Positions 1-52,701 of a DNA stretch of 52,701 nucleotides are shown in pieces; positions within the stretch are counted from its first letter, which is position 1; every line of letters starts with the position of its first letter. The notes under the pieces are model-generated. The model was not told where the DNA came from. It saw only the letters and a list, made by a program, of their open reading frames with translations, and ran no database searches. The position numbers and the translations under genes were made by a program. This DNA comes from an uncultured Lachnospiraceae bacterium (GTDB lineage: Bacteria > Bacillota > Clostridia > Lachnospirales > Lachnospiraceae): assembly GCA_947652925.1 (NCBI GenBank), contig CANTEW010000015.1:1-52701 (forward strand), read 5' to 3'.

Positions 1-67
1 ACCAGAATGTCAGGATAAGGAATGATATCGTATATGCAGTTTTGAAGGTACGCAAGAAAAGAGATAT

Positions 68-140
68 TCCTCGATAGCTCAGTTGGTAGAGCGCGCGGCT
101 GTTAACCGCGTTGTCGTAGGTTCGAGTCCTACTCGGGGAG
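68..140 (+). tRNA. tRNA-Asn (GTT)
   Basis: A 73-base cloverleaf can be folded by hand. The acceptor stem pairs 68-74 with 133-139, with one T-G wobble, and the discriminator is G at 140. The anticodon stem pairs 94-98 with 106-110, and its seven-base loop carries GTT at 101-103, which reads Asn codons. The TTCGAGT T-loop sequence is present. CCA is not encoded. No clear promoter is visible in the 67 bases before it, so it may be the last gene of a transcript that begins outside the window. Confidence 0.97.
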
Positions 141-145
141 CTGAA

Positions 146-187
146 AGAGCTATTTACTTATATTAAGAGTAAATAGCTCTTTTTATT
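146..187 (+). terminator. Rho-independent terminator after tRNA-Asn
   Basis: A perfect 13-base-pair stem (146-158 with 168-180) closes a 9-base loop and is followed by a T-rich tract from 180. It ends the tRNA transcript and separates it from the Hpt gene. Confidence 0.93.
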
Positions 188-234
188 TAGATATAGAAAA
201 CCCTATATTTATAAAGTGTTCACAGGAATTTTAC

Positions 235-262
235 TTTACAATGCGGAAAAAAAGCGTATAAT
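235..262 (+). promoter_or_regulatory. Sigma-A promoter for the Hpt gene
   Basis: TTTACA at 235-240 and TATAAT at 257-262 are separated by 16 bases. The -10 is a perfect consensus and the -35 matches five of six positions. Transcription would start near 269, giving a leader of about 78 bases before the ATG at 347. Confidence 0.8.
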
Positions 263-346
263 CATGAGTAAGATCAAAGATATAATATAGGTAAGTTGGC
301 ACTTTGCCCACAGTGTGAGGGTTTGGTTGCCAGAAAGGGGCAGATT

Positions 347-697
347 ATGGATTTAAAAAGCTTTTATAGCAATGTTGGTGGAGATTATGATGTGATGATG
401 GGCAGAATGGGAAATAAAGAGGAACGGATCATAAAATTTTTAAATAAATTTATGAATGACCCCAGTTTTGAAAATCTAAAAGAAGCTTTATCCACCGGCA
501 ATGCGGAAGAAGCTTTTCGGGCGGCCCATACCATCAAAGGTGTAGCGCTGAATCTGGAACTCATGGATCTGCAGGCATCTAGTGGACGTTTAACAGATAT
601 ATTGCGGGATGGGGAGATCCCCGCGGAAGCACAGGAGATCCTTACGCAGGTAGAGACAGATTATCAGAAAGCGACAGAATGTATCTCCCAGCTGTGA
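347..697 (+). CDS. Stand-alone Hpt-domain phosphotransfer protein
   Basis: A 116-residue protein made of a single histidine phosphotransfer (Hpt) domain. The signature AHTIKGVALNL places the phosphorylatable histidine at residue 61. Hpt domains relay phosphate between response-regulator receiver domains, in the cytoplasm or at the membrane. The start at 347 was chosen because AAAGGGG lies six bases upstream. An in-frame TTG at 296 would add 17 residues with a poorer ribosome site. It has its own promoter and no kinase or receiver gene beside it, so its partners must be encoded elsewhere. The protein is acidic, with no membrane segment. The domain call is firm; the pathway is unknown. Confidence 0.9.
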   Translation: MDLKSFYSNVGGDYDVMMGRMGNKEERIIKFLNKFMNDPSFENLKEALSTGNAEEAFRAAHTIKGVALNLELMDLQASSGRLTDILRDGEIPAEAQEILTQVETDYQKATECISQL

Positions 698-814
698 TCT
701 TTCAAACACGCTCTGCCCCTTCTGTTTCATGTTTTATGTATAAATGTTTACAGGGCATCAAATAATAGGGGCAGGTACTATAAAAATCTAACATAGAGAT
801 TGGATGGCCGATCT

Positions 815-3361
815 ATGGATATAAGGAAGAAGATAAATGATCTTAAGGCGGATCTTCAGGAATATAGAGAGATCAAGGAAGAACGCAGATCAGCAAAAAA
901 TAAAAACGATCACCAGGTCCTCCTTACCCAGTATGCAGATGTCTATCAAAAACGCGTCTCAGAAAAAACAGTGTTGTATGAAAGTTTCTGGGGCAGAGGG
1001 CTGGTAGACAACCCTTACGCTATTTTTTTGGGATTATTAGGTCGGAAGGAGTTCAGGGATCTTAAACATATCTGGGTGATCGATGATCTTGAAGAAAATC
1101 AACCGATCATGGACATGTACCAGGATAGGAAAAATGTTGTATTTGTGAAATATCAGAGTAAAGAATACGTGGAGGCTCTGGCCACAGCTAAATATCTGAT
1201 CAACAATACTACATTTCAGAGCTTTTTTTCAAAAAAGCCTGAGCAGATCTATGTGAACACCTGGCATGGCACACCGATCAAGACCATGGGATATCAGATA
1301 CCGGATGGGAGTTTCGGAGTTGCGAATATCGTACGGAATTTTTTGAGTGCTGATCATCTCCTCTCTGCGAATCCACATATGACCCAGATGTATCTGCACA
1401 GCTATAAGATGGAAGGGATCTATCCAGGTGAGATCATCCAGGAGGGCTATCCAAGAAATGATCTGCTGGTCAAGGCATCCTCTGCATCTGTTAGAGACAG
1501 ATTGGCGGCGTATGGGATCAAGATCCAAGATCATCGGAAGATCATCTTATATGCTCCAACATGGAGGGAAAGTGGGTCTGGAAAAGCGATCATAAATCCC
1601 ACAGAATTACTGGAGGTAAAAGAGCGGCTGGAGGATGCTGTAGATCCGGGAGAATATCAGATCCTCATCAAACCGCATCAATTGGTATATCGGCAGTTAA
1701 AAGATCTGGAAGAATATCGTGGTCTGTTAGTGCCTTCTGTCATTGATGCCAATGAGCTCATGCATATCACAGATATCCTCATATCGGATTACTCCAGCAT
1801 TTTTTTGGATTATATGGTATTGGACAGGCCTATCTTATTTTATATCCCGGATCTGGAAGAATATCGGAAGAACAGAGGACTGGATCTTATGCCAGAGGAG
1901 CTGCCGGGGCCGGCGTCCGCTGATCTGGGAGAGATCATAAGTGAGATCAGGGACATCGGCAGCATCTGGGAGAGATATGGAGAGCGTTACCAGTCTATAA
2001 AAAAACGTATGTGTCCATATGAAGACGGCGCGGTCAGCGACCGGGTGGTGGATGCTGTTTTTGGAGTGACTGGTGACTACAGGCGTATACGCACGGAAAA
2101 AACAAAGGAGAGGTTGCTCTTGCATGGGGGAAAGATCATGGAAAATGGCATCTCCCATTCGTTTTTAAATCTATTGGAACAGGTGGATCATGAACGGTTT
2201 GATGTGACCGTCTATATAGCGGAGGATCCCGGGAACCCGGCCATGCGGCAGAATATCAATGATATCCCGGAACAGGTCCGTGTACTGGTGCGTACGGGGG
2301 CTTGTGTGTCCACAGTGGATGAAGATGCCAGAAGGGAATTTGTCACGCGCAGAGGGATGTATGACAGCATGATGCGCAGGATATATCCGATCCAGATGGC
2401 AAAGAGAGAATTCCGCAGGTGTTTTGGGGATGCGCGATTCGATTACATTGTAAATTTTGAAGGATATAACTCCATGTATTCGATCGTCCTACTCCAGGGA
2501 CAGGCGAAGATAAAGTCCATATGGATGCATTCAGATATAGGGGCTGATATGGAGCGTACAGTGAAAGGAAAGAAAACGCTCCGCAAGGCGTTGAATTTTA
2601 ATGTCTCTTTATATCCGCAGTATGACAGACTGGTCTCCTGTGGAAGATCGGTCATGGAAGTGAACCGGAAGAGACTGGGGACGGACAGGACGTTCCAGAA
2701 TTTTGTCTATGCTAAAAATACTGTGAATGAGAAAAGGATCAGAGCGAATCTGGAGGATCATGAAAACGTATCGTTAAAAGGGATGCAGTATGGGATACAA
2801 AATGTGGAAGAAGACCATGCGAATAAAATGTCTGCCCAATTGATCCCTCTCCCCGATACAAGAACGATAAACTTTGTGACGATGGGACGGTTGTCCACGG
2901 AAAAGAATCATATGGCATTGCTCCGGGCCTTTGCGCGGCTGCACGGAGAGTACCCGGAGACCAGATTATACATCCTTGGGGATGGGCCTCTGCGTGAACA
3001 GGAGGAGAGGAAGATATTTAGTCTTGGACTGGAAGACAAAGTGTTCCTCCCGGGAAATGTCAAAAACCCTTTTTCCGTCATGCGCAGGTGTCATTGTTTT
3101 ATCCTGCCGTCTATCCATGAAGGGCAGCCAATGGTACTCTTGGAAGCCAGGGCTATCCATATGCCTATCATCGTATCGGATTTTTCAACTGTGGTCGACA
3201 GTATCCTGCCTGAAGGACAGCTTTTGATCCAGCCGACGGAAGAAGCCATATTGGAGGGCATGGGAGCTTTTATGCGCGGGAAGGTACCTGCAGATTATGC
3301 GTTTGATGTGCAGGCATATAATAGGGAGGCATATCAGGAGTTTTTACAGGCTGTTACTTAG
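815..3361 (+). CDS. CDP-glycerol glycerophosphotransferase-GT4 glycosyltransferase fusion
   Basis: An 848-residue two-domain enzyme. Residues about 70-400 are a TagB/TagF-like glycerophosphotransferase with NTWHGTP at 148-154 and SDYSS at 324-328, the two signature blocks of that family. Residues about 425-848 are a GT4-type glycosyltransferase: a GGKIMENGISHS-like N-terminal fold, GRLSTEKN, a GDGPLR block, and the EGQPMVLLE motif with its two glutamates at 769 and 777. It would transfer polyol-phosphate from a CDP donor and a sugar from a nucleotide donor during surface-polymer assembly at the inner membrane face. ATG 815 has GGATGG upstream; a TTG at 800 is the alternative. It begins the long glycan locus, although I see no convincing promoter between 698 and 814. 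The exact donor and acceptor are unknown. Confidence 0.87.
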   Translation: MDIRKKINDLKADLQEYREIKEERRSAKNKNDHQVLLTQYADVYQKRVSEKTVLYESFWGRGLVDNPYAIFLGLLGRKEFRDLKHIWVIDDLEENQPIMDMYQDRKNVVFVKYQSKEYVEALATAKYLINNTTFQSFFSKKPEQIYVNTWHGTPIKTMGYQIPDGSFGVANIVRNFLSADHLLSANPHMTQMYLHSYKMEGIYPGEIIQEGYPRNDLLVKASSASVRDRLAAYGIKIQDHRKIILYAPTWRESGSGKAIINPTELLEVKERLEDAVDPGEYQILIKPHQLVYRQLKDLEEYRGLLVPSVIDANELMHITDILISDYSSIFLDYMVLDRPILFYIPDLEEYRKNRGLDLMPEELPGPASADLGEIISEIRDIGSIWERYGERYQSIKKRMCPYEDGAVSDRVVDAVFGVTGDYRRIRTEKTKERLLLHGGKIMENGISHSFLNLLEQVDHERFDVTVYIAEDPGNPAMRQNINDIPEQVRVLVRTGACVSTVDEDARREFVTRRGMYDSMMRRIYPIQMAKREFRRCFGDARFDYIVNFEGYNSMYSIVLLQGQAKIKSIWMHSDIGADMERTVKGKKTLRKALNFNVSLYPQYDRLVSCGRSVMEVNRKRLGTDRTFQNFVYAKNTVNEKRIRANLEDHENVSLKGMQYGIQNVEEDHANKMSAQLIPLPDTRTINFVTMGRLSTEKNHMALLRAFARLHGEYPETRLYILGDGPLREQEERKIFSLGLEDKVFLPGNVKNPFSVMRRCHCFILPSIHEGQPMVLLEARAIHMPIIVSDFSTVVDSILPEGQLLIQPTEEAILEGMGAFMRGKVPADYAFDVQAYNREAYQEFLQAVT

Positions 3362-3373
3362 GAGGAGGTGTGG

Positions 3374-5161
3374 ATGATGGCAGATACAGAAACTTTACAG
3401 AGTCTAACAACCACATATGCGGATCTTCTGCAGTATCCTGTTGAGCAAAAGGATCTCTTTTTTTTGGTCTCCAGAGAGGGTGGAGAGCAAAATATCTTAA
3501 TGCGGCTCTATGATTCAATGAGAAAACATCCTTCTTTCCAGGGATATTCCATTTATTTTTCTATCTTCAAAATGAATAAAGAGATAAGAGGATGGTGTCG
3601 GCAGAGAAAGGTCAAACGGGTCTCCTGGGAAGGGGAGGCGTATCTGCGGCTACTGGCCACATCCGCATGTATCATATCGGATGTAAAGCTGCCCATCTAT
3701 TTCTGCCGCAGAAAAGGGCAGATGTATTGGAATCTGGCAAACATACAGGATAGGGAGACAAGACAGCAGAAATGCAGGACGGAGTATGAGCAGAAGGTGG
3801 CCCTGTGGCGGCTCAGCCAGGATCTTCTGCAGAGTTCACATATACTGGCCACAGATGCACGGGATGTGCAGCTGTTGAGGGACGAGTATCTTCTGGAAAA
3901 TGTGTATGAGGGGCTGGTCTACAGGATAGACGGGATCCATCAACAGGAGGGCCAGGTTGGACAGCTCAGGGATCTGCTCATGCAGGAGGACCCGAAAGGG
4001 GTCAGGACAGAGGTCTTGCGCTCCACCGAAAAAAAACATAAAGTACTGATCCAGATGGATTGGAATCAAAAAGATCAGTTGAGGGAATGGGTGTCTGTAT
4101 GGCTGCGCTATGTGGATCATGACAGATACGATGTGACTCTCGTGACTGGGAGAGCGAGAGATACGGTCGATCTGTATAAGTTGTCCAGGCTGCCGGAGAA
4201 GATCAGAGTGATGGTGCGCAGGGGCTATACGCTCTGCCAAGAGCAGAAGAAAGAGCGACTCAGGGAATATGACAGGGATTTCTGGCTGATGTCAGAAGAG
4301 GAACGCAGGGATGGCCATCTGGATATGCAGGAGATCTATGAAAATGAATGGAGAAAGATATTTGGATGTGCCTGCTTTGACACTATCGTATCCACTTCCA
4401 TGCATCCTCTGTGGTATCTAGGGACTCAAAAGCATTGTGTCCGCAGGGTCTTTATCGCTACCAGGGAGATCAACAGCCGATCGGGGGCGACGGGGGAGGA
4501 CCTGTGCAGATGGGAAAATAAATGGGCGGCAATGAGAAAGATGGACGCAGTCTTCTGGTTTGGCACAGAGACGCTGACATTTGATTGGGATCTGGACGGG
4601 CTACGCAAACTCCCCACGCCAGTGCCGGTGGGATGGCTGGAAAACGATACAGGGCATCTGACCACATTGCAGTATCAGGAACGTGGATATGCCCTGCTGT
4701 TACAGGGAAAAGACTGGAAAGAACTGCGGGGACAGGTGGAATTTATCCCGATCCCGCCGCTGGATCAGAAAGCTTATGTGGCCTGTGGGCCGCTCAGTAA
4801 GGTCCTTCCTGGGTTTCGGCTGATACGCGAAAGAGAACCAGATAGTTTTCTGTATATCTTTGTCGAGGACCTGCCGGACCGAACGGATATCCTGGAAGAA
4901 GAGCTGAAAGGATATGTGGTGCCGATCGGCGGGGTGGTATGTGGGGACATACCAGGAGCGTTTGAGTATTTTCAACGGTTTCAGGGCGGCCTGGTCCATC
5001 ATACAGAAGTTTCCGGGCGGCTGGCATCTATGATGGGATTGTTGGGGAGACCCGTGTACAAAGTGGATGACGACCACATAGAGGAGATCTCTATCCAGAT
5101 AGACAGGGACAGGCTTTATACCCAGGGCAAGGAAGCTGTAGAACATATCTGGGAAAGTTAG
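3374..5161 (+). CDS. Degenerate TagF/GT4-like protein, probably without catalysis
   Basis: A 595-residue protein whose layout follows its neighbour but lacks its active-site blocks. Residues about 20-200 resemble the first half of a CDP-glycerol glycerophosphotransferase. The segment ending RRKGQMYWNLANIQ lines up with KKKGQIITNTWHGTP of the enzyme at 12381, so the WHGTP block is lost. The SDYSS block is also absent. From about residue 220 it resembles the acceptor half of the GT4 domain in the preceding gene (RYDVTLVTG, RVMVRRGY), but I find no E-x7-E donor motif. ATG 3374 follows GGAGGAGG by five bases. The frame is intact for almost 600 codons, which argues for a retained function, perhaps scaffolding or regulation, rather than decay. 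Function unknown. Confidence 0.7.
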   Translation: MMADTETLQSLTTTYADLLQYPVEQKDLFFLVSREGGEQNILMRLYDSMRKHPSFQGYSIYFSIFKMNKEIRGWCRQRKVKRVSWEGEAYLRLLATSACIISDVKLPIYFCRRKGQMYWNLANIQDRETRQQKCRTEYEQKVALWRLSQDLLQSSHILATDARDVQLLRDEYLLENVYEGLVYRIDGIHQQEGQVGQLRDLLMQEDPKGVRTEVLRSTEKKHKVLIQMDWNQKDQLREWVSVWLRYVDHDRYDVTLVTGRARDTVDLYKLSRLPEKIRVMVRRGYTLCQEQKKERLREYDRDFWLMSEEERRDGHLDMQEIYENEWRKIFGCACFDTIVSTSMHPLWYLGTQKHCVRRVFIATREINSRSGATGEDLCRWENKWAAMRKMDAVFWFGTETLTFDWDLDGLRKLPTPVPVGWLENDTGHLTTLQYQERGYALLLQGKDWKELRGQVEFIPIPPLDQKAYVACGPLSKVLPGFRLIREREPDSFLYIFVEDLPDRTDILEEELKGYVVPIGGVVCGDIPGAFEYFQRFQGGLVHHTEVSGRLASMMGLLGRPVYKVDDDHIEEISIQIDRDRLYTQGKEAVEHIWES

Positions 5162-5173
5162 GATGAGATTAAA

Positions 5174-6553
5174 TTGAGAAGACGAGAGTACTTTAGAAGG
5201 ATCGTGATGTTTGTCTTGGCATCCCTGGTGGTCTTCGCACAATCGGCTTTATTCGCTGTGGTGTGGTATTCTTATTACCGGGGATTGATCTTCGAACCTT
5301 TCTGGAATAAGGGGAACTGGGTGCTGATCGCTATGTATGCGCTGCTCCTGATCTTATTTTCCAGATTATTTGGCGGCCTGCGGGTGGGGTATCTGAAACG
5401 GATGGATGATATCTATTCCCTCACATTGGCAGGCATCTGTACAGATATCGTGATCTATCTGCAGATCACACTAATCAATCGATGGTTCTTATCTCCGGTA
5501 CCTCTTTTGATCATGACGCTGGTACAGTTTTTGGTGATCGTGGTGTGGACGTTCGGGTCCCGCTATCTATTCAATCATCTGTACGGCGCCAGGAGGATGC
5601 TGGTGGTCTACGGAGACCGTAAGCCAGATCAGCTGATCCGGAAGATGGAGGCCAGGAAAGACAAATATAACATCAGTGGACAGATACACATCAGTGCGGG
5701 AGAAAAAGAGATCTATCGGATGATGAGAGAATACGAAGCGGTCATCATCTGGGACCTTCCGTCACAGATACGGAACAGATATCTGAAATATTGTTTTGCC
5801 CATTCCATCCGTTGTTATATCACACCGAAGATATCGGATGTGATATTGACTGGGACTGACCGGATACATTTATTTGACACACCGCTCTTAGTGGCCAGGA
5901 ATATAGGCCTGAATGCAGAACAACTGGCCTTCAAACGGGTGATGGACATTGTGATCTCGATCATCAGCATCATCATATCTTCACCGATCATGCTGGTGTG
6001 TGCCGCTGCAGTGAAGGCATATGATAAAGGTCCTGTTTTTTACCGGCAGGAGCGTCTGACGCAGAATGGCAAGACTTTCCGTATCTTTAAGTTCCGGAGT
6101 ATGCGTGTAGATTCAGAATCCAGCGGCGCACGCCTGGCATCGAAGCATGACAGCAGGATCACGCCGGTGGGGAAAGTATTGCGCAACCTGCATTTTGATG
6201 AACTCCCACAGCTTTTTAATGTGCTGGCGGGAGATATGTCTCTTGTAGGGCCGCGGCCGGAGAGAAAAGAGTTGATGAGAGAATACCAGCGGGAGATACC
6301 GGAGTTCTATTATCGGCTGAAGGTAAAAGCGGGGTTGACAGGGTATGCACAGGTGTACGGAAAATATAACACGACCCCGTATGACAAATTAAAGCTGGAT
6401 CTCTTTTATATCGAAAATTATTCGGTCATGCTGGACATCAAGCTCATGTTCATGACATTCCGGATATTGTTCCAAAAAGAAACATCAGAGGGGGTAGACG
6501 ACCGGCAGGCCAATGCCCTGTTGGATTCGGTGCGTGAGGAGAAAGACCGATGA
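5174..6553 (+). CDS. Initiating sugar-phosphate transferase (polyprenyl-phosphate type)
   Basis: A 459-residue membrane enzyme of the bacterial sugar transferase family (WbaP/WcaJ type), which moves a hexose-1-phosphate from a UDP-sugar to undecaprenyl phosphate to start a lipid-linked glycan. The N-terminal part has about four hydrophobic segments within residues 8-120, then a CoA-binding-3-like region. The catalytic domain from about residue 255 shows a membrane helix, GPVFYRQER, FKFRSM, HFDELPQLFNVL, GDMSLVGPRPE and GLTGYAQVYG. The start is probably TTG 5174 after AGGATGAGA; ATG 5207 also has a ribosome site (AGAAGG). It overlaps the next gene by four bases. A second enzyme of this family lies at 48083. 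The sugar specificity cannot be read from sequence. Confidence 0.92.
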   Translation: MRRREYFRRIVMFVLASLVVFAQSALFAVVWYSYYRGLIFEPFWNKGNWVLIAMYALLLILFSRLFGGLRVGYLKRMDDIYSLTLAGICTDIVIYLQITLINRWFLSPVPLLIMTLVQFLVIVVWTFGSRYLFNHLYGARRMLVVYGDRKPDQLIRKMEARKDKYNISGQIHISAGEKEIYRMMREYEAVIIWDLPSQIRNRYLKYCFAHSIRCYITPKISDVILTGTDRIHLFDTPLLVARNIGLNAEQLAFKRVMDIVISIISIIISSPIMLVCAAAVKAYDKGPVFYRQERLTQNGKTFRIFKFRSMRVDSESSGARLASKHDSRITPVGKVLRNLHFDELPQLFNVLAGDMSLVGPRPERKELMREYQREIPEFYYRLKVKAGLTGYAQVYGKYNTTPYDKLKLDLFYIENYSVMLDIKLMFMTFRILFQKETSEGVDDRQANALLDSVREEKDR

Positions 6554-7293
6554 GCGATCCTTTAGTTTCTGTGATCATGCCTGCACATGATAACGGGGAA
6601 TATATCTGCCAGGCGGTGGATTCCGTTTACAGACAGCAGGTGCCTTTAGAATTGATCGTGGTGGATGATGCCTCCACGGATGATACGCAAAAAAGATTGG
6701 GAGCTTACCGGCAGAGGCCGGATTTTTATTATGTGAGGAATGCATCCAATCAGGGTGTGGCTGCCTCCAGGAACCGGGGGGTCTCTATGGCCAGAGGGGA
6801 CTATGTGGCTTTCTTGGACTCTGATGACTGGTGGGCAGATGGAAAATTAAAAGAACAGCTGCATGTGATGGAAAAGAGCGGCGCGGTGCTGTGTTCCACA
6901 GGGCGGGAACTGATGTGTCCGGATGGGAGCAGCACAGGAAAGTATATAGGGGTCAAAGAGAGGGTCACATACCGGGAACTCTTAAAACATAACAGTATCA
7001 ATTGTTCGTCAGTCCTCTTGTCGGTCCAGGTGGCCAGAGAGTTCCCCATGTGCCATGACCAGAGTCATGAGGATTATATCACCTGGCTGAGGATCCTGAA
7101 AAAATATGGATGGGCCAGGGGGATCGACAAGCCCTATCTAAAGTGCCGGCTCAGTGCAAAAGGAAAATCAAGGGATAAATTAAGGTCAGCGAAGATGACT
7201 TTTCAGGTGTACCGTTATATGGGATACAGCATAGTGAAAAGTTGTTTGTTTTTCATATCTTATGCTGTCCATGGCGTATGTAAATACAGATAG
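6550..7293 (+). CDS. GT2 family glycosyltransferase
   Basis: A 247-residue inverting GT-A enzyme. Residues 5-110 carry the usual family 2 pattern: VSVIMPAHDNGEYI, VVDDASTDDT, NQGVAASRNRG and FLDSDDWW, the last holding the metal-binding acidic cluster. A SHEDYITW stretch near residue 176 matches the catalytic-base region. There is no membrane segment apart from a hydrophobic C-terminal stretch near residues 230-242. Its ATG overlaps the stop of the sugar-phosphate transferase gene by four bases, so it probably adds the second sugar of the lipid-linked unit. Donor unknown. Confidence 0.92.
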   Translation: MSDPLVSVIMPAHDNGEYICQAVDSVYRQQVPLELIVVDDASTDDTQKRLGAYRQRPDFYYVRNASNQGVAASRNRGVSMARGDYVAFLDSDDWWADGKLKEQLHVMEKSGAVLCSTGRELMCPDGSSTGKYIGVKERVTYRELLKHNSINCSSVLLSVQVAREFPMCHDQSHEDYITWLRILKKYGWARGIDKPYLKCRLSAKGKSRDKLRSAKMTFQVYRYMGYSIVKSCLFFISYAVHGVCKYR

Positions 7294-7301
7294 GATGGTG
7301 G

Positions 7302-8507
7302 ATGATGGATAACAGGTTAAAAAATCTCCCATATGTGCAATGGCAGGACCGGTCACCTGCCCTGGGCATCAGGCAGGATCAGTGGGTCTTCTCTTCTACA
7401 GAGAACAGGCATTTTGATTCCAATTCCCGCTATCTGTTCCTATATGTGTATGAGAACCTGCCGGATATCACCCCCGTGTATGTGATGAACGACCCGAAGA
7501 GGAGGAAAGAACTCCAGAGGGCATATCCCAGGGCCAAGATCATAGATACGGATACCCGCGCCGGGATACGCACGGCTCTGGAGTCAGGCGTGTGGTTTAC
7601 TTCCGCGGGGCTTCCTGTCTACGGCGTGGGACTGGCCAAACGGCGCCTGGTCATAAATCTGTGGCATGGGGTACCGTTGAAAAAGATCAATCTGGCGGAA
7701 GAGAAGAAGCGTTTGTTGTACCGGATCTATTTTCCCCTCCTTTTTTCAAAAAATTATACTTGGGTCGTGACAACATCTCCCCATCTGATACCTGTCATGC
7801 GGGCCAGTTTTGGGATCAGGAGGGAGCAGGTAAAGGTGTGGGGGCAGCCGCGCAATGATAACTTGTTCCGGAGCCGGGATGCGGGAGAGGTCCTGCGCAG
7901 TATCTACCCGGATCTGCCGGAGTTTGAGAAAGCTGTGCTGTATGCGCCTACCCATCGGGAGGGAAAAAAGGTACGGCTCTTTCCATTTGGGGATCTCAAT
8001 AAGGAGGAGTTGGCTGGTTTTCTGGAGCGGGAGAAGATCATGATCTGTATCCGTATGCATTCGTATACAGATCCTTTGGAGGGAGTGTCCTGGGGGCAGG
8101 AGGATCTGATGGATCTGGCGGATCTTTCCAGGATCGTCTGGCTGGATGAGGAGCGGGCGGAAGATGTTATGGAAGTGTTGGATATCTTTGACCTGCTGAT
8201 CACGGACTATTCCAGCATCTATATTGATTTTTTGCTGACGGGCAGGCCCATGCTGTTCCTCCCTTATGATGAGAGGGGGTACCTGGAGGGGAGAGGTCTG
8301 AATTTTCCTTATGACAAAGTCACTCCAGGACCAAAACCGAAGACATTCCAGGATTTCTGTGTACAGATGAAAAAGCTGCTGGCAGGAGAAGACAGGTATG
8401 TAAAGAGACGAGAGAGGGCGGGACAGTATTTTAACGAGATCGATGGGCCGTGTTGTGGGAAGATCTGCGCGTGGGTGCAGGACTATCTGCGGGACATGGT
8501 CTTATGA
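7302..8507 (+). CDS. CDP-glycerol glycerophosphotransferase, single domain (TagB/TagF-like)
   Basis: A 401-residue stand-alone member of the family otherwise found here as fusions. It contains NLWHGVPLKK near residue 120, the ITDYSSIYIDF block near residue 305, and RPMLFLPYD after it, which are the family's catalytic and CDP-binding landmarks. TagB-like enzymes add the first glycerol phosphate to a lipid-linked disaccharide, and longer TagF enzymes polymerise; this short form fits a primase-like role. Two consecutive ATGs (7302, 7305) follow AGGATGGTGG. It ends the first block of the locus, and a strong promoter follows at 8533. Confidence 0.9.
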   Translation: MMDNRLKNLPYVQWQDRSPALGIRQDQWVFSSTENRHFDSNSRYLFLYVYENLPDITPVYVMNDPKRRKELQRAYPRAKIIDTDTRAGIRTALESGVWFTSAGLPVYGVGLAKRRLVINLWHGVPLKKINLAEEKKRLLYRIYFPLLFSKNYTWVVTTSPHLIPVMRASFGIRREQVKVWGQPRNDNLFRSRDAGEVLRSIYPDLPEFEKAVLYAPTHREGKKVRLFPFGDLNKEELAGFLEREKIMICIRMHSYTDPLEGVSWGQEDLMDLADLSRIVWLDEERAEDVMEVLDIFDLLITDYSSIYIDFLLTGRPMLFLPYDERGYLEGRGLNFPYDKVTPGPKPKTFQDFCVQMKKLLAGEDRYVKRRERAGQYFNEIDGPCCGKICAWVQDYLRDMVL

Positions 8508-8532
8508 CAGGGGTCAAGAGGTCGGTGGAGTG

Positions 8533-8561
8533 TTGAATTTCGCTCTGTTTTGTGCTATGAT
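8533..8561 (+). promoter_or_regulatory. Extended -10 promoter ahead of the exporter genes
   Basis: TTGAAT at 8533-8538 and TATGAT at 8556-8561 are 17 bases apart, with TGC directly before the -10 (an extended -10). Transcription would begin near 8568. This gives the exporter, tagD and downstream genes a start independent of the upstream glycosyltransferases. Confidence 0.75.
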
Positions 8562-8606
8562 CTTACAAGCGCGGATCGTTCATTTACACCGGAGGGAAAA
8601 AACAGG

Positions 8607-9386
8607 ATGAAGTTTTTTAGAGATTTTAAGAAGTATTGGGATTATACAGGATGCGCGGCGAGAGCAGAATTGAAATCCGAGGTGGCCAGTTCATATCTAA
8701 ATTGGCTGTGGTGGATATTGGATCCACTGCTTTTTATGATGGTCTATACATTTATAGCAGAGATCATCTTTAACAGGAGTCAACCGTACTTTCCTGTTTT
8801 TGTTTTTATTGGCCTGACTATGTGGAATTTCTTTAATAAGACTGTACTGGGCAGTGTGAAGATCATAAAAAATAACAATGCGATCGTGTCGAAAGTGTAT
8901 GTGCCGAAGTTTATCCTGGTCGTACAGAAGATGCTGGTCAATGGATTTAAGATGTGTATATCGTTTGTACTGATCTTATTTATGATGGTCCTTTTCAAGG
9001 TCCCGTTCACGTATAAGATCCTCTACATCATCCCGATCCTGATCGTACTGGTATGTATCTCTTTTGGCATTGCAAACCTGATGCTCCATTTTGGCGTATT
9101 TGTGGAAGATCTGCATAATGTGATGGCAGTAGTGCTGCGGCTGACTTTTTATATGTCAGGGATCTTTTTCTCTATCATGGACAGGGTGCCGGAACCCTAC
9201 AATGCTCTTTTGCTCAAGGCAAATCCGGTAGCGTTCTTACTCAATGCAGGCAGAGGATGTATGCTCTATGGAGAGACGCCGTCCCTGAAACTGCTCTTTT
9301 TGTGGGCCGTGCTGGGTATCTTGATATCTGTCATAGCGCTGAAGACTGTCTATAAATATGAAAATAGTTATGTAAAGGTGGTTTAA
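8607..9386 (+). CDS. Polysaccharide/teichoic acid ABC exporter, membrane subunit
   Basis: A 259-residue ABC-2 type permease of the TagG/RfbA kind. About six hydrophobic segments are visible, beginning near residue 35 and ending near residue 250. The N-terminal stretch with SYLNWLWWILDPLLFM is typical of the family, as is the interfacial segment before the first helix. With the ATPase encoded one base downstream it would export a finished lipid-linked polymer across the membrane. The ATG at 8607 lies ten bases after GGAGGG; an upstream in-frame TTG at 8550 overlaps the promoter and is unlikely. Confidence 0.92.
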   Translation: MKFFRDFKKYWDYTGCAARAELKSEVASSYLNWLWWILDPLLFMMVYTFIAEIIFNRSQPYFPVFVFIGLTMWNFFNKTVLGSVKIIKNNNAIVSKVYVPKFILVVQKMLVNGFKMCISFVLILFMMVLFKVPFTYKILYIIPILIVLVCISFGIANLMLHFGVFVEDLHNVMAVVLRLTFYMSGIFFSIMDRVPEPYNALLLKANPVAFLLNAGRGCMLYGETPSLKLLFLWAVLGILISVIALKTVYKYENSYVKVV

Positions 9387-9387
9387 G

Positions 9388-10122
9388 ATGACAAACCAGG
9401 AGATTGCCATAGATGTTGAAGATCTGCGGATCAGTTACCGTTGCCTGAAAGCTTATTCGATCAAAAAAAGTCTATTTCAATTAAAAAAATCCAAAGTAGA
9501 GATCTATGAGGCTGTCCGGGGTGTGAGCTTCCAGGTCCAAAAGGGAGAGATCCTGGGGATGGTGGGGAAGAATGGGAGCGGGAAATCTACCATGCTCCGT
9601 GCCATTGCAGGTATCTTCTCTCCGGACAGCGGGAGGATCGATCTTCATGGGAACAGCGTATCTCTGCTGGCGATCGGAGTGGGGTTCCAGAAGAGGCTGT
9701 CGGGGAGGGAGAATATCCTCCTGTCAGGCATGCTGCTGGGATTTACGGAAGAACAGGTCCGGGAGAGGATGGATGAGATCATTGAATTTGCCGGACTGGG
9801 GAAATTTATCGATATGCCGGTCAAGACCTATTCAAGCGGGATGCATTCAAAGCTGGCGTTTTCCATCACAGCGATCCTGGAATCAGATATCATGCTGATC
9901 GATGAGGTCTTGAGTGTGGGTGATACGCGGTTTAAGAGGAAGAGTTATCGTAAGATGAAACAACTGATCTCTGATAAAGACAGGACAGTGGTCGTGGTAT
10001 CCCACAATTCAGAGACTCTGCGCAAGCTCTGTACAAGATTGCTGTGGCTCCATGACGGCGAGATCAAGATGCTGGGTGAGACAGATGAGGTATTGGAAGC
10101 TTATGAAGAGTTCATGAGCTGA
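9388..10122 (+). CDS. Polysaccharide/teichoic acid ABC exporter, ATP-binding subunit
   Basis: A 244-residue ATPase of the TagH/Wzt group. Walker A is GKNGSGKST near residue 60, the signature-like SSGMHSKLAFS comes near residue 150, and Walker B is IMLIDEVLSVGD with the catalytic glutamate. The SSGM in place of LSGGQ is normal for this subfamily. It ends soon after the nucleotide-binding fold, so it lacks the extra C-terminal glycan-binding or SH3-like domain of Wzt and B. subtilis TagH. That points to export without chain-end recognition by the ATPase. It begins one base after the permease gene. Confidence 0.93.
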   Translation: MTNQEIAIDVEDLRISYRCLKAYSIKKSLFQLKKSKVEIYEAVRGVSFQVQKGEILGMVGKNGSGKSTMLRAIAGIFSPDSGRIDLHGNSVSLLAIGVGFQKRLSGRENILLSGMLLGFTEEQVRERMDEIIEFAGLGKFIDMPVKTYSSGMHSKLAFSITAILESDIMLIDEVLSVGDTRFKRKSYRKMKQLISDKDRTVVVVSHNSETLRKLCTRLLWLHDGEIKMLGETDEVLEAYEEFMS

Positions 10123-10138
10123 TACGAAGGAGGGCAAG

Positions 10139-10528
10139 ATGAAAAAAGTGATCACATATGGGACCTATGACCTGCTCCATTATGGGCATGTGAACCTGCT
10201 CCAACGGGCGAAGGAATTGGGAGATTATCTGATCGTGGCTCTGTCTACAGATGAGTTCAACTGGGCTGAAAAGCAGAAAAAATGTTATTTTCCATATGAG
10301 GAGAGGAAGAGGCTTTTGGAGGCGATCCGTTATGTGGATCTTGTCATCCCGGAAAATGCCTGGGCGCAGAAGATCTCAGATGTGAAGGAGTTCAAAGTAG
10401 ACACGTTCGTGATCGGGGACGACTGGGAAGGGAAATTTGATTTCCTGAAAGAATACTGTGAAGTGGTCTATCTGCCCAGGACTCCGGAGATATCGACCAC
10501 GCAGATCAAAGAAGATCTGAAGAAATAG
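10139..10528 (+). CDS. tagD: Glycerol-3-phosphate cytidylyltransferase
   Basis: A 129-residue enzyme of the usual TagD length. It makes CDP-glycerol from CTP and sn-glycerol 3-phosphate. The sequence shows TYGTYDLLHYGH with the HxGH nucleotide-binding motif near residues 15-18, and RTPEISTTQIK near the C terminus, matching the RTxGISTT motif. It lies 16 bases after the exporter ATPase with AAGGAGG ahead of its ATG. Its presence is the main reason for reading this locus as a glycerol-phosphate polymer pathway: it supplies the donor for the CDP-glycerol transferases at 815, 7302, 12381 and 15981. Confidence 0.96.
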   Translation: MKKVITYGTYDLLHYGHVNLLQRAKELGDYLIVALSTDEFNWAEKQKKCYFPYEERKRLLEAIRYVDLVIPENAWAQKISDVKEFKVDTFVIGDDWEGKFDFLKEYCEVVYLPRTPEISTTQIKEDLKK

Positions 10529-10576
10529 ATCCATTTGGGGAGATGGAGGGTAAATAAGGGATCATAGGAGACATGC

Positions 10577-12394
10577 ATGTTGTACTTGAAGGGGAAAAAG
10601 ATGCACATGCTGGCGGCCGGACTGTTGTTGGTCTTAGGGCTGCTGCTGGCAGGTTCTGTGGATACCGGCGCTAAGATCAAGGAGGTGAGCGCTCTGGAAG
10701 ATCCACAGTGGAACATGGTCGGACAGGTGGGCGTGACGCATGAGGCAGGATGGCTCCAGTCTATGTGCGTGACAGATAACTACATTGTCTGCTTTGAGAA
10801 TACATCGAATAAAGACGACGAGCCGGACACGCTGCTGGCTTTTTATAAAAATGATTACGACGAGAACGGTGATCCGGTGGAACGCTACAGTCTGGCAAAG
10901 ATGGTCACGGAGAGGGATTATGAGCATGGCAACGGTATGGCGTATAACCGCAATACCAACGAGATCATCATCGCACCCCATAAGCCGCGGGATCCAAAAA
11001 ATATGGGCGTCATATACAAAGTGGATGGGAGTACACTGATGTATAAGGAGACGGTCACTGTCGCGGAGGATGGCAGCAGGATCGATGCGGTCGAATACGA
11101 TGCAGAGAATAGACAGTATATCCTGTTAGAAAAAGATGCGGACCGGGATCATAATTTCGTTTTTACAGATGAAGACTTCAATGAGCTTTATTCTTTCCAG
11201 GCGATCGGGGCGGACAGAAAGATCGTCTGCCAGGATTTTACCATATCAGGTGATTATATGCTGCTGATCACCGCAGCACAGGACGCGTTGGGAGATGTTC
11301 CGGGCCTGATGGTATTTTCAAGGAGCCAGGAGATACAGCTTGCCAATTATCCGCTCTACATGGAGGGGATAGGTTGGCATGAAGCAGAATCCATCGCGGA
11401 GATATCACCGGGACATATCCTGGTGGGAGTGGGGATCCAGAACCCCAGGAGCATCGGCTTTTTTGAGACAAAGCTGCAGGCAGTGTTCAAGGTGACCACG
11501 TCGGTGGAAAATGGGGATGTGACAGGGGGGCATGACGCGCTGGATGAGGGGAGCGATTATACAGTGTCGTATACCCCGGATGAAGACTATGAATTGTCAA
11601 TGCTGTCGATCGACGGGGTGCAGCAGGATATCGCGGCTTTCCCGGAAGCGTATACATTCAAGGATCTGTCCAGTGACCATACCCTGGATGTGGTATTCAC
11701 AGAGATCCCCAAATTTGATATCACGACCACGGTGAAAAATGGGTCGATCGACGATACGATCACTGTCCGCCGGGATAAAGATGCGACGGTCACGTATCGG
11801 CCGAAGGAGCATTACGAGATGGATCAGGTCCTGATCGACGGCGAACCTGTCCAGGATTCCCAGAGTTGTCTGGAGTCTTATGACTTTATCAATGTACAGG
11901 GACCGCACCATATCGAGGTACGGTATAAAGAGATCCCGTCCTATCAGATAACCACCCAGGTCGTGAATGGTACGATCACAAAGACCCAGCCCAAAGTCTA
12001 CAGGGACGAGAGATTTAAAGTCAGATATGAGCCGCTGGAAGGTTATGAGCTTTCTTATATAAAAGTGGATGGAGAATGGATGCAGCAGATACCGGAAAAG
12101 AAGTTAGAGGCGTATGCCTTTAAGAATGTCCAGGGTCCGCACAGCATCGTTGTCGTATACCAGTGGAAGTATATGCCCTACATAATATTTGGCGCATTCT
12201 GTGTCTTGGCTCTGATCTGCGGGATCATTTATGGATCCTATGTTCTGTATACAGAACGCCGCAGGAAGAGGGAAGAGATGATCCGCAGGAGGATCGAAGA
12301 CAGGCTGCGCATGCAGAGAGCGGCACAGAGAGTCGCTGCGACAAAGCAGGCTGGCCCGTTGAACGGTGGGAGAAAAGAGAATGGAAAAGGTTAG
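10577..12394 (+). CDS. Membrane-anchored surface protein with three InlB-type repeats
   Basis: A 605-residue protein. A signal or anchor helix lies at residues 9-28. Residues about 35-300 are rich in beta strand with short repeated hydrophobic cores and may form a beta-propeller. Three repeats of 76 residues begin at 304, 380 and 456, each with TTxVxNG at its start and YxF(K/I)N(V/L).GPH-like ends, resembling divergent InlB B-repeats. A second membrane helix covers about 533-557, followed by an arginine-rich cytoplasmic tail of about 45 residues. The bulk would therefore be outside the cell. ATG 10577 follows AGGAG by six bases. It sits between tagD and the TagF-GT4 genes, suggesting a role in polymer export, sensing or length control, but no function is known. 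Confidence 0.75.
   Translation: MLYLKGKKMHMLAAGLLLVLGLLLAGSVDTGAKIKEVSALEDPQWNMVGQVGVTHEAGWLQSMCVTDNYIVCFENTSNKDDEPDTLLAFYKNDYDENGDPVERYSLAKMVTERDYEHGNGMAYNRNTNEIIIAPHKPRDPKNMGVIYKVDGSTLMYKETVTVAEDGSRIDAVEYDAENRQYILLEKDADRDHNFVFTDEDFNELYSFQAIGADRKIVCQDFTISGDYMLLITAAQDALGDVPGLMVFSRSQEIQLANYPLYMEGIGWHEAESIAEISPGHILVGVGIQNPRSIGFFETKLQAVFKVTTSVENGDVTGGHDALDEGSDYTVSYTPDEDYELSMLSIDGVQQDIAAFPEAYTFKDLSSDHTLDVVFTEIPKFDITTTVKNGSIDDTITVRRDKDATVTYRPKEHYEMDQVLIDGEPVQDSQSCLESYDFINVQGPHHIEVRYKEIPSYQITTQVVNGTITKTQPKVYRDERFKVRYEPLEGYELSYIKVDGEWMQQIPEKKLEAYAFKNVQGPHSIVVVYQWKYMPYIIFGAFCVLALICGIIYGSYVLYTERRRKREEMIRRRIEDRLRMQRAAQRVAATKQAGPLNGGRKENGKG
11486..12169 (+). repeat. Three coding repeats of 228 bases
   Basis: Codon-level repeats of 76 residues start at 11486, 11714 and 11942. 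The spacing is exact, while the protein sequence has diverged, with shared landmarks TTxVxNG, a tyrosine-rich centre, IDG/VDG and a closing VxFTE or VRYKE. They encode the InlB-type modules of the surface protein. Confidence 0.8.
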
Positions 12395-14780
12395 AGGGTA
12401 TTTGCTGAGAGTGCGGTCATGGTTCTTGATGTCCTGGTATATGAGGTTTTACAAAAGGCCAGGGCTTAAAGATACATGGATCTTGATCGATTCGCGTAAC
12501 GGCAAAGATCTGGCAGGCAATATGCTCCGTATCGCAGAGGAGCTTTCACACGATCCGGCGTACAGGCGCTATAAGATCTTCATCTCTTATGTGGCGGGCA
12601 GACGGAGTCCCATACGAAAAACGGCCCTGCAGTATGGTCTTGGAAAGTCTGTAATGGTCCTGGAAGGAGGCTTTCGCTATGCAAAAGTGGCGGCCCAGGC
12701 CAGATACATCTTCATGGATACATCGATCCCCCACTGGTATATCAAGAAGAAGGGACAGATCATCACAAATACCTGGCATGGGACACCTCTGAAAAAAATG
12801 GGAAAAGATGTGGCAGACCAAGCCTACGACATGGGGAATGTACAGAAATGCCAGCTGATCGCCGACTATCTGATCTATCCCAGCGATTATATGAAAGGCA
12901 TCATGGCGTCCGCCTATTGTCTGGAGGATCTGTATCAGGGCAAGATCCTCTATTCCGGTTATCCCAGGAATTCCATTTTTTTCAGACCGGCAGAGGGCAG
13001 ACGACTGGCGGAGAGACTGGGTCTGGAGGGGAAAAGGCTTTATGGCTATATGCCCACGTGGAGAGGGACGCTGCAGCATATTGACCAGAAGGAAAATGTC
13101 AGCCGGATAGAGGGTTTCCTGGATATCCTGGACAGGGAGCTAAAGGAGGATGAGATCTTCTTTGTACGGCTGCATCCCTTTGTCAGACGCGGCATGGATC
13201 ATCTGAGATATGAGCATATACGCTTGTTTCCCGAAGGATATGATCCATATGATATCCTGAATATGTGCAGCTGTTTGGTGACAGACTATTCCAGTGTGAT
13301 GTTCGATCATGCAGATTCCCGGAAGAAAGTGATCTTGTTTGTGTATGATAAGGCGTCTTATATGGATGTCCGCGGAGTCTATATGCCTATGGATACATTC
13401 CCATTTCCCCAGGTGGATACTGTGGAAGGGCTTCTTCGGGAGCTGCGCACGCCAAAGGGATATGATGACAGTGCTTTTGTGGAGACATTCTGTCAGTACG
13501 ACTGTGTGGACGCCGCGCAGAAGTTGTGCCGCCATATCGTCGGAGGTGAGAAGGTCTTTGAAGAACATCGGATGGATGGGGATGGGAAAGAGAAAGTCCT
13601 TGTCTATGCCGGTGATCTTTCAAAAAACGGTCTGACCACTGCCCTGCTGAATCTTTTTTCCAATATCGACAAAAGTAAAAGGGATTATTATATCACATTC
13701 CGCGGCGCACTGCTCCGGGAGGATCCTAAGAGAGTCACACTGCTCCCGCAGGGAGTGGGACTGCGTCCGATCGCATTCACAGGCGGCGAGACGTTGGGGG
13801 AGATCGGGGCGGTGTTTTTATATTTTTATCTGGGTGTAGAGAACCCTTTCGTCACAAAGAAGCTGGAGCGATATTTTAGACGCCTGTATCAGATAAACTT
13901 TGAAGGATGCAGTTTTAGCTCGGTGATCCAATATTCCGGGTATGAGCGGCTCATGATCCATATGTTCCTGCAGGCGCCTGTAAAAAAGATGATCTTTGTG
14001 CATAATGATATGGTAAAAGAGACTGCATCGAAATATAAAGGGTATACGTCTACGTTCAAAAAGGCATACCATGACTATGACCGGGTCGTACCGGTCACAC
14101 AAGATATCTATGCGCCTACGCTGCAGTTGGGGGGACGTAAGGAAAATATCCAGGTGGTCAATAATTGCCATGATCACAAGGCTGTCCTCGAGAGATCCAA
14201 ACGTGCGCTGGCATTTGAGGAGGATACACAGTGTACGCTGTCCCTGCAGGGACTGGAAGGGATCCTGGAGGGGGATCACAGAAAGATCATCACGATCGGG
14301 CGTTTCTCACCGGAAAAGGGCCATGAGATGCTCCTGAAGGCATTTGACAGATATCACAGGGACAGACCGGACAGCTACCTGATCATCATAGGCGGGTACG
14401 GTCCATTATATGAACAGACACTTTCCCTGGCAGGATCCCTTCCCTGCGGCAGCCATGTGGTCATCATCCGTTCCATAGCCAATCCCATGCCTATCCTGAA
14501 GAGGTGCGATCTATTTGTATTGTCTTCGCTGTATGAAGGGCTGGGGCTGACCCTTCTGGAAGCAGATACGCTGGGGATCCCGGTCATATCCACAGATATC
14601 CCAGGGCCTCATGGTTTTCTGGAACGGCACGGAGGGTATCTGGTACCGCCGGACGAAGAAGGTATCTACAGAGGGTTCCAGGCTTTCGATGAGGGAAAAG
14701 TAAAAGTGATGGGTGTGGATTATGAGCAGTATGATCGTAAATGCGTGCAGGAATTTGAAGATCTGTTCTCAGAGAGGTGA
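12381..14780 (+). CDS. TagF-like glycerophosphotransferase-GT4 fusion, copy 1
   Basis: A 799-residue two-domain enzyme. The CDP-glycerol transferase domain spans about residues 25-395 with NTWHGTPLKKMG from residue 130 and TDYSS at 301-305. The GT4 domain runs from about 409, with YAGDLSKNGLTTALLN, IGRFSPEKGH, an IIGGYGPLYEQ block, and EGLGLTLLE with glutamates at 719 and 727. ATG 12381 overlaps the end of the upstream gene and follows GGGAG by eight bases. It is a close paralog of the enzyme at 15981, and the two are 3600 bases apart. It probably adds both polyol-phosphate and sugar to a repeating surface polymer; a bifunctional polymerase is plausible but unproven. Confidence 0.88.
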   Translation: MEKVRGYLLRVRSWFLMSWYMRFYKRPGLKDTWILIDSRNGKDLAGNMLRIAEELSHDPAYRRYKIFISYVAGRRSPIRKTALQYGLGKSVMVLEGGFRYAKVAAQARYIFMDTSIPHWYIKKKGQIITNTWHGTPLKKMGKDVADQAYDMGNVQKCQLIADYLIYPSDYMKGIMASAYCLEDLYQGKILYSGYPRNSIFFRPAEGRRLAERLGLEGKRLYGYMPTWRGTLQHIDQKENVSRIEGFLDILDRELKEDEIFFVRLHPFVRRGMDHLRYEHIRLFPEGYDPYDILNMCSCLVTDYSSVMFDHADSRKKVILFVYDKASYMDVRGVYMPMDTFPFPQVDTVEGLLRELRTPKGYDDSAFVETFCQYDCVDAAQKLCRHIVGGEKVFEEHRMDGDGKEKVLVYAGDLSKNGLTTALLNLFSNIDKSKRDYYITFRGALLREDPKRVTLLPQGVGLRPIAFTGGETLGEIGAVFLYFYLGVENPFVTKKLERYFRRLYQINFEGCSFSSVIQYSGYERLMIHMFLQAPVKKMIFVHNDMVKETASKYKGYTSTFKKAYHDYDRVVPVTQDIYAPTLQLGGRKENIQVVNNCHDHKAVLERSKRALAFEEDTQCTLSLQGLEGILEGDHRKIITIGRFSPEKGHEMLLKAFDRYHRDRPDSYLIIIGGYGPLYEQTLSLAGSLPCGSHVVIIRSIANPMPILKRCDLFVLSSLYEGLGLTLLEADTLGIPVISTDIPGPHGFLERHGGYLVPPDEEGIYRGFQAFDEGKVKVMGVDYEQYDRKCVQEFEDLFSER

Positions 14781-14785
14781 TATGG

Positions 14786-15964
14786 ATGGAATTGGTAAAA
14801 AAGAAAGAAGACTGTTGTGGATGCAGGACTTGTGAAAAGGTGTGTCCCAAAGGCGCGATCCATATGGAGGAAGATGCCTGCGGATTCCTATATCCGAAGA
14901 TCGATCCGGGCAAATGCGTAGATTGCGGGCTATGCCTGAAGAAATGCGCCTTCCAGAGTGGCTATGAAAAACGCAAAGAGTATGATCCCTTTTATGCTTA
15001 CGGTGTGCGCCACAGAGAGGAACAGGTCTATATGGAGAGCCGTTCCGGAGGCGCTTTCACAGCATTTTCCGACCATATCCTGGAAAGATCCGGAGCGGTC
15101 TATGGCGCTGGGTTTGATGATGAGAAAGGTCCGTTTTATGTAAGGCATAGTGGGACAGAGACAAAGGAAGGGAGGGATGAGTATCGGGGTTCAAAATATG
15201 TACAGAGCGATCTGAGTGATGTTTTTCCAGAAGTAAAAGAGCGATTGGAAAATGGTCAGGCTGTACTTTTCACGGGAACGGGATGCCAGATAGGGGCGTT
15301 GTATGCATACTTGGATAAAAAATACGACAACCTGTATACATTGGATCTGATCTGTTATGGAGTCCCTTCGCCAAGATTATGGCAGGATTTTTTGCATATG
15401 CGGGAGGAGGAGATAGGCGGCAAGATAGAGAGTGCCGAATTCCGAAATAAAAAGGAGTGTGGATGGAAAGCATGCAGAGAGTCTGTGGTGGTCAATGGGA
15501 GATCCTATCGATCGAGGATCTATGCAAAGTTATTCTATGGCAGTGATATCAGGCCATCCTGCACACAATGTCCGTACACGAACCAAGAACGTGTGGGAGA
15601 TATCACACTTGGGGATTTTTGGGGCCATGAAAAAGCGATCCCCGGGATATGGGATGATGACAAGGGGATATCGCTTGTCTTGGTAAATACTTCCCAGGGA
15701 AAGAAACTGTGGGAAATGTCAAAAGATATGGTGGATCATGTAGATGTCACAGGTTATCCATTTCGTCACAGCAGGATGCGTAAAGCGGTAAAAAAACCAG
15801 ATGATTACGATATGTTCTGGGAAGATTATGAGAAAAAAGGTTTTGTCTACTGTGCAGAAAAGTATGCGGGCCACAAAAAGAAGAAAAAAGGTGTCAGCCA
15901 GTCAGGGGCAGAGCAGGGACATCTGATCAGAAGGGTCGTCAGGCGTCTGTTCACAAAAAGATGA
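14786..15964 (+). CDS. FrhB-type iron-sulfur protein (coenzyme F420 hydrogenase beta family)
   Basis: A 392-residue protein. Residues 10-60 carry two 4Fe-4S motifs: C10, C13, C16, C20-P and then CVDCGLCLKKC. The rest matches the FrhB/FdhB family: RSGGAFTAF, GSKYVQSDL, VLFTGTGCQIGALYAYL, LICYGVPSPRLW, FRNKKECGWKA, CTQCPYTNQERVGDITLGDFWG. Founding members are F420-dependent oxidoreductase subunits, but relatives occur widely in surface-polysaccharide loci of bacteria without F420, where their reaction is unsettled. A flavin-dependent reduction of a sugar or polyol is a reasonable inference. ATG 14786 was preferred to GTG 14777 because AGAGAGGTG lies just upstream. It separates the two paralogous TagF-GT4 genes. 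Confidence 0.88.
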   Translation: MELVKKKEDCCGCRTCEKVCPKGAIHMEEDACGFLYPKIDPGKCVDCGLCLKKCAFQSGYEKRKEYDPFYAYGVRHREEQVYMESRSGGAFTAFSDHILERSGAVYGAGFDDEKGPFYVRHSGTETKEGRDEYRGSKYVQSDLSDVFPEVKERLENGQAVLFTGTGCQIGALYAYLDKKYDNLYTLDLICYGVPSPRLWQDFLHMREEEIGGKIESAEFRNKKECGWKACRESVVVNGRSYRSRIYAKLFYGSDIRPSCTQCPYTNQERVGDITLGDFWGHEKAIPGIWDDDKGISLVLVNTSQGKKLWEMSKDMVDHVDVTGYPFRHSRMRKAVKKPDDYDMFWEDYEKKGFVYCAEKYAGHKKKKKGVSQSGAEQGHLIRRVVRRLFTKR

Positions 15965-15980
15965 GCTTAGGGGAAGGGCT

Positions 15981-18404
15981 ATGAAAAAGATAAAGAAGAT
16001 ATTGAGGACATTAAAGTCGTGGCTGCGCATGTCATGGTATGTGATGTTCTATGGAAAAGACGTGTTAAAAGAATATTGGATCTTGATCGATCCGAAAAAT
16101 GGAAAAGACCTGGGCGGCAATCTGCTCCGCATCGCAGAAGAGCTGACCCATGCGCCGGAGTATAGCAGATATCGCATTTTTATGTCCTGCAACAAAGAGA
16201 AGCGTGCCGATCTCTATAAGATGATAGAGCGGTATGGCTTAAAAGGAGTGACCCTCATAACAGAGTCAGGCTTTCGGTATGCAAGGATAGCAGCGCTGGC
16301 AAAATATCTATTTACGGATACATCTTTTCCACTCTGGTTCATCAAGAAAGAGGGACAGATCATCACAAATACCTGGCATGGGACACCCTTGAAGATGATG
16401 GGAAAAGATGTGCAGAACCGGGCCTATGATATGGGGAATGTACAGAAAAACCATCTGATCGCGGATTATCTGGTCTATCCAAGCGATTATATGAAAGATC
16501 ATATGGTGTCCGCGTATTTTCTCCGCGATCTGTATAGGGGGAAGATCCTGTGTTCTGGATATCCGCGCAATTCCGTGTTCTTTGAACAGGAGAGAGGGGA
16601 ACGGCTCCGCCGTGATCTGGGATTTGAAGGAAAAAGACTGTACGGCTACATGCCCACCTGGAGGGGTGTGTTAAAGCATATCGACTCTGAGAAAAATACG
16701 TATCAGGTGGAGTATTTTCTTGTGGAGCTGGATAAAAAACTCACAGATGAGGAGATCTTCTTCGTGCGCCTCCATCCGTTCATAGACAATACGATCCGCT
16801 ATTGCCGGTATAAACATATATGTCCCTTCCCGGAGGGATATGAACCGTACGATATCTTAAATATGTGCGACTGTATGGTGACGGATTATTCCAGCGTTAT
16901 GTTTGACTATGCGAATGCACGTAAAAAGATCATATTATTTGTGTATGACAGGGAACTCTATATGGACGAGCGGGGGGTCTATGTATCCATTGACAGTTTT
17001 CCGTTCCCACAGGTGCGCAGGGTGGAGGATCTCCTCAGAGAACTGCGTTCGCCTAAACAGTATGACGACAGCGCCTTTGTGGAGGAGTTCTGCCAATATG
17101 ATAAGAAAGATGTGGCACAGGGATTGTGCCGCCATATCATACGGGGCGAAAAGGTCTTTGAGGAGCATACGACAGCTAAAAATGGAAAAGAAAATGTCCT
17201 GGTGTACAGTGGGAATCTTGCCAAGAACGGTCTGACCACTGCCCTGCTGAACCTTTTTTCAAATATAGATATGGAGAAAAGGAATTATTATGTGACCTTT
17301 CGTTCTTCGTCGCTGCAAAAGGATCCGGAAAGGGTCGCCATGCTCCCTGCGCAGGTGGGATTTTATCCGATCGCTTCCGTGAAGAACCAGACTTTTGGCG
17401 AGGGTGTGGCAGCTTTTTTGTATTTTAACAAAAATGTGACCAGACCCTTTGTGGTAAAAAAAGTGGACCGCTATTTTAAACGTCTCTACCAGGGGACTTT
17501 TGGTCTTTGCGGATTCAGTTCCGTGATCCATTATGCCGGTTATGAGAAAGACATCATCAATCTGTTCCTGCAGGCGCATGCACAGAGGATGATCTTCGTA
17601 CACAACGATATGGTGGGGGAATTAAAGTCAAAAGGGAACCAGCATGGGCCTACCCTGCGCAGGGCTTACCATGATTATGAGAAGGTGGTCCCGGTCACCA
17701 AGGATATCTATACCCCCACATTGGAATTGGGGCGGCGCAGGGAGAATATCCAGGTCGTCAACAATTGCCATGACCATAAGACTGTCATTGAGAAGGCGGA
17801 GAAGGAACTCCAGTTTGATGAGACGACCGTCTGCAATATATCGGAGGGGGCACTGAAGGAGATCCTGGACAGCAGTGCTGAGAAATTCATCAATATCGGG
17901 CGCTTTTCCCCTGAGAAAGGGCATCATCTGCTCCTCAAGGCTTTTGAGAGATACCATAAGGAGAACCCGGACAGCTATCTGATCATCATAGGGGGATACG
18001 GGGCACTGTATGAGCAGACGCTGGCCTGGGCAGAAGCCATGCCCTGCAGCAGCCATGTAGTGATCATCCGCTCCATATCCAATCCCATGCCGATCTTGAA
18101 GAAATGTGACCTCCTGGTCTTGTCTTCCCTGTATGAAGGTCTGGGTCTGGTACTCCTGGAGGCAGATACGCTGGGGATCCCGGTCATATCCACAGATATC
18201 CCGGGACCGCGCTGCTTCATGGAACGCTATGGCGGCTATATGGTACCGGCCGATGTGAAAGGGATCTACAGAGGCCTGAAGGCTTTTGACCAGGGGAAGG
18301 TAAAAGCCATGGGTGTGGATTATGAGGGATACAACCGTGATTCTGTACAGCAGTTTGAGAGCCTGTTTGTGGGAACAGGAGCAGTAGATGGGAGAGAGCG
18401 ATGA
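15981..18404 (+). CDS. TagF-like glycerophosphotransferase-GT4 fusion, copy 2
   Basis: An 807-residue paralog of the enzyme at 12381, with the same domain order and motif positions: NTWHGTPLKMMG from residue 130, TDYSS at 301-305, IGRFSPEKGH, an IIGGYGALYEQ block, and EGLGLVLLE. It differs mainly between residues 60-100 and in the middle of the GT4 acceptor half (about 430-520), where acceptor or donor choice could vary. The C terminus has about eight extra residues. ATG 15981 follows GGGGAAGGG. Its stop overlaps the start of the next gene by four bases. All catalytic landmarks are kept, so both copies look active, perhaps adding different residues or acting on different acceptors. Confidence 0.88.
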   Translation: MKKIKKILRTLKSWLRMSWYVMFYGKDVLKEYWILIDPKNGKDLGGNLLRIAEELTHAPEYSRYRIFMSCNKEKRADLYKMIERYGLKGVTLITESGFRYARIAALAKYLFTDTSFPLWFIKKEGQIITNTWHGTPLKMMGKDVQNRAYDMGNVQKNHLIADYLVYPSDYMKDHMVSAYFLRDLYRGKILCSGYPRNSVFFEQERGERLRRDLGFEGKRLYGYMPTWRGVLKHIDSEKNTYQVEYFLVELDKKLTDEEIFFVRLHPFIDNTIRYCRYKHICPFPEGYEPYDILNMCDCMVTDYSSVMFDYANARKKIILFVYDRELYMDERGVYVSIDSFPFPQVRRVEDLLRELRSPKQYDDSAFVEEFCQYDKKDVAQGLCRHIIRGEKVFEEHTTAKNGKENVLVYSGNLAKNGLTTALLNLFSNIDMEKRNYYVTFRSSSLQKDPERVAMLPAQVGFYPIASVKNQTFGEGVAAFLYFNKNVTRPFVVKKVDRYFKRLYQGTFGLCGFSSVIHYAGYEKDIINLFLQAHAQRMIFVHNDMVGELKSKGNQHGPTLRRAYHDYEKVVPVTKDIYTPTLELGRRRENIQVVNNCHDHKTVIEKAEKELQFDETTVCNISEGALKEILDSSAEKFINIGRFSPEKGHHLLLKAFERYHKENPDSYLIIIGGYGALYEQTLAWAEAMPCSSHVVIIRSISNPMPILKKCDLLVLSSLYEGLGLVLLEADTLGIPVISTDIPGPRCFMERYGGYMVPADVKGIYRGLKAFDQGKVKAMGVDYEGYNRDSVQQFESLFVGTGAVDGRER

Positions 18405-20695
18405 AGATTGGGATCATAACTTTTCATAGTGCTCATAATTATGGGGCTGTCCTCCAGGCATGGTCCTTGCAGGAATATCTCAGACAGCAAGGCCATCAGG
18501 TAGAGATCGTGAACCTGCGCCTTCCGGCGATCGATAAGATCTACCGCCTTGTCAGGAAGACGGATATAAAGGTCTGCGGGAATAGTCTGATCGACCGTAT
18601 GGTCAACGGGGCCTATTACCAGCTGTGTTTTCTATATCATTGTCTGCAGCCGAAGACCGGGAAGGTGGAAAAATATCGCAAGTTTGAGCGTTTTATCACG
18701 CGGGTCCTCCCGGTGACGGAAGAATTTGGCTCTTATGAAGAGCTGTGTCAGGCCGATCTTTCGTATGACGCGCTCATAGCCGGGAGCGATCAGATCTGGA
18801 ATACCGTGATACTGAAAAATATAAGCCCTGCGTATTTTCTGCAGTTTGCCAATAAAGACGCCCTCCGTATCTCTTATGCGGCCAGCATAGGCACAGAGGA
18901 GATAGAGGATTCTTATAAGATGGTGTTCAGACGCTATCTGAGAGAGTTTGACTTTATCTCAGTGCGGGAGAAAAAGGCACAGGAGGAAGTGGCGGCGCTG
19001 ACAGATAAAGAGGTGGAGCTGGTGGCGGATCCTACTTTCTTATTGGAGAGGGGAGACTTTGACAGGCTGATGAAAAAGCCCAGGTCATCCAGAAGGTATA
19101 TCTATGTGCATAATGTCCATCTGAACAGGGTGGACGAGGCGTTGAACAGCGTGGTGGAAGAAATGTCCGAGCGTCTGGGGCTTCCGGTGATCCATAACTG
19201 GGCTTCTAAGGTATTTTCTAACGAAGCGGGGCATTTCACCGGAGGGGCGGAGGAATTCCTGGGGTTGGTGGCCTCGGCAGACTATGTGATCACCAATTCC
19301 TTTCATTGTACAGTCTTTGCGATCATCTTCCAGAAAGGCTTTATCACGGTCCCCCACTACAAGCATCCAGACCGCATGAGGAACCTGCTGGAGAGCCTGG
19401 GGATCCCGGAGCATCTGATCAGCAGGGGAAAAGATATCCCGGAGGATCTGGAGCAGCTGGCCATCGACTATCAGGCGGTGGAAGAGAAACGGTCCGCCAT
19501 GGGGGCGCATGCCAGAGGATTCTTGGAAAAAGCGCTGGCAGGGAAAAAGGAAGTGGGCAGAGGACCGGAGGATGGCAGGACTTATCTGGAAGACGGGGAT
19601 ATCTTCCGCTGTTATGGCTGCGGTACCTGTAAAGACGTATGCCCCGCACATGCGATCTCCATGGAAGAGGATCAGGAGGGCTTCCGCTATCCTGTGATCG
19701 ATGAGACTGCCTGTACCCAGTGCGGCAGATGCAAAGAGGTCTGTATCGTGCATCAGCAGGAGGGCGGACGTGTCAAGGCAGAGGGGATCCCCGCAGCTTA
19801 TGCGGCGTATCATAAAGAGAAGAAAGTGGTGCGCAGGAGTACAAACGGCGGGGTATACACAGCTCTGTACAGAGCTATATTGAAAAAAGGAGGCGTTGTG
19901 GCAGGCGTCCGTTTCGATGAGGATCTGCGGGTGGTCTATGGTCTGGCTTCCGATGAGGAGGGATGCAGGCAGTTCTGCGGCCTCAAGCCTGTCTTTGCCG
20001 ACAGCGGGGATATCAAGCCTCAGGTGATAGAAGTGTTGGAAAGGGATGGGACGGTCCTTTTTACAGGTACGCCCTGCCAGGTGGCCGGTCTGAAAAGCTT
20101 TCTGGGAAAAGACTATCCGGGACTGTACACGGTAGAGTTTGTCTGTGACGGCGGCGGCTCGCCAAAAGTATTCCAGAAATATCGTGACTATCTGGAAGGG
20201 CTTTACAGATCCAAGATCGTGGATATCCAGTTCAACAATAAATTCAAAGGCGCCGCTACGCCTTTCGTGGTCACAGGATTTGCATCGGGCAGCGTGGATG
20301 TGGAAGACGCGGCAAAACATGACTATAACAACGCATATCGAGAGCATAAGATCCAGCGTCCTGCCTGCTATACCTGTGCGTTTGTGGGGAAGGAAAAAGG
20401 CGTCGCCGATCTTGTACTGGGCTTTTATCCTGGGGATGAGGAGCTGAATGACCCAGGCGGGATCTCTATGGTCAAAGTGATCACAGAGAAAGGAAAGGCT
20501 CTCTTTGATGAGGCGAAAGGGGATCTGGAATGGCGGGAGATCCCATGGGAGAAGGCGTGTGAGATGGATCGGAGCGGCCCCATACAGATGGAGTCGGGCA
20601 GATCCAGACTGATGTCCCACATCGATGAGAGTCCGATCGAGGACCTGCTCCTGACTTTTAACCGGTCAAAAAAAGGCGGCGTAAAAAATCTATAA
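18401..20695 (+). CDS. Polysaccharide pyruvyl transferase-FrhB fusion
   Basis: A 764-residue fusion. Residues 1 to about 370 match the polysaccharide pyruvyl transferase family: IGIITFHSAHNYGAVLQAW, ALIAGSDQIWN, and VITNSFHCTVFAIIFQK with the conserved histidine. Residues 404-450 hold two 4Fe-4S motifs (CYGCGTCKDVC, CTQCGRCKEVC). Residues about 465-764 are FrhB-like, with TNGGVYTALYRAI and VLFTGTPCQVAGLKSFL. Compared with the FrhB gene at 14786, the GDFWG block reads LGFYPG and the FRNK-GW block reads FNNKFKGAATP, so the C-terminal site has changed. It overlaps copy 2 of TagF-GT4 by four bases and ends the locus. A ketal-pyruvate or related modification coupled to a redox step is inferred, not shown. 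Confidence 0.85.
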   Translation: MKIGIITFHSAHNYGAVLQAWSLQEYLRQQGHQVEIVNLRLPAIDKIYRLVRKTDIKVCGNSLIDRMVNGAYYQLCFLYHCLQPKTGKVEKYRKFERFITRVLPVTEEFGSYEELCQADLSYDALIAGSDQIWNTVILKNISPAYFLQFANKDALRISYAASIGTEEIEDSYKMVFRRYLREFDFISVREKKAQEEVAALTDKEVELVADPTFLLERGDFDRLMKKPRSSRRYIYVHNVHLNRVDEALNSVVEEMSERLGLPVIHNWASKVFSNEAGHFTGGAEEFLGLVASADYVITNSFHCTVFAIIFQKGFITVPHYKHPDRMRNLLESLGIPEHLISRGKDIPEDLEQLAIDYQAVEEKRSAMGAHARGFLEKALAGKKEVGRGPEDGRTYLEDGDIFRCYGCGTCKDVCPAHAISMEEDQEGFRYPVIDETACTQCGRCKEVCIVHQQEGGRVKAEGIPAAYAAYHKEKKVVRRSTNGGVYTALYRAILKKGGVVAGVRFDEDLRVVYGLASDEEGCRQFCGLKPVFADSGDIKPQVIEVLERDGTVLFTGTPCQVAGLKSFLGKDYPGLYTVEFVCDGGGSPKVFQKYRDYLEGLYRSKIVDIQFNNKFKGAATPFVVTGFASGSVDVEDAAKHDYNNAYREHKIQRPACYTCAFVGKEKGVADLVLGFYPGDEELNDPGGISMVKVITEKGKALFDEAKGDLEWREIPWEKACEMDRSGPIQMESGRSRLMSHIDESPIEDLLLTFNRSKKGGVKNL

Positions 20696-20700
20696 AAAAG

Positions 20701-20743
20701 AAAAGAGTGCAGGACTTAGATGTCTGCACCCTTTTCTTTTTTT
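20701..20743. terminator. Bidirectional terminator between converging genes
   Basis: The sequence AAAAGAGTGCAG pairs with CTGCACCCTTTTC around a short loop at 20715-20721, with a bulged G. It is followed by T-rich sequence on the plus strand and preceded by A-rich sequence that serves the minus strand. It ends both the glycan locus and the sulfotransferase gene. Confidence 0.85.
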
Positions 20744-21869
20744 AGATACGTTTCAGAGCAGTATAGATCTTTTTGAGCCTTTTTTTGATCCGGAAGAGGA
20801 AGGAGCGGCGCTTTTGTGCCTGGAGCTTTGCTTCCAGATGTTCGATCTTATGTTGTTGTGCACAGAACATCTCCATCATGAATATGAGAAGATCCTCGTA
20901 GATCATGTTGTGATCCACATTGTAGACAGGCAGCTCTTCGATGGGCTCACGGAACAGGATACCGTCTTCCCGGCCCAGAAATTCCTTTGCGACTTTACAG
21001 TTGCTCTCTGCATACTGTCCTAAAAACTTGATCTGTTCTTCATAAGTGAACAGGCTTTCTTTTATATTTTCTGATCGGCCCTGCTGATAGACACATGCGG
21101 TCACCATAGGTCTTTCAACAAAATTAGATATATGCCGGTATTCGGGGAGCCCATTCATGATGCGTTTCATCTCGATGAAATTTCCGTTCAGGCTTGGGTT
21201 TTTTACGGCATCTTTTTGTACGAAGCCCTCCGTCATCTGGAGACCGATAATGTGCATAAAATCTGATATGAGCGTGTGGGCGCTGCCTTCGTACTGGCCG
21301 TTCTCGTATACACGCACGAACATGTTTTCTTTTCCAACGGAACTCTCTATTTTCTGCAGCTGGCTATAGTAGTCCAGAGGAAAATAGGCGTAGCGTTTGG
21401 TGCGGATATAGTCCTCGAAGCTGCAGGTGAGCTTTGCACCGCTTTTTACGCCCTGTTTCCAGAGGGATTGGATCAGTTGGTCCTGTCTGCGCAGATAAAC
21501 GATCACCTTCAGCTGACAGCCGATCTTGTCCAACTCCCCAATGACATTCTTCCAGAAGTCTTTATGCTTATGAAAATGATGCCAGATCAGCTCTTCGGAT
21601 AAGATGATGTTGGGATATTCCTTTGCCAGTGCCTGGAGTTTATGATATCCTATCTCACGCACATGTCGATATTCTGCTTCTTTTTTCTGGGGATCTTCTT
21701 CCTCTGACTGGAAGATCAGAAAGTGTCCGTTCCTGTTATTGACGGCAGCGTCCATAGAAGGATAACAGAATCCTTGCTCTTTTAATGGGAGGGGGTTATT
21801 GCGCAGGAAACTCTGGATCGCGGTAGTCCCCGTTTTCATGGTCCCGATACATAGATATATAGTCGTCAT
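20742..21869 (-). CDS. PAPS-dependent sulfotransferase family protein
   Basis: A 375-residue protein on the opposite strand from the glycan genes. The N terminus MTTIYLCIGTMKTGTT contains the 5'-phosphosulfate-binding loop, with K12 and T13 in the usual places. VIVYLRRQDQLIQSLW near residues 120-135 matches the 3'-phosphate-binding region. The family moves sulfate from PAPS to a hydroxyl or amine, commonly on glycans. The C terminus is basic and coiled-coil-like, rich in K, R, Q. I chose the ATG at 21869, ten bases after GGAG; an upstream TTG at 21908 would add 13 residues. Position next to the polymer locus suggests decoration of a surface glycan, but no PAPS-synthesis genes are seen here. 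Confidence 0.8.
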   Translation of the reverse strand: MTTIYLCIGTMKTGTTAIQSFLRNNPLPLKEQGFCYPSMDAAVNNRNGHFLIFQSEEEDPQKKEAEYRHVREIGYHKLQALAKEYPNIILSEELIWHHFHKHKDFWKNVIGELDKIGCQLKVIVYLRRQDQLIQSLWKQGVKSGAKLTCSFEDYIRTKRYAYFPLDYYSQLQKIESSVGKENMFVRVYENGQYEGSAHTLISDFMHIIGLQMTEGFVQKDAVKNPSLNGNFIEMKRIMNGLPEYRHISNFVERPMVTACVYQQGRSENIKESLFTYEEQIKFLGQYAESNCKVAKEFLGREDGILFREPIEELPVYNVDHNMIYEDLLIFMMEMFCAQQHKIEHLEAKLQAQKRRSFLFRIKKRLKKIYTALKRI

Positions 21870-21967
21870 ATGGTCAAATCTCCATGTTCCTAGATACTCA
21901 TGGTACAAACATTAACATAAACGGTATCTTTTGTCAAACATACTTTGGACTTTAGGGCCGGAGCATC

Positions 21968-21996
21968 TTTACAAGGGATGGGAATGAAGATATAAT
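21968..21996 (+). promoter_or_regulatory. Sigma-A promoter for the amidase gene
   Basis: TTTACA at 21968-21973, a 17-base spacer, and a perfect TATAAT at 21991-21996. Transcription should start near 22003, about 42 bases before the amidase ATG. It lies in the divergent gap between the sulfotransferase and the amidase. Confidence 0.85.
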
Positions 21997-22044
21997 TGTT
22001 TGTACATTATCTATGATAAAGGATGATCTGGACAGGAGGTATGG

Positions 22045-23079
22045 ATGTATCGAAAACCTTTGACAAAATTGTTCATCGTGATAGGGTCTCTGTGTACTGC
22101 ATTTGCGCTCGTGTGCTGTACGATCGCTTTTGTGCGCATGTTCCTGGCCAGCAGTGAGACGAGAAAAGGCCAGGAGACTTTAGAGGCGCAGATAGAAGAG
22201 ATGGAAGAGATGAAAAAAGAAATAAAAAAAGCTGAAAAGAGAGAAAAGAAAAGGCTGGAGGAAGAAGAGGAGAAGATCAAACAGGAACCGGAGGAGACAC
22301 CGTATGTCCATCCCAGTAAAACGCCCACGCCCACTGCCAGCCCCACGCCCACACCTCTGTCTTCCAATGAGGAGGGGACAGTGAGCGGCCCTTCTGAAAA
22401 TAAAAGGGAAGAGAGGGAGCAGGCGGCGACAGGCACAGGCCACGTGGTGGGGATCGACCCCGGGCATCAGGGTCCCCATGTGGATATGAGCGACACGGAG
22501 CCCAATGGACCTGGCTCGACAGAGATGAAGGCGAAGGCTACCGCAGGTACTTCCGGGGCGTATTCAGGGCTGGGTGAATACCAGCTGAACCTGGATGTGT
22601 CTTTGAGAGTGCAGCAGATCCTGCAGGACCGGGGGTATCGTGTAGTGATGACAAGGACCGACAATGACACAGCGATCAGCAATGCGGAGCGGGCGTTGCT
22701 GGCGGCGGACGAGGGGGCGGAGATCTACGTGAGGATCCATGCGAATGGCTCTGACGACCATGGCGTCCAGGGGGCGCTCAGCATGTGCCCGTCGCAGGAC
22801 AACCCCTATGTATCGGAATTGTACGGGGAGAGCCTGCGTCTTTCCCAGGGGCTTTTGGATGCTTATTGTGCTGCCACTGGTTTTGAGAATAGGGGCGTGC
22901 AGTTTTACGATAATATGACAGGGATCAATTGGAGCCGGGTCCCGGTCACGATCCTGGAGATGGGATTTATGACAAATGAACATGATGACCTGGCGATGGC
23001 CGATGCCGGATTCCAGCAGACGATGGCTGAGGGGATCGCAGACGGGATCGATGCGTATTTTGCAGGGTCTGGCCAATGA
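22045..23079 (+). CDS. N-acetylmuramoyl-L-alanine amidase (Amidase_3 type), membrane-anchored
   Basis: A 344-residue zinc amidase that cuts the bond between N-acetylmuramic acid and the stem peptide of peptidoglycan. A membrane helix covers residues about 9-35. Residues 40-90 are a charged coiled coil rich in E and K, and 90-130 is a P/T/S-rich linker. The catalytic domain starts at 137. It has GIDPGHQG with the zinc histidine at 141, a GEYQLNLDV glutamate, RIHANGS, and VTILEMGFMTN with the catalytic glutamate. ATG 22045 follows AGGAGG by five bases; ATG 22041 is out of frame. The next gene, 17 bases away, has a similar anchored layout, so the two probably act together outside the membrane. 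Confidence 0.93.
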   Translation: MYRKPLTKLFIVIGSLCTAFALVCCTIAFVRMFLASSETRKGQETLEAQIEEMEEMKKEIKKAEKREKKRLEEEEEKIKQEPEETPYVHPSKTPTPTASPTPTPLSSNEEGTVSGPSENKREEREQAATGTGHVVGIDPGHQGPHVDMSDTEPNGPGSTEMKAKATAGTSGAYSGLGEYQLNLDVSLRVQQILQDRGYRVVMTRTDNDTAISNAERALLAADEGAEIYVRIHANGSDDHGVQGALSMCPSQDNPYVSELYGESLRLSQGLLDAYCAATGFENRGVQFYDNMTGINWSRVPVTILEMGFMTNEHDDLAMADAGFQQTMAEGIADGIDAYFAGSGQ

Positions 23080-23096
23080 TGGGGAGGTTGTGAGCG

Positions 23097-24185
23097 ATGG
23101 ATAAGGAAAAGATCTATAAGATGATAGCCCTGGCCATGTCCGGGGTGGCAGTGCTGTTCGGTGTATTGTTCCTTGTTTTTTCTGTGGGATTGAGCAGCCT
23201 GAACAAGAATGTCCGTTCCCTGGAGGCGATGCTGACAGATGCGGTAAAAGAGAATGCCCAGCTGAAAACAGAGATCAAAGCATTTGAAGATAAACCGGGA
23301 GATGATACAAAGAGCGATGGGGATGGAGGAGAGTCAGACGGCGGGGACGGGCAGGCGGAGAACGCAAAAGATAAAAAGGGGGAAAAAGATAAGGAGACAG
23401 ATGCAGACATCCTGGAGGAAGAGGAAGGTCTCAGCCCCAGTGAGGAAAAAGAAGGTGTGGCGGATCTGACCATCTTGGAGGAACAATTGGATGATATGCT
23501 CGCCCAGGCCAGGGAAGCGGCGGGCGGCAGATGGTCGGTGCATATCAAGAACCTGAACTCTACCATCTTTACAGAAAGGGACGACAGTCCCATGCGGGCG
23601 GCCAGCCTGATCAAGTTATTTATCATGGGAGCTGTGTACGAGCAGTATGAGAATTTATGCCAGGCAAACGGCAAGGAAACGGTGGACCAGTGCTTGAATA
23701 TCATGATCACAGTCAGCGACAACAATGCGGCCAACCAACTGGTCACCATGCTGGGGAACGGAGATTCGGCTGCAGGCCGGCAGGTGGTCTCCGCGTACTG
23801 TGAAGAACATGGCTATCTGAACACCAGCATGGGCAGGATGCTCCTGGAGGAGAGTACCACGGGGGAAAACTATACGTCTGTGGGCGATTGCGCAAAGTTC
23901 CTGGAGACGGTGTATCTGAAAGAATTTGAGCACTGGGAGGAGATGCTGGGACTCCTTAAGGGCCAGCAGCGGCGAAATAAGATCCCGGCTCTGATCCCCG
24001 AGGGTGTGGAGATCGCCAATAAGACCGGGGAGCTGACGGGCGTGGAGGATGATGTGGCGATCGTCTTTGGGGATAAGAATCCTTATATCATATGTTTTAT
24101 GACAGACGGGCTGACGGACAGCAGCGTGGCGGTGGAGTGTATCGCGGAGATGTCTGGGAATATATATGGTTTTTTTAATCAGTGA
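23097..24185 (+). CDS. Anchored class A beta-lactamase-fold serine hydrolase
   Basis: A 362-residue penicillin-binding-fold hydrolase. A membrane helix (residues about 8-30) is followed by a short coiled coil and a very acidic, low-complexity linker (about 60-120). The catalytic domain shows SLIK at 170-173 (S-x-x-K), SDN at 207-209 and KTG at 309-311, the three active-site motifs in the right order. I see no clear ExxLN omega-loop motif of true class A beta-lactamases, so it may act on peptidoglycan peptides or serve as a lipoprotein-like carboxypeptidase; resistance should not be assumed. It probably shares the promoter at 21968 with the amidase. The ribosome site is GGGAGG. Confidence 0.85.
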   Translation: MDKEKIYKMIALAMSGVAVLFGVLFLVFSVGLSSLNKNVRSLEAMLTDAVKENAQLKTEIKAFEDKPGDDTKSDGDGGESDGGDGQAENAKDKKGEKDKETDADILEEEEGLSPSEEKEGVADLTILEEQLDDMLAQAREAAGGRWSVHIKNLNSTIFTERDDSPMRAASLIKLFIMGAVYEQYENLCQANGKETVDQCLNIMITVSDNNAANQLVTMLGNGDSAAGRQVVSAYCEEHGYLNTSMGRMLLEESTTGENYTSVGDCAKFLETVYLKEFEHWEEMLGLLKGQQRRNKIPALIPEGVEIANKTGELTGVEDDVAIVFGDKNPYIICFMTDGLTDSSVAVECIAEMSGNIYGFFNQ

Positions 24186-24215
24186 ATCTGATCGGCTGAA
24201 AAATATGTCTACCCA

Positions 24216-24244
24216 TTGATTTAATATCTGGTCAGCGTTATAAT
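24216..24244 (+). promoter_or_regulatory. Sigma-A promoter of the STM4015-4011 cassette
   Basis: TTGATT at 24216-24221, a 17-base spacer and a perfect TATAAT at 24239-24244. It lies in the 89-base gap after the serine hydrolase and starts transcription near 24251, leaving a short leader of about 24 bases. This makes the five-gene cassette a separate transcription unit. Confidence 0.85.
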
Positions 24245-24274
24245 CATCCTATAACGAGGAGGAGGTCATTTACG

Positions 24275-25132
24275 GTGAAGTCAAAACTATATGTATATGA
24301 TTACGATGCGTACGAAGAGGACGGCAAAGGACCGGATACGATGGTCGCGGATATCCTGGCGGATCCAGAGTTCCCAGGGCTTGAGGAGGTGCGGATCGGG
24401 AGCTGGGGGAGTGCGTATGAGGAGTGCTGCCAGCCTATCATAGACAACATGGTGGCAAATGCAGGGCGTTTCTCCCATATCCAGAGATTATTTATCGGGG
24501 ATATGGATTATGAGGAGTGTGAGGTCTCCTGGATCAAGCAGGGGGATTACAGTGCTCTCTGGGGAGCTATGCCGCAGCTTAAAGAGCTGACGATCAAGGG
24601 TTCTGAAGAGTTGGTATTGGGGGATGTCTGCCATGAAGGGCTGGAATCTCTGACGATCATCTGCGGAGGGCTCCCGGTGTCTGTCATGGAGGCAGTGCAG
24701 AGAGCCCGGCTCCCCCATCTGAAAAAACTGCTCCTTTACATCGGCAGTGATTATTATGGGTTTGATGGAGATAGAGACACAGTGAGGAAGATGCTGGCAG
24801 AGGCGGACTTTCCCAGCTTAGAGTATCTGGGGATCACGGACAGTGAGATCCAGGACGAATTGGTGGAAGTTGTCCTGGAGAGCAAGTATATGGGACAGAT
24901 ACGCACATTGGACCTGTCTGCCGGGACTCTGACGGATAAGGGAGGGGCGCTGCTCCTGGAGAAGATCCCCGCGTATCCCAATATAAGATCCCTGGATCTC
25001 CATTATCATTATCTCACAGATGAGATGATGGAGAGATTGTCGGAGCTTCCTGTGGAAGTGGATGTGTCGGAGCAAAATGAACCGGATGAGTATCATGGCG
25101 ATATCTGGATGAACGCCATGTTGACAGAATGA
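24275..25132 (+). CDS. STM4015 family LRR-like protein
   Basis: A 285-residue protein whose pattern matches leucine-rich repeats: LEEVRIGSWG, IQRLFIGDMD, LKELTIKGSE, LESLTIICGG, LKKLLLYIGS, LEYLGITDSE, IRTLDLSAG and IRSLDLHYH, each separated by 25-50 residues. I recognise it as the STM4015 family, the usual first or last member of a five-gene set. It has no catalytic motif, no signal peptide and no membrane helix, so a binding or scaffold role in the cytoplasm is likely. The start is GTG 24275, nine bases after a strong GAGGAGGAGG. Its stop overlaps the start of the next gene (ATGA). The family role is unknown; it may bind the substrate of the other four proteins. Confidence 0.8.
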   Translation: MKSKLYVYDYDAYEEDGKGPDTMVADILADPEFPGLEEVRIGSWGSAYEECCQPIIDNMVANAGRFSHIQRLFIGDMDYEECEVSWIKQGDYSALWGAMPQLKELTIKGSEELVLGDVCHEGLESLTIICGGLPVSVMEAVQRARLPHLKKLLLYIGSDYYGFDGDRDTVRKMLAEADFPSLEYLGITDSEIQDELVEVVLESKYMGQIRTLDLSAGTLTDKGGALLLEKIPAYPNIRSLDLHYHYLTDEMMERLSELPVEVDVSEQNEPDEYHGDIWMNAMLTE

Positions 25133-26157
25133 GACAGATCATCCTTTTGGGGGACCCTGGGACAAAACGGGCGGACTATTTTCAAAGAGCGGCGGCCCAG
25201 GCCGGGGTCCCTTTTTGTCTTTGGGAGTGGGACAGCCGGCGGAGGACCGGCTTTTCCTGTTTTTCGGAGCTTTTGGGAGAGAGTTTTGTCAAGATCGATC
25301 CGCCTTTGTGGGGATCCAGTGATCTGGACGAGCTGCCGGTATATGTGAACGGTTATCGGCGGGATCTGACGAGATTGGCCAGGCTGTCTGAGACGTGCAG
25401 TCTTTCCTTTCTGAACCATCCCAGTGCGATCATGGATGTGCTGGATAAAAAGGGATGCAAAGAACGTCTGCTGCAGGCGGGCATCCCAGTCACGGAGTCA
25501 TTGGGGGCCGTGTCCGGCGATACAGAGCGACTGATCGGGCAGATGAGGGAGGAGAGAGCTTTCCAGGTGTTCATCAAGCCCAGATATGGTTCCGGTGCGG
25601 CCGGGACAGCGGCTTTCAGGTACTGTCCGGGAAACGGCCAGGCGGTCCTTTACACGTGTGCTGCCCTGGAGCCGCAGACGGGGCATCTGGTGAATACGAA
25701 ACGGCTGCGGCGGTATGTACACAGGGAGGAGATCCTTCCCCTGCTGGATCGGATCTTGGGAGCGGATCATGTGGTGGAGCGGTGGTATCCAAAAGATGGC
25801 CGCGAAGGATATTCTTATGATCTGCGGGCTGTGGTCCAGGATGGACGTATAGACTTCCTTTTGGCCAGGCTCTCGAAAGGACCGATCACCAATCTGCACC
25901 TGGGCGCCCGCCCCCTGCCTGTTGAGGCGCTGGGTCTCTCTGCGGATGTTTTGGAGAATATCGCAGATCTGTGTGAAAAGGCGATGGACTGTTATCCTGG
26001 ATTGAGGAGTGCGGGGATCGATCTTCTGTTGGAAAAGGGGAGCCGGCGTCCCAGGGTGATCGAGATGAACGGACAGGGTGATCTGATCTATCAGGATATC
26101 TATCAGGAGAACCGCATCTATCGCCATCAGGTGGAGATGATGGGAGGGTACCAATGA
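25129..26157 (+). CDS. STM4014 family ATP-grasp-like protein
   Basis: A 342-residue protein with an ATP-grasp-like layout. An N-terminal domain (1-110) precedes a lid region with VFIKPRYGSGAAGTAAF near residue 147, where the lysine and glycine-rich turn would bind ATP. The C-terminal part has DLRAVVQDGRIDFLLA and then GIDLLLE and RVIEMNGQGDL near residues 300-322, resembling the metal-binding acidic and asparagine residues (ExN). ATP-grasp enzymes join a carboxylate to an amine, thiol or hydroxyl through an acyl phosphate. I recognise the sequence as STM4014-like. It overlaps both neighbours by four bases. The substrate is unknown; ligation of an amino acid is one option. Confidence 0.78.
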   Translation: MRQIILLGDPGTKRADYFQRAAAQAGVPFCLWEWDSRRRTGFSCFSELLGESFVKIDPPLWGSSDLDELPVYVNGYRRDLTRLARLSETCSLSFLNHPSAIMDVLDKKGCKERLLQAGIPVTESLGAVSGDTERLIGQMREERAFQVFIKPRYGSGAAGTAAFRYCPGNGQAVLYTCAALEPQTGHLVNTKRLRRYVHREEILPLLDRILGADHVVERWYPKDGREGYSYDLRAVVQDGRIDFLLARLSKGPITNLHLGARPLPVEALGLSADVLENIADLCEKAMDCYPGLRSAGIDLLLEKGSRRPRVIEMNGQGDLIYQDIYQENRIYRHQVEMMGGYQ

Positions 26158-26963
26158 GGACATCGGTGGATATGTCGCAGATCGTGGGGAGCCATGATAT
26201 CTTATTGATCTGTCTGGATACTCTGCGGTATGATGCGGCGGTCCAGGAGGAACAGGCAGAGGGGACGCCGGTCCTGAACAGGTACGGGCGGTGGAAAAAG
26301 TGCCAGGCCCCGGGGAATTTTACTTATCCTTCCCATCACGCCATGTTTGCAGGATTCCTGCCCTGTCCCTATGGGATCAAACGTATGGAAGACCGGGAAC
26401 TCTTGTTTTTCCCTTCCCATATAGGACTGGGGCGCAAAGTCCCGGAAGGGGCCTATGGGTTTTCCGGCAGTACGGTCATGGAAGGGCTGGAGAGAGTGGG
26501 TTACGATACCTGGTGTGTGGGCGGCGTCTCTTTTTTTGATAAACGCTCGGATATGGGAAAAGTGTTCCCAAGTTATTTTCAGAAAAGTTACTGGAACCCG
26601 TCTTTTGGCTGTAAGGTGAAAGAGAGTACGGCAAATCAGGTGGATCTTATCCTGAAAAAAATATCTGCCGCAGAAGGAGAGCGTCCTATATTTCTCTATC
26701 TCAATGTGGATGCCATCCATGAGCCTGATCATTTTTATCTGGATGGCTGCGTGCGGGACTGCCTGGAGAGCCATAGAGCGGCGCTCAGATATGTAGACGG
26801 GCAGCTGGGACGTCTGTTCCATGGATGGAAAGAGAAACGGGGCAGTACGTTCGTGATCTGCTGTTCTGACCACGGGACCTGCTATGGGGAAGACGGCTTC
26901 TGGTCCCATGGGGTGGACCATCCGGCGGTACTGACGGTCCCCTACAAACATTTTTTCTTATGA
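26154..26963 (+). CDS. STM4013 family alkaline-phosphatase-superfamily hydrolase
   Basis: A 269-residue protein of the sulfatase/alkaline phosphatase fold. The metal-binding landmarks are LDTLRYD (D22), FTYPSHH (T57, S60, H61), VDAIHEPDHF, CSDHGTCYGE near residue 240 and WSHGVDHP after it. The C-x-P-S-R formylglycine motif of true sulfatases is absent, and threonine 57 sits where a phosphate-type nucleophile would be. A phosphomonoesterase, phosphodiesterase or phosphotransferase role is therefore more likely than sulfate release. No signal peptide is seen, so it should act in the cytoplasm. It matches the STM4013/SEN3800 hydrolase family by its motifs and by its place in the cassette. Its ATG overlaps the previous stop (ATGA). 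Confidence 0.8.
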   Translation: MRTSVDMSQIVGSHDILLICLDTLRYDAAVQEEQAEGTPVLNRYGRWKKCQAPGNFTYPSHHAMFAGFLPCPYGIKRMEDRELLFFPSHIGLGRKVPEGAYGFSGSTVMEGLERVGYDTWCVGGVSFFDKRSDMGKVFPSYFQKSYWNPSFGCKVKESTANQVDLILKKISAAEGERPIFLYLNVDAIHEPDHFYLDGCVRDCLESHRAALRYVDGQLGRLFHGWKEKRGSTFVICCSDHGTCYGEDGFWSHGVDHPAVLTVPYKHFFL

Positions 26964-26980
26964 TCATGGTGGAAGGACAG

Positions 26981-28321
26981 ATGATGGATCCTTATCTTCA
27001 ATATATGTACAGTTATCCGCATAAAACGGCATATGGGCCTTTGGAGGGTGTCTCTCTCTGGGACCACACCGAGAGATTGTCAGGCTCTGGGTTGAGCCTA
27101 TATCTCCATGTGCCTTTTTGCCAGACAAAATGCGGATATTGTGATCTTTTTTCCGTTACAGGACAGGGGTCTGAGGAAGTGGATCGTTATCTGGATGCGG
27201 TGGAGCGGCAGGTCTTGCAGTATGGACAGGTGCTGGACTCTTGCGGGGCGGAGTTTTCGGATCTTACCATAGGGGGCGGTACGCCGCTCCTTCTGGATGA
27301 AAGGCAGATAGATCGGGTATTTTCCATGCTGGATCGGAACATCCGTTTTCAGCGTGCCCCGGGGATCGTGGTGGAGACGGCTCCCAATCAGACGACGAAA
27401 GGGAAGCTGGGGCTTTTGAGACAAGCCCATGTGACCAGGGTCAGTATGGGTGTGCAGAGTTTCTCAGACCGGGAGCTTGCGGCTCTCTGGCGGCACCACA
27501 GTGCGGATAGGGCAAGGCAGGCGCTGGACCTGTTGAAAGGATATGGTCTTCCCTGTATAAACGTAGACCTCATCTATGGCATCCCCGGGCAGACGGTGGA
27601 TTCTTTTCTGCGCACATTGAAGGAAGCGCTGGCCTATGAGCCGGATGAGCTGTTCATATATCCGCTCTATGTGAAACATGGGGCCGGACTGGAGCGGCAG
27701 ATGCGGGAGGGGATGGTGCTGGATCCGGGAGCGGCGTTCTGTCAGTATCAGGAGGGCAGCCGCTTCTTACGGGCGGAGGGCTTCAGGCAGGTGTCCATGC
27801 GGCGGTTTGTGCGCCAGGGCGGACGACAGGTGCCGGAGTGCGGTTTTTCTACTTCCCTTGCCCTGGGGTGTGGAGGGAGGAGTTATGTGGGGACTCTGCA
27901 TTTCTGCACACCCTATGCGATCACCCAGGAGACGTGTCTGGAGCAGATCCAGAGATTTGAGGAGAGGGCGGATCATACGGTCATCGATCATGGGATCTTT
28001 CTCTCGGCGGGAGAGGAAAAGCGCAGGTATGTCATCCAGCACCTGTTCATCTATCCGGGACTGGATCTGGAACAGTATGCAGAGAGGTTTGGGAGTTCTC
28101 CGATGGAAGATCTTCCGGTGCTGGAGAGATGGCGCAGGGAGGGTTTCCTTTCGGTCAGAGAGGAGACATCCCGGGCCTTCCTGGCATTGACGGAGTCGGG
28201 GCTGGGACTTTCGGATCATCTGGGTCCCCAGCTGATCTCTCCGGAGATATACGAGAAGATGGAGAGATGGGAGGTGTGCCATAAAAATGATCCTTTACAG
28301 GGGCAGTCTGAAGAGCTGTGA
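26981..28321 (+). CDS. STM4012 family radical SAM protein (HemW-like)
   Basis: A 446-residue radical SAM protein. SLYLHVPFCQTKCGYCDLF holds the 4Fe-4S cysteines at residues 47, 51 and 54. GGGTPLLL, VSMGVQSF, NVDLIYGIPGQT and ELFIYPLY follow as in HemW and coproporphyrinogen dehydrogenase relatives. A C-terminal domain of about 120 residues contains LFIYPGLDLEQYAERFG, as in the HemW C-terminal region. I placed the start at 26981 because GGAAGGA lies just upstream; an ATG at 26960 overlaps the previous stop but has no ribosome site, and 26984 is also possible. Genomic context argues against a plain heme role: it is embedded in the STM cassette. The reaction is unknown. Confidence 0.85.
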   Translation: MMDPYLQYMYSYPHKTAYGPLEGVSLWDHTERLSGSGLSLYLHVPFCQTKCGYCDLFSVTGQGSEEVDRYLDAVERQVLQYGQVLDSCGAEFSDLTIGGGTPLLLDERQIDRVFSMLDRNIRFQRAPGIVVETAPNQTTKGKLGLLRQAHVTRVSMGVQSFSDRELAALWRHHSADRARQALDLLKGYGLPCINVDLIYGIPGQTVDSFLRTLKEALAYEPDELFIYPLYVKHGAGLERQMREGMVLDPGAAFCQYQEGSRFLRAEGFRQVSMRRFVRQGGRQVPECGFSTSLALGCGGRSYVGTLHFCTPYAITQETCLEQIQRFEERADHTVIDHGIFLSAGEEKRRYVIQHLFIYPGLDLEQYAERFGSSPMEDLPVLERWRREGFLSVREETSRAFLALTESGLGLSDHLGPQLISPEIYEKMERWEVCHKNDPLQGQSEEL

Positions 28322-29723
28322 TCAAAGCTGTATATACTGTCCTTTTTCTAAACAGAAGAGTTCTGTGAGAGAGTTGGAGCGGGATCGGGCGCAGTGGCTG
28401 CGTTTTGTAGAGAGCCTGCCGGAGAGAACGAAAGCCCTGGATGTCCACGCTCTGATGGTCGTCCCCTACGGTGAGGCCCTGCTCCATCCCTGGTATTGGG
28501 AAGGGCTTGCCAGGCTCAGCGGGATGGAGTGGATGGAGGCGGTGGGAGCGCAGACCAATCTGAGCTTTTCTGTGGAGGGAGCTTTGGGGACCTATCTTGG
28601 AGCGGGAGGCCAGGTGGGAAAACTGCGTCTCTGGGCCACATTCCACCCGGAAATGGTCTCTGTGGAGGCCTTTGCCGGAAAATGTGCGCAGATACAGGAG
28701 GCGGGTGCGGCGCTCTGTGTGGGTGCGGTGGGTGTGCCGGAGGGACTGGGAGCGATCCGTCGGCTGAAGGAGGCACTGCCGGAAGGGATCTATCTCTGGA
28801 TCAATAAGATGGACGGCCTGAAACGTTCTTATACGATGGAGGAGAAAGAGGCATTTTTAGATATAGACCCTTATTTTGGCCGGGAGCTGGCATGCCCGCC
28901 CAGTGACGCCTCCAGATGCCGGGGACGTTTGTTTGTGGAGGGGGATGGGAAGGTGCGTGCCTGTAACTTGAGCCTTCCATACGGAGTCGGTCAGTACACA
29001 TGGCAGGAGCCGCCGCCCATGCCAAAATGCAAGAGACGCGTATGTTCCTGTTATCTGGCGTATGGAGGGCGGGATGACCCGATGAATACCATTTTATTTG
29101 GGAGATATCCGTTGTTTCGGATCCCCCGCCGTCTGCGGGCTGTTTTTTTTGATATAGACGGTACGCTGATCCCGAGAGGTGGATCCAGTATCCCAGCTCA
29201 TACGGCGGCAGGCCTGGCCGGGCTGGCGAGGGAAGGCGTATATCTGTTCTTTGCCACCACGCTGCCCTATGGTGAAGCCATGGAGCGCTGCAGAGGATAC
29301 AGACATCTGTTTGCAGGCGGGGTCTTTGCGGGCGGAGCACATATCCGGCTGGAAAAAAAGGATGGGGTACGGGAAAAGTTTTACTGTTTTGACGGTGGGA
29401 TCCGTCACCATCTGGAAGGGGCTGCCCGGACACTTGTCTATCGGAGCGGGGAAGGGGTCTATAAGATGACCTTGCTGCGTCCCCGCCGCCGGCCGTGGGA
29501 AGAGCGGGAGGCGGCGGGGATATGGGAGGCGGTGCCCGCGTCCTGCCGGGGATCTCTGCGGTATTTTCTGGAGGGATCTTGTATGCAGATCGTCTCGGCA
29601 GAGGCAGACAAGGCGACGGGTGCGTCTATTCTCTGCCAGTGGCTTGGGATCCCCCTCTCTGAAGCGGCGGCAGCCGGGGATTCCAAGGAGGATGAGGGGC
29701 TGCTGCGCTTTTTCGGAGCATGA
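28287..29723 (+). CDS. STM4011 family radical SAM protein fused to a HAD phosphatase
   Basis: A 478-residue fusion. Residues 1-280 are a compact radical SAM domain: C11, C15 and C18 in SCDQSCIYCPFSK bind the cluster, and later cysteines (CPPSDASRC, ACNLS, CKRRVCSCY) could hold an extra cluster. Residues about 283-478 are a Cof-type HAD domain: DIDGTLIP with D289 and D291, an FATTLPYG threonine, a lysine in EADKATG, and GDSKEDEG near the end. All four HAD motifs are present, so phosphatase activity is likely. The family members I recall are about the length of the first part, so the HAD addition is notable. It overlaps the STM4012 gene by 35 bases and closes the cassette. Confidence 0.82.
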   Translation: MILYRGSLKSCDQSCIYCPFSKQKSSVRELERDRAQWLRFVESLPERTKALDVHALMVVPYGEALLHPWYWEGLARLSGMEWMEAVGAQTNLSFSVEGALGTYLGAGGQVGKLRLWATFHPEMVSVEAFAGKCAQIQEAGAALCVGAVGVPEGLGAIRRLKEALPEGIYLWINKMDGLKRSYTMEEKEAFLDIDPYFGRELACPPSDASRCRGRLFVEGDGKVRACNLSLPYGVGQYTWQEPPPMPKCKRRVCSCYLAYGGRDDPMNTILFGRYPLFRIPRRLRAVFFDIDGTLIPRGGSSIPAHTAAGLAGLAREGVYLFFATTLPYGEAMERCRGYRHLFAGGVFAGGAHIRLEKKDGVREKFYCFDGGIRHHLEGAARTLVYRSGEGVYKMTLLRPRRRPWEEREAAGIWEAVPASCRGSLRYFLEGSCMQIVSAEADKATGASILCQWLGIPLSEAAAAGDSKEDEGLLRFFGA

Positions 29724-29818
29724 TGTCAGAGCGTGTTTGAAAACCTCAAATATCGTTAAATCACAACGGATTTACAGATAATAGATGAGTACATTCCAAA
29801 AACAGCGTTTTAAGGGGT

Positions 29819-29843
29819 CCGGGGGAAATCCGCAATCCCCCGG
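29819..29843. repeat. GC-rich hairpin
   Basis: Seven perfect base pairs (29819-29825 with 29837-29843) close an 11-base loop. It follows the radical SAM-HAD gene by about 95 bases. No T-run follows on the plus strand, so it is not a simple terminator; it may be part of an interspersed repeat. Confidence 0.6.
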
Positions 29844-29851
29844 CGCTTTTG

Positions 29852-29874
29852 GTACTTTTCTCGCAGAAAAGTAC
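29852..29874. repeat. Near-perfect palindrome with 10-base-pair stem
   Basis: GTACTTTTCT (29852-29861) and AGAAAAGTAC (29865-29874) pair perfectly around CGC. It sits nine bases after the GC-rich hairpin. The pair resembles intergenic repeat elements I recall from Clostridia genomes, but copies elsewhere cannot be checked here. Confidence 0.65.
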
Positions 29875-30075
29875 ATAGAAAAAAATTGAGTAGCCGCGGA
29901 TTGTATCAAATTCTTGTAAAATTCAAGATATTTACAGAATTTTTAAGGTTTTAAAATATACTTTAGACAAAATTCTGACAGCGATATAGTGGCATCGGAT
30001 AGAAGTTTTAATGACGCAATGGTGTGGGTCAGGCAAAGCAGGACTCTAATTTCTGGCCGGATGGAGTACTAGAGA

Positions 30076-30104
30076 TAAAAAAAAGAGGAGATCAGCTCTC
30101 CTCT
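30076..30104 (-). terminator. Terminator of the efp transcript
   Basis: AGAGGAGA (30084-30091) pairs with TCTCCTCT (30097-30104). On the minus strand the stem is followed by a run of eight T at 30083-30076. It ends the efp-aroK operon, and could weakly stop plus-strand transcription from the cassette. Confidence 0.9.
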
Positions 30105-30122
30105 CTTTTCTATGCAACAAGA

Positions 30123-30680
30123 TCATGCTCTGGATAGATATTCCCCTGTCCTGGTGTCGATCTTGATCTTATCGCCCCGGTCCACGAACAGAGGGACATT
30201 GACAGTGGCTCCAGTCTCCACGGTGGCAGGTTTTGTGGCGCCCTGGGCGGTATCTCCCTTGAAGCCCGGCTCTGTCTCTGTGATCTCCAACTCTACGAAC
30301 AGGGGCGGTTCTACAGCGAATACATTGCCGTTGTAGGAACACACTTTTAACATGTCGTTTTCTTTTACAAATTTCAGAGCGTCCCCGATCGTCTCCTGGT
30401 TTAATCCGATCTGTTCATAGGATGTGTTATCCATGAAGTAATATAATTCTCCGTCGTTGTACAGATACTGCATATCCACACGCTCGATCCGCGCAGCCGG
30501 GAATTTTTCTGTAGGGCGGAAGGATTTTTCCAGAACTGCCCCTGTGATGATATTTTTATACTTTGTACGCACGAAAGCGGCGCCCTTTCCTGGCTTTACA
30601 TGCTGGAATTCGACGATCTGGACCACATTTCCATCGATCTCCAGAGTCACACCATTTTTAAAATCTCCTGCTGAAATCAT
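30123..30680 (-). CDS. efp: Translation elongation factor P
   Basis: A 185-residue protein of normal EF-P length. It enters stalled ribosomes between the P and E sites and helps form bonds between prolines. The three beta-barrel domains are recognisable: [17 protein letters not shown] at the start, KPGKGAAF with the tip lysine at residue 32, and the C-terminal [17 protein letters not shown] motif. Lysine 32 is in the place where the residue is modified in many bacteria; no modification gene is seen nearby. It lies 29 bases after aroK, with AAGGAGGAG ahead of its ATG. Confidence 0.98.
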
Positions 30681-30709
30681 TTGTATCTCCTCCTTATTAT
30701 AGATATTTA

Positions 30710-31258
30710 TTATATATGACTGTTGCTCTTCATTAAATATTGGCTCTCAAACATCTCGCATTTAATGTGGATCTCCCGGATCAGCTTTTTCATGGGCTGT
30801 TGGGCGGTGACCACAGTGACATCAGCCAGCTTTTCATAGACGGGTTCCCGTGTCTGCAGCATCTTGCGGATCTTTTCTTCCATGTTGCTGCCTGCGAGCA
30901 GAGGACGGCTGTGATCCCCTTCCAGCCGTTTTTGCAGAGTTTCTGCAGATCCTTTCAGATAGACGATGGTCCCTAATTCTTTTAGGTATTTATGGTTCTG
31001 TTCCTGCATGGGCAGACCACCCCCGACAGAGATGACTGCCCTCTTTTCCATCTGACGCAGTTCTTTGATCGTCTTGGTCTCTAATGCACGGAAAAAGACT
31101 TCTCCAAATCGGTTGAAGATATCGGTGACACTCATCTTCATCTCGCTGGTGATCTTCTTATCTACATCGATGAATGCATATCCCGCTTCTTCGGCCAGAC
31201 GTTTGCCTGTCTTGGTCTTCCCGGATCCCATGAACCCGATCAGCACAATGTGTCTCAT
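30710..31258 (-). CDS. aroK: Shikimate kinase
   Basis: A 182-residue P-loop kinase that phosphorylates shikimate on its 3-hydroxyl in aromatic amino acid synthesis. [11 protein letters not shown] is the Walker A loop, DVDKKI near residue 32 carries the shikimate-binding aspartate, RALETKTI the conserved arginine-glutamate, GGGLPM the second substrate loop, and RPLL the lid arginine. It overlaps the transporter-HAD gene by four bases and precedes efp by 29. It is a few residues longer than the usual family length at the C terminus. Confidence 0.95.
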
Positions 31259-32640
31259 CTTATGTTTTCCCCCTCTTGTTCCTTGTAAAAATGCAACACG
31301 ATCTTCTCCAGGTATCTTTTTAAAATGATCTGTATCTCTTCTTTTGGATGGATGGGCTTTACCAGGATGCTGCGGATACCGGCTCTCTTAGCGCCGTAGA
31401 TATCTGTAAAGATCTGATCCCCGATAAACAGGGTGGTGTCCCGGTCCGTGTCCATGAGTTCCATGGCTCTGATGTAATTAGCGGTGGAGGGCTTGTGGGC
31501 ATCCTCGATAAAATGGCCGCCGATGGATCCATGGAAAGACTGCACCCGCTCCAGATGGTTGTTGGAGAGCAGACAGCTCTCAAATCCGATCTTGCGGAGC
31601 CGCTCAAAGAGCTGGACCGACCTGGCGTCGGCTGGTTTCCCGTGGGGGACCAATGTATTGTCGATATCAAAAAGGAGCCCCCGGTATCCTTCCTGGTAAA
31701 AACGCTCATAGTCGATGTCGTAAGCAGAATCCATGTAACTGTCTGGAAAAAAGCATGCAAATACCTTTGAGAGAAAGGAGAGCTTTGTCTCAGACAGCAG
31801 CACGGCAAAGAATAAAAGCCCGCATCCGATCATCATCCGCGGTGTCATCCGTTCACCCAGTAAAAGGGCTGAGAACAATACGCCGAAGACAGATTCTGTG
31901 GACAGAAGCAGAGATGCCGTGTTAGGGGATGTGTATTTCTGGCACACATTTTGCAGCAGAAAAGCCAGCATTGTGCTGAAGATCCCCAGATAGAGCATGG
32001 AACCGATCACGTCCGGACGAAAGATATCCGTTGGGAGACCCCCGTCCACGAGCGGCGACAAAAGCCAGGAAAACAGTGCGGCAAAGGCCAGCTGGAGTAC
32101 GGTCAGGACGACTGGGTCGTCCTGTTCGGTATAGCGGTCGATGTAGATCATGTGTAAGGCAAATCCTACTGCACAGATCAGAGTCAGGATATCCCCCCTG
32201 TTCACAGACATATCTCCCTGCAGGGATAACAGTCCGATCCCCGCGATGGCAAAAAACGCTGCCGCGATACAGAAAGAGTCGGGTCTTTTCTTGGACAGCA
32301 GCCAATAGAGGAAGGGGACGAGTACAACATAGGCAGATGTGAGGAATGCATTTTTTCCTGCCGTTGTGTACTGGCAGCCGATGGTCTGGAGCAGGTAGCT
32401 GAAAAACAGCCAGCATCCTAAAACGGCTCCTTCTTTAACGGTATGTTTTTTTAGTCCCTGCAGTCTTTTGGCGCATATCAGAGCCAGCAGGACTGCGGCG
32501 ATCGTAAAGCGGAAAGCCAGCATGTATGTGGGCGGGACAGTGTCCAGAGAGTTTTTGACCACAACGAAGGCGATCCCCCAGATGGCGGCTGTCCCGAGCA
32601 TTCCTGCCCCTGCAAGGGATTTTATCTTATTTTCACTCAT
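31255..32640 (-). CDS. EamA/DMT transporter-YqeG-type HAD phosphatase fusion
   Basis: A 461-residue fusion. Residues 1 to about 295 form a ten-helix drug/metabolite transporter with two EamA repeats; the first starts GMLGTAAIWGIAFVVVKNSL. Residues about 310-461 are a YqeG-like HAD-IIIA phosphatase: RGLLFDIDNTLVPHG with D325 and D327, CLLSNN, a lysine in DAHKPST, and FIGDQIFTDIYGA. YqeG proteins are normally separate, about 170 residues, and cytoplasmic. The N and C termini should both be inside the cell, so the phosphatase would hang below the transporter. It overlaps both neighbours by four bases. The frame reads through without interruption, so a sequencing join is less likely than a true fusion. 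Confidence 0.88.
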   Translation of the reverse strand: MSENKIKSLAGAGMLGTAAIWGIAFVVVKNSLDTVPPTYMLAFRFTIAAVLLALICAKRLQGLKKHTVKEGAVLGCWLFFSYLLQTIGCQYTTAGKNAFLTSAYVVLVPFLYWLLSKKRPDSFCIAAAFFAIAGIGLLSLQGDMSVNRGDILTLICAVGFALHMIYIDRYTEQDDPVVLTVLQLAFAALFSWLLSPLVDGGLPTDIFRPDVIGSMLYLGIFSTMLAFLLQNVCQKYTSPNTASLLLSTESVFGVLFSALLLGERMTPRMMIGCGLLFFAVLLSETKLSFLSKVFACFFPDSYMDSAYDIDYERFYQEGYRGLLFDIDNTLVPHGKPADARSVQLFERLRKIGFESCLLSNNHLERVQSFHGSIGGHFIEDAHKPSTANYIRAMELMDTDRDTTLFIGDQIFTDIYGAKRAGIRSILVKPIHPKEEIQIILKRYLEKIVLHFYKEQEGENIR

Positions 32641-33503
32641 TTTTCCAGATATCCCAACAGTTTTCCATAATTTTCCTCCATCAAGTCATATCCATGTTGG
32701 TAAAAGTCTGTCATAGCCTGCCGGTCCTGTTCTGTCCGGGAGACAGTCTTTTGTATAGGGCGGATGACGAACACCTTGCCCTGGGCCTCCCATTTTTCTA
32801 TATAGGACAGAGTCTTGTTATAGATATGGGCTCTGCGGAAGATCGCTCTGAGCAGGTTTGGATATTTTTTGTACATGGTCAGGTAGAGCGGCCTGCTCTT
32901 GCGGATGGGTGTCTTGCGGTAGCCGTAGTTCCTTGTGAGGATGATCAGGTTTTTGCGGTATCCCAGCTTCAGGGAGCGGATGATGGGGATGGAGTCGGCG
33001 ATCCCGCCATCCAGGTAAGGTGTCCCGTCTATTTCCACCATGGGGCTTGCCAGAGGCACGCTGCTGGATGCCCTGCAGATATCCATCAGCCTTTTCTTAC
33101 TGGTGCGCTCGTCTAGGTACTCGGCTCTCCCTGTCAGGCAGTCTGTCACCACCATCTCGCAGCGCAGGGAAGAGTGGAAGTACGTTTCATAGTCGAATGG
33201 AAAGAGTTCATTGGGGTATCTGTCAAAGACCAGATCCATATCAAATAAGCGGCGGGTCTTCAGTGTATGCCGCAGGCTCATATAGCTGTGTCCTTTTTCT
33301 TTCGGTATCATACAGTCCCGGGTGCGCCCAATCTGCCGGGATACATAATCCGCCGCATTGCAGGCGCCTGCGGACACGCCTACCACATAGGGCAGGTACA
33401 GTCCCTGTTCCATCAGGTAGTCAAGGACGCCGGAGGTAAATACCCCCCGGGTCGCTCCGCCTTCCAGCACCAATCCGGTGCCATGTGTATCTATATCTGC
33501 CAT
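32637..33503 (-). CDS. Patatin-like phospholipase (RssA/YjjU type)
   Basis: A 288-residue serine lipid hydrolase. LVLEGGATRGVFTSGVLD near residue 11 is the oxyanion region, GVSAG with S44 the nucleophile elbow, and YLDGGIADSIPI near residue 165 supplies the aspartate of the Ser-Asp dyad. No signal peptide is present, so it would act on membrane lipids from the inside. The length and the EGGATRG form fit the bacterial YjjU group. GGGAGTGG precedes the ATG, and the gene end overlaps the transporter start. Confidence 0.92.
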   Translation of the reverse strand: MADIDTHGTGLVLEGGATRGVFTSGVLDYLMEQGLYLPYVVGVSAGACNAADYVSRQIGRTRDCMIPKEKGHSYMSLRHTLKTRRLFDMDLVFDRYPNELFPFDYETYFHSSLRCEMVVTDCLTGRAEYLDERTSKKRLMDICRASSSVPLASPMVEIDGTPYLDGGIADSIPIIRSLKLGYRKNLIILTRNYGYRKTPIRKSRPLYLTMYKKYPNLLRAIFRRAHIYNKTLSYIEKWEAQGKVFVIRPIQKTVSRTEQDRQAMTDFYQHGYDLMEENYGKLLGYLEK

Positions 33504-33543
33504 TTTGATCCACTCCCTGTTCTTATCCGCGTATGGGCAGCGG

Positions 33544-33574
33544 CCGGATGGATATCTGCTCCATGTCCATCCGG
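33544..33574. repeat. Hairpin between citrate synthase and patatin genes
   Basis: CCGGATGGA (33544-33552) pairs with TCCATCCGG (33566-33574). No T-run follows on either side, so it looks more like an mRNA-processing or stabilising hairpin than a terminator. Confidence 0.5.
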
Positions 33575-33614
33575 GGATGCCTGCGGTGTATCTGCTTTCA
33601 TGTCTTTGTCGCTC

Positions 33615-34976
33615 TTATCGTTCGGACAGGACCTGGTATCTGAGTGCGTCCTGTACATTCTTGTATGCGGGGCGGATGATCTTATCTGTATTGATCAGCT
33701 CTTCCATGCGGTGGGCGCTCCACCCTACGATACGGGCGATGGCGAACATAGGTGTATACAGTTCGATGGGAAGATCCAGCATACTGTATACGAAGCCGCT
33801 GTAGAAATCCACGTTGGCGCTGACGCCTTTATAGATATGCCGCTCTTCTCCGATGATCTTGGGGGCCAGGCGCTCTACCATGCTGTACAGCTCATATTCC
33901 TCGTGCCGCCCTTTTTCCTGGGCCAGCTTCTCCACAAATCCTTTGAAGATCTGGGCACGGGGGTCAGAGATAGAGTAGATCGCGTGGCCGATACCGTAGA
34001 TCAGTCCGCGTTTGTCGAAGGCTTCTTTGTGCAGCAGTTTTTTCAGATAATCGGATACCTGTTCTTCATCTCTGAAGTCAGTCACATGCTTTTCCATATC
34101 CTGGAACATCTTGACCACTTTGATATTCGCACCGCCGTGTTTTGGGCCTTTTAGGGAACCAAGGGCGGCGGCGATCGCTGAATAAGTGTCTGTGCCCGAA
34201 GAAGACACCACGTGGATGGTAAAGGTCGAGTTATTACCTCCGCCGTGTTCCATATGCAAGATCAAAGCCAGATCCAGGATGGTCGCTTCCAATGCCGTGT
34301 ATTTTTTATCGGGGCGCAGCAAACGCAATATATTTTCTGCCGTAGACAATTCACGGGAAGGTTGATGGATGTACAGGCTCTTTCCACGCATATAATGGTT
34401 ATATGCCTGATAACCATATACAGACAGCATGGGAAAGACGCTGATCAGATTCAGGCATTGGCGCAAGACATTCGGAAGAGAGATATCTTCCGGATTATTG
34501 TCGTAAGAATATAGAGTCAAAACACTCCGGGACAGGGTATTCATCATATCTCTGCTGGGGGCCTTCATGATCACGTCGCGGACAAAGTTGCGGGGCAGGG
34601 AACGCTGGGCAGCCAAAAGATGCTTGAAGCTCTCCAGCTCATCTGGATCTGGCAGCCGTCCGAATAACAGCAGGTAGGTGACTTCTTCAAAACCCAGCCG
34701 TCCGTCCTGGATAAAGCCCTGGGTCAGATCCTCCACATTGATCCCGCGGTAAGAGAGTTCACCTTCACAGGGGATCTTCTTCCCATCTTCCATACGGTAT
34801 GCCTGCACATTTGAGATCTTTGTGAGCCCTGCCAGAACGCCCTGGCCGTTCAGATCCCTCAAGCCCCGTTTTACGTCATATCTTCCATACAGCTCCACGG
34901 GGATCTGACTGTTTTCATAGCAGATATCTGTTAATCGCGTGATCTCTGGTGTTACCTTCATATTGAATCCTGACAT
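33615..34976 (-). CDS. Citrate synthase (citrate/2-methylcitrate synthase family)
   Basis: A 453-residue enzyme that condenses oxaloacetate with acetyl-CoA. The motifs are LSYRGINVEDL, ALILHMEHGGGNNSTF with the first active-site histidine, GSLKGPKHGGANIKV with the second, GIGHAIYSISDPRA, and VDFYSGFVY with the catalytic aspartate. It is longer than the compact 370-residue Bacillus CitZ type and resembles the form found in Clostridia. AAGGAGTG precedes the ATG. No aconitase or isocitrate dehydrogenase gene is adjacent; its likely use is glutamate synthesis through a partial TCA branch. Confidence 0.93.
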   Translation of the reverse strand: MSGFNMKVTPEITRLTDICYENSQIPVELYGRYDVKRGLRDLNGQGVLAGLTKISNVQAYRMEDGKKIPCEGELSYRGINVEDLTQGFIQDGRLGFEEVTYLLLFGRLPDPDELESFKHLLAAQRSLPRNFVRDVIMKAPSRDMMNTLSRSVLTLYSYDNNPEDISLPNVLRQCLNLISVFPMLSVYGYQAYNHYMRGKSLYIHQPSRELSTAENILRLLRPDKKYTALEATILDLALILHMEHGGGNNSTFTIHVVSSSGTDTYSAIAAALGSLKGPKHGGANIKVVKMFQDMEKHVTDFRDEEQVSDYLKKLLHKEAFDKRGLIYGIGHAIYSISDPRAQIFKGFVEKLAQEKGRHEEYELYSMVERLAPKIIGEERHIYKGVSANVDFYSGFVYSMLDLPIELYTPMFAIARIVGWSAHRMEELINTDKIIRPAYKNVQDALRYQVLSER

Positions 34977-35006
34977 TCAAACACTCCTTTCCGTGTTGTC
35001 CACTCT

Positions 35007-35306
35007 CTAGATGCCGGGTGACACGGATGACATGGCGGCACTCAGTGCAGCACCGAACACGACATACATGAGCACCATCAGAACGACACATACGATCCAC
35101 CAGATCAGGTAGGCCCTGCAATAATTGGCACGCGTCTGGTTCTCACTCCCGAAGCCCCACACAAAGAGCATGACGATATTGACACATGGGATCGACATGA
35201 CCAACAAGGTGATCAGCCACTGGCCGATGCCCATGACTGGTTCCATTTCCGGACCGTAGTTCTGTGGTTGTTGTGGTTGTTGTTCTTGAGATCCATTCTC
35301 GTTCAT
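35007..35306 (-). CDS. Small two-helix membrane protein
   Basis: A 99-residue protein. A Q/P/N-rich head (residues 1-25) is followed by two hydrophobic segments at about 28-50 and 68-92. I do not recognise the family with certainty. A longer frame upstream lacks a ribosome site; the ATG at 35306 has GAGGAGG nine bases before it, so this start is well supported. A terminator-like hairpin with its T-run ends exactly where this ribosome site begins. It lies 30 bases before the citrate synthase gene. Confidence 0.75.
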   Translation of the reverse strand: MNENGSQEQQPQQPQNYGPEMEPVMGIGQWLITLLVMSIPCVNIVMLFVWGFGSENQTRANYCRAYLIWWIVCVVLMVLMYVVFGAALSAAMSSVSPGI

Positions 35307-35322
35307 TTTGTTTATCCTCCTC

Positions 35323-35401
35323 AAAAAAGATCCAGGGGAGTATGCAAGATGATGATCCGGGATGTGCAGGCGGTGAGGATCATCATCCGGATACGCCCTG
35401 G
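35323..35401 (-). terminator. Long hairpin with T-run abutting a ribosome site
   Basis: On the minus strand three stacked pairings (35332-35337 with 35396-35401, 35340-35343 with 35391-35394, and a perfect 11-base-pair stem 35348-35358 with 35377-35387) form a stem of about 21 pairs. Six T residues follow at 35328-35323. The Shine-Dalgarno site of the small membrane protein gene starts at 35322. Confidence 0.75.
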
Positions 35402-35413
35402 TAAAACAGTACA

Positions 35414-35442
35414 AGTTTATCATATCCACGCTGAATGTGCAA
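35414..35442 (-). promoter_or_regulatory. Possible promoter ahead of the small membrane protein gene
   Basis: On the minus strand, TTGCAC (35442-35437) and TAAACT (35419-35414) are 17 bases apart. It overlaps the 3' end of the DUF2752 gene. Transcripts would start near 35407, just before the long hairpin. Confidence 0.5.
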
Positions 35443-35866
35443 CTATTGTGCGCAGGGCGGCTGCTATATTGTGGGGAAAATAAACGACGGGCTGCCGGTC
35501 CGGGAAGTACCGTATCATCCGGTATACATAAAAAAGGATGCTCAAGGCCAGAGCGATCGAGACGATCCATCGCATCTTTGGGATGGCGCGGTCTAATATA
35601 TAGCGTGAGATAAAGACCGATATGGCCAGTGCCAGGAACACGTAGAAAAAAGGATGCATCTCAAAAGCCTGCAGCCAGTGTCCTTTAAGGAAGAGCAGCG
35701 CCGCCCGGGTCATGCCGCAGCCGGGGCAGGGCAGGCCCGTGAAGAGGACCAGGGGGCAGATGGGGATACCCAGCAGGCTCATCACGCCCAGATATGCTGC
35801 GGCCAGCAGGACGCCCCTGTAGTATGTCTGGATATCTGTGAGGATCCGTCCTTTGATCTGGTTCAT
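35420..35866 (-). CDS. DUF2752 family membrane protein
   Basis: A 148-residue membrane protein. The family signature LFTGLPCPGCGMTRAALLFLKG (split by residues 40-62) shows the CPxCGMTRA motif. About four hydrophobic segments are present. The family is of unknown function, and the two cysteines might bind metal or form a disulfide. Its ATG overlaps the aminotransferase stop by four bases, so the two are translated together. Confidence 0.88.
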   Translation of the reverse strand: MNQIKGRILTDIQTYYRGVLLAAAYLGVMSLLGIPICPLVLFTGLPCPGCGMTRAALLFLKGHWLQAFEMHPFFYVFLALAISVFISRYILDRAIPKMRWIVSIALALSILFYVYRMIRYFPDRQPVVYFPHNIAAALRTIVAHSAWI

Positions 35867-37080
35867 TTCTGGCGGTATGTGGACAGGAAATCCCGCAGTT
35901 TGCGCACAGCCTTTTCCAGATCTTCCAGGCAGGGCAGGTAGACGATGCGGAAATGATCCGGACTTTTCCAGTTAAAGCCGCTGCCGCTCACCACGAGTAC
36001 GCGTTTTTTACGCAGGAGATCCAGGGCGAACTGTTCATCGTTGGTGATATTGAATCTCTCCACATCTATCTTGGGGAAGATATAGAAGGCGGCCTGGGGT
36101 TTTACCACTGTGATGCCCGGGATATCCTTTAAGGCCCGGTAGATCAGTTCACGCTGTTCATAGATCCGCCCGCCGGGTCTCACATATTCCCGCACGCTCT
36201 GGTATCCCCCCAGACAGGTCTGGATGATGGACTGGGCGGGTACATTGGAACAGAGACGCATATTGGAGAGCATCCGGATGCCTTCCATATATCCTTTCAC
36301 ATGTTCTTTGGGACCGCTCAGGACCATCCATCCTGCGCGGAACCCGGCCACCATGTGGGATTTTGACAGCCCATTGAAAGTGATGCAGAACCGGTCCGGA
36401 GCCAGGGAAGCGATGGATATGTGTTCCTGTCCGTCAAAGACCAGCCGGTCATAGATCTCGTCTGAAAATAAGATCAGGTCGTATTCTCTGGCAAGATCTG
36501 CGATCTGTTCCAGGATCTCCCGAGGATATAGGGCACCTGTGGGATTATTGGGATTGATGATCACGATGGCTTTCGTCCGGTCGGTGATCTTCGCCCGCAT
36601 GTCCTCGATATCCGGATACCAGGCGGACTGTTCGTCGCAGATATAATGGACGGCCTTCCCTCCGGCCAGTGTAGCGGTGCCTGTCCACAGAGGATAATCC
36701 GGGGTGGGTATCAAGATCTCGTCCCCGTCGTTTAAGAGCGCCTGCATACACAGGTTGATCAGTTCGCTGACCCCGTTGCCTGTGTAGATATCGTTCATGG
36801 CCACATTGGGGATCTCCTTGAGCTGGCAGTACTGCATGATCGCTTTCCGGGCGGAGAAGATCCCTCTGGAATCGGAGTATCCCTGGCTGGAGCGGACGGA
36901 ACTCATCATGTCCAAGATCACTTCCTCAGGGGCGGAGAAACCAAATGGAGCGGGATTCCCGATGTTCAGTTTCATGATCTCCATGCCGTTCTCTTCCATA
37001 CGGTCAGCTTCCTCCACGACAGGGCCGCGCACATCGTAGAGTACGTGATCCAGCTTGGAGGATTTTTCAAAATTCCTCAT
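35863..37080 (-). CDS. alaT: Class I PLP aminotransferase, AlaT-like
   Basis: A 405-residue fold-type I aminotransferase. NIGNPAPFGF at the start, NPNNPTGALY near residue 180, SDEIYDRLVFDG near 210, and the PLP-lysine in GLSKSHMVAGFRAGW near 245 are present, as is FRIVYLPC near the end with the carboxylate-binding arginine. The opening residues and overall length match E. coli AlaA/AlaT, which make alanine from pyruvate and glutamate. Substrate choice among related aminotransferases is not certain from sequence. GAGGGA lies ahead of the ATG, and the promoter is at 37136-37164. Confidence 0.9.
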   Translation of the reverse strand: MRNFEKSSKLDHVLYDVRGPVVEEADRMEENGMEIMKLNIGNPAPFGFSAPEEVILDMMSSVRSSQGYSDSRGIFSARKAIMQYCQLKEIPNVAMNDIYTGNGVSELINLCMQALLNDGDEILIPTPDYPLWTGTATLAGGKAVHYICDEQSAWYPDIEDMRAKITDRTKAIVIINPNNPTGALYPREILEQIADLAREYDLILFSDEIYDRLVFDGQEHISIASLAPDRFCITFNGLSKSHMVAGFRAGWMVLSGPKEHVKGYMEGIRMLSNMRLCSNVPAQSIIQTCLGGYQSVREYVRPGGRIYEQRELIYRALKDIPGITVVKPQAAFYIFPKIDVERFNITNDEQFALDLLRKKRVLVVSGSGFNWKSPDHFRIVYLPCLEDLEKAVRKLRDFLSTYRQK

Positions 37081-37135
37081 ACTTTAAGTCCCTCATCATC
37101 TAAAAAATATTCGCCTGTTGGATCGAGTAGTTAAT

Positions 37136-37164
37136 AGCATACAGCAAAAATATCCGGTTTTCAA
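37136..37164 (-). promoter_or_regulatory. Promoter of the minus-strand operon (aminotransferase)
   Basis: On the minus strand, TTGAAA (37164-37159) and TATGCT (37141-37136) are 17 bases apart. Transcription would start near 37129, about 49 bases before the aminotransferase ATG. Confidence 0.75.
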
Positions 37165-37190
37165 GTTTTTTTCTTATCTGTGTAAAATAT

Positions 37191-37219
37191 TTGAAAAAAA
37201 GCCATATCTATGGTAAAAT
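37191..37219 (+). promoter_or_regulatory. Promoter of pyrE
   Basis: TTGAAA (37191-37196), a 17-base spacer and TAAAAT (37214-37219). The leader of about 40 bases is too short for a pyrimidine attenuator, so no PyrR-type control is visible. It is divergent from the aminotransferase promoter 27 bases away. Confidence 0.8.
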
Positions 37220-37265
37220 GGGGAAGATCTTTTGAGTAAAGGAGTAAGGAGCTGTAGGAAAGCGT

Positions 37266-37937
37266 ATGGAGAGTTATAAACAAGGATTTATCGAATTTAT
37301 GATCGACTGTGATGTCTTGAGATTTGGGGATTTTGTGACGAAGAGCGGGCGGAAGACCCCGTTTTTTGTGAATACAGGGTTTTACCGGACGGGGGCGCAG
37401 CTGCGCAGGCTGGGACAGTATTATGCCCGGGCTGTCAAGGAGGCGTTCGGGCTGGAGTTTGATGTATTGTTCGGGCCTGCTTATAAGGGGATCCCCCTGT
37501 CCGTGGCGGCTTCTATGGCCATCAGTGAACTCTATGATAAGGAGATCCGCTATTGTTCCAACAGAAAAGAGGTCAAAGACCATGGCGACAAAGGGATCCT
37601 GCTGGGGAGCCCCCTGTCTGACGGCGACCGGGTGGTGATCATCGAGGATGTGACCACGGCGGGGACATCCATCGCGGAGACCATGCCCATCCTGGGAGCG
37701 CAGGGGGCTGTACAGCCTGTGGGCCTGGTGGTGTCTGTGGACAGGATGGAGAGAGGCCAGGGCAGTCAGAGCGCCCTCAAAGAGATCGAGGAGCGGTACG
37801 GATTTAAGACGACGGCGATCGTGACAATGGAAGAAGTGGTGGAACATCTGTATGGACGGCCGTATCGGGGGCGTGTGATCATAGATGATGCCATGAAAGC
37901 GGCGATCGATGCATATTATAGAGAATATGGGGTCTGA
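37266..37937 (+). CDS. pyrE: Orotate phosphoribosyltransferase
   Basis: A 223-residue enzyme that joins orotate to PRPP to make OMP in pyrimidine synthesis. Features are GRKTPFFVNTG near residue 28, LFGPAYKGIPLS near 74, NRKEVKDHGDKG near 100 with the loop lysines, and the PRPP-binding VVIIEDVTTAGTS near 123. The length is normal. ATG 37266 follows AGGAAAG. It is the only pyr gene in the window; the rest of the pathway must be elsewhere. Confidence 0.96.
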   Translation: MESYKQGFIEFMIDCDVLRFGDFVTKSGRKTPFFVNTGFYRTGAQLRRLGQYYARAVKEAFGLEFDVLFGPAYKGIPLSVAASMAISELYDKEIRYCSNRKEVKDHGDKGILLGSPLSDGDRVVIIEDVTTAGTSIAETMPILGAQGAVQPVGLVVSVDRMERGQGSQSALKEIEERYGFKTTAIVTMEEVVEHLYGRPYRGRVIIDDAMKAAIDAYYREYGV

Positions 37938-37961
37938 TCGGATCTTAAGGAGGAAAAGACT

Positions 37962-38114
37962 ATGAATGAGAAGATATATAAGACTATATCACAGACGGGG
38001 ATCTTGAACCTCACGCTGGGGATCGCGGTGTCGATCATCGGTCTGACCAGCGGGGTGCTGATGATCGTCAGCGGCGCCCGTTTGTTAAAGAGAAAATATG
38101 AGATCACTATATAA
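37962..38114 (+). CDS. Small single-helix membrane protein of 50 residues
   Basis: A short frame that begins with a well-placed AAGGAGG (37948-37954), seven bases before the ATG. Residues about 14-40 form one hydrophobic segment (ILNLTLGIAVSIIGLTSG and beyond), flanked by KIYK at the front and KRK at the back. It lies 24 bases after pyrE and before the VanZ gene. The family is not recognised. The ribosome site and one clean hydrophobic stretch make it likely to be a real gene. Confidence 0.7.
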   Translation: MNEKIYKTISQTGILNLTLGIAVSIIGLTSGVLMIVSGARLLKRKYEITI

Positions 38115-38152
38115 GTACAGGGGTCCAGGAGTTTATTGTTGAGGATGGAGTC

Positions 38153-38611
38153 GTGAGGAAAAGAACAAAAAAGCTGATCCGTTATGCGGGGATGTGCCTA
38201 TTTGTACTGTATATGGCGATGTTGGTGTATTTTTTGTTTTTTGCGGAATCCTATGGGAGGGCGGCGGAGCTGACGAGGGAATACAGGTATAATCTGATCC
38301 CCTTCGTGGAGATACACAGGTTCTGGGTCTACCGGGAGCAGGTGGGGACGCTTGCCATGGTATTGAACATATTCGGGAATGTGGCGGGATTTGTTCCCTT
38401 TGGCTATATCATCCCTGTCATCTATGACAGGTTCCGGAACTGGCTGCTGATCGTGGTCAGCGGTTTTTCCCTGAGCCTTTGTGTGGAGACTGCACAGCTG
38501 ATCTTCCGGGTGGGGAGCTTTGATGTGGATGACCTGATGTTGAATACATTGGGGGCTTACCTGGGGTATGTCTTATTCTGGGTCTGCAATGAGATCAGGA
38601 GGCGTTTCTAG
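38153..38611 (+). CDS. VanZ family membrane protein
   Basis: A 152-residue membrane protein with four hydrophobic segments. RYNLIPFVEIHRFW, NIFGNVAGFVPFGYIIP, SLCVETAQLIF and FDVDDLMLNTLGAYLGY are the hallmark blocks of the VanZ family, including the conserved N, G, E and D residues. Family members have been linked to teicoplanin tolerance and envelope functions, but the biochemical activity is unknown. The start is GTG 38153 after GAGGATGGAG. It ends one base before the next gene. Confidence 0.88.
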   Translation: MRKRTKKLIRYAGMCLFVLYMAMLVYFLFFAESYGRAAELTREYRYNLIPFVEIHRFWVYREQVGTLAMVLNIFGNVAGFVPFGYIIPVIYDRFRNWLLIVVSGFSLSLCVETAQLIFRVGSFDVDDLMLNTLGAYLGYVLFWVCNEIRRRF

Positions 38612-38612
38612 T

Positions 38613-38936
38613 ATGGCAAAACGGTTTAGATATGCATTTGCACAGCAAAAACAGGCGGAGGGCGGGGTGTATTCCGTGGTCCTGGCGGTGGTGTCTTTCG
38701 TGCTGTTTTTGGCAGCGGTGGCGGTCTCCTTTTTTTTGCAGGAGTATGTGATCATCCAGGCGCTGATCGGCGGGATCAGTATCTGCGCCATGCTGCTGGC
38801 GGTGTATGGCTTTTTCATGGGGATGTTCAGTTTCTCTGCAGAGAACAGGATACACTCCATGTGTACGGCGGGCGCTATCGCCAACGGCCTGCTCATGGTA
38901 GGCTGGCTGGGTCTGTACCTGATCGGGGTCTCCTGA
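38613..38936 (+). CDS. Small membrane protein, DUF6142-like
   Basis: A 107-residue protein with three hydrophobic segments (about 24-44, 48-70 and 85-103). The order of a basic head, helix, glycine-rich helix and asparagine-glycine near the end resembles the Lachnospiraceae family DUF6142, though I am not certain of that assignment. ATG 38613 follows AGGAGG by ten bases; a longer frame from 38568 has no ribosome site. It begins one base after the VanZ stop. Confidence 0.7.
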   Translation: MAKRFRYAFAQQKQAEGGVYSVVLAVVSFVLFLAAVAVSFFLQEYVIIQALIGGISICAMLLAVYGFFMGMFSFSAENRIHSMCTAGAIANGLLMVGWLGLYLIGVS

Positions 38937-38963
38937 CCTGATACCTGATACGAAGGAGGATAT

Positions 38964-39548
38964 ATGGAGTCACGGATAGAAAAACAGATGGATTTTCTGC
39001 GGGAGATCGATAAATTGAAGCAGATCGGGAGGCAGAGTTATCTGACGGACGGGGGACGTAAGGAGAATGACGCGGAGCATTCCTGGCATCTGGCCATGTG
39101 TGCCCTGGTGCTGAGAGAATATATGCCGGAGCCGGTGGATGTGGCCAGGACAGTGGAGATGGTCCTGGCCCATGACCTTGTGGAGATACGGGCGGGGGAT
39201 GCCTATGCGTATGACGCCCAGGCCCAGGCAGCCCAGCGCGAGAAAGAGACAAAGGCGGCGGAGGAGCTGTTCGGCATACTGCCGGAAGATCAGAAAAGAT
39301 ATCTGAAAGATCTCTGGGAGGAGTTTGAGGCCTGCGAGAGCAGAGAAGCGAGATTTGCCCGCGTCCTGGATAACTGTCAGCCGCTGCTGTTGGATGATGC
39401 TTCAGGGGGAAAGAGCTGGCGGGAACATGGGATCAGGAAAGAGCAGGTCTACGAGCGGAACGGGAGAGTCAGGGAGTGGGCGCCTGAGATCTGGGACTAT
39501 ATGGAAAGACTGATCCAGAAACACGTGGAACTTGGAAACCTATTATGA
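38964..39548 (+). CDS. HD-domain phosphohydrolase (YfbR/HDDC2-like)
   Basis: A 194-residue metal-dependent hydrolase. ENDAEHSWHLAMCAL near residue 32 holds the first histidines, LAHDLVEIRAGDAYAYD near residue 69 the HD pair and the E-x2-x-AGD motif typical of YfbR-type 5'-nucleotidases, and a later aspartate in LDNCQPLLLD completes the set. Relatives dephosphorylate deoxynucleoside monophosphates, which would fit the nearby nucleotide genes. ATG 38964 follows GAAGGAGG. The next gene starts 58 bases later. Confidence 0.9.
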   Translation: MESRIEKQMDFLREIDKLKQIGRQSYLTDGGRKENDAEHSWHLAMCALVLREYMPEPVDVARTVEMVLAHDLVEIRAGDAYAYDAQAQAAQREKETKAAEELFGILPEDQKRYLKDLWEEFEACESREARFARVLDNCQPLLLDDASGGKSWREHGIRKEQVYERNGRVREWAPEIWDYMERLIQKHVELGNLL

Positions 39549-39605
39549 AAGTCCCGGGAAAGTCCCGGCAAGCGGCTTTCATCTACGATCGATCGGAAGA
39601 GGTGT

Positions 39606-41645
39606 ATGACAGAGTTGGAGAGTTTATTGGAAGAGCGGTGGGAGCTGGCCTCCCAGAGGGTGGCACAGATCGCAGGCGAGGCGAAAGATGGTACGGCATG
39701 GGAGGGATATTTTTCTGGGATGGCGTCTTTTCTCCAGCTGGCGGTGGAGACAGGGCGAAAATGGCAGCAGTCCACCCCAGAGGAAAAACGGAGGAGGAAC
39801 GCGCTTTTGTACGGAGATATCCTGCCCGCGGCGTATGGACATTGCTATGGAGATCCTGCCTACGCGGTGGAAAAGCTGGGAGAGTGCGGGAGGTACTTGA
39901 GCTTTCTGTATAGTGAACTCCGGGGTATGATCGTCTATGCGATGGAAGGCCGTCTATGGGATATGACGGTGTGCTGTGAGCTTTTTCTGGAAGTTTACGG
40001 TGTTTTTGAGAGAGAAGGGGGCAGGGGAGTCGATCCGAAGGGACTGCGCGATATCTTGTATTGGTATGTGAGCGATCACTGTGACGAGATGGTGGAGAGG
40101 CGTATCCGGGAGCAGGTGGATCCCTCCTGCTCTTTTGCAGTACGCATCATCATGGGAGCGGATCTGACCTCGCCGGACTATCTGTATGACTTCGGGGAAT
40201 GGGTGACGGACAGCGAACGGCAGGTGGCTGTGTTCCTGGGCAGCCTCAGCCAGCAGGAGATCGATCAGATGGCGCGCACATACACGGAAGGCTATCGGAT
40301 GGGATTTATCAATACCAATAAAGACCTGTCCAAGAAAGAGACTGTGAACATCCGATACTGTCTGGGTTTTGAGCGGGTAGTGCGCGCCGCCATCCTGCAG
40401 TTTCGGGAGATGGGCCTCTCTCCTGTGATCTACCGGGCGGCGGCCCATGTCATCAATAAGAGGCAGCACCACCGCATCGGTTATCATGGACATGTCCCCA
40501 ACAAACAGTTTGACTATGACCACCGGGGGGATGCGGCGCTCTTCCTGGACGAGGATCTGGTACAGCGGAAACTACGGGCAACACAGAGGGCTTATGAGAA
40601 ATACAGAGAGCTGGCGGATGTACATGCAGGCCCCGCGGTGATGGAGATATTCGGGGAGACGCCTTTTACCCCCCAGAGCTGTCCGGAAGCCTTTGTCCTG
40701 TCCGACAGACAGCAGAAACTCCAGGTGTCCTGCGATAATCAGCTGGCGCAGATCACAAACCGTTATATCAAAGGCGAGGAGCGCAGCTTTACGATCATCG
40801 CCTGGCCGGTGCCGGAGATCGGGGAGGATTTTCAGGAGATCTTCCGGGAAGTGATGAAGATCAACACACTGGATGCCAAGCTGTATGAGCAGATACAGCA
40901 GACCATCATCCAGGCGCTGGATCAGGGAGACCGCGTACACATCCAGGGGAGGAACGGCAACCGGACGGATCTGACCGTGGCGCTTTATCCCCTGGAGGAT
41001 GTGGGCAGCCAGACGGCATTTGAGAACTGTGTGGCGGATGTGAACATCCCTGTGGGGGAAGTGTTCACGTCCCCTCGATTGAAAGGTACGTCTGGGATCC
41101 TCCATGTGAGCCGGGTGTACTTAAATGAGCTGCTGTACCGGGATCTGGAACTGAGATTTGAGGACGGCATGATCACAGGATATACATGCGCTAATTTTGG
41201 AGATGAAGAGGAGAACAGGGCCTATATCCGGGAAAACCTCCTCTACCACCATGAGACGCTGCCCATGGGTGAGTTTGCCATCGGTACGAACACAACGGCT
41301 TATGTGGCTGCAAGGAGATATCAGATAGAAGATAAGCTTCCTATATTAATAGCGGAGAAAATGGGTCCACATTTTGCAGTGGGCGATACCTGCTACAGCT
41401 GGTCGGAAGATATCGCCGTATACAACCCGGACGGCCGGGAGGTGATCGCAAGGGATAACGAAGTCTCCATCTTGCGCAGGCAAGATAAAGAGAAGGCGTA
41501 TATGGGATGCCATACGGATATCACGATCCCCTACGACGAGCTGGGGCATATACGGGTATGCACACCCCAGGGGGCGGTGTCGATCCTGGAGGACGGCCGG
41601 TTTGTGCTGCCGGGGACGGAAGCGCTGAATGAGGCGTTTGGATGA
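39606..41645 (+). CDS. M29 aminopeptidase with long N-terminal extension
   Basis: A 679-residue protein. The C-terminal half (about 300-679) matches peptidase M29 (AmpS/PepS/AmpT): HIQGRNGNRTDLTVAL, VNIPVGEVFTSPRL with a metal glutamate, LPMGEFAIGTNTTAYV with the second, KMGPHFAVGDTCYS with a histidine, and GCHTDITIPY with the last H-x-D pair. These proteins are normally about 410 residues. The first 290 residues are an additional mostly helical region rich in W, Y, R, E without a motif I know. It could be a processing, oligomerisation or recognition domain. The cytoplasmic enzyme would remove N-terminal residues from peptides. ATG 39606 follows GAAGAGG. Confidence 0.88.
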   Translation: MTELESLLEERWELASQRVAQIAGEAKDGTAWEGYFSGMASFLQLAVETGRKWQQSTPEEKRRRNALLYGDILPAAYGHCYGDPAYAVEKLGECGRYLSFLYSELRGMIVYAMEGRLWDMTVCCELFLEVYGVFEREGGRGVDPKGLRDILYWYVSDHCDEMVERRIREQVDPSCSFAVRIIMGADLTSPDYLYDFGEWVTDSERQVAVFLGSLSQQEIDQMARTYTEGYRMGFINTNKDLSKKETVNIRYCLGFERVVRAAILQFREMGLSPVIYRAAAHVINKRQHHRIGYHGHVPNKQFDYDHRGDAALFLDEDLVQRKLRATQRAYEKYRELADVHAGPAVMEIFGETPFTPQSCPEAFVLSDRQQKLQVSCDNQLAQITNRYIKGEERSFTIIAWPVPEIGEDFQEIFREVMKINTLDAKLYEQIQQTIIQALDQGDRVHIQGRNGNRTDLTVALYPLEDVGSQTAFENCVADVNIPVGEVFTSPRLKGTSGILHVSRVYLNELLYRDLELRFEDGMITGYTCANFGDEEENRAYIRENLLYHHETLPMGEFAIGTNTTAYVAARRYQIEDKLPILIAEKMGPHFAVGDTCYSWSEDIAVYNPDGREVIARDNEVSILRRQDKEKAYMGCHTDITIPYDELGHIRVCTPQGAVSILEDGRFVLPGTEALNEAFG

Positions 41646-41656
41646 TCCTTTCCCCA

Positions 41657-41686
41657 TTGACAAAGGGAAACCAGGTGTAATACAAT
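41657..41686 (+). promoter_or_regulatory. Promoter of the purine gene cluster
   Basis: A perfect TTGACA (41657-41662) and TACAAT (41681-41686) with an 18-base spacer. The leader before purE is only about 25 bases, so there is no room for a guanine riboswitch. Confidence 0.8.
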
Positions 41687-41717
41687 GTCAGCAAGATAGA
41701 TAAGGAGGCAAGAACGA

Positions 41718-42218
41718 ATGGCGAAAGTTGGGATAGTGATGGGCAGTGATTCGGATATGCCCGTGATGAGCAAAGCGGCGGCGGTCTTAGACCAGTTGGG
41801 CGTGGAGTATGAGATGCGTATCATCTCCGCCCACCGGGAACCGGATGTGTTTTTTGACTATGCAAAGTCTGCGGAAGAGAAGGGGTGGAAAGTGATCATA
41901 GCGGGCGCTGGGATGGCGGCCCATCTGCCGGGGATGTGTGCGGCGATCTTTCCCATGCCTGTGATCGGGATCCCCATGCATACCACCTCGCTGGGGGGCA
42001 GGGATTCCCTGTATTCCATCGTACAGATGCCTACAGGCATCCCGGTGGCGACAGTGGCCATTGGCGGCGGCGCCAACGCGGGGCTTTTGGCGGCGAAGAT
42101 CCTGGCTACCTCCGACGACGCGCTCCTGGGGCGGCTGAAAGACTATTCAAAACAATTAAAGGAACAGGTGGAGGCAAAAGACGCCAGACTGCAGCAGGTA
42201 GGGTACAAGGATTATTAG
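41718..42218 (+). CDS. purE: 5-(Carboxyamino)imidazole ribonucleotide mutase
   Basis: A 166-residue class I PurE of normal length. It moves the carboxylate of N5-CAIR to carbon 4, giving CAIR. IVMGSDSDMPVM near residue 5, IISAHREPD near 35, AGAGMAAHLPGM near 63 and GIPVATVAIGGGANAGLLAAKIL near 105 are family blocks (the last is split across 103-125). The histidine in SAHR is the catalytic base. AAGGAGG lies nine bases before the ATG, and purM follows after nine bases. Confidence 0.97.
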   Translation: MAKVGIVMGSDSDMPVMSKAAAVLDQLGVEYEMRIISAHREPDVFFDYAKSAEEKGWKVIIAGAGMAAHLPGMCAAIFPMPVIGIPMHTTSLGGRDSLYSIVQMPTGIPVATVAIGGGANAGLLAAKILATSDDALLGRLKDYSKQLKEQVEAKDARLQQVGYKDY

Positions 42219-42227
42219 GAGGATGCT

Positions 42228-43253
42228 ATGGACTATAAGAAAGCGGGCGTAGATATAGAAGCGGGCTACCGCTCTGTGGAGCTGATGAAAGAACATGTGA
42301 GCAGGACCATGCGCCCAGAAGTACTGACAGATATCGGCGGGTTTTCCGGCGCATTTACCCTGGCGGGTTTTTCACATATGGAGAGGCCCACTCTGGTCTC
42401 CGGGACAGACGGCGTGGGGACGAAGCTGAAACTGGCGTTTCTCCTGGACAAGCACGATACGGTGGGGATCGACTGTGTGGCTATGTGTGTGAATGATATC
42501 GCTTGCGGCGGGGCGCAGCCGCTCTTCTTCCTGGATTACATCGCCTGCGGCAAGAATTTTCCGGAGAAGATCGCCCAGATCGTGAGCGGCGTGTCAGAAG
42601 GCTGCCTCCAGGCGGGAGCGGCCCTTGTGGGCGGGGAGACTGCGGAGATGCCGGGCTTTTATCCGGAGGACGAGTACGACCTGGCCGGGTTTGCCGTGGG
42701 GATCGTGGATGAGAAGGACCTGATCACCGGAAAAGATATCAAGGCCGGGGATGTGCTGATCGGGATGGCCTCCTCCGGCGTACACAGCAATGGGTTCTCC
42801 CTGGTGCGCAAGATCTTCGATATGACGCGCAGCTCTCTGGAGACCCATCACGACGAGCTGGGCGGCACACTGGGAGAGGCTCTCCTGGCTCCCACCAAGA
42901 TCTACGTGAAGGCCTTGTCCTCTATCCGGGAGGCGGGTGTGCGCGTCCATGGATGCTGCCATATCACAGGGGGCGGTTTTTATGAAAATATCCCCCGTAT
43001 GCTGCCGGAAGGCATCCATGCCCAGATAAAAAAAGAAAGCTATCCCATCCCCCCGATCTTCCCACTGCTGGCAAAGACGGGCGGCGTAGAGGCGCAGATG
43101 ATGTACAATACTTATAATATGGGATTGGGCATGATCCTGGCGGTAGATGAAAGTGATGTGGAGAAGACCATGGAGGCAGTGAAAAAAGCCGGGGAGACCC
43201 CTTATGTGGTGGGTCAGGCCATATCCGGCGATAAAGGGGTGACCTTATGTTAA
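42228..43253 (+). CDS. purM: Phosphoribosylformylglycinamidine cyclo-ligase
   Basis: A 341-residue AIR synthetase. It uses ATP to close the imidazole ring. The sequence opens with [11 protein letters not shown], and shows [15 protein letters not shown] near residue 64, [20 protein letters not shown] near 82, [24 protein letters not shown] and [15 protein letters not shown]. The length is typical. It overlaps the start of purN by seven bases, so the two are translated together. Confidence 0.97.
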
Positions 43254-43873
43254 AGATGGCAGTCCTGGTCTCCGGCGGGGGGACCAACCTGCAGGCGATC
43301 CTGGATGCCATCGAGGAGGGCAGGATCGCCAACGCTTCCGTGGGAGTGGTGATCAGCAACAACCCGGGCGCCTATGCCCTGGAGCGGGCCAGGAGCCATG
43401 GCATCGAAGCTGTCTGTGTCTCTCCGGCGTCTTATGCAGACAGGGAATGCTATCATGGAGCTCTCGTACAGACGGTACAGTCTTACCAGGTGGATCTGGT
43501 GGTGCTGGCCGGATGTATGGTGGTGATGCCGAAAGCGATGATCGAGGCTTATCCGGATCGGATCATCAATATACATCCGGCGCTGATCCCCTCTTTTTGC
43601 GGCACAGGTTTCCATGGGCTCTCCGTACATGAGAAAGTGCTGGAGCGGGGCGTGAAGGTGACTGGGGCGACGGTGCATTTTGTGGATGAGGGCACGGACA
43701 CAGGGCCGATCATCCTGCAGAAGGCGGTGGATGTTTTACAAGGGGATACGCCTGAGACGCTCCAGCGCAGGGTGATGGAACAGGCAGAGTGGCAGATCCT
43801 CCCCCGGGCGATCCACCTGATCGCCAATGGAAAAGTTTCTGTGGAACAGGGTAAAGTGGTGATAAAGGAGTAG
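43247..43873 (+). CDS. purN: Phosphoribosylglycinamide formyltransferase
   Basis: A 208-residue formyl-THF-dependent GAR transformylase. [16 protein letters not shown] near residue 7, [11 protein letters not shown] near 37, LAGCMVVM near 85, [18 protein letters not shown] near 102 with the catalytic N and H, and [12 protein letters not shown] near 145 with the catalytic aspartate are all present. It starts inside the last codons of purM and ends five bases before purD. Confidence 0.97.
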
Positions 43874-43877
43874 AGAG

Positions 43878-45149
43878 ATGAAAGTACTGATCGTAGGCGG
43901 CGGCGGACGGGAACATGTGATCGCGTGGAGCGTGGCAAAGAGCCCAAAAGTAGACAAGATATACTGCGCCCCGGGCAACGCGGGGATCGCAGAGTATGCG
44001 GAGTGCGTGGATATAGGCGCCATGGAGTTTGGGAGGCTGGTCGCTTTTGCCAAAGAAAAGGCGGTGGACCTGACCATCATCGGTATGGACGATCCCCTGG
44101 CCGGCGGTATCGTAGATGAATTTGAAAAAGAGGGGCTCAGAGTGTTCGGACCCAGGAAAAATGCTGCTGTCATAGAGGGATCCAAAGCGTTCTCAAAAGA
44201 TCTGATGAAAAAATATAACATACCCACAGCGGCCTATGAGAATTTTGACGACCCGGAAAAAGCGCTGGCCTATCTGGAAAAAGCCCGGTTCCCGATCGTG
44301 TTAAAAGCGGACGGTCTGGCTCTGGGCAAAGGCGTGCTGATCTGCCAGACCCTGGAAGAGGCGAAAGACGGCGTGAAGACGATCATGCAGGATAAGAAGT
44401 TCGGCGACGCGGGAAATACCATGGTCATCGAAGAATTTATGACGGGCCGGGAAGTGTCCGTGCTGGCGTATGTGGACGGCAAGACTGTGAAGACCATGAC
44501 CTCCGCCCAGGATCACAAGCGCGCCAAGGACGGGGACCAGGGACTCAATACCGGGGGCATGGGAACATTCTCCCCAAGCCCGTTCTATACACAAAAGATC
44601 GACGCATTCTGCCAGGAACATATCTTTAAGCCCACAGTGGACGCCATGGCGAAAGAGGGACGGCCGTTCATCGGGATCTTGTTCTTCGGGCTGATGCTCA
44701 CGGAAAACGGACCGAAAGTCCTGGAATACAATGCCCGTTTTGGCGATCCGGAGGCGCAGGTGGTACTCCCCAGGATGGAGAACGATCTTATAGAAGTCAT
44801 CGAGGCCTGCCTGGAAGGGAGACTGGCAGATGTGGACCTGACCTTTGAGGACAATGCAGCCGTATGTGTGGTCCTGGCCTCCCAGGGATATCCCCAGGCT
44901 TATGAAAAAGGTATCCCCATGCATGGATTTGAGCGGTTCAGAGACAAAGACGGCTATTACTGCTTCCACGCAGGGACAAAGTTCTCAGGAGACACCATCG
45001 TCACCAACGGCGGCCGGGTGCTGGGTATCACCGCAAAGGGCAGAGACTTGAAAGAAGCACGCAAAAACGCTTATGATGCCACCGGGTGGATCGAGTTTTC
45101 AAATAAATACATGCGCAATGATATTGGAAAAGCTATAGATGAGGCATAA
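43878..45149 (+). CDS. purD: Phosphoribosylamine-glycine ligase
   Basis: A 423-residue ATP-grasp ligase that joins phosphoribosylamine and glycine. KVLIVGGGGREHVIAW opens the N-terminal domain. KADGLALGKGVLIC near residue 145 and FGDPEAQVVLPRM near 285 are the ATP-grasp and metal blocks, and the stretch DHKRAKDGDQGLNTGGMG near 212 is characteristic. The length is normal. Its ribosome site AAGGAG overlaps the purN stop. No terminator follows before the glycosyltransferase gene at 45165. Confidence 0.97.
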   Translation: MKVLIVGGGGREHVIAWSVAKSPKVDKIYCAPGNAGIAEYAECVDIGAMEFGRLVAFAKEKAVDLTIIGMDDPLAGGIVDEFEKEGLRVFGPRKNAAVIEGSKAFSKDLMKKYNIPTAAYENFDDPEKALAYLEKARFPIVLKADGLALGKGVLICQTLEEAKDGVKTIMQDKKFGDAGNTMVIEEFMTGREVSVLAYVDGKTVKTMTSAQDHKRAKDGDQGLNTGGMGTFSPSPFYTQKIDAFCQEHIFKPTVDAMAKEGRPFIGILFFGLMLTENGPKVLEYNARFGDPEAQVVLPRMENDLIEVIEACLEGRLADVDLTFEDNAAVCVVLASQGYPQAYEKGIPMHGFERFRDKDGYYCFHAGTKFSGDTIVTNGGRVLGITAKGRDLKEARKNAYDATGWIEFSNKYMRNDIGKAIDEA

Positions 45150-45164
45150 AAGGTTTATCAGTCT

Positions 45165-47012
45165 ATGAGTCAGATCGAATGGGGGAGGCTTTTGCGGAAG
45201 CTTTCCCCTTATACAATAAAAAAAGGACTCCTCTATCTCAAGCATTACGGGCCGAAAGAATTCTTGGTGCGGCTGGGTGAACGGTTTGAACCGGAAGAAG
45301 TCCCCTATGGTCCCTGGTATGGAAGATACCGGCCCACAGAGCAGGAGCTTGCGCGGCAGAGGAAAAAAAGATGGAAAGCCAGGCCGAAGATCTCCATAGC
45401 GGTGCCGGCCTATAAAACTCCGGAGAGATTCCTGCGGGAGATGATAGAGTCGGTGCTGGCCCAGACTTATGACAACTGGGAACTGTGCATCGTCAATGCC
45501 GGCTGCGGCGACGGAGATGTAAAGGGGATCCAGTCAGAGATCCTGGCGGAGTATGCGGCCCGGGATGGACGGATCAGATACGAGGACCTTGCGGAAAATC
45601 TGGGCATCTCCGAAAATACGAACAGAGCGTTTGCCATGGCCGGGGGCGACTATATAGGGCTTCTGGACCATGACGACCTTCTGGCGACGAACGCCCTGTA
45701 CGAAGTTGCCTGCAGGCTTGAAAAAGATCCGGATATCGGCTGTATCTACACGGATGAGGACAAGGTGACCACCGATCTGTCTGAACATTTCCAGCCCCAT
45801 CTGAAACCGGATCTGAACTTGGATCTTTTGCGTTCCAATAATTATATCACCCATTTTTTTCTGGTGCGCAGGGATATCGTGGAGCGGGCGGGCGGTTTTC
45901 GCGGGGAGTTTGACGGTGCCCAGGACTACGACTTTATCCTGCGCTGTACGGAATGTGCCGGGAAGGTCGTCCATATCCCCGAGATCCTCTACCATTGGCG
46001 GACGCATAAGTCCTCCACGGCAGACAATCCGGCCAGCAAGATGTACGCGTTCGAGGCGGGAAAACGTGCGATCATGGAACATCTGGAACGGACAGGCACA
46101 CCGGGGGAGGTATCCCATACAAAAGACCTGGGGTTCTACCGGGTCAGGTATCCTGTGCGTGAAGAGTCGCTGATCTCCATCATCATCCCCAATAAAGATG
46201 AGAAAGACACCCTGGAAAAATGCCTGCGGTCCATCAGGGAAAGATCCACTTATGAAAACTATGAGATCCTCATCATAGAGAATAACAGCGTCACAGACGA
46301 GATCTTCGACTATTACGGAGAGCTGGAAAAAGAAGAACGGATACGGGTGGCCGTCTGGGAGGGGGATTTTAATTATGCCGCGATCAATAACTACGGGGTA
46401 TCCCTGGCGAAGGGAAGATATCTCTTGTTCCTAAACAATGATATAGAAGTGATCGCGCCGGACTGGATGGAGGAGATGCTGGGGCACTGTCAGCGTCCGG
46501 AAGTGGGGGCCGTGGGAGCCAGGCTCTATTATCCGGACGGCACGATCCAGCATGCAGGGTGCATCATCGGGATCGGCGGGATCGCCGGGCATATGTTCGT
46601 GGGGATGTCCGGGGAACGCACGGGATATCTGCACAAAGCCGCCATCCAGCAGGACTTGAGCGCGGTGACGGCCGCCTGTATGATGATGAGGGCGGACGCC
46701 TTCCAGCAGGCGGGAGGATTTACAGAAAAGCTGGCTGTAGCTTTCAACGACATCGACCTGTGTCTGAAAGTGAGAGGCCTGGGATATCTGGTGGTGTACG
46801 ATCCTTATGTGGAGATGTACCACTATGAATCCAAGAGCAGAGGAGCGGAAGACGACAAAGGAAAGGTCAGGCGGTTCCAGCAGGAGATCGAATATATGCG
46901 CAGCCATTGGCTGGATATCCTGAAACAGGGGGATCCCTATTACAATAAAAACCTTTCCCTGACGAAATGGAATTATTCCCTTCGACCTATGGAGAAGGAT
47001 GGGAGAGAGTGA
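45165..47012 (+). CDS. Tandem GT2 glycosyltransferase (two catalytic domains)
   Basis: A 615-residue protein with two GT-A domains. The first, about 75-320, has SIAVPAYKTPERFLREM, LGISENTNRAF and LLDHDDLL near residue 165. The second, about 335-590, has ISIIIPNKDEKDTLEKCL, NFNYAAINNYG-like and LFLNNDIEVIAPDWMEEML, and a catalytic-base block FNDIDLCLKVR. Such pairs are common in rhamnan and O-antigen-like synthesis, where each domain adds one sugar. The start at 45165 has only a weak AAAAGG upstream, so translation may depend on read-through from purD. The next gene follows within six bases. Confidence 0.9.
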   Translation: MSQIEWGRLLRKLSPYTIKKGLLYLKHYGPKEFLVRLGERFEPEEVPYGPWYGRYRPTEQELARQRKKRWKARPKISIAVPAYKTPERFLREMIESVLAQTYDNWELCIVNAGCGDGDVKGIQSEILAEYAARDGRIRYEDLAENLGISENTNRAFAMAGGDYIGLLDHDDLLATNALYEVACRLEKDPDIGCIYTDEDKVTTDLSEHFQPHLKPDLNLDLLRSNNYITHFFLVRRDIVERAGGFRGEFDGAQDYDFILRCTECAGKVVHIPEILYHWRTHKSSTADNPASKMYAFEAGKRAIMEHLERTGTPGEVSHTKDLGFYRVRYPVREESLISIIIPNKDEKDTLEKCLRSIRERSTYENYEILIIENNSVTDEIFDYYGELEKEERIRVAVWEGDFNYAAINNYGVSLAKGRYLLFLNNDIEVIAPDWMEEMLGHCQRPEVGAVGARLYYPDGTIQHAGCIIGIGGIAGHMFVGMSGERTGYLHKAAIQQDLSAVTAACMMMRADAFQQAGGFTEKLAVAFNDIDLCLKVRGLGYLVVYDPYVEMYHYESKSRGAEDDKGKVRRFQQEIEYMRSHWLDILKQGDPYYNKNLSLTKWNYSLRPMEKDGRE

Positions 47013-47017
47013 AGACA

Positions 47018-47977
47018 ATGGCAGCAGAAGTGACAGTTGTGATACCAAATTATAACGGCATAAGTTATCTCCCGATCTGTCTGGACGCACTGCGCCGCCA
47101 GCGATACCGGGACTTTGAGACGATCGTTGTGGATAACGGATCCAAGGACGGGAGCCAGGACTTTATCCGGGAGGACTATCCGGAGGTCAGGCTCATCTGC
47201 CTGCCTGAGAACCAGGGATTCTGCGGCGCGGTCAATTTGGGGATACGGGCCTGCCGGACGCCTTTTGTGATCTTGTTGAACAACGATACGCAGGTCCGTC
47301 CGGGATTTGTCCGCGGGCTGCTGATGGCGGTGAAAAAAAGCCCCCGCAGATTTTCCTGCAGCGCCAAGATGATCCAATACCATGACCGCAGATATATCGA
47401 CGACGCGGGGAACTATTATACCGCGTTGGGCTGGGCCTACGCCCGGGGCAAAGGCCGTCCTGTGCAGGACTACTGCCGGGAGAAGGCGGTATTTGCCGCG
47501 TGTGCAGGCGCGGCCATCTACAGGAGAGAGGTCATGGAGCGGATCGGATATTTTGACGAGACACATTTTGCCTATCTGGAGGATCTGGATCTGGGGTATC
47601 GGGCCAGGATACACGGGTATGTAAATGTGTTTGCACCGAAGGCGCAGGTCTACCATGTGGGAAGCGGCACCACCGGATCCAGATACAATCCGTTTAAAGT
47701 GCGCTATTCAGCCCGGAATAATATCTATCTGCTCTATAAAAATATGCCGCTGCCGCAGATACTCCTGAACCTGCCTTTTCTCACGGCAGGCTTTTTGATA
47801 AAATTCCTTTTTTTTGTAAAAAAGGGGTTTGGGAGAGAGTATGCGGCGGGATTGAGAGAAGGTCTGGGCCTCTGCAGAAAAGATAAAAAAGTAAGGTTTG
47901 TCTCCAAGAATATTCGCAACTATTGTAGGATCCAGCTGGAATTATGGGTCAATATATTAAGGATTCTGGAAAAATAA
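47018..47977 (+). CDS. GT2 family glycosyltransferase (rhamnosyltransferase-like)
   Basis: A 319-residue GT-A enzyme. VTVVIPNYNGISYLPICL, VVDNGSKDGSQDFI, NQGFCGAVNLGIR, ILLNNDTQVRP and YLEDLDLGYRARIHGY mark the family, with a C-terminal helix near residues 255-280. The pattern fits the WbbL/RfbF-type rhamnosyltransferase group, but the sugar is not proven. ATG 47018 follows GGGAGAGAG; a GTG at 47009 overlapping the previous stop, or an ATG at 46967, are alternatives. It precedes the second initiating sugar transferase by 105 bases. Confidence 0.88.
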   Translation: MAAEVTVVIPNYNGISYLPICLDALRRQRYRDFETIVVDNGSKDGSQDFIREDYPEVRLICLPENQGFCGAVNLGIRACRTPFVILLNNDTQVRPGFVRGLLMAVKKSPRRFSCSAKMIQYHDRRYIDDAGNYYTALGWAYARGKGRPVQDYCREKAVFAACAGAAIYRREVMERIGYFDETHFAYLEDLDLGYRARIHGYVNVFAPKAQVYHVGSGTTGSRYNPFKVRYSARNNIYLLYKNMPLPQILLNLPFLTAGFLIKFLFFVKKGFGREYAAGLREGLGLCRKDKKVRFVSKNIRNYCRIQLELWVNILRILEK

Positions 47978-48020
47978 CGGTTTTTTAACAAAAAATTCAT
48001 GATCATTGAAGAATATTTTA

Positions 48021-48049
48021 TTGCCTTTTAGGGGCAACTACTATATAGT
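48021..48049 (+). promoter_or_regulatory. Promoter of the second sugar-phosphate transferase gene
   Basis: TTGCCT (48021-48026) and TATAGT (48044-48049), 17 bases apart. A short inverted repeat TTGCC...GGCAA overlaps the -35 region. Transcription would start near 48056. Confidence 0.6.
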
Positions 48050-48082
48050 ATATTTGATAAAATCAATTGAGGTGAAGGAAAA

Positions 48083-49486
48083 TTGATCAAAGATAACCAA
48101 AGGTATTTTAACCGGCTGCATGTGGTGTTTGACGCTCTGGTCATAGCCATGTCCTATGTGACGGCCTGGTTCATCAAATTCCAGGGGCCTTTCTCAGAAA
48201 CCTCGGTCCGCGTACTTTCTTTTGAGCAGTATATGTCTGCACTGGTATTTATTGTACCCGGATTTTTGATTTTATACTATGCATTCAATATGTATACGCC
48301 TAAACGGGTGCAGGGGCGCAGGCTTGAACTGGCCAATATCACCAAGGCCAGCACGCTGGGTGTGTTCCTGATCATGGTGGCGCTGTATGTGCTGCGCATC
48401 ATTGATTTCTCCCGTTCAGTGATCTTTATCTTCTATGGGATCAACATCGTAGCGGAGACTCTGCTGCGCAATGTGATCCGTTATATCCTGCGGGACATGC
48501 GCCGCAGAGGATTTAACCAAAAACATATCCTGCTGGTGGGGTACAGCCGGGCGGCTGAGGAATATATAGACCGGATCAACACCAATCCCCAGTGGGGCTA
48601 CACGGTCCAGGGGATCCTGGACGACGACGTGGAGACAGGGACGCTCTACAAAGGGATACCGGTGATCGGGAGGATCTCAGGCCTTCTCGATATACTGCTC
48701 CAGAACCATCTGGATGAGATCGCCATCACACTGGGACTGGGAGAGTATTACCGTCTGGAAGAGATCGTAGGGCTCTGTGAGAAATCAGGGGTGCATACAA
48801 AATTTATCCCTGACTATAATAATATCATACCCACGAAACCATATACAGAAGACATCCTGGGGCTTCCGGTGATCAACATACGGCATGTCCCCCTGACGAA
48901 TAATTTCTACGCTCTGATCAAGCGTATCATAGATATCGTGGGCGCGCTCTGCGGGATGGTGCTGGCGTCGCCGGTGATGCTGCTGGCCTGTCTGTTGATC
49001 AAGCTCACATCGCCCGGACCGCTGATCTACAAGCAGGAGCGGGTGGGGCTGCATAATAAGACCTTTCAGATGTATAAGTTCCGCTCTATGGAGGTGCAGA
49101 AAGAGAGCGAAGAGAAAAAAGCATGGACGACAAAGGATGACCCCCGGGTAACGGGTATAGGAAAACTGATGCGACGGACGAGCATTGACGAATTGCCGCA
49201 GCTTTTCAATATTCTAAAGGGTGATATGAGCTTGGTGGGGCCAAGGCCGGAGAGGCCGTTTTTTGTAGAGAAGTTCCGGGAAGAGATCCCGCGGTATATG
49301 GTCAAACATCAGGTACGGCCGGGGCTGACCGGCTGGGCGCAGGTGAATGGATACCGGGGAGACACATCCATCCGCAAGCGGATAGAATGCGATCTGTATT
49401 ATATTGAGAACTGGACCCTGGGCTTTGACGTGAAGATCCTTATTTTGACTGTATTTAAAGGATTTGTAAATAAAAACGCTTATTGA
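48083..49486 (+). CDS. Undecaprenyl-phosphate sugar phosphotransferase
   Basis: A 467-residue membrane enzyme of the WcaJ/CpsE group, which starts a glycan on undecaprenyl phosphate. Four to five hydrophobic segments lie in residues 12-130. A CoA-binding-3-like domain covers about 145-260 (LLVGYSRAAEEYI). The catalytic part has a helix near 278-300, GPLIYKQERVGLHNKTFQMYK (271-330 region), RTSIDELPQLFNIL, GDMSLVGPRPERPFF and GLTGWAQVNGYRGDT. The start is TTG 48083 after GGTGAAGGAA; no ATG lies near in frame. It differs from the enzyme at 5174 in its C-terminal WAQVNGYRGDT block (versus YAQVYGKYNTT), so the two probably feed different glycans. Confidence 0.92.
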   Translation: MIKDNQRYFNRLHVVFDALVIAMSYVTAWFIKFQGPFSETSVRVLSFEQYMSALVFIVPGFLILYYAFNMYTPKRVQGRRLELANITKASTLGVFLIMVALYVLRIIDFSRSVIFIFYGINIVAETLLRNVIRYILRDMRRRGFNQKHILLVGYSRAAEEYIDRINTNPQWGYTVQGILDDDVETGTLYKGIPVIGRISGLLDILLQNHLDEIAITLGLGEYYRLEEIVGLCEKSGVHTKFIPDYNNIIPTKPYTEDILGLPVINIRHVPLTNNFYALIKRIIDIVGALCGMVLASPVMLLACLLIKLTSPGPLIYKQERVGLHNKTFQMYKFRSMEVQKESEEKKAWTTKDDPRVTGIGKLMRRTSIDELPQLFNILKGDMSLVGPRPERPFFVEKFREEIPRYMVKHQVRPGLTGWAQVNGYRGDTSIRKRIECDLYYIENWTLGFDVKILILTVFKGFVNKNAY

Positions 49487-49502
49487 GAGTAAGGGGAAAG
49501 AC

Positions 49503-50852
49503 ATGGCAAGAAAAGGAACCAAGAAAAGGGTACTGTTGTTTATAGGAGAGTTATTGATCCTCCTTCTTCTGATCGGAGGGTTGTTCGTATATGGGCAGAT
49601 CAATTCCCGTTTGAACCAGATCGAGGGAGAGGATCTGGAAAATGTGGAGATGAACGTAGTGACCAGTGAGAAGATGACTGGGTACCAGAACATCGCTCTT
49701 TTCGGTGTGGATTCCAGGGGTGAAGGCTCAGATATGGGGGTGAACAACAGTGATACGATCATCATCGCCAGTATCAATAACGATACCAAGGCTGTGAAAC
49801 TGGTGTCTGTATATCGGGATACGCTGCTGAATGTGGGGAACGATTCCTATCACAAAGCCAATTCTGCCTATATGGCCGGGGGCGCTACACAGGCAGTGTC
49901 TATGCTCAACACGAATCTGGACTTGCAGATCCAGGATTATGTGACTGTGGATATGAACGCATTGGTGAAAGTGATCGATCTGGTGGGCGGCCTGACGATC
50001 GAGATGACTGCGGATGAGGTTGTCCATATGAACAATTATTGTGTGGAGACTTCGGAGATCACAGGGCAGGATTATACCAGGATCGAGCCGGAAGTGGCGG
50101 GCGTCTATGAGTTAAACGGCGTGCAGGCGACTTCTTACGCCAGGATCCGCTATACAGCCGGGCTGGATTTCGAGAGGACAGAGCGGCAGAGGCTGATCTT
50201 ACAGAAGTTAGTACAGAAGGCGAAAAAATCCAGTCTGGGTACATTGTCGGATATCATGGATGAGGTGTTCCCCCTTGTGAAGACATCCCTGTCAAAATCA
50301 CAGATCTTTGACATGGGCGCGGGGATGCTGTCTTATTCCTTTGATGAGACTTGTGGCTTCCCCTATGAACATACAGGCAAGAATATCGACGGAAAAGGGG
50401 ATGTGGTGATCCCGGACACTCTCGAGACAAATGTAAAGGAACTGCATAAATTCCTTTTTGCCGATAATGACTACATGCCTTCTGATGTGGTCGTCCACAG
50501 GAGTGAGAAGATCGCGGAGATGGGTGGGATCGATCCATCCAAGGGCGCGTCCTCTTCTGAGGAGAGTACACCTACAGATACAGAGACAGATACTCCGGAC
50601 AGTACGGATACCTATCAGGAGACCAGTTATCAGGAGACGGACTACCCGGCAGAGACGCAAGTATACAGTGACAGTACACAGGGGGACAGTACAGGCTATG
50701 CGGATACCGGGTATGAGGACACGTATTATCCTGAGCAGCAGCAGGATCAGCAAGCGTACAGTGGAGATACGTACCAGGATAACAGTCAATACCAGGATGA
50801 TGCGCAGATCCCGGTTGATGATACACAGGGGCAGGATGGCCAGACATGGTAG
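49503..50852 (+). CDS. LytR-CpsA-Psr (LCP) family glycopolymer ligase
   Basis: A 449-residue membrane-anchored protein. A helix at about 9-31 anchors it. The LCP domain (about 60-235) has NIALFGVDSRGEGSD, NNSDTIIIASIN, KLVSVYRDTLL with the conserved arginine, and YARIRYTAGLDFERTERQR. LCP enzymes transfer glycopolymers from the lipid carrier to peptidoglycan. The last 100 residues (about 345-449) are a low-complexity tail of Q, D, T, S, Y that is probably disordered outside the cell. It follows the sugar transferase by 16 bases, consistent with a shared transcript. Which of the two glycan sets it serves is not shown. Confidence 0.92.
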   Translation: MARKGTKKRVLLFIGELLILLLLIGGLFVYGQINSRLNQIEGEDLENVEMNVVTSEKMTGYQNIALFGVDSRGEGSDMGVNNSDTIIIASINNDTKAVKLVSVYRDTLLNVGNDSYHKANSAYMAGGATQAVSMLNTNLDLQIQDYVTVDMNALVKVIDLVGGLTIEMTADEVVHMNNYCVETSEITGQDYTRIEPEVAGVYELNGVQATSYARIRYTAGLDFERTERQRLILQKLVQKAKKSSLGTLSDIMDEVFPLVKTSLSKSQIFDMGAGMLSYSFDETCGFPYEHTGKNIDGKGDVVIPDTLETNVKELHKFLFADNDYMPSDVVVHRSEKIAEMGGIDPSKGASSSEESTPTDTETDTPDSTDTYQETSYQETDYPAETQVYSDSTQGDSTGYADTGYEDTYYPEQQQDQQAYSGDTYQDNSQYQDDAQIPVDDTQGQDGQTW

Positions 50853-50870
50853 CCAGGGTGCCTTTGAGGA

Positions 50871-50908
50871 GAAAGCCGCCAGGAACTTCCTGGCGGCTTT
50901 CCGTTCTG
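50871..50908 (+). terminator. Terminator-like hairpin after the LCP gene
   Basis: A perfect 14-base-pair stem (50871-50884 with 50888-50901) closes a three-base loop. The following T-run is poor (CGTTCT), so termination may be partial, allowing read-through into the GT2 gene at 50967. Confidence 0.7.
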
Positions 50909-50966
50909 TAGTGTATTTGTCTGGGACCGCATTGCCGTACAGTTTTCATCCGAAAAGGAGTGGGAG

Positions 50967-51893
50967 ATGGAAGATATACGCTTGCAGGTAGATGTTTTGA
51001 TACCGACTTATAGGCCGGGGCGGCAGTTTGGCAAGCTTTTGGAACGCTTGTATAAACAGAGCTGTCCGATCAGCCGTGTGATCATCATGAATACGGAGGA
51101 GGAGTTTTGGGATCCGGACTGGGAGACGGGCAGACCGGGTCTGCAGGTGCATCACATCACCCGGTCGGAGTTCGATCACGGTGGGACGAGGAGACAGGGA
51201 GCCAGTCATGCCAAAGGGGATGTCCTGGTGTGTATGACGCAGGACGCCATGCCCCGTGATAGACACATGATCCGGGAGCTGATCCGGCCGCTCATGCAGC
51301 CCAAGGTGGCCGCCAGTTATGCCCGTCAGCTCCCGGCGGGAAATGCCCATTGTATCGAGGCATTTACCAGGGGATTTAATTATCCTGCGACAAGTATGGT
51401 AAAATCGGCAGCTGATCTGGGCAGGTTGGGGATAAAGACATATTTTTGCTCCAATGTATGTGCTGCCTATGACCGGGAGATATACGAGGAACAGGGGGGA
51501 TTTGTGCCGAGAGCGATCTTCAACGAAGACATGATCTATGGGGCGGGGCTGATCAAGGCGGGCTATAAGATCGCTTATGCGGCAGATGCCCAGGTGATCC
51601 ACTCCCATGATCAGGGGTGTATGGAGATGTTCCGCAGGAATTTTGACCTGGGAGTGTCCCAGGCAGAACATCCGGAGATATTTGCGGATGTCCCTTCTGA
51701 AAAAGAAGGGGCAGCTCTGGTCTTTCAGACGGCACGGTATCTGCTGTGCCTGGGGAAACCCTGGCTCCTGGGGAAGCTCCTCATGCAGAGCGGATCCAAG
51801 TATATGGGATATCAGCTGGGAAAACATTACAGGCGGCTGCCGGAGAAATGGATACGGGCATGTACGATGGCCCCTGGATACTGGAAAGAGTGA
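50967..51893 (+). CDS. GT2 family glycosyltransferase
   Basis: A 308-residue GT-A enzyme. VDVLIPTYRPGRQFGKLLER and a metal-site TQDAMPRD near residue 93 fit family 2, as does the RGFNYPATS block near 136. NEDMIYGAGLIKAGYKIAY near residue 192 is the catalytic-base region. HGGTRRQGASHAKGD shows the usual N-x3-N-type contact in altered form. The pattern fits rhamnosyltransferase-like enzymes of surface polysaccharides. ATG 50967 has GGGAG close upstream. It is separated from the LCP gene by a hairpin. Confidence 0.88.
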   Translation: MEDIRLQVDVLIPTYRPGRQFGKLLERLYKQSCPISRVIIMNTEEEFWDPDWETGRPGLQVHHITRSEFDHGGTRRQGASHAKGDVLVCMTQDAMPRDRHMIRELIRPLMQPKVAASYARQLPAGNAHCIEAFTRGFNYPATSMVKSAADLGRLGIKTYFCSNVCAAYDREIYEEQGGFVPRAIFNEDMIYGAGLIKAGYKIAYAADAQVIHSHDQGCMEMFRRNFDLGVSQAEHPEIFADVPSEKEGAALVFQTARYLLCLGKPWLLGKLLMQSGSKYMGYQLGKHYRRLPEKWIRACTMAPGYWKE

Positions 51894-51908
51894 AAAACAC
51901 TTTTTTTT
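51885..51908 (+). terminator. Weak terminator after the GT2 gene
   Basis: AAAGAGTG (51885-51892) pairs with CACTTTTT (51898-51905), including one G-T pair, around five A. A few T remain after the stem. It overlaps the 3' end of the GT2 gene. Between 51909 and 52014 I see no strong promoter. Confidence 0.45.
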
Positions 51909-52014
51909 AAAGGTTCTATCACAGTTTAAACACATTTGATCGTTAGACTGTACCCATAAGTTAAGGAAACAGCGGATCACAGGGTGTACAAAGTGGTGGA
52001 AAGGAGATATAGAT

Positions 52015-52701
52015 ATGGGGAACGATTTTATCTTGATCGATGGATCAGAGGGACAGGAAAACAAAGAACAGGAAAACAAAGAACAGGAAAACAGGGAACA
52101 GACAGCGCAAGGGCCATATGGCTATTACCAGGCCGGCCAGGGCAGTGGACAGCCATATCAGCAGACGTATCGCCCGGAGCCGCCCAGACCGCCTGTTGAT
52201 AAAAAGAAAAAGAGCAATGGCCTGGGCAGGAAGATGACGGCTGTGATAGCCGGGGGCTTAGTCTTCGGGCTGGTGGCTGGAGTGGCTTTCCAGGGGGTCA
52301 ATGTGGTCGGCGACCATTTCTTTGGAACGAAAGGGGCTGGACAGGAAGTGGGGACAGTCAGTATGGTCCCTGCTGCGGATGATACAGAAAAAGACACGGA
52401 TGTGGTGACAAATAAAGAGAAGACTACAGTGATGCCTGTGGGCACCGCCAGCGTAGCGGACGTGGCAAAAAATACGATGCCGTCGGTAGTGGCGATCACG
52501 TCGATCAGCGTACAGGAGATCCCTACATTTGATCTCTTTGGCTGGGGCGGCGGGCAGACCCAGGAATTTGAAGGGGAGTCCAGCGGCTCAGGGATCATTG
52601 TAGGGGAAAATGATACAGAACTGCTGATCGCTACAAATAACCATGTGGTAGAGGGAGCGAAGACATTGAGCGTCCTTTTCATGGGAGAAGAAGTGAACGG
52701 A
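52015..52701 (+). CDS. HtrA/DegP-type serine protease, N-terminal part (cut by window edge)
   Basis: An open frame of 229 codons runs from ATG 52015 to the window end without a stop. Residues 1-65 are a hydrophilic cytoplasmic head with three QENKE-type repeats and a Q/G/Y/P-rich part ending in KKKK. One membrane helix lies at about 72-92. From about 142, VADVAKNTMPSVVAIT opens the trypsin-like domain, SSGSGIIVGEND leads to the active site, and TNNHVVEGA near residue 210 contains the catalytic histidine. The aspartate, serine and PDZ domain must lie beyond the edge. Such anchored HtrA proteases degrade misfolded envelope proteins. AAGGAG precedes the start. Confidence 0.9.
   Translation, partial: MGNDFILIDGSEGQENKEQENKEQENREQTAQGPYGYYQAGQGSGQPYQQTYRPEPPRPPVDKKKKSNGLGRKMTAVIAGGLVFGLVAGVAFQGVNVVGDHFFGTKGAGQEVGTVSMVPAADDTEKDTDVVTNKEKTTVMPVGTASVADVAKNTMPSVVAITSISVQEIPTFDLFGWGGGQTQEFEGESSGSGIIVGENDTELLIATNNHVVEGAKTLSVLFMGEEVNG
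52054..52098 (+). repeat. Three tandem 15-base coding repeats
   Basis: CAGGAAAACAAAGAA occurs at 52054-52068 and 52069-52083, and once with two changes at 52084-52098. They encode QENKE, QENKE, QENRE in the cytoplasmic head of the HtrA-type protease. Copy number may vary between strains. Confidence 0.85.

Follow-up and report, generated by a model that had tools for sequence, protein, structure and literature searches.

The closest described counterparts of the locus analyzed here are pathways that work at the C-terminus of a carrier protein or peptide. LysW and ArgW are acidic carriers whose C-terminal glutamate, the last residue of the EDWGE tail in LysW, is loaded by the ATP-grasp ligases LysX and ArgX, after which further enzymes process the tethered group (PMC10433800, PMC9303977). 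The second source also describes charge contacts between enzymes and such acidic carriers, as well as pearlin and 3-thia-amino-acid pathways, where the product is assembled on the C-terminus of a genetically encoded carrier peptide (TglA, TmoA) and where one case involves a radical SAM enzyme (PMC9303977). The STM4011-STM4015 families considered here are annotated in several phyla. Literature searches on the family names returned table entries and no function in print; likewise, the searches found no paper combining radical SAM, leucine-rich repeat (LRR) and ATP-grasp and none naming 2RA8 or Q64V53. The five named families are already known, and what is new here is an acidic STM4015 with a near-invariant terminal glutamate.

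The cassette lies within the window, by which we mean the whole 52,701-nucleotide stretch of DNA that was analyzed, and has the following features:

24216..24244, forward strand: promoter-like TTGATT-17-TATAAT (10/12 consensus matches)
24256..24265, forward strand: ribosome-binding-site-like GAGGAGGAGG, read from the sequence, 9 bases upstream of the GTG start at 24275
24275..25132, forward strand: STM4015 family LRR protein, 285 aa (NF038076, 323.5 bits, cut-off 275)
25106..25129, forward strand: region encoding the C-terminal tail WMNAMLTE and ending with the Glu285 codon (25127-25129)
25129..26157, forward strand: STM4014 family ATP-grasp protein, proposed ligase (NF038074, 323 bits, cut-off 175)
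26154..26963, forward strand: STM4013/SEN3800 family alkaline-phosphatase-superfamily hydrolase (NF038075, 375.7 bits, cut-off 250)
26960..28321, forward strand: STM4012 family radical SAM protein, HemN-like (NF006067, 487.4 bits, cut-off 380)
27002..27034, forward strand: codons of YMYSYPHKTAY (Y15-Y25), a conserved motif near the start of STM4012 that aligns with the N-terminus of HemN
28287..29723, forward strand: STM4011 gene, radical SAM with fused HAD-IIB (NF038073, 268.9 bits, cut-off 200)
28287..29132, forward strand: radical SAM domain, STM4011 family, with the CX3CX2C cysteines C11, C15 and C18 kept in 84/84 sequences
28917..29051, forward strand: extra cysteines C211, C226, C248, C253 and C255 of STM4011, a possible auxiliary Fe-S site
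29136..29723, forward strand: HAD-IIB (Cof-type) domain fused to STM4011, about residues 284-478 (Pfam Hydrolase_3, 4.7e-11)

Family membership was assigned by a score above the NCBIfam curated cut-off, and all five proteins clear theirs, in agreement with the preliminary description, which had named the STM4011-STM4015 families from the sequence. The layout of five open reading frames on one strand, joined by stop-start or gene overlaps, is likewise borne out by the ORF coordinates, which give three ATGA stop-start overlaps and a final overlap of 35 bases. A near-consensus promoter had been proposed to drive these genes. Both hexamers are present, and the site is the top scorer of the seven found between 22500 and 31500, but shuffles yield as many promoter-like sites (6.8, sd 2.5), so the scan by itself proves nothing. 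In the closest relative (L043), whose STM4015 is 82% identical to the window copy, both hexamers and the 17-base spacing are retained within divergent flanks; inspection by eye of the 10 remaining loci in the alignment did not show the pair at this position. A riboswitch search of the window and 15 loci found none upstream of the cassette. An FMN riboswitch was observed downstream of the cassette in one locus (L083).

The preliminary description had given the five families as kept together. Among the 79 loci retained from a scan of species genomes, the order 4015-4014-4013-4012-4011 is intact in 67, while three lie on contigs classed as too short and nine are split, rearranged or broken. For five further genomes, 4011 or 4013 genes absent from the stretch were located elsewhere in the genome. 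STM4014 exceeded its cut-off in 29/29 genomes with full-length STM4015 (31 genomes tested). The search that yielded the closest relative kept the best 80 of 488, and that sample therefore leans toward close relatives. Across 93 loci with mechanical ORF calls, the largest cluster of neighbors occurred in 18 loci at scattered positions, and these clusters revealed no conserved peptidase for product release, protease, transporter or exporter adjoining the cassette. By megablast, which would miss diverged copies, 0/5426 E. coli genomes carried at least 80% of the Salmonella cassette; in 94 genomes a short stretch matched within a Cof-type HAD gene. Anti-phage profiles in PADLOC gave no match for four of the five proteins and one weak partial match, STM4012 to PDC-M51A (28.6 bits), and on this result a defense role was set aside.

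The last residue of STM4015 is under constraint. Glutamate is the last residue in 128 of 129 distinct copies, which are not independent because most come from Lachnospiraceae or Bacilli relatives, and in the single exception in-frame stops interrupt the gene before its tail. Sub-loci duplicating other entries (L131-L146, L151, L152) were removed before counting, as were ORFs left open, low-scoring sequences and copies sharing the same final 120 residues. The window copy and those of L001-L004 lie outside the 129; of these, the window, L002 and L004 copies also end in MLTE. Entropy at the last residue is 0.07 bits, as against about 1.0 at positions -2 and -3 and 2.45 to 3.79 bits at the variable ends of the other four proteins, and the tails themselves differ (e.g., AMLTE or RYVAVGE). 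The residue is not an artifact of the gene overlap, since 82/83 copies without the ATGA overlap keep it and both codons are used (GAA 95, GAG 33). STM4015 is also strikingly acidic, with a median net charge of -31 (130 sequences) compared with -4 to +4 for the four enzymes. Extra copies without an enzyme gene in the fetched stretch were found on two Embleya replicons and in Streptomyces cadmiisoli; all retain the tail, and the cassette is present elsewhere on each replicon. STM4015 is related to a solved structure, PDB 2RA8 (E 4.5e-102), whose C-terminus appears to carry 8 additional residues and may therefore lack a free carboxylate at the tail, and in Bacteroides we observed an N-terminal WGR fusion. 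The near-constant terminal glutamate suggests that the tail is the site at which the neighboring enzymes attach or build something.

STM4014 is the candidate for attachment. Its conservation was taken from alignment A3, which we preferred because a MAFFT alignment mixed lengths and left little conservation visible (another alignment, A2, omits L091 and L098). Across 57 sequences the catalytic-type residues K107, K150, E217, D231, R233, R247 and N255 are invariant, and E312 and N314 nearly so. The protein weakly resembles the RimK/MptN/CofF/LysX ligases: of the 57 members, 50 match MptN, 39 RimK, 18 CofF and 10 LysX, every such match falling below the cut-off of the family concerned (for the window copy, RimK 28.1 bits against 143.4 and LysX 25.8 against 275.6). 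Pfam matches are ATPgrasp_ST (53/57), YheC/D-like ATP-grasp (42/57) and RimK (4/57). Of 11 hits among solved structures, the top one is a D-Ala-D-Ala ligase (E 0.016), and neither LysX nor RimK is among them. Together with the terminal glutamate, the ligase-type matches strengthen the idea, put forward in the preliminary description, that the LRR protein may be the substrate or binding partner and the ATP-grasp protein its ligase.

STM4013 matches Pfam Sulfatase and Phosphodiest, and the catalytic-type residues D22, T57 (nucleophile position), H189, D215, D239, H240 and H252 are present in 85/85 aligned copies. The window protein reads T57-Y-P-S-H where sulfatases have C-x-P-S-R, as had been described for this alkaline-phosphatase-fold hydrolase; with threonine replacing cysteine or serine in all 85 copies, a formylglycine sulfatase (C/S-x-P-x-R) is rejected. 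STM4012 carries CX3CX2C at C54, C58 and C61 and resembles HemN and NocN (class C radical SAM methyltransferases), aligning to HemN over residues 14-432, N-terminal segment included (1OLT, E 4.5e-57), and to NocN across the radical SAM core. It differs from HemN and HemW in having its own equivalog family and its own invariant N-terminal motif, and it scores below the cut-offs for HemW (TIGR00539, 161.4 bits against 205.4), HemN (TIGR00538, 143.5 against 324.95), HemZ and HutW. The earlier label of HemW-like stands insofar as HemW is second to its own family by score; among solved structures HemN is nearest. STM4011, earlier taken for a small radical SAM protein, does contain that domain but is not only that, as a HAD-IIB domain is fused to it in the window and in at least 47 of 67 complete loci; in the Salmonella record (L035) the Cof-type HAD is a separate gene. 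Its extra cysteines are conserved (C211 and C226 in 84 of 84 sequences, C248 in 78, C253 and C255 in 79 each), five rows of the alignment ending early there and one having serine at 248. SPASM (Pfam) matches 6/50 members, and weak matches to radical SAM/SPASM peptide maturases comprise the PapB family (6/50) and anaerobic sulfatase maturase (14/50). The HAD fusion, these cysteines and the solved relative of STM4015 all go beyond the preliminary description.

We tentatively favor, at somewhat less than even confidence, a biosynthetic or modification pathway centered on the STM4015 C-terminus, which would serve as carrier or substrate loaded by STM4014. STM4015 would present a folded acidic LRR body followed by a linker, also acidic, and a short tail closing in glutamate; STM4014 would activate a carboxylate of that glutamate and couple it to an amine, most likely that of an amino acid or an aminated metabolite. 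Both radical SAM enzymes would then alter the tethered adduct, STM4012 in the manner of HemN or NocN (oxidation, decarboxylation or methylation) and STM4011 with the help of extra cysteines like those of peptide-modifying SPASM/Twitch enzymes, and STM4013 and the HAD domain may remove or move phosphate groups. The data show the families, the gene order, the constraint on the terminal glutamate, the acidity and the conserved catalytic-type residues; we infer each of the reactions and the release step. The operating principle would be akin to that of the LysW amino-group carrier pathway and of pearlin biosynthesis, with an LRR protein unrelated to those carriers. STM4015 shares the C-terminal glutamate of a LysW-type carrier (128/129), and its loading is proposed; it lacks the small fold, zinc-binding cysteines and EDWGE tail, being a 285-residue LRR protein, whereas LysW binds zinc and has only about 54 residues. 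STM4014 falls below the LysX cut-off, and the cassette has radical SAM enzymes in place of LysX-pathway enzymes. In the pearlin pathways cysteine is appended by a PEARL enzyme, in contrast to the ATP-grasp protein here. PEARL-catalyzed addition of cysteine is tRNA-dependent, and NCBIfam and Pfam profiles found no PEARL-type gene among the five.

Much of this evidence could also fit a pathway whose end product is STM4015 itself, permanently modified at its C-terminus (e.g., by addition of an amino acid and its subsequent oxidation or methylation) so that the modified LRR protein performs the function. The near-invariant glutamate, the lack of a conserved adjoining peptidase or transporter, the several copies on some replicons and the WGR fusion speak for it, yet the modified protein has no candidate role and the phosphohydrolase-type enzymes suggest metabolite chemistry, and we consider this account unlikely. 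It is just as doubtful that STM4015 merely organizes a small-molecule pathway as a scaffold or adaptor, its tail docking on an enzyme without ever being modified. LRR folds often bind proteins, C-terminal motifs can be docking signals, and the best Pfam matches of STM4014 include a sugar-transfer-associated ATP-grasp (53/57), so the tail could serve for docking only; still, a docking peptide would rarely need a fixed last residue amid varying neighbors, and multiple copies per replicon would be more usual for carriers or substrates.

A pathway resembling that of RiPPs, in which the radical SAM and ATP-grasp enzymes alter the tail as a core peptide that is then cleaved off, appears more improbable again. 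Graspetides are products of ATP-grasp enzymes, and the weak SPASM-maturase matches of STM4011 point the same way, but near-invariance is limited to the last residue, no protease or exporter adjoins the cassette in conserved fashion, and the graspetide maturases MvdC and MvdD each match, weakly, 1/57 STM4014 members, which do not belong to either family. With no serine, threonine, lysine or tyrosine partner fixed, graspetide-type macrocyclization of the tail is disfavored. That STM4012 simply performs known heme or tRNA chemistry, as HemW, HemN or a tRNA-modifying enzyme, is very improbable despite its clear homology to HemN and HemW. Neither radical SAM protein reaches an NCBIfam heme or tRNA cut-off, in keeping with the preliminary description, and STM4012 exceeds the one for its own family; further HemW-like genes occur in this genome, one of which (contig 6, 67539-68690) is inferred to be HemW; and STM4012 is kept with four unrelated genes. 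We reject this chemistry on family cut-offs and gene company (67/79 loci).

Within the carrier-or-substrate pathway we favor, the cassette may represent a separate carrier strategy, a possibility we hold with limited confidence: an ATP-grasp ligase would load the C-terminal glutamate of a full-size LRR carrier, two radical SAM enzymes would perform carbon-centered chemistry on the tethered group and, on multi-copy replicons, several carriers would share one enzyme set. The last glutamate of STM4015 is a single testable residue, which turns the question of cassette function into a direct mass-spectrometry experiment. If that glutamate is loaded, STM4015 would represent a carrier of a new kind and the cassette would place radical SAM chemistry in a new setting, with as yet undescribed products in soil bacteria, gut commensals and Salmonella.

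The cassette lies on one strand and is compactly arranged.

24216-29723, + strand: promoter-like site, strong ribosome-binding-site-like sequence and five genes, all on this strand (sequence scan and ORFs)

Three of the gene junctions are ATGA overlaps and the fourth is a 35-base overlap. The preliminary description had named the families STM4011-STM4015 from sequence alone, and profile searches bear this out, with each protein exceeding the curated NCBIfam cut-off of its own family (STM4015, STM4014, STM4013/SEN3800, STM4012 and STM4011). Both NCBIfam and Pfam place a HAD-IIB domain in the continuation of the last protein, STM4011. Upstream (22045-24185) are genes for an N-acetylmuramoyl-L-alanine amidase-like protein and a beta-lactamase-enzyme-family protein that, as far as seen, have no apparent relation to the cassette.

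STM4015, present as a single copy in the window genome, consists of an LRR body with a solved relative (PDB 2RA8, E 4.5e-102), an acidic linker of variable length and a tail with a final glutamate. The near-invariance of this glutamate is a new observation. It is the last residue in 128 of 129 distinct copies, a sample skewed to Lachnospiraceae and Bacilli and thus not 129 independent events; the tail is also retained in named Salmonella, Methylobacterium, Streptomyces, Embleya, Nonomuraea, Deinococcus, Bacteroides and Calothrix records. In the sole other copy (locus L091), two in-frame stops lie shortly 5' of a stretch reading ALLTE. Position -2 is Thr in 106 of the 129 and otherwise Gly, Ser or Ala; 128 copies have Leu, Val or Ile at position -3. 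By the same count, terminal-residue entropy is 0.07 bits for STM4015 versus 2.45 to 3.79 bits for the other four proteins. The ATGA overlap was rejected as the cause of the terminal glutamate, since 82/83 copies lacking the overlap still end in Glu and 33 copies use GAG as the final codon. STM4015 is also strongly acidic, with a median net charge of -31 against values between -4 and +4 for the enzymes.

Embleya and Streptomyces replicons carry extra STM4015 copies, ending in VAE, VSE or VAE-like residues, in stretches without enzyme genes; the cassette is present elsewhere on these replicons. A Calothrix plasmid (L124, 2014-3288) encodes a longer STM4015-related LRR protein with the tail RYCSVAE, and a search of this plasmid for the STM4011 and STM4013 genes found neither. 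The Bacteroides STM4015 (L041, 5882-6955) has an N-terminal WGR domain.

Across 57 sequences of the ATP-grasp protein STM4014, the ATP-grasp-like residues K107, K150, E217, D231, R233, R247 and N255 are invariant, and E312 and N314 nearly so. Its non-self family matches (MptN 50/57, RimK 39/57, CofF 18/57, LysX 10/57) suggest a position near glutamate-acceptor ligases. We treat this as a lead rather than membership because all of these matches are below cut-offs, Pfam prefers ATPgrasp_ST (53 of the 57) and YheC/D (42) to RimK (4), and the solved-structure search returned weak D-Ala ligase matches only.

In the hydrolase STM4013, Thr57 occupies the sulfatase Cys/Ser position, and the metal-ligand-type Asp and His residues are conserved in 85/85 sequences. 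The radical SAM protein STM4012 aligns with HemN, N-terminal segment included (E 4.5e-57), and with the methyltransferase NocN (E 1.9e-34). The second radical SAM protein, STM4011, keeps its CX3CX2C motif, C211 and C226 in 84/84 sequences; C248, C253 and C255 are each kept in 78 or 79 of the 84, five of which are truncated in this region. Its best weak profile matches include viperin-like (46/50), tungsten-cofactor maturase (19/50), NrdG2 (18/50) and sulfatase maturase (14/50) families, with weak solved-structure matches to SkfB (E 0.016) and BtrN (E 0.18). Of the 67 complete loci, at least 47 have HAD fused to STM4011: a two-sequence HMM identified 43, and Pfam added L111, L113, L114 and L116. 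No fusion was seen in Paenibacillus, so the HAD domain is accessory. L065 has, besides the fused domain, an extra HAD-like gene (12820-13647; DYDGT motif, by eye) between the STM4013 and STM4012 genes.

The distribution of the cassette is patchy. STM4015 is present in 3/291 genomes of the window's class, window genome counted, and exceeds its cut-off in 25/348 Bacilli and 1/345 Bacteroidota genomes sampled; STM4012 does so in 3/150 genomes of the window's family, again counting the window genome. Where it occurs, the cassette tends to stay together, as the preliminary description had stated: a species-genome scan gave 488 relatives, and the best 80 of these, representing 79 loci, include 67 with the complete five-gene order. 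The remaining 12 comprise nine that are split, rearranged or broken and three on contigs classed too short. Whole genomes were searched for six of the 12. The STM4013 and STM4011 genes both lie outside the fetched stretch in L066, L071 and L072 (in L071, genome G1133, STM4015-STM4014, STM4013 and STM4011 occupy three distant sites on the same contig); they are on different contigs in L075, and in L077 STM4011 is just outside the fetched stretch. Only in G440 (L121, a MAG) was neither found. This co-residence despite a broken cluster argues for one pathway. Of 31 genomes tested, 29 encode full-length STM4015, and STM4014 exceeded its cut-off in every one of these 29.

The full order recurs in annotated plasmid records from Salmonella, Paenibacillus, Methylobacterium, Streptomyces and Deinococcus; a Bacteroidota genome (G875) has the genes differently ordered, and the Bacteroides record L041 has STM4013 and STM4012 as fragments only. 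A contig from a viral collection (L122) carries the complete cassette in order. STM4013 or a relative also occurs apart from the other genes: a distant relative (28.6% identity) on Ti plasmid pTi-SAKURA (L040, 8001-8837), among Agrobacterium plasmids, with other cassette genes absent from the stretch shown, and STM4013 itself on a Streptomyces albidoflavus plasmid (L042, 7756-8792), 3' of an IS5 transposase gene and without annotated cassette partners. In five of eight annotated plasmid loci having the cassette, it is adjoined by a DUF6745 gene and a gene for a ~100-residue protein:

L037, 4504-5829: DUF6745 and ~100-residue gene pair
L038, 3168-4632: the same pair
L039, 11015-12312: the same pair
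L129, 14044-15353: the same pair
L130, 14100-15421: the same pair

Here too the C-terminus is conserved, each of the five DUF6745 proteins finishing with Y-x-P-x-x-E-T/A.

STM4015 is a "hypothetical protein" in a Salmonella gene table (PMC2784778), and STM4013.S is an entry in a sigma-54 binding-site table (PMC3844500). A literature search covering few subscription journals found no paper joining radical SAM, leucine-rich repeat and ATP-grasp, which is weak evidence of absence.

By analogy, the closest operating principle to the role proposed for STM4015 would be that of the amino-group carrier LysW. LysX uses the glutamate that closes the LysW EDWGE tail as the attachment point for an amine, and loading of the related ArgW is documented by mass spectrometry and a mutant (PMC10433800); carrier proteins steer enzymes via charge and keep side reactions away (PMC9303977). 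STM4015 is not itself a LysW, from which it differs in fold, size and tail. Alternatively, the modified LRR protein could itself be the product, a reading we think unlikely but retain because our neighbor survey of 93 loci found no conserved peptidase adjoining the cassette. We propose that STM4015 is a putative carrier or substrate whose terminal glutamate would be the working end, a single idea that would account at once for the conserved tail, the protein's acidity, the presence of a ligase and the additional copies.
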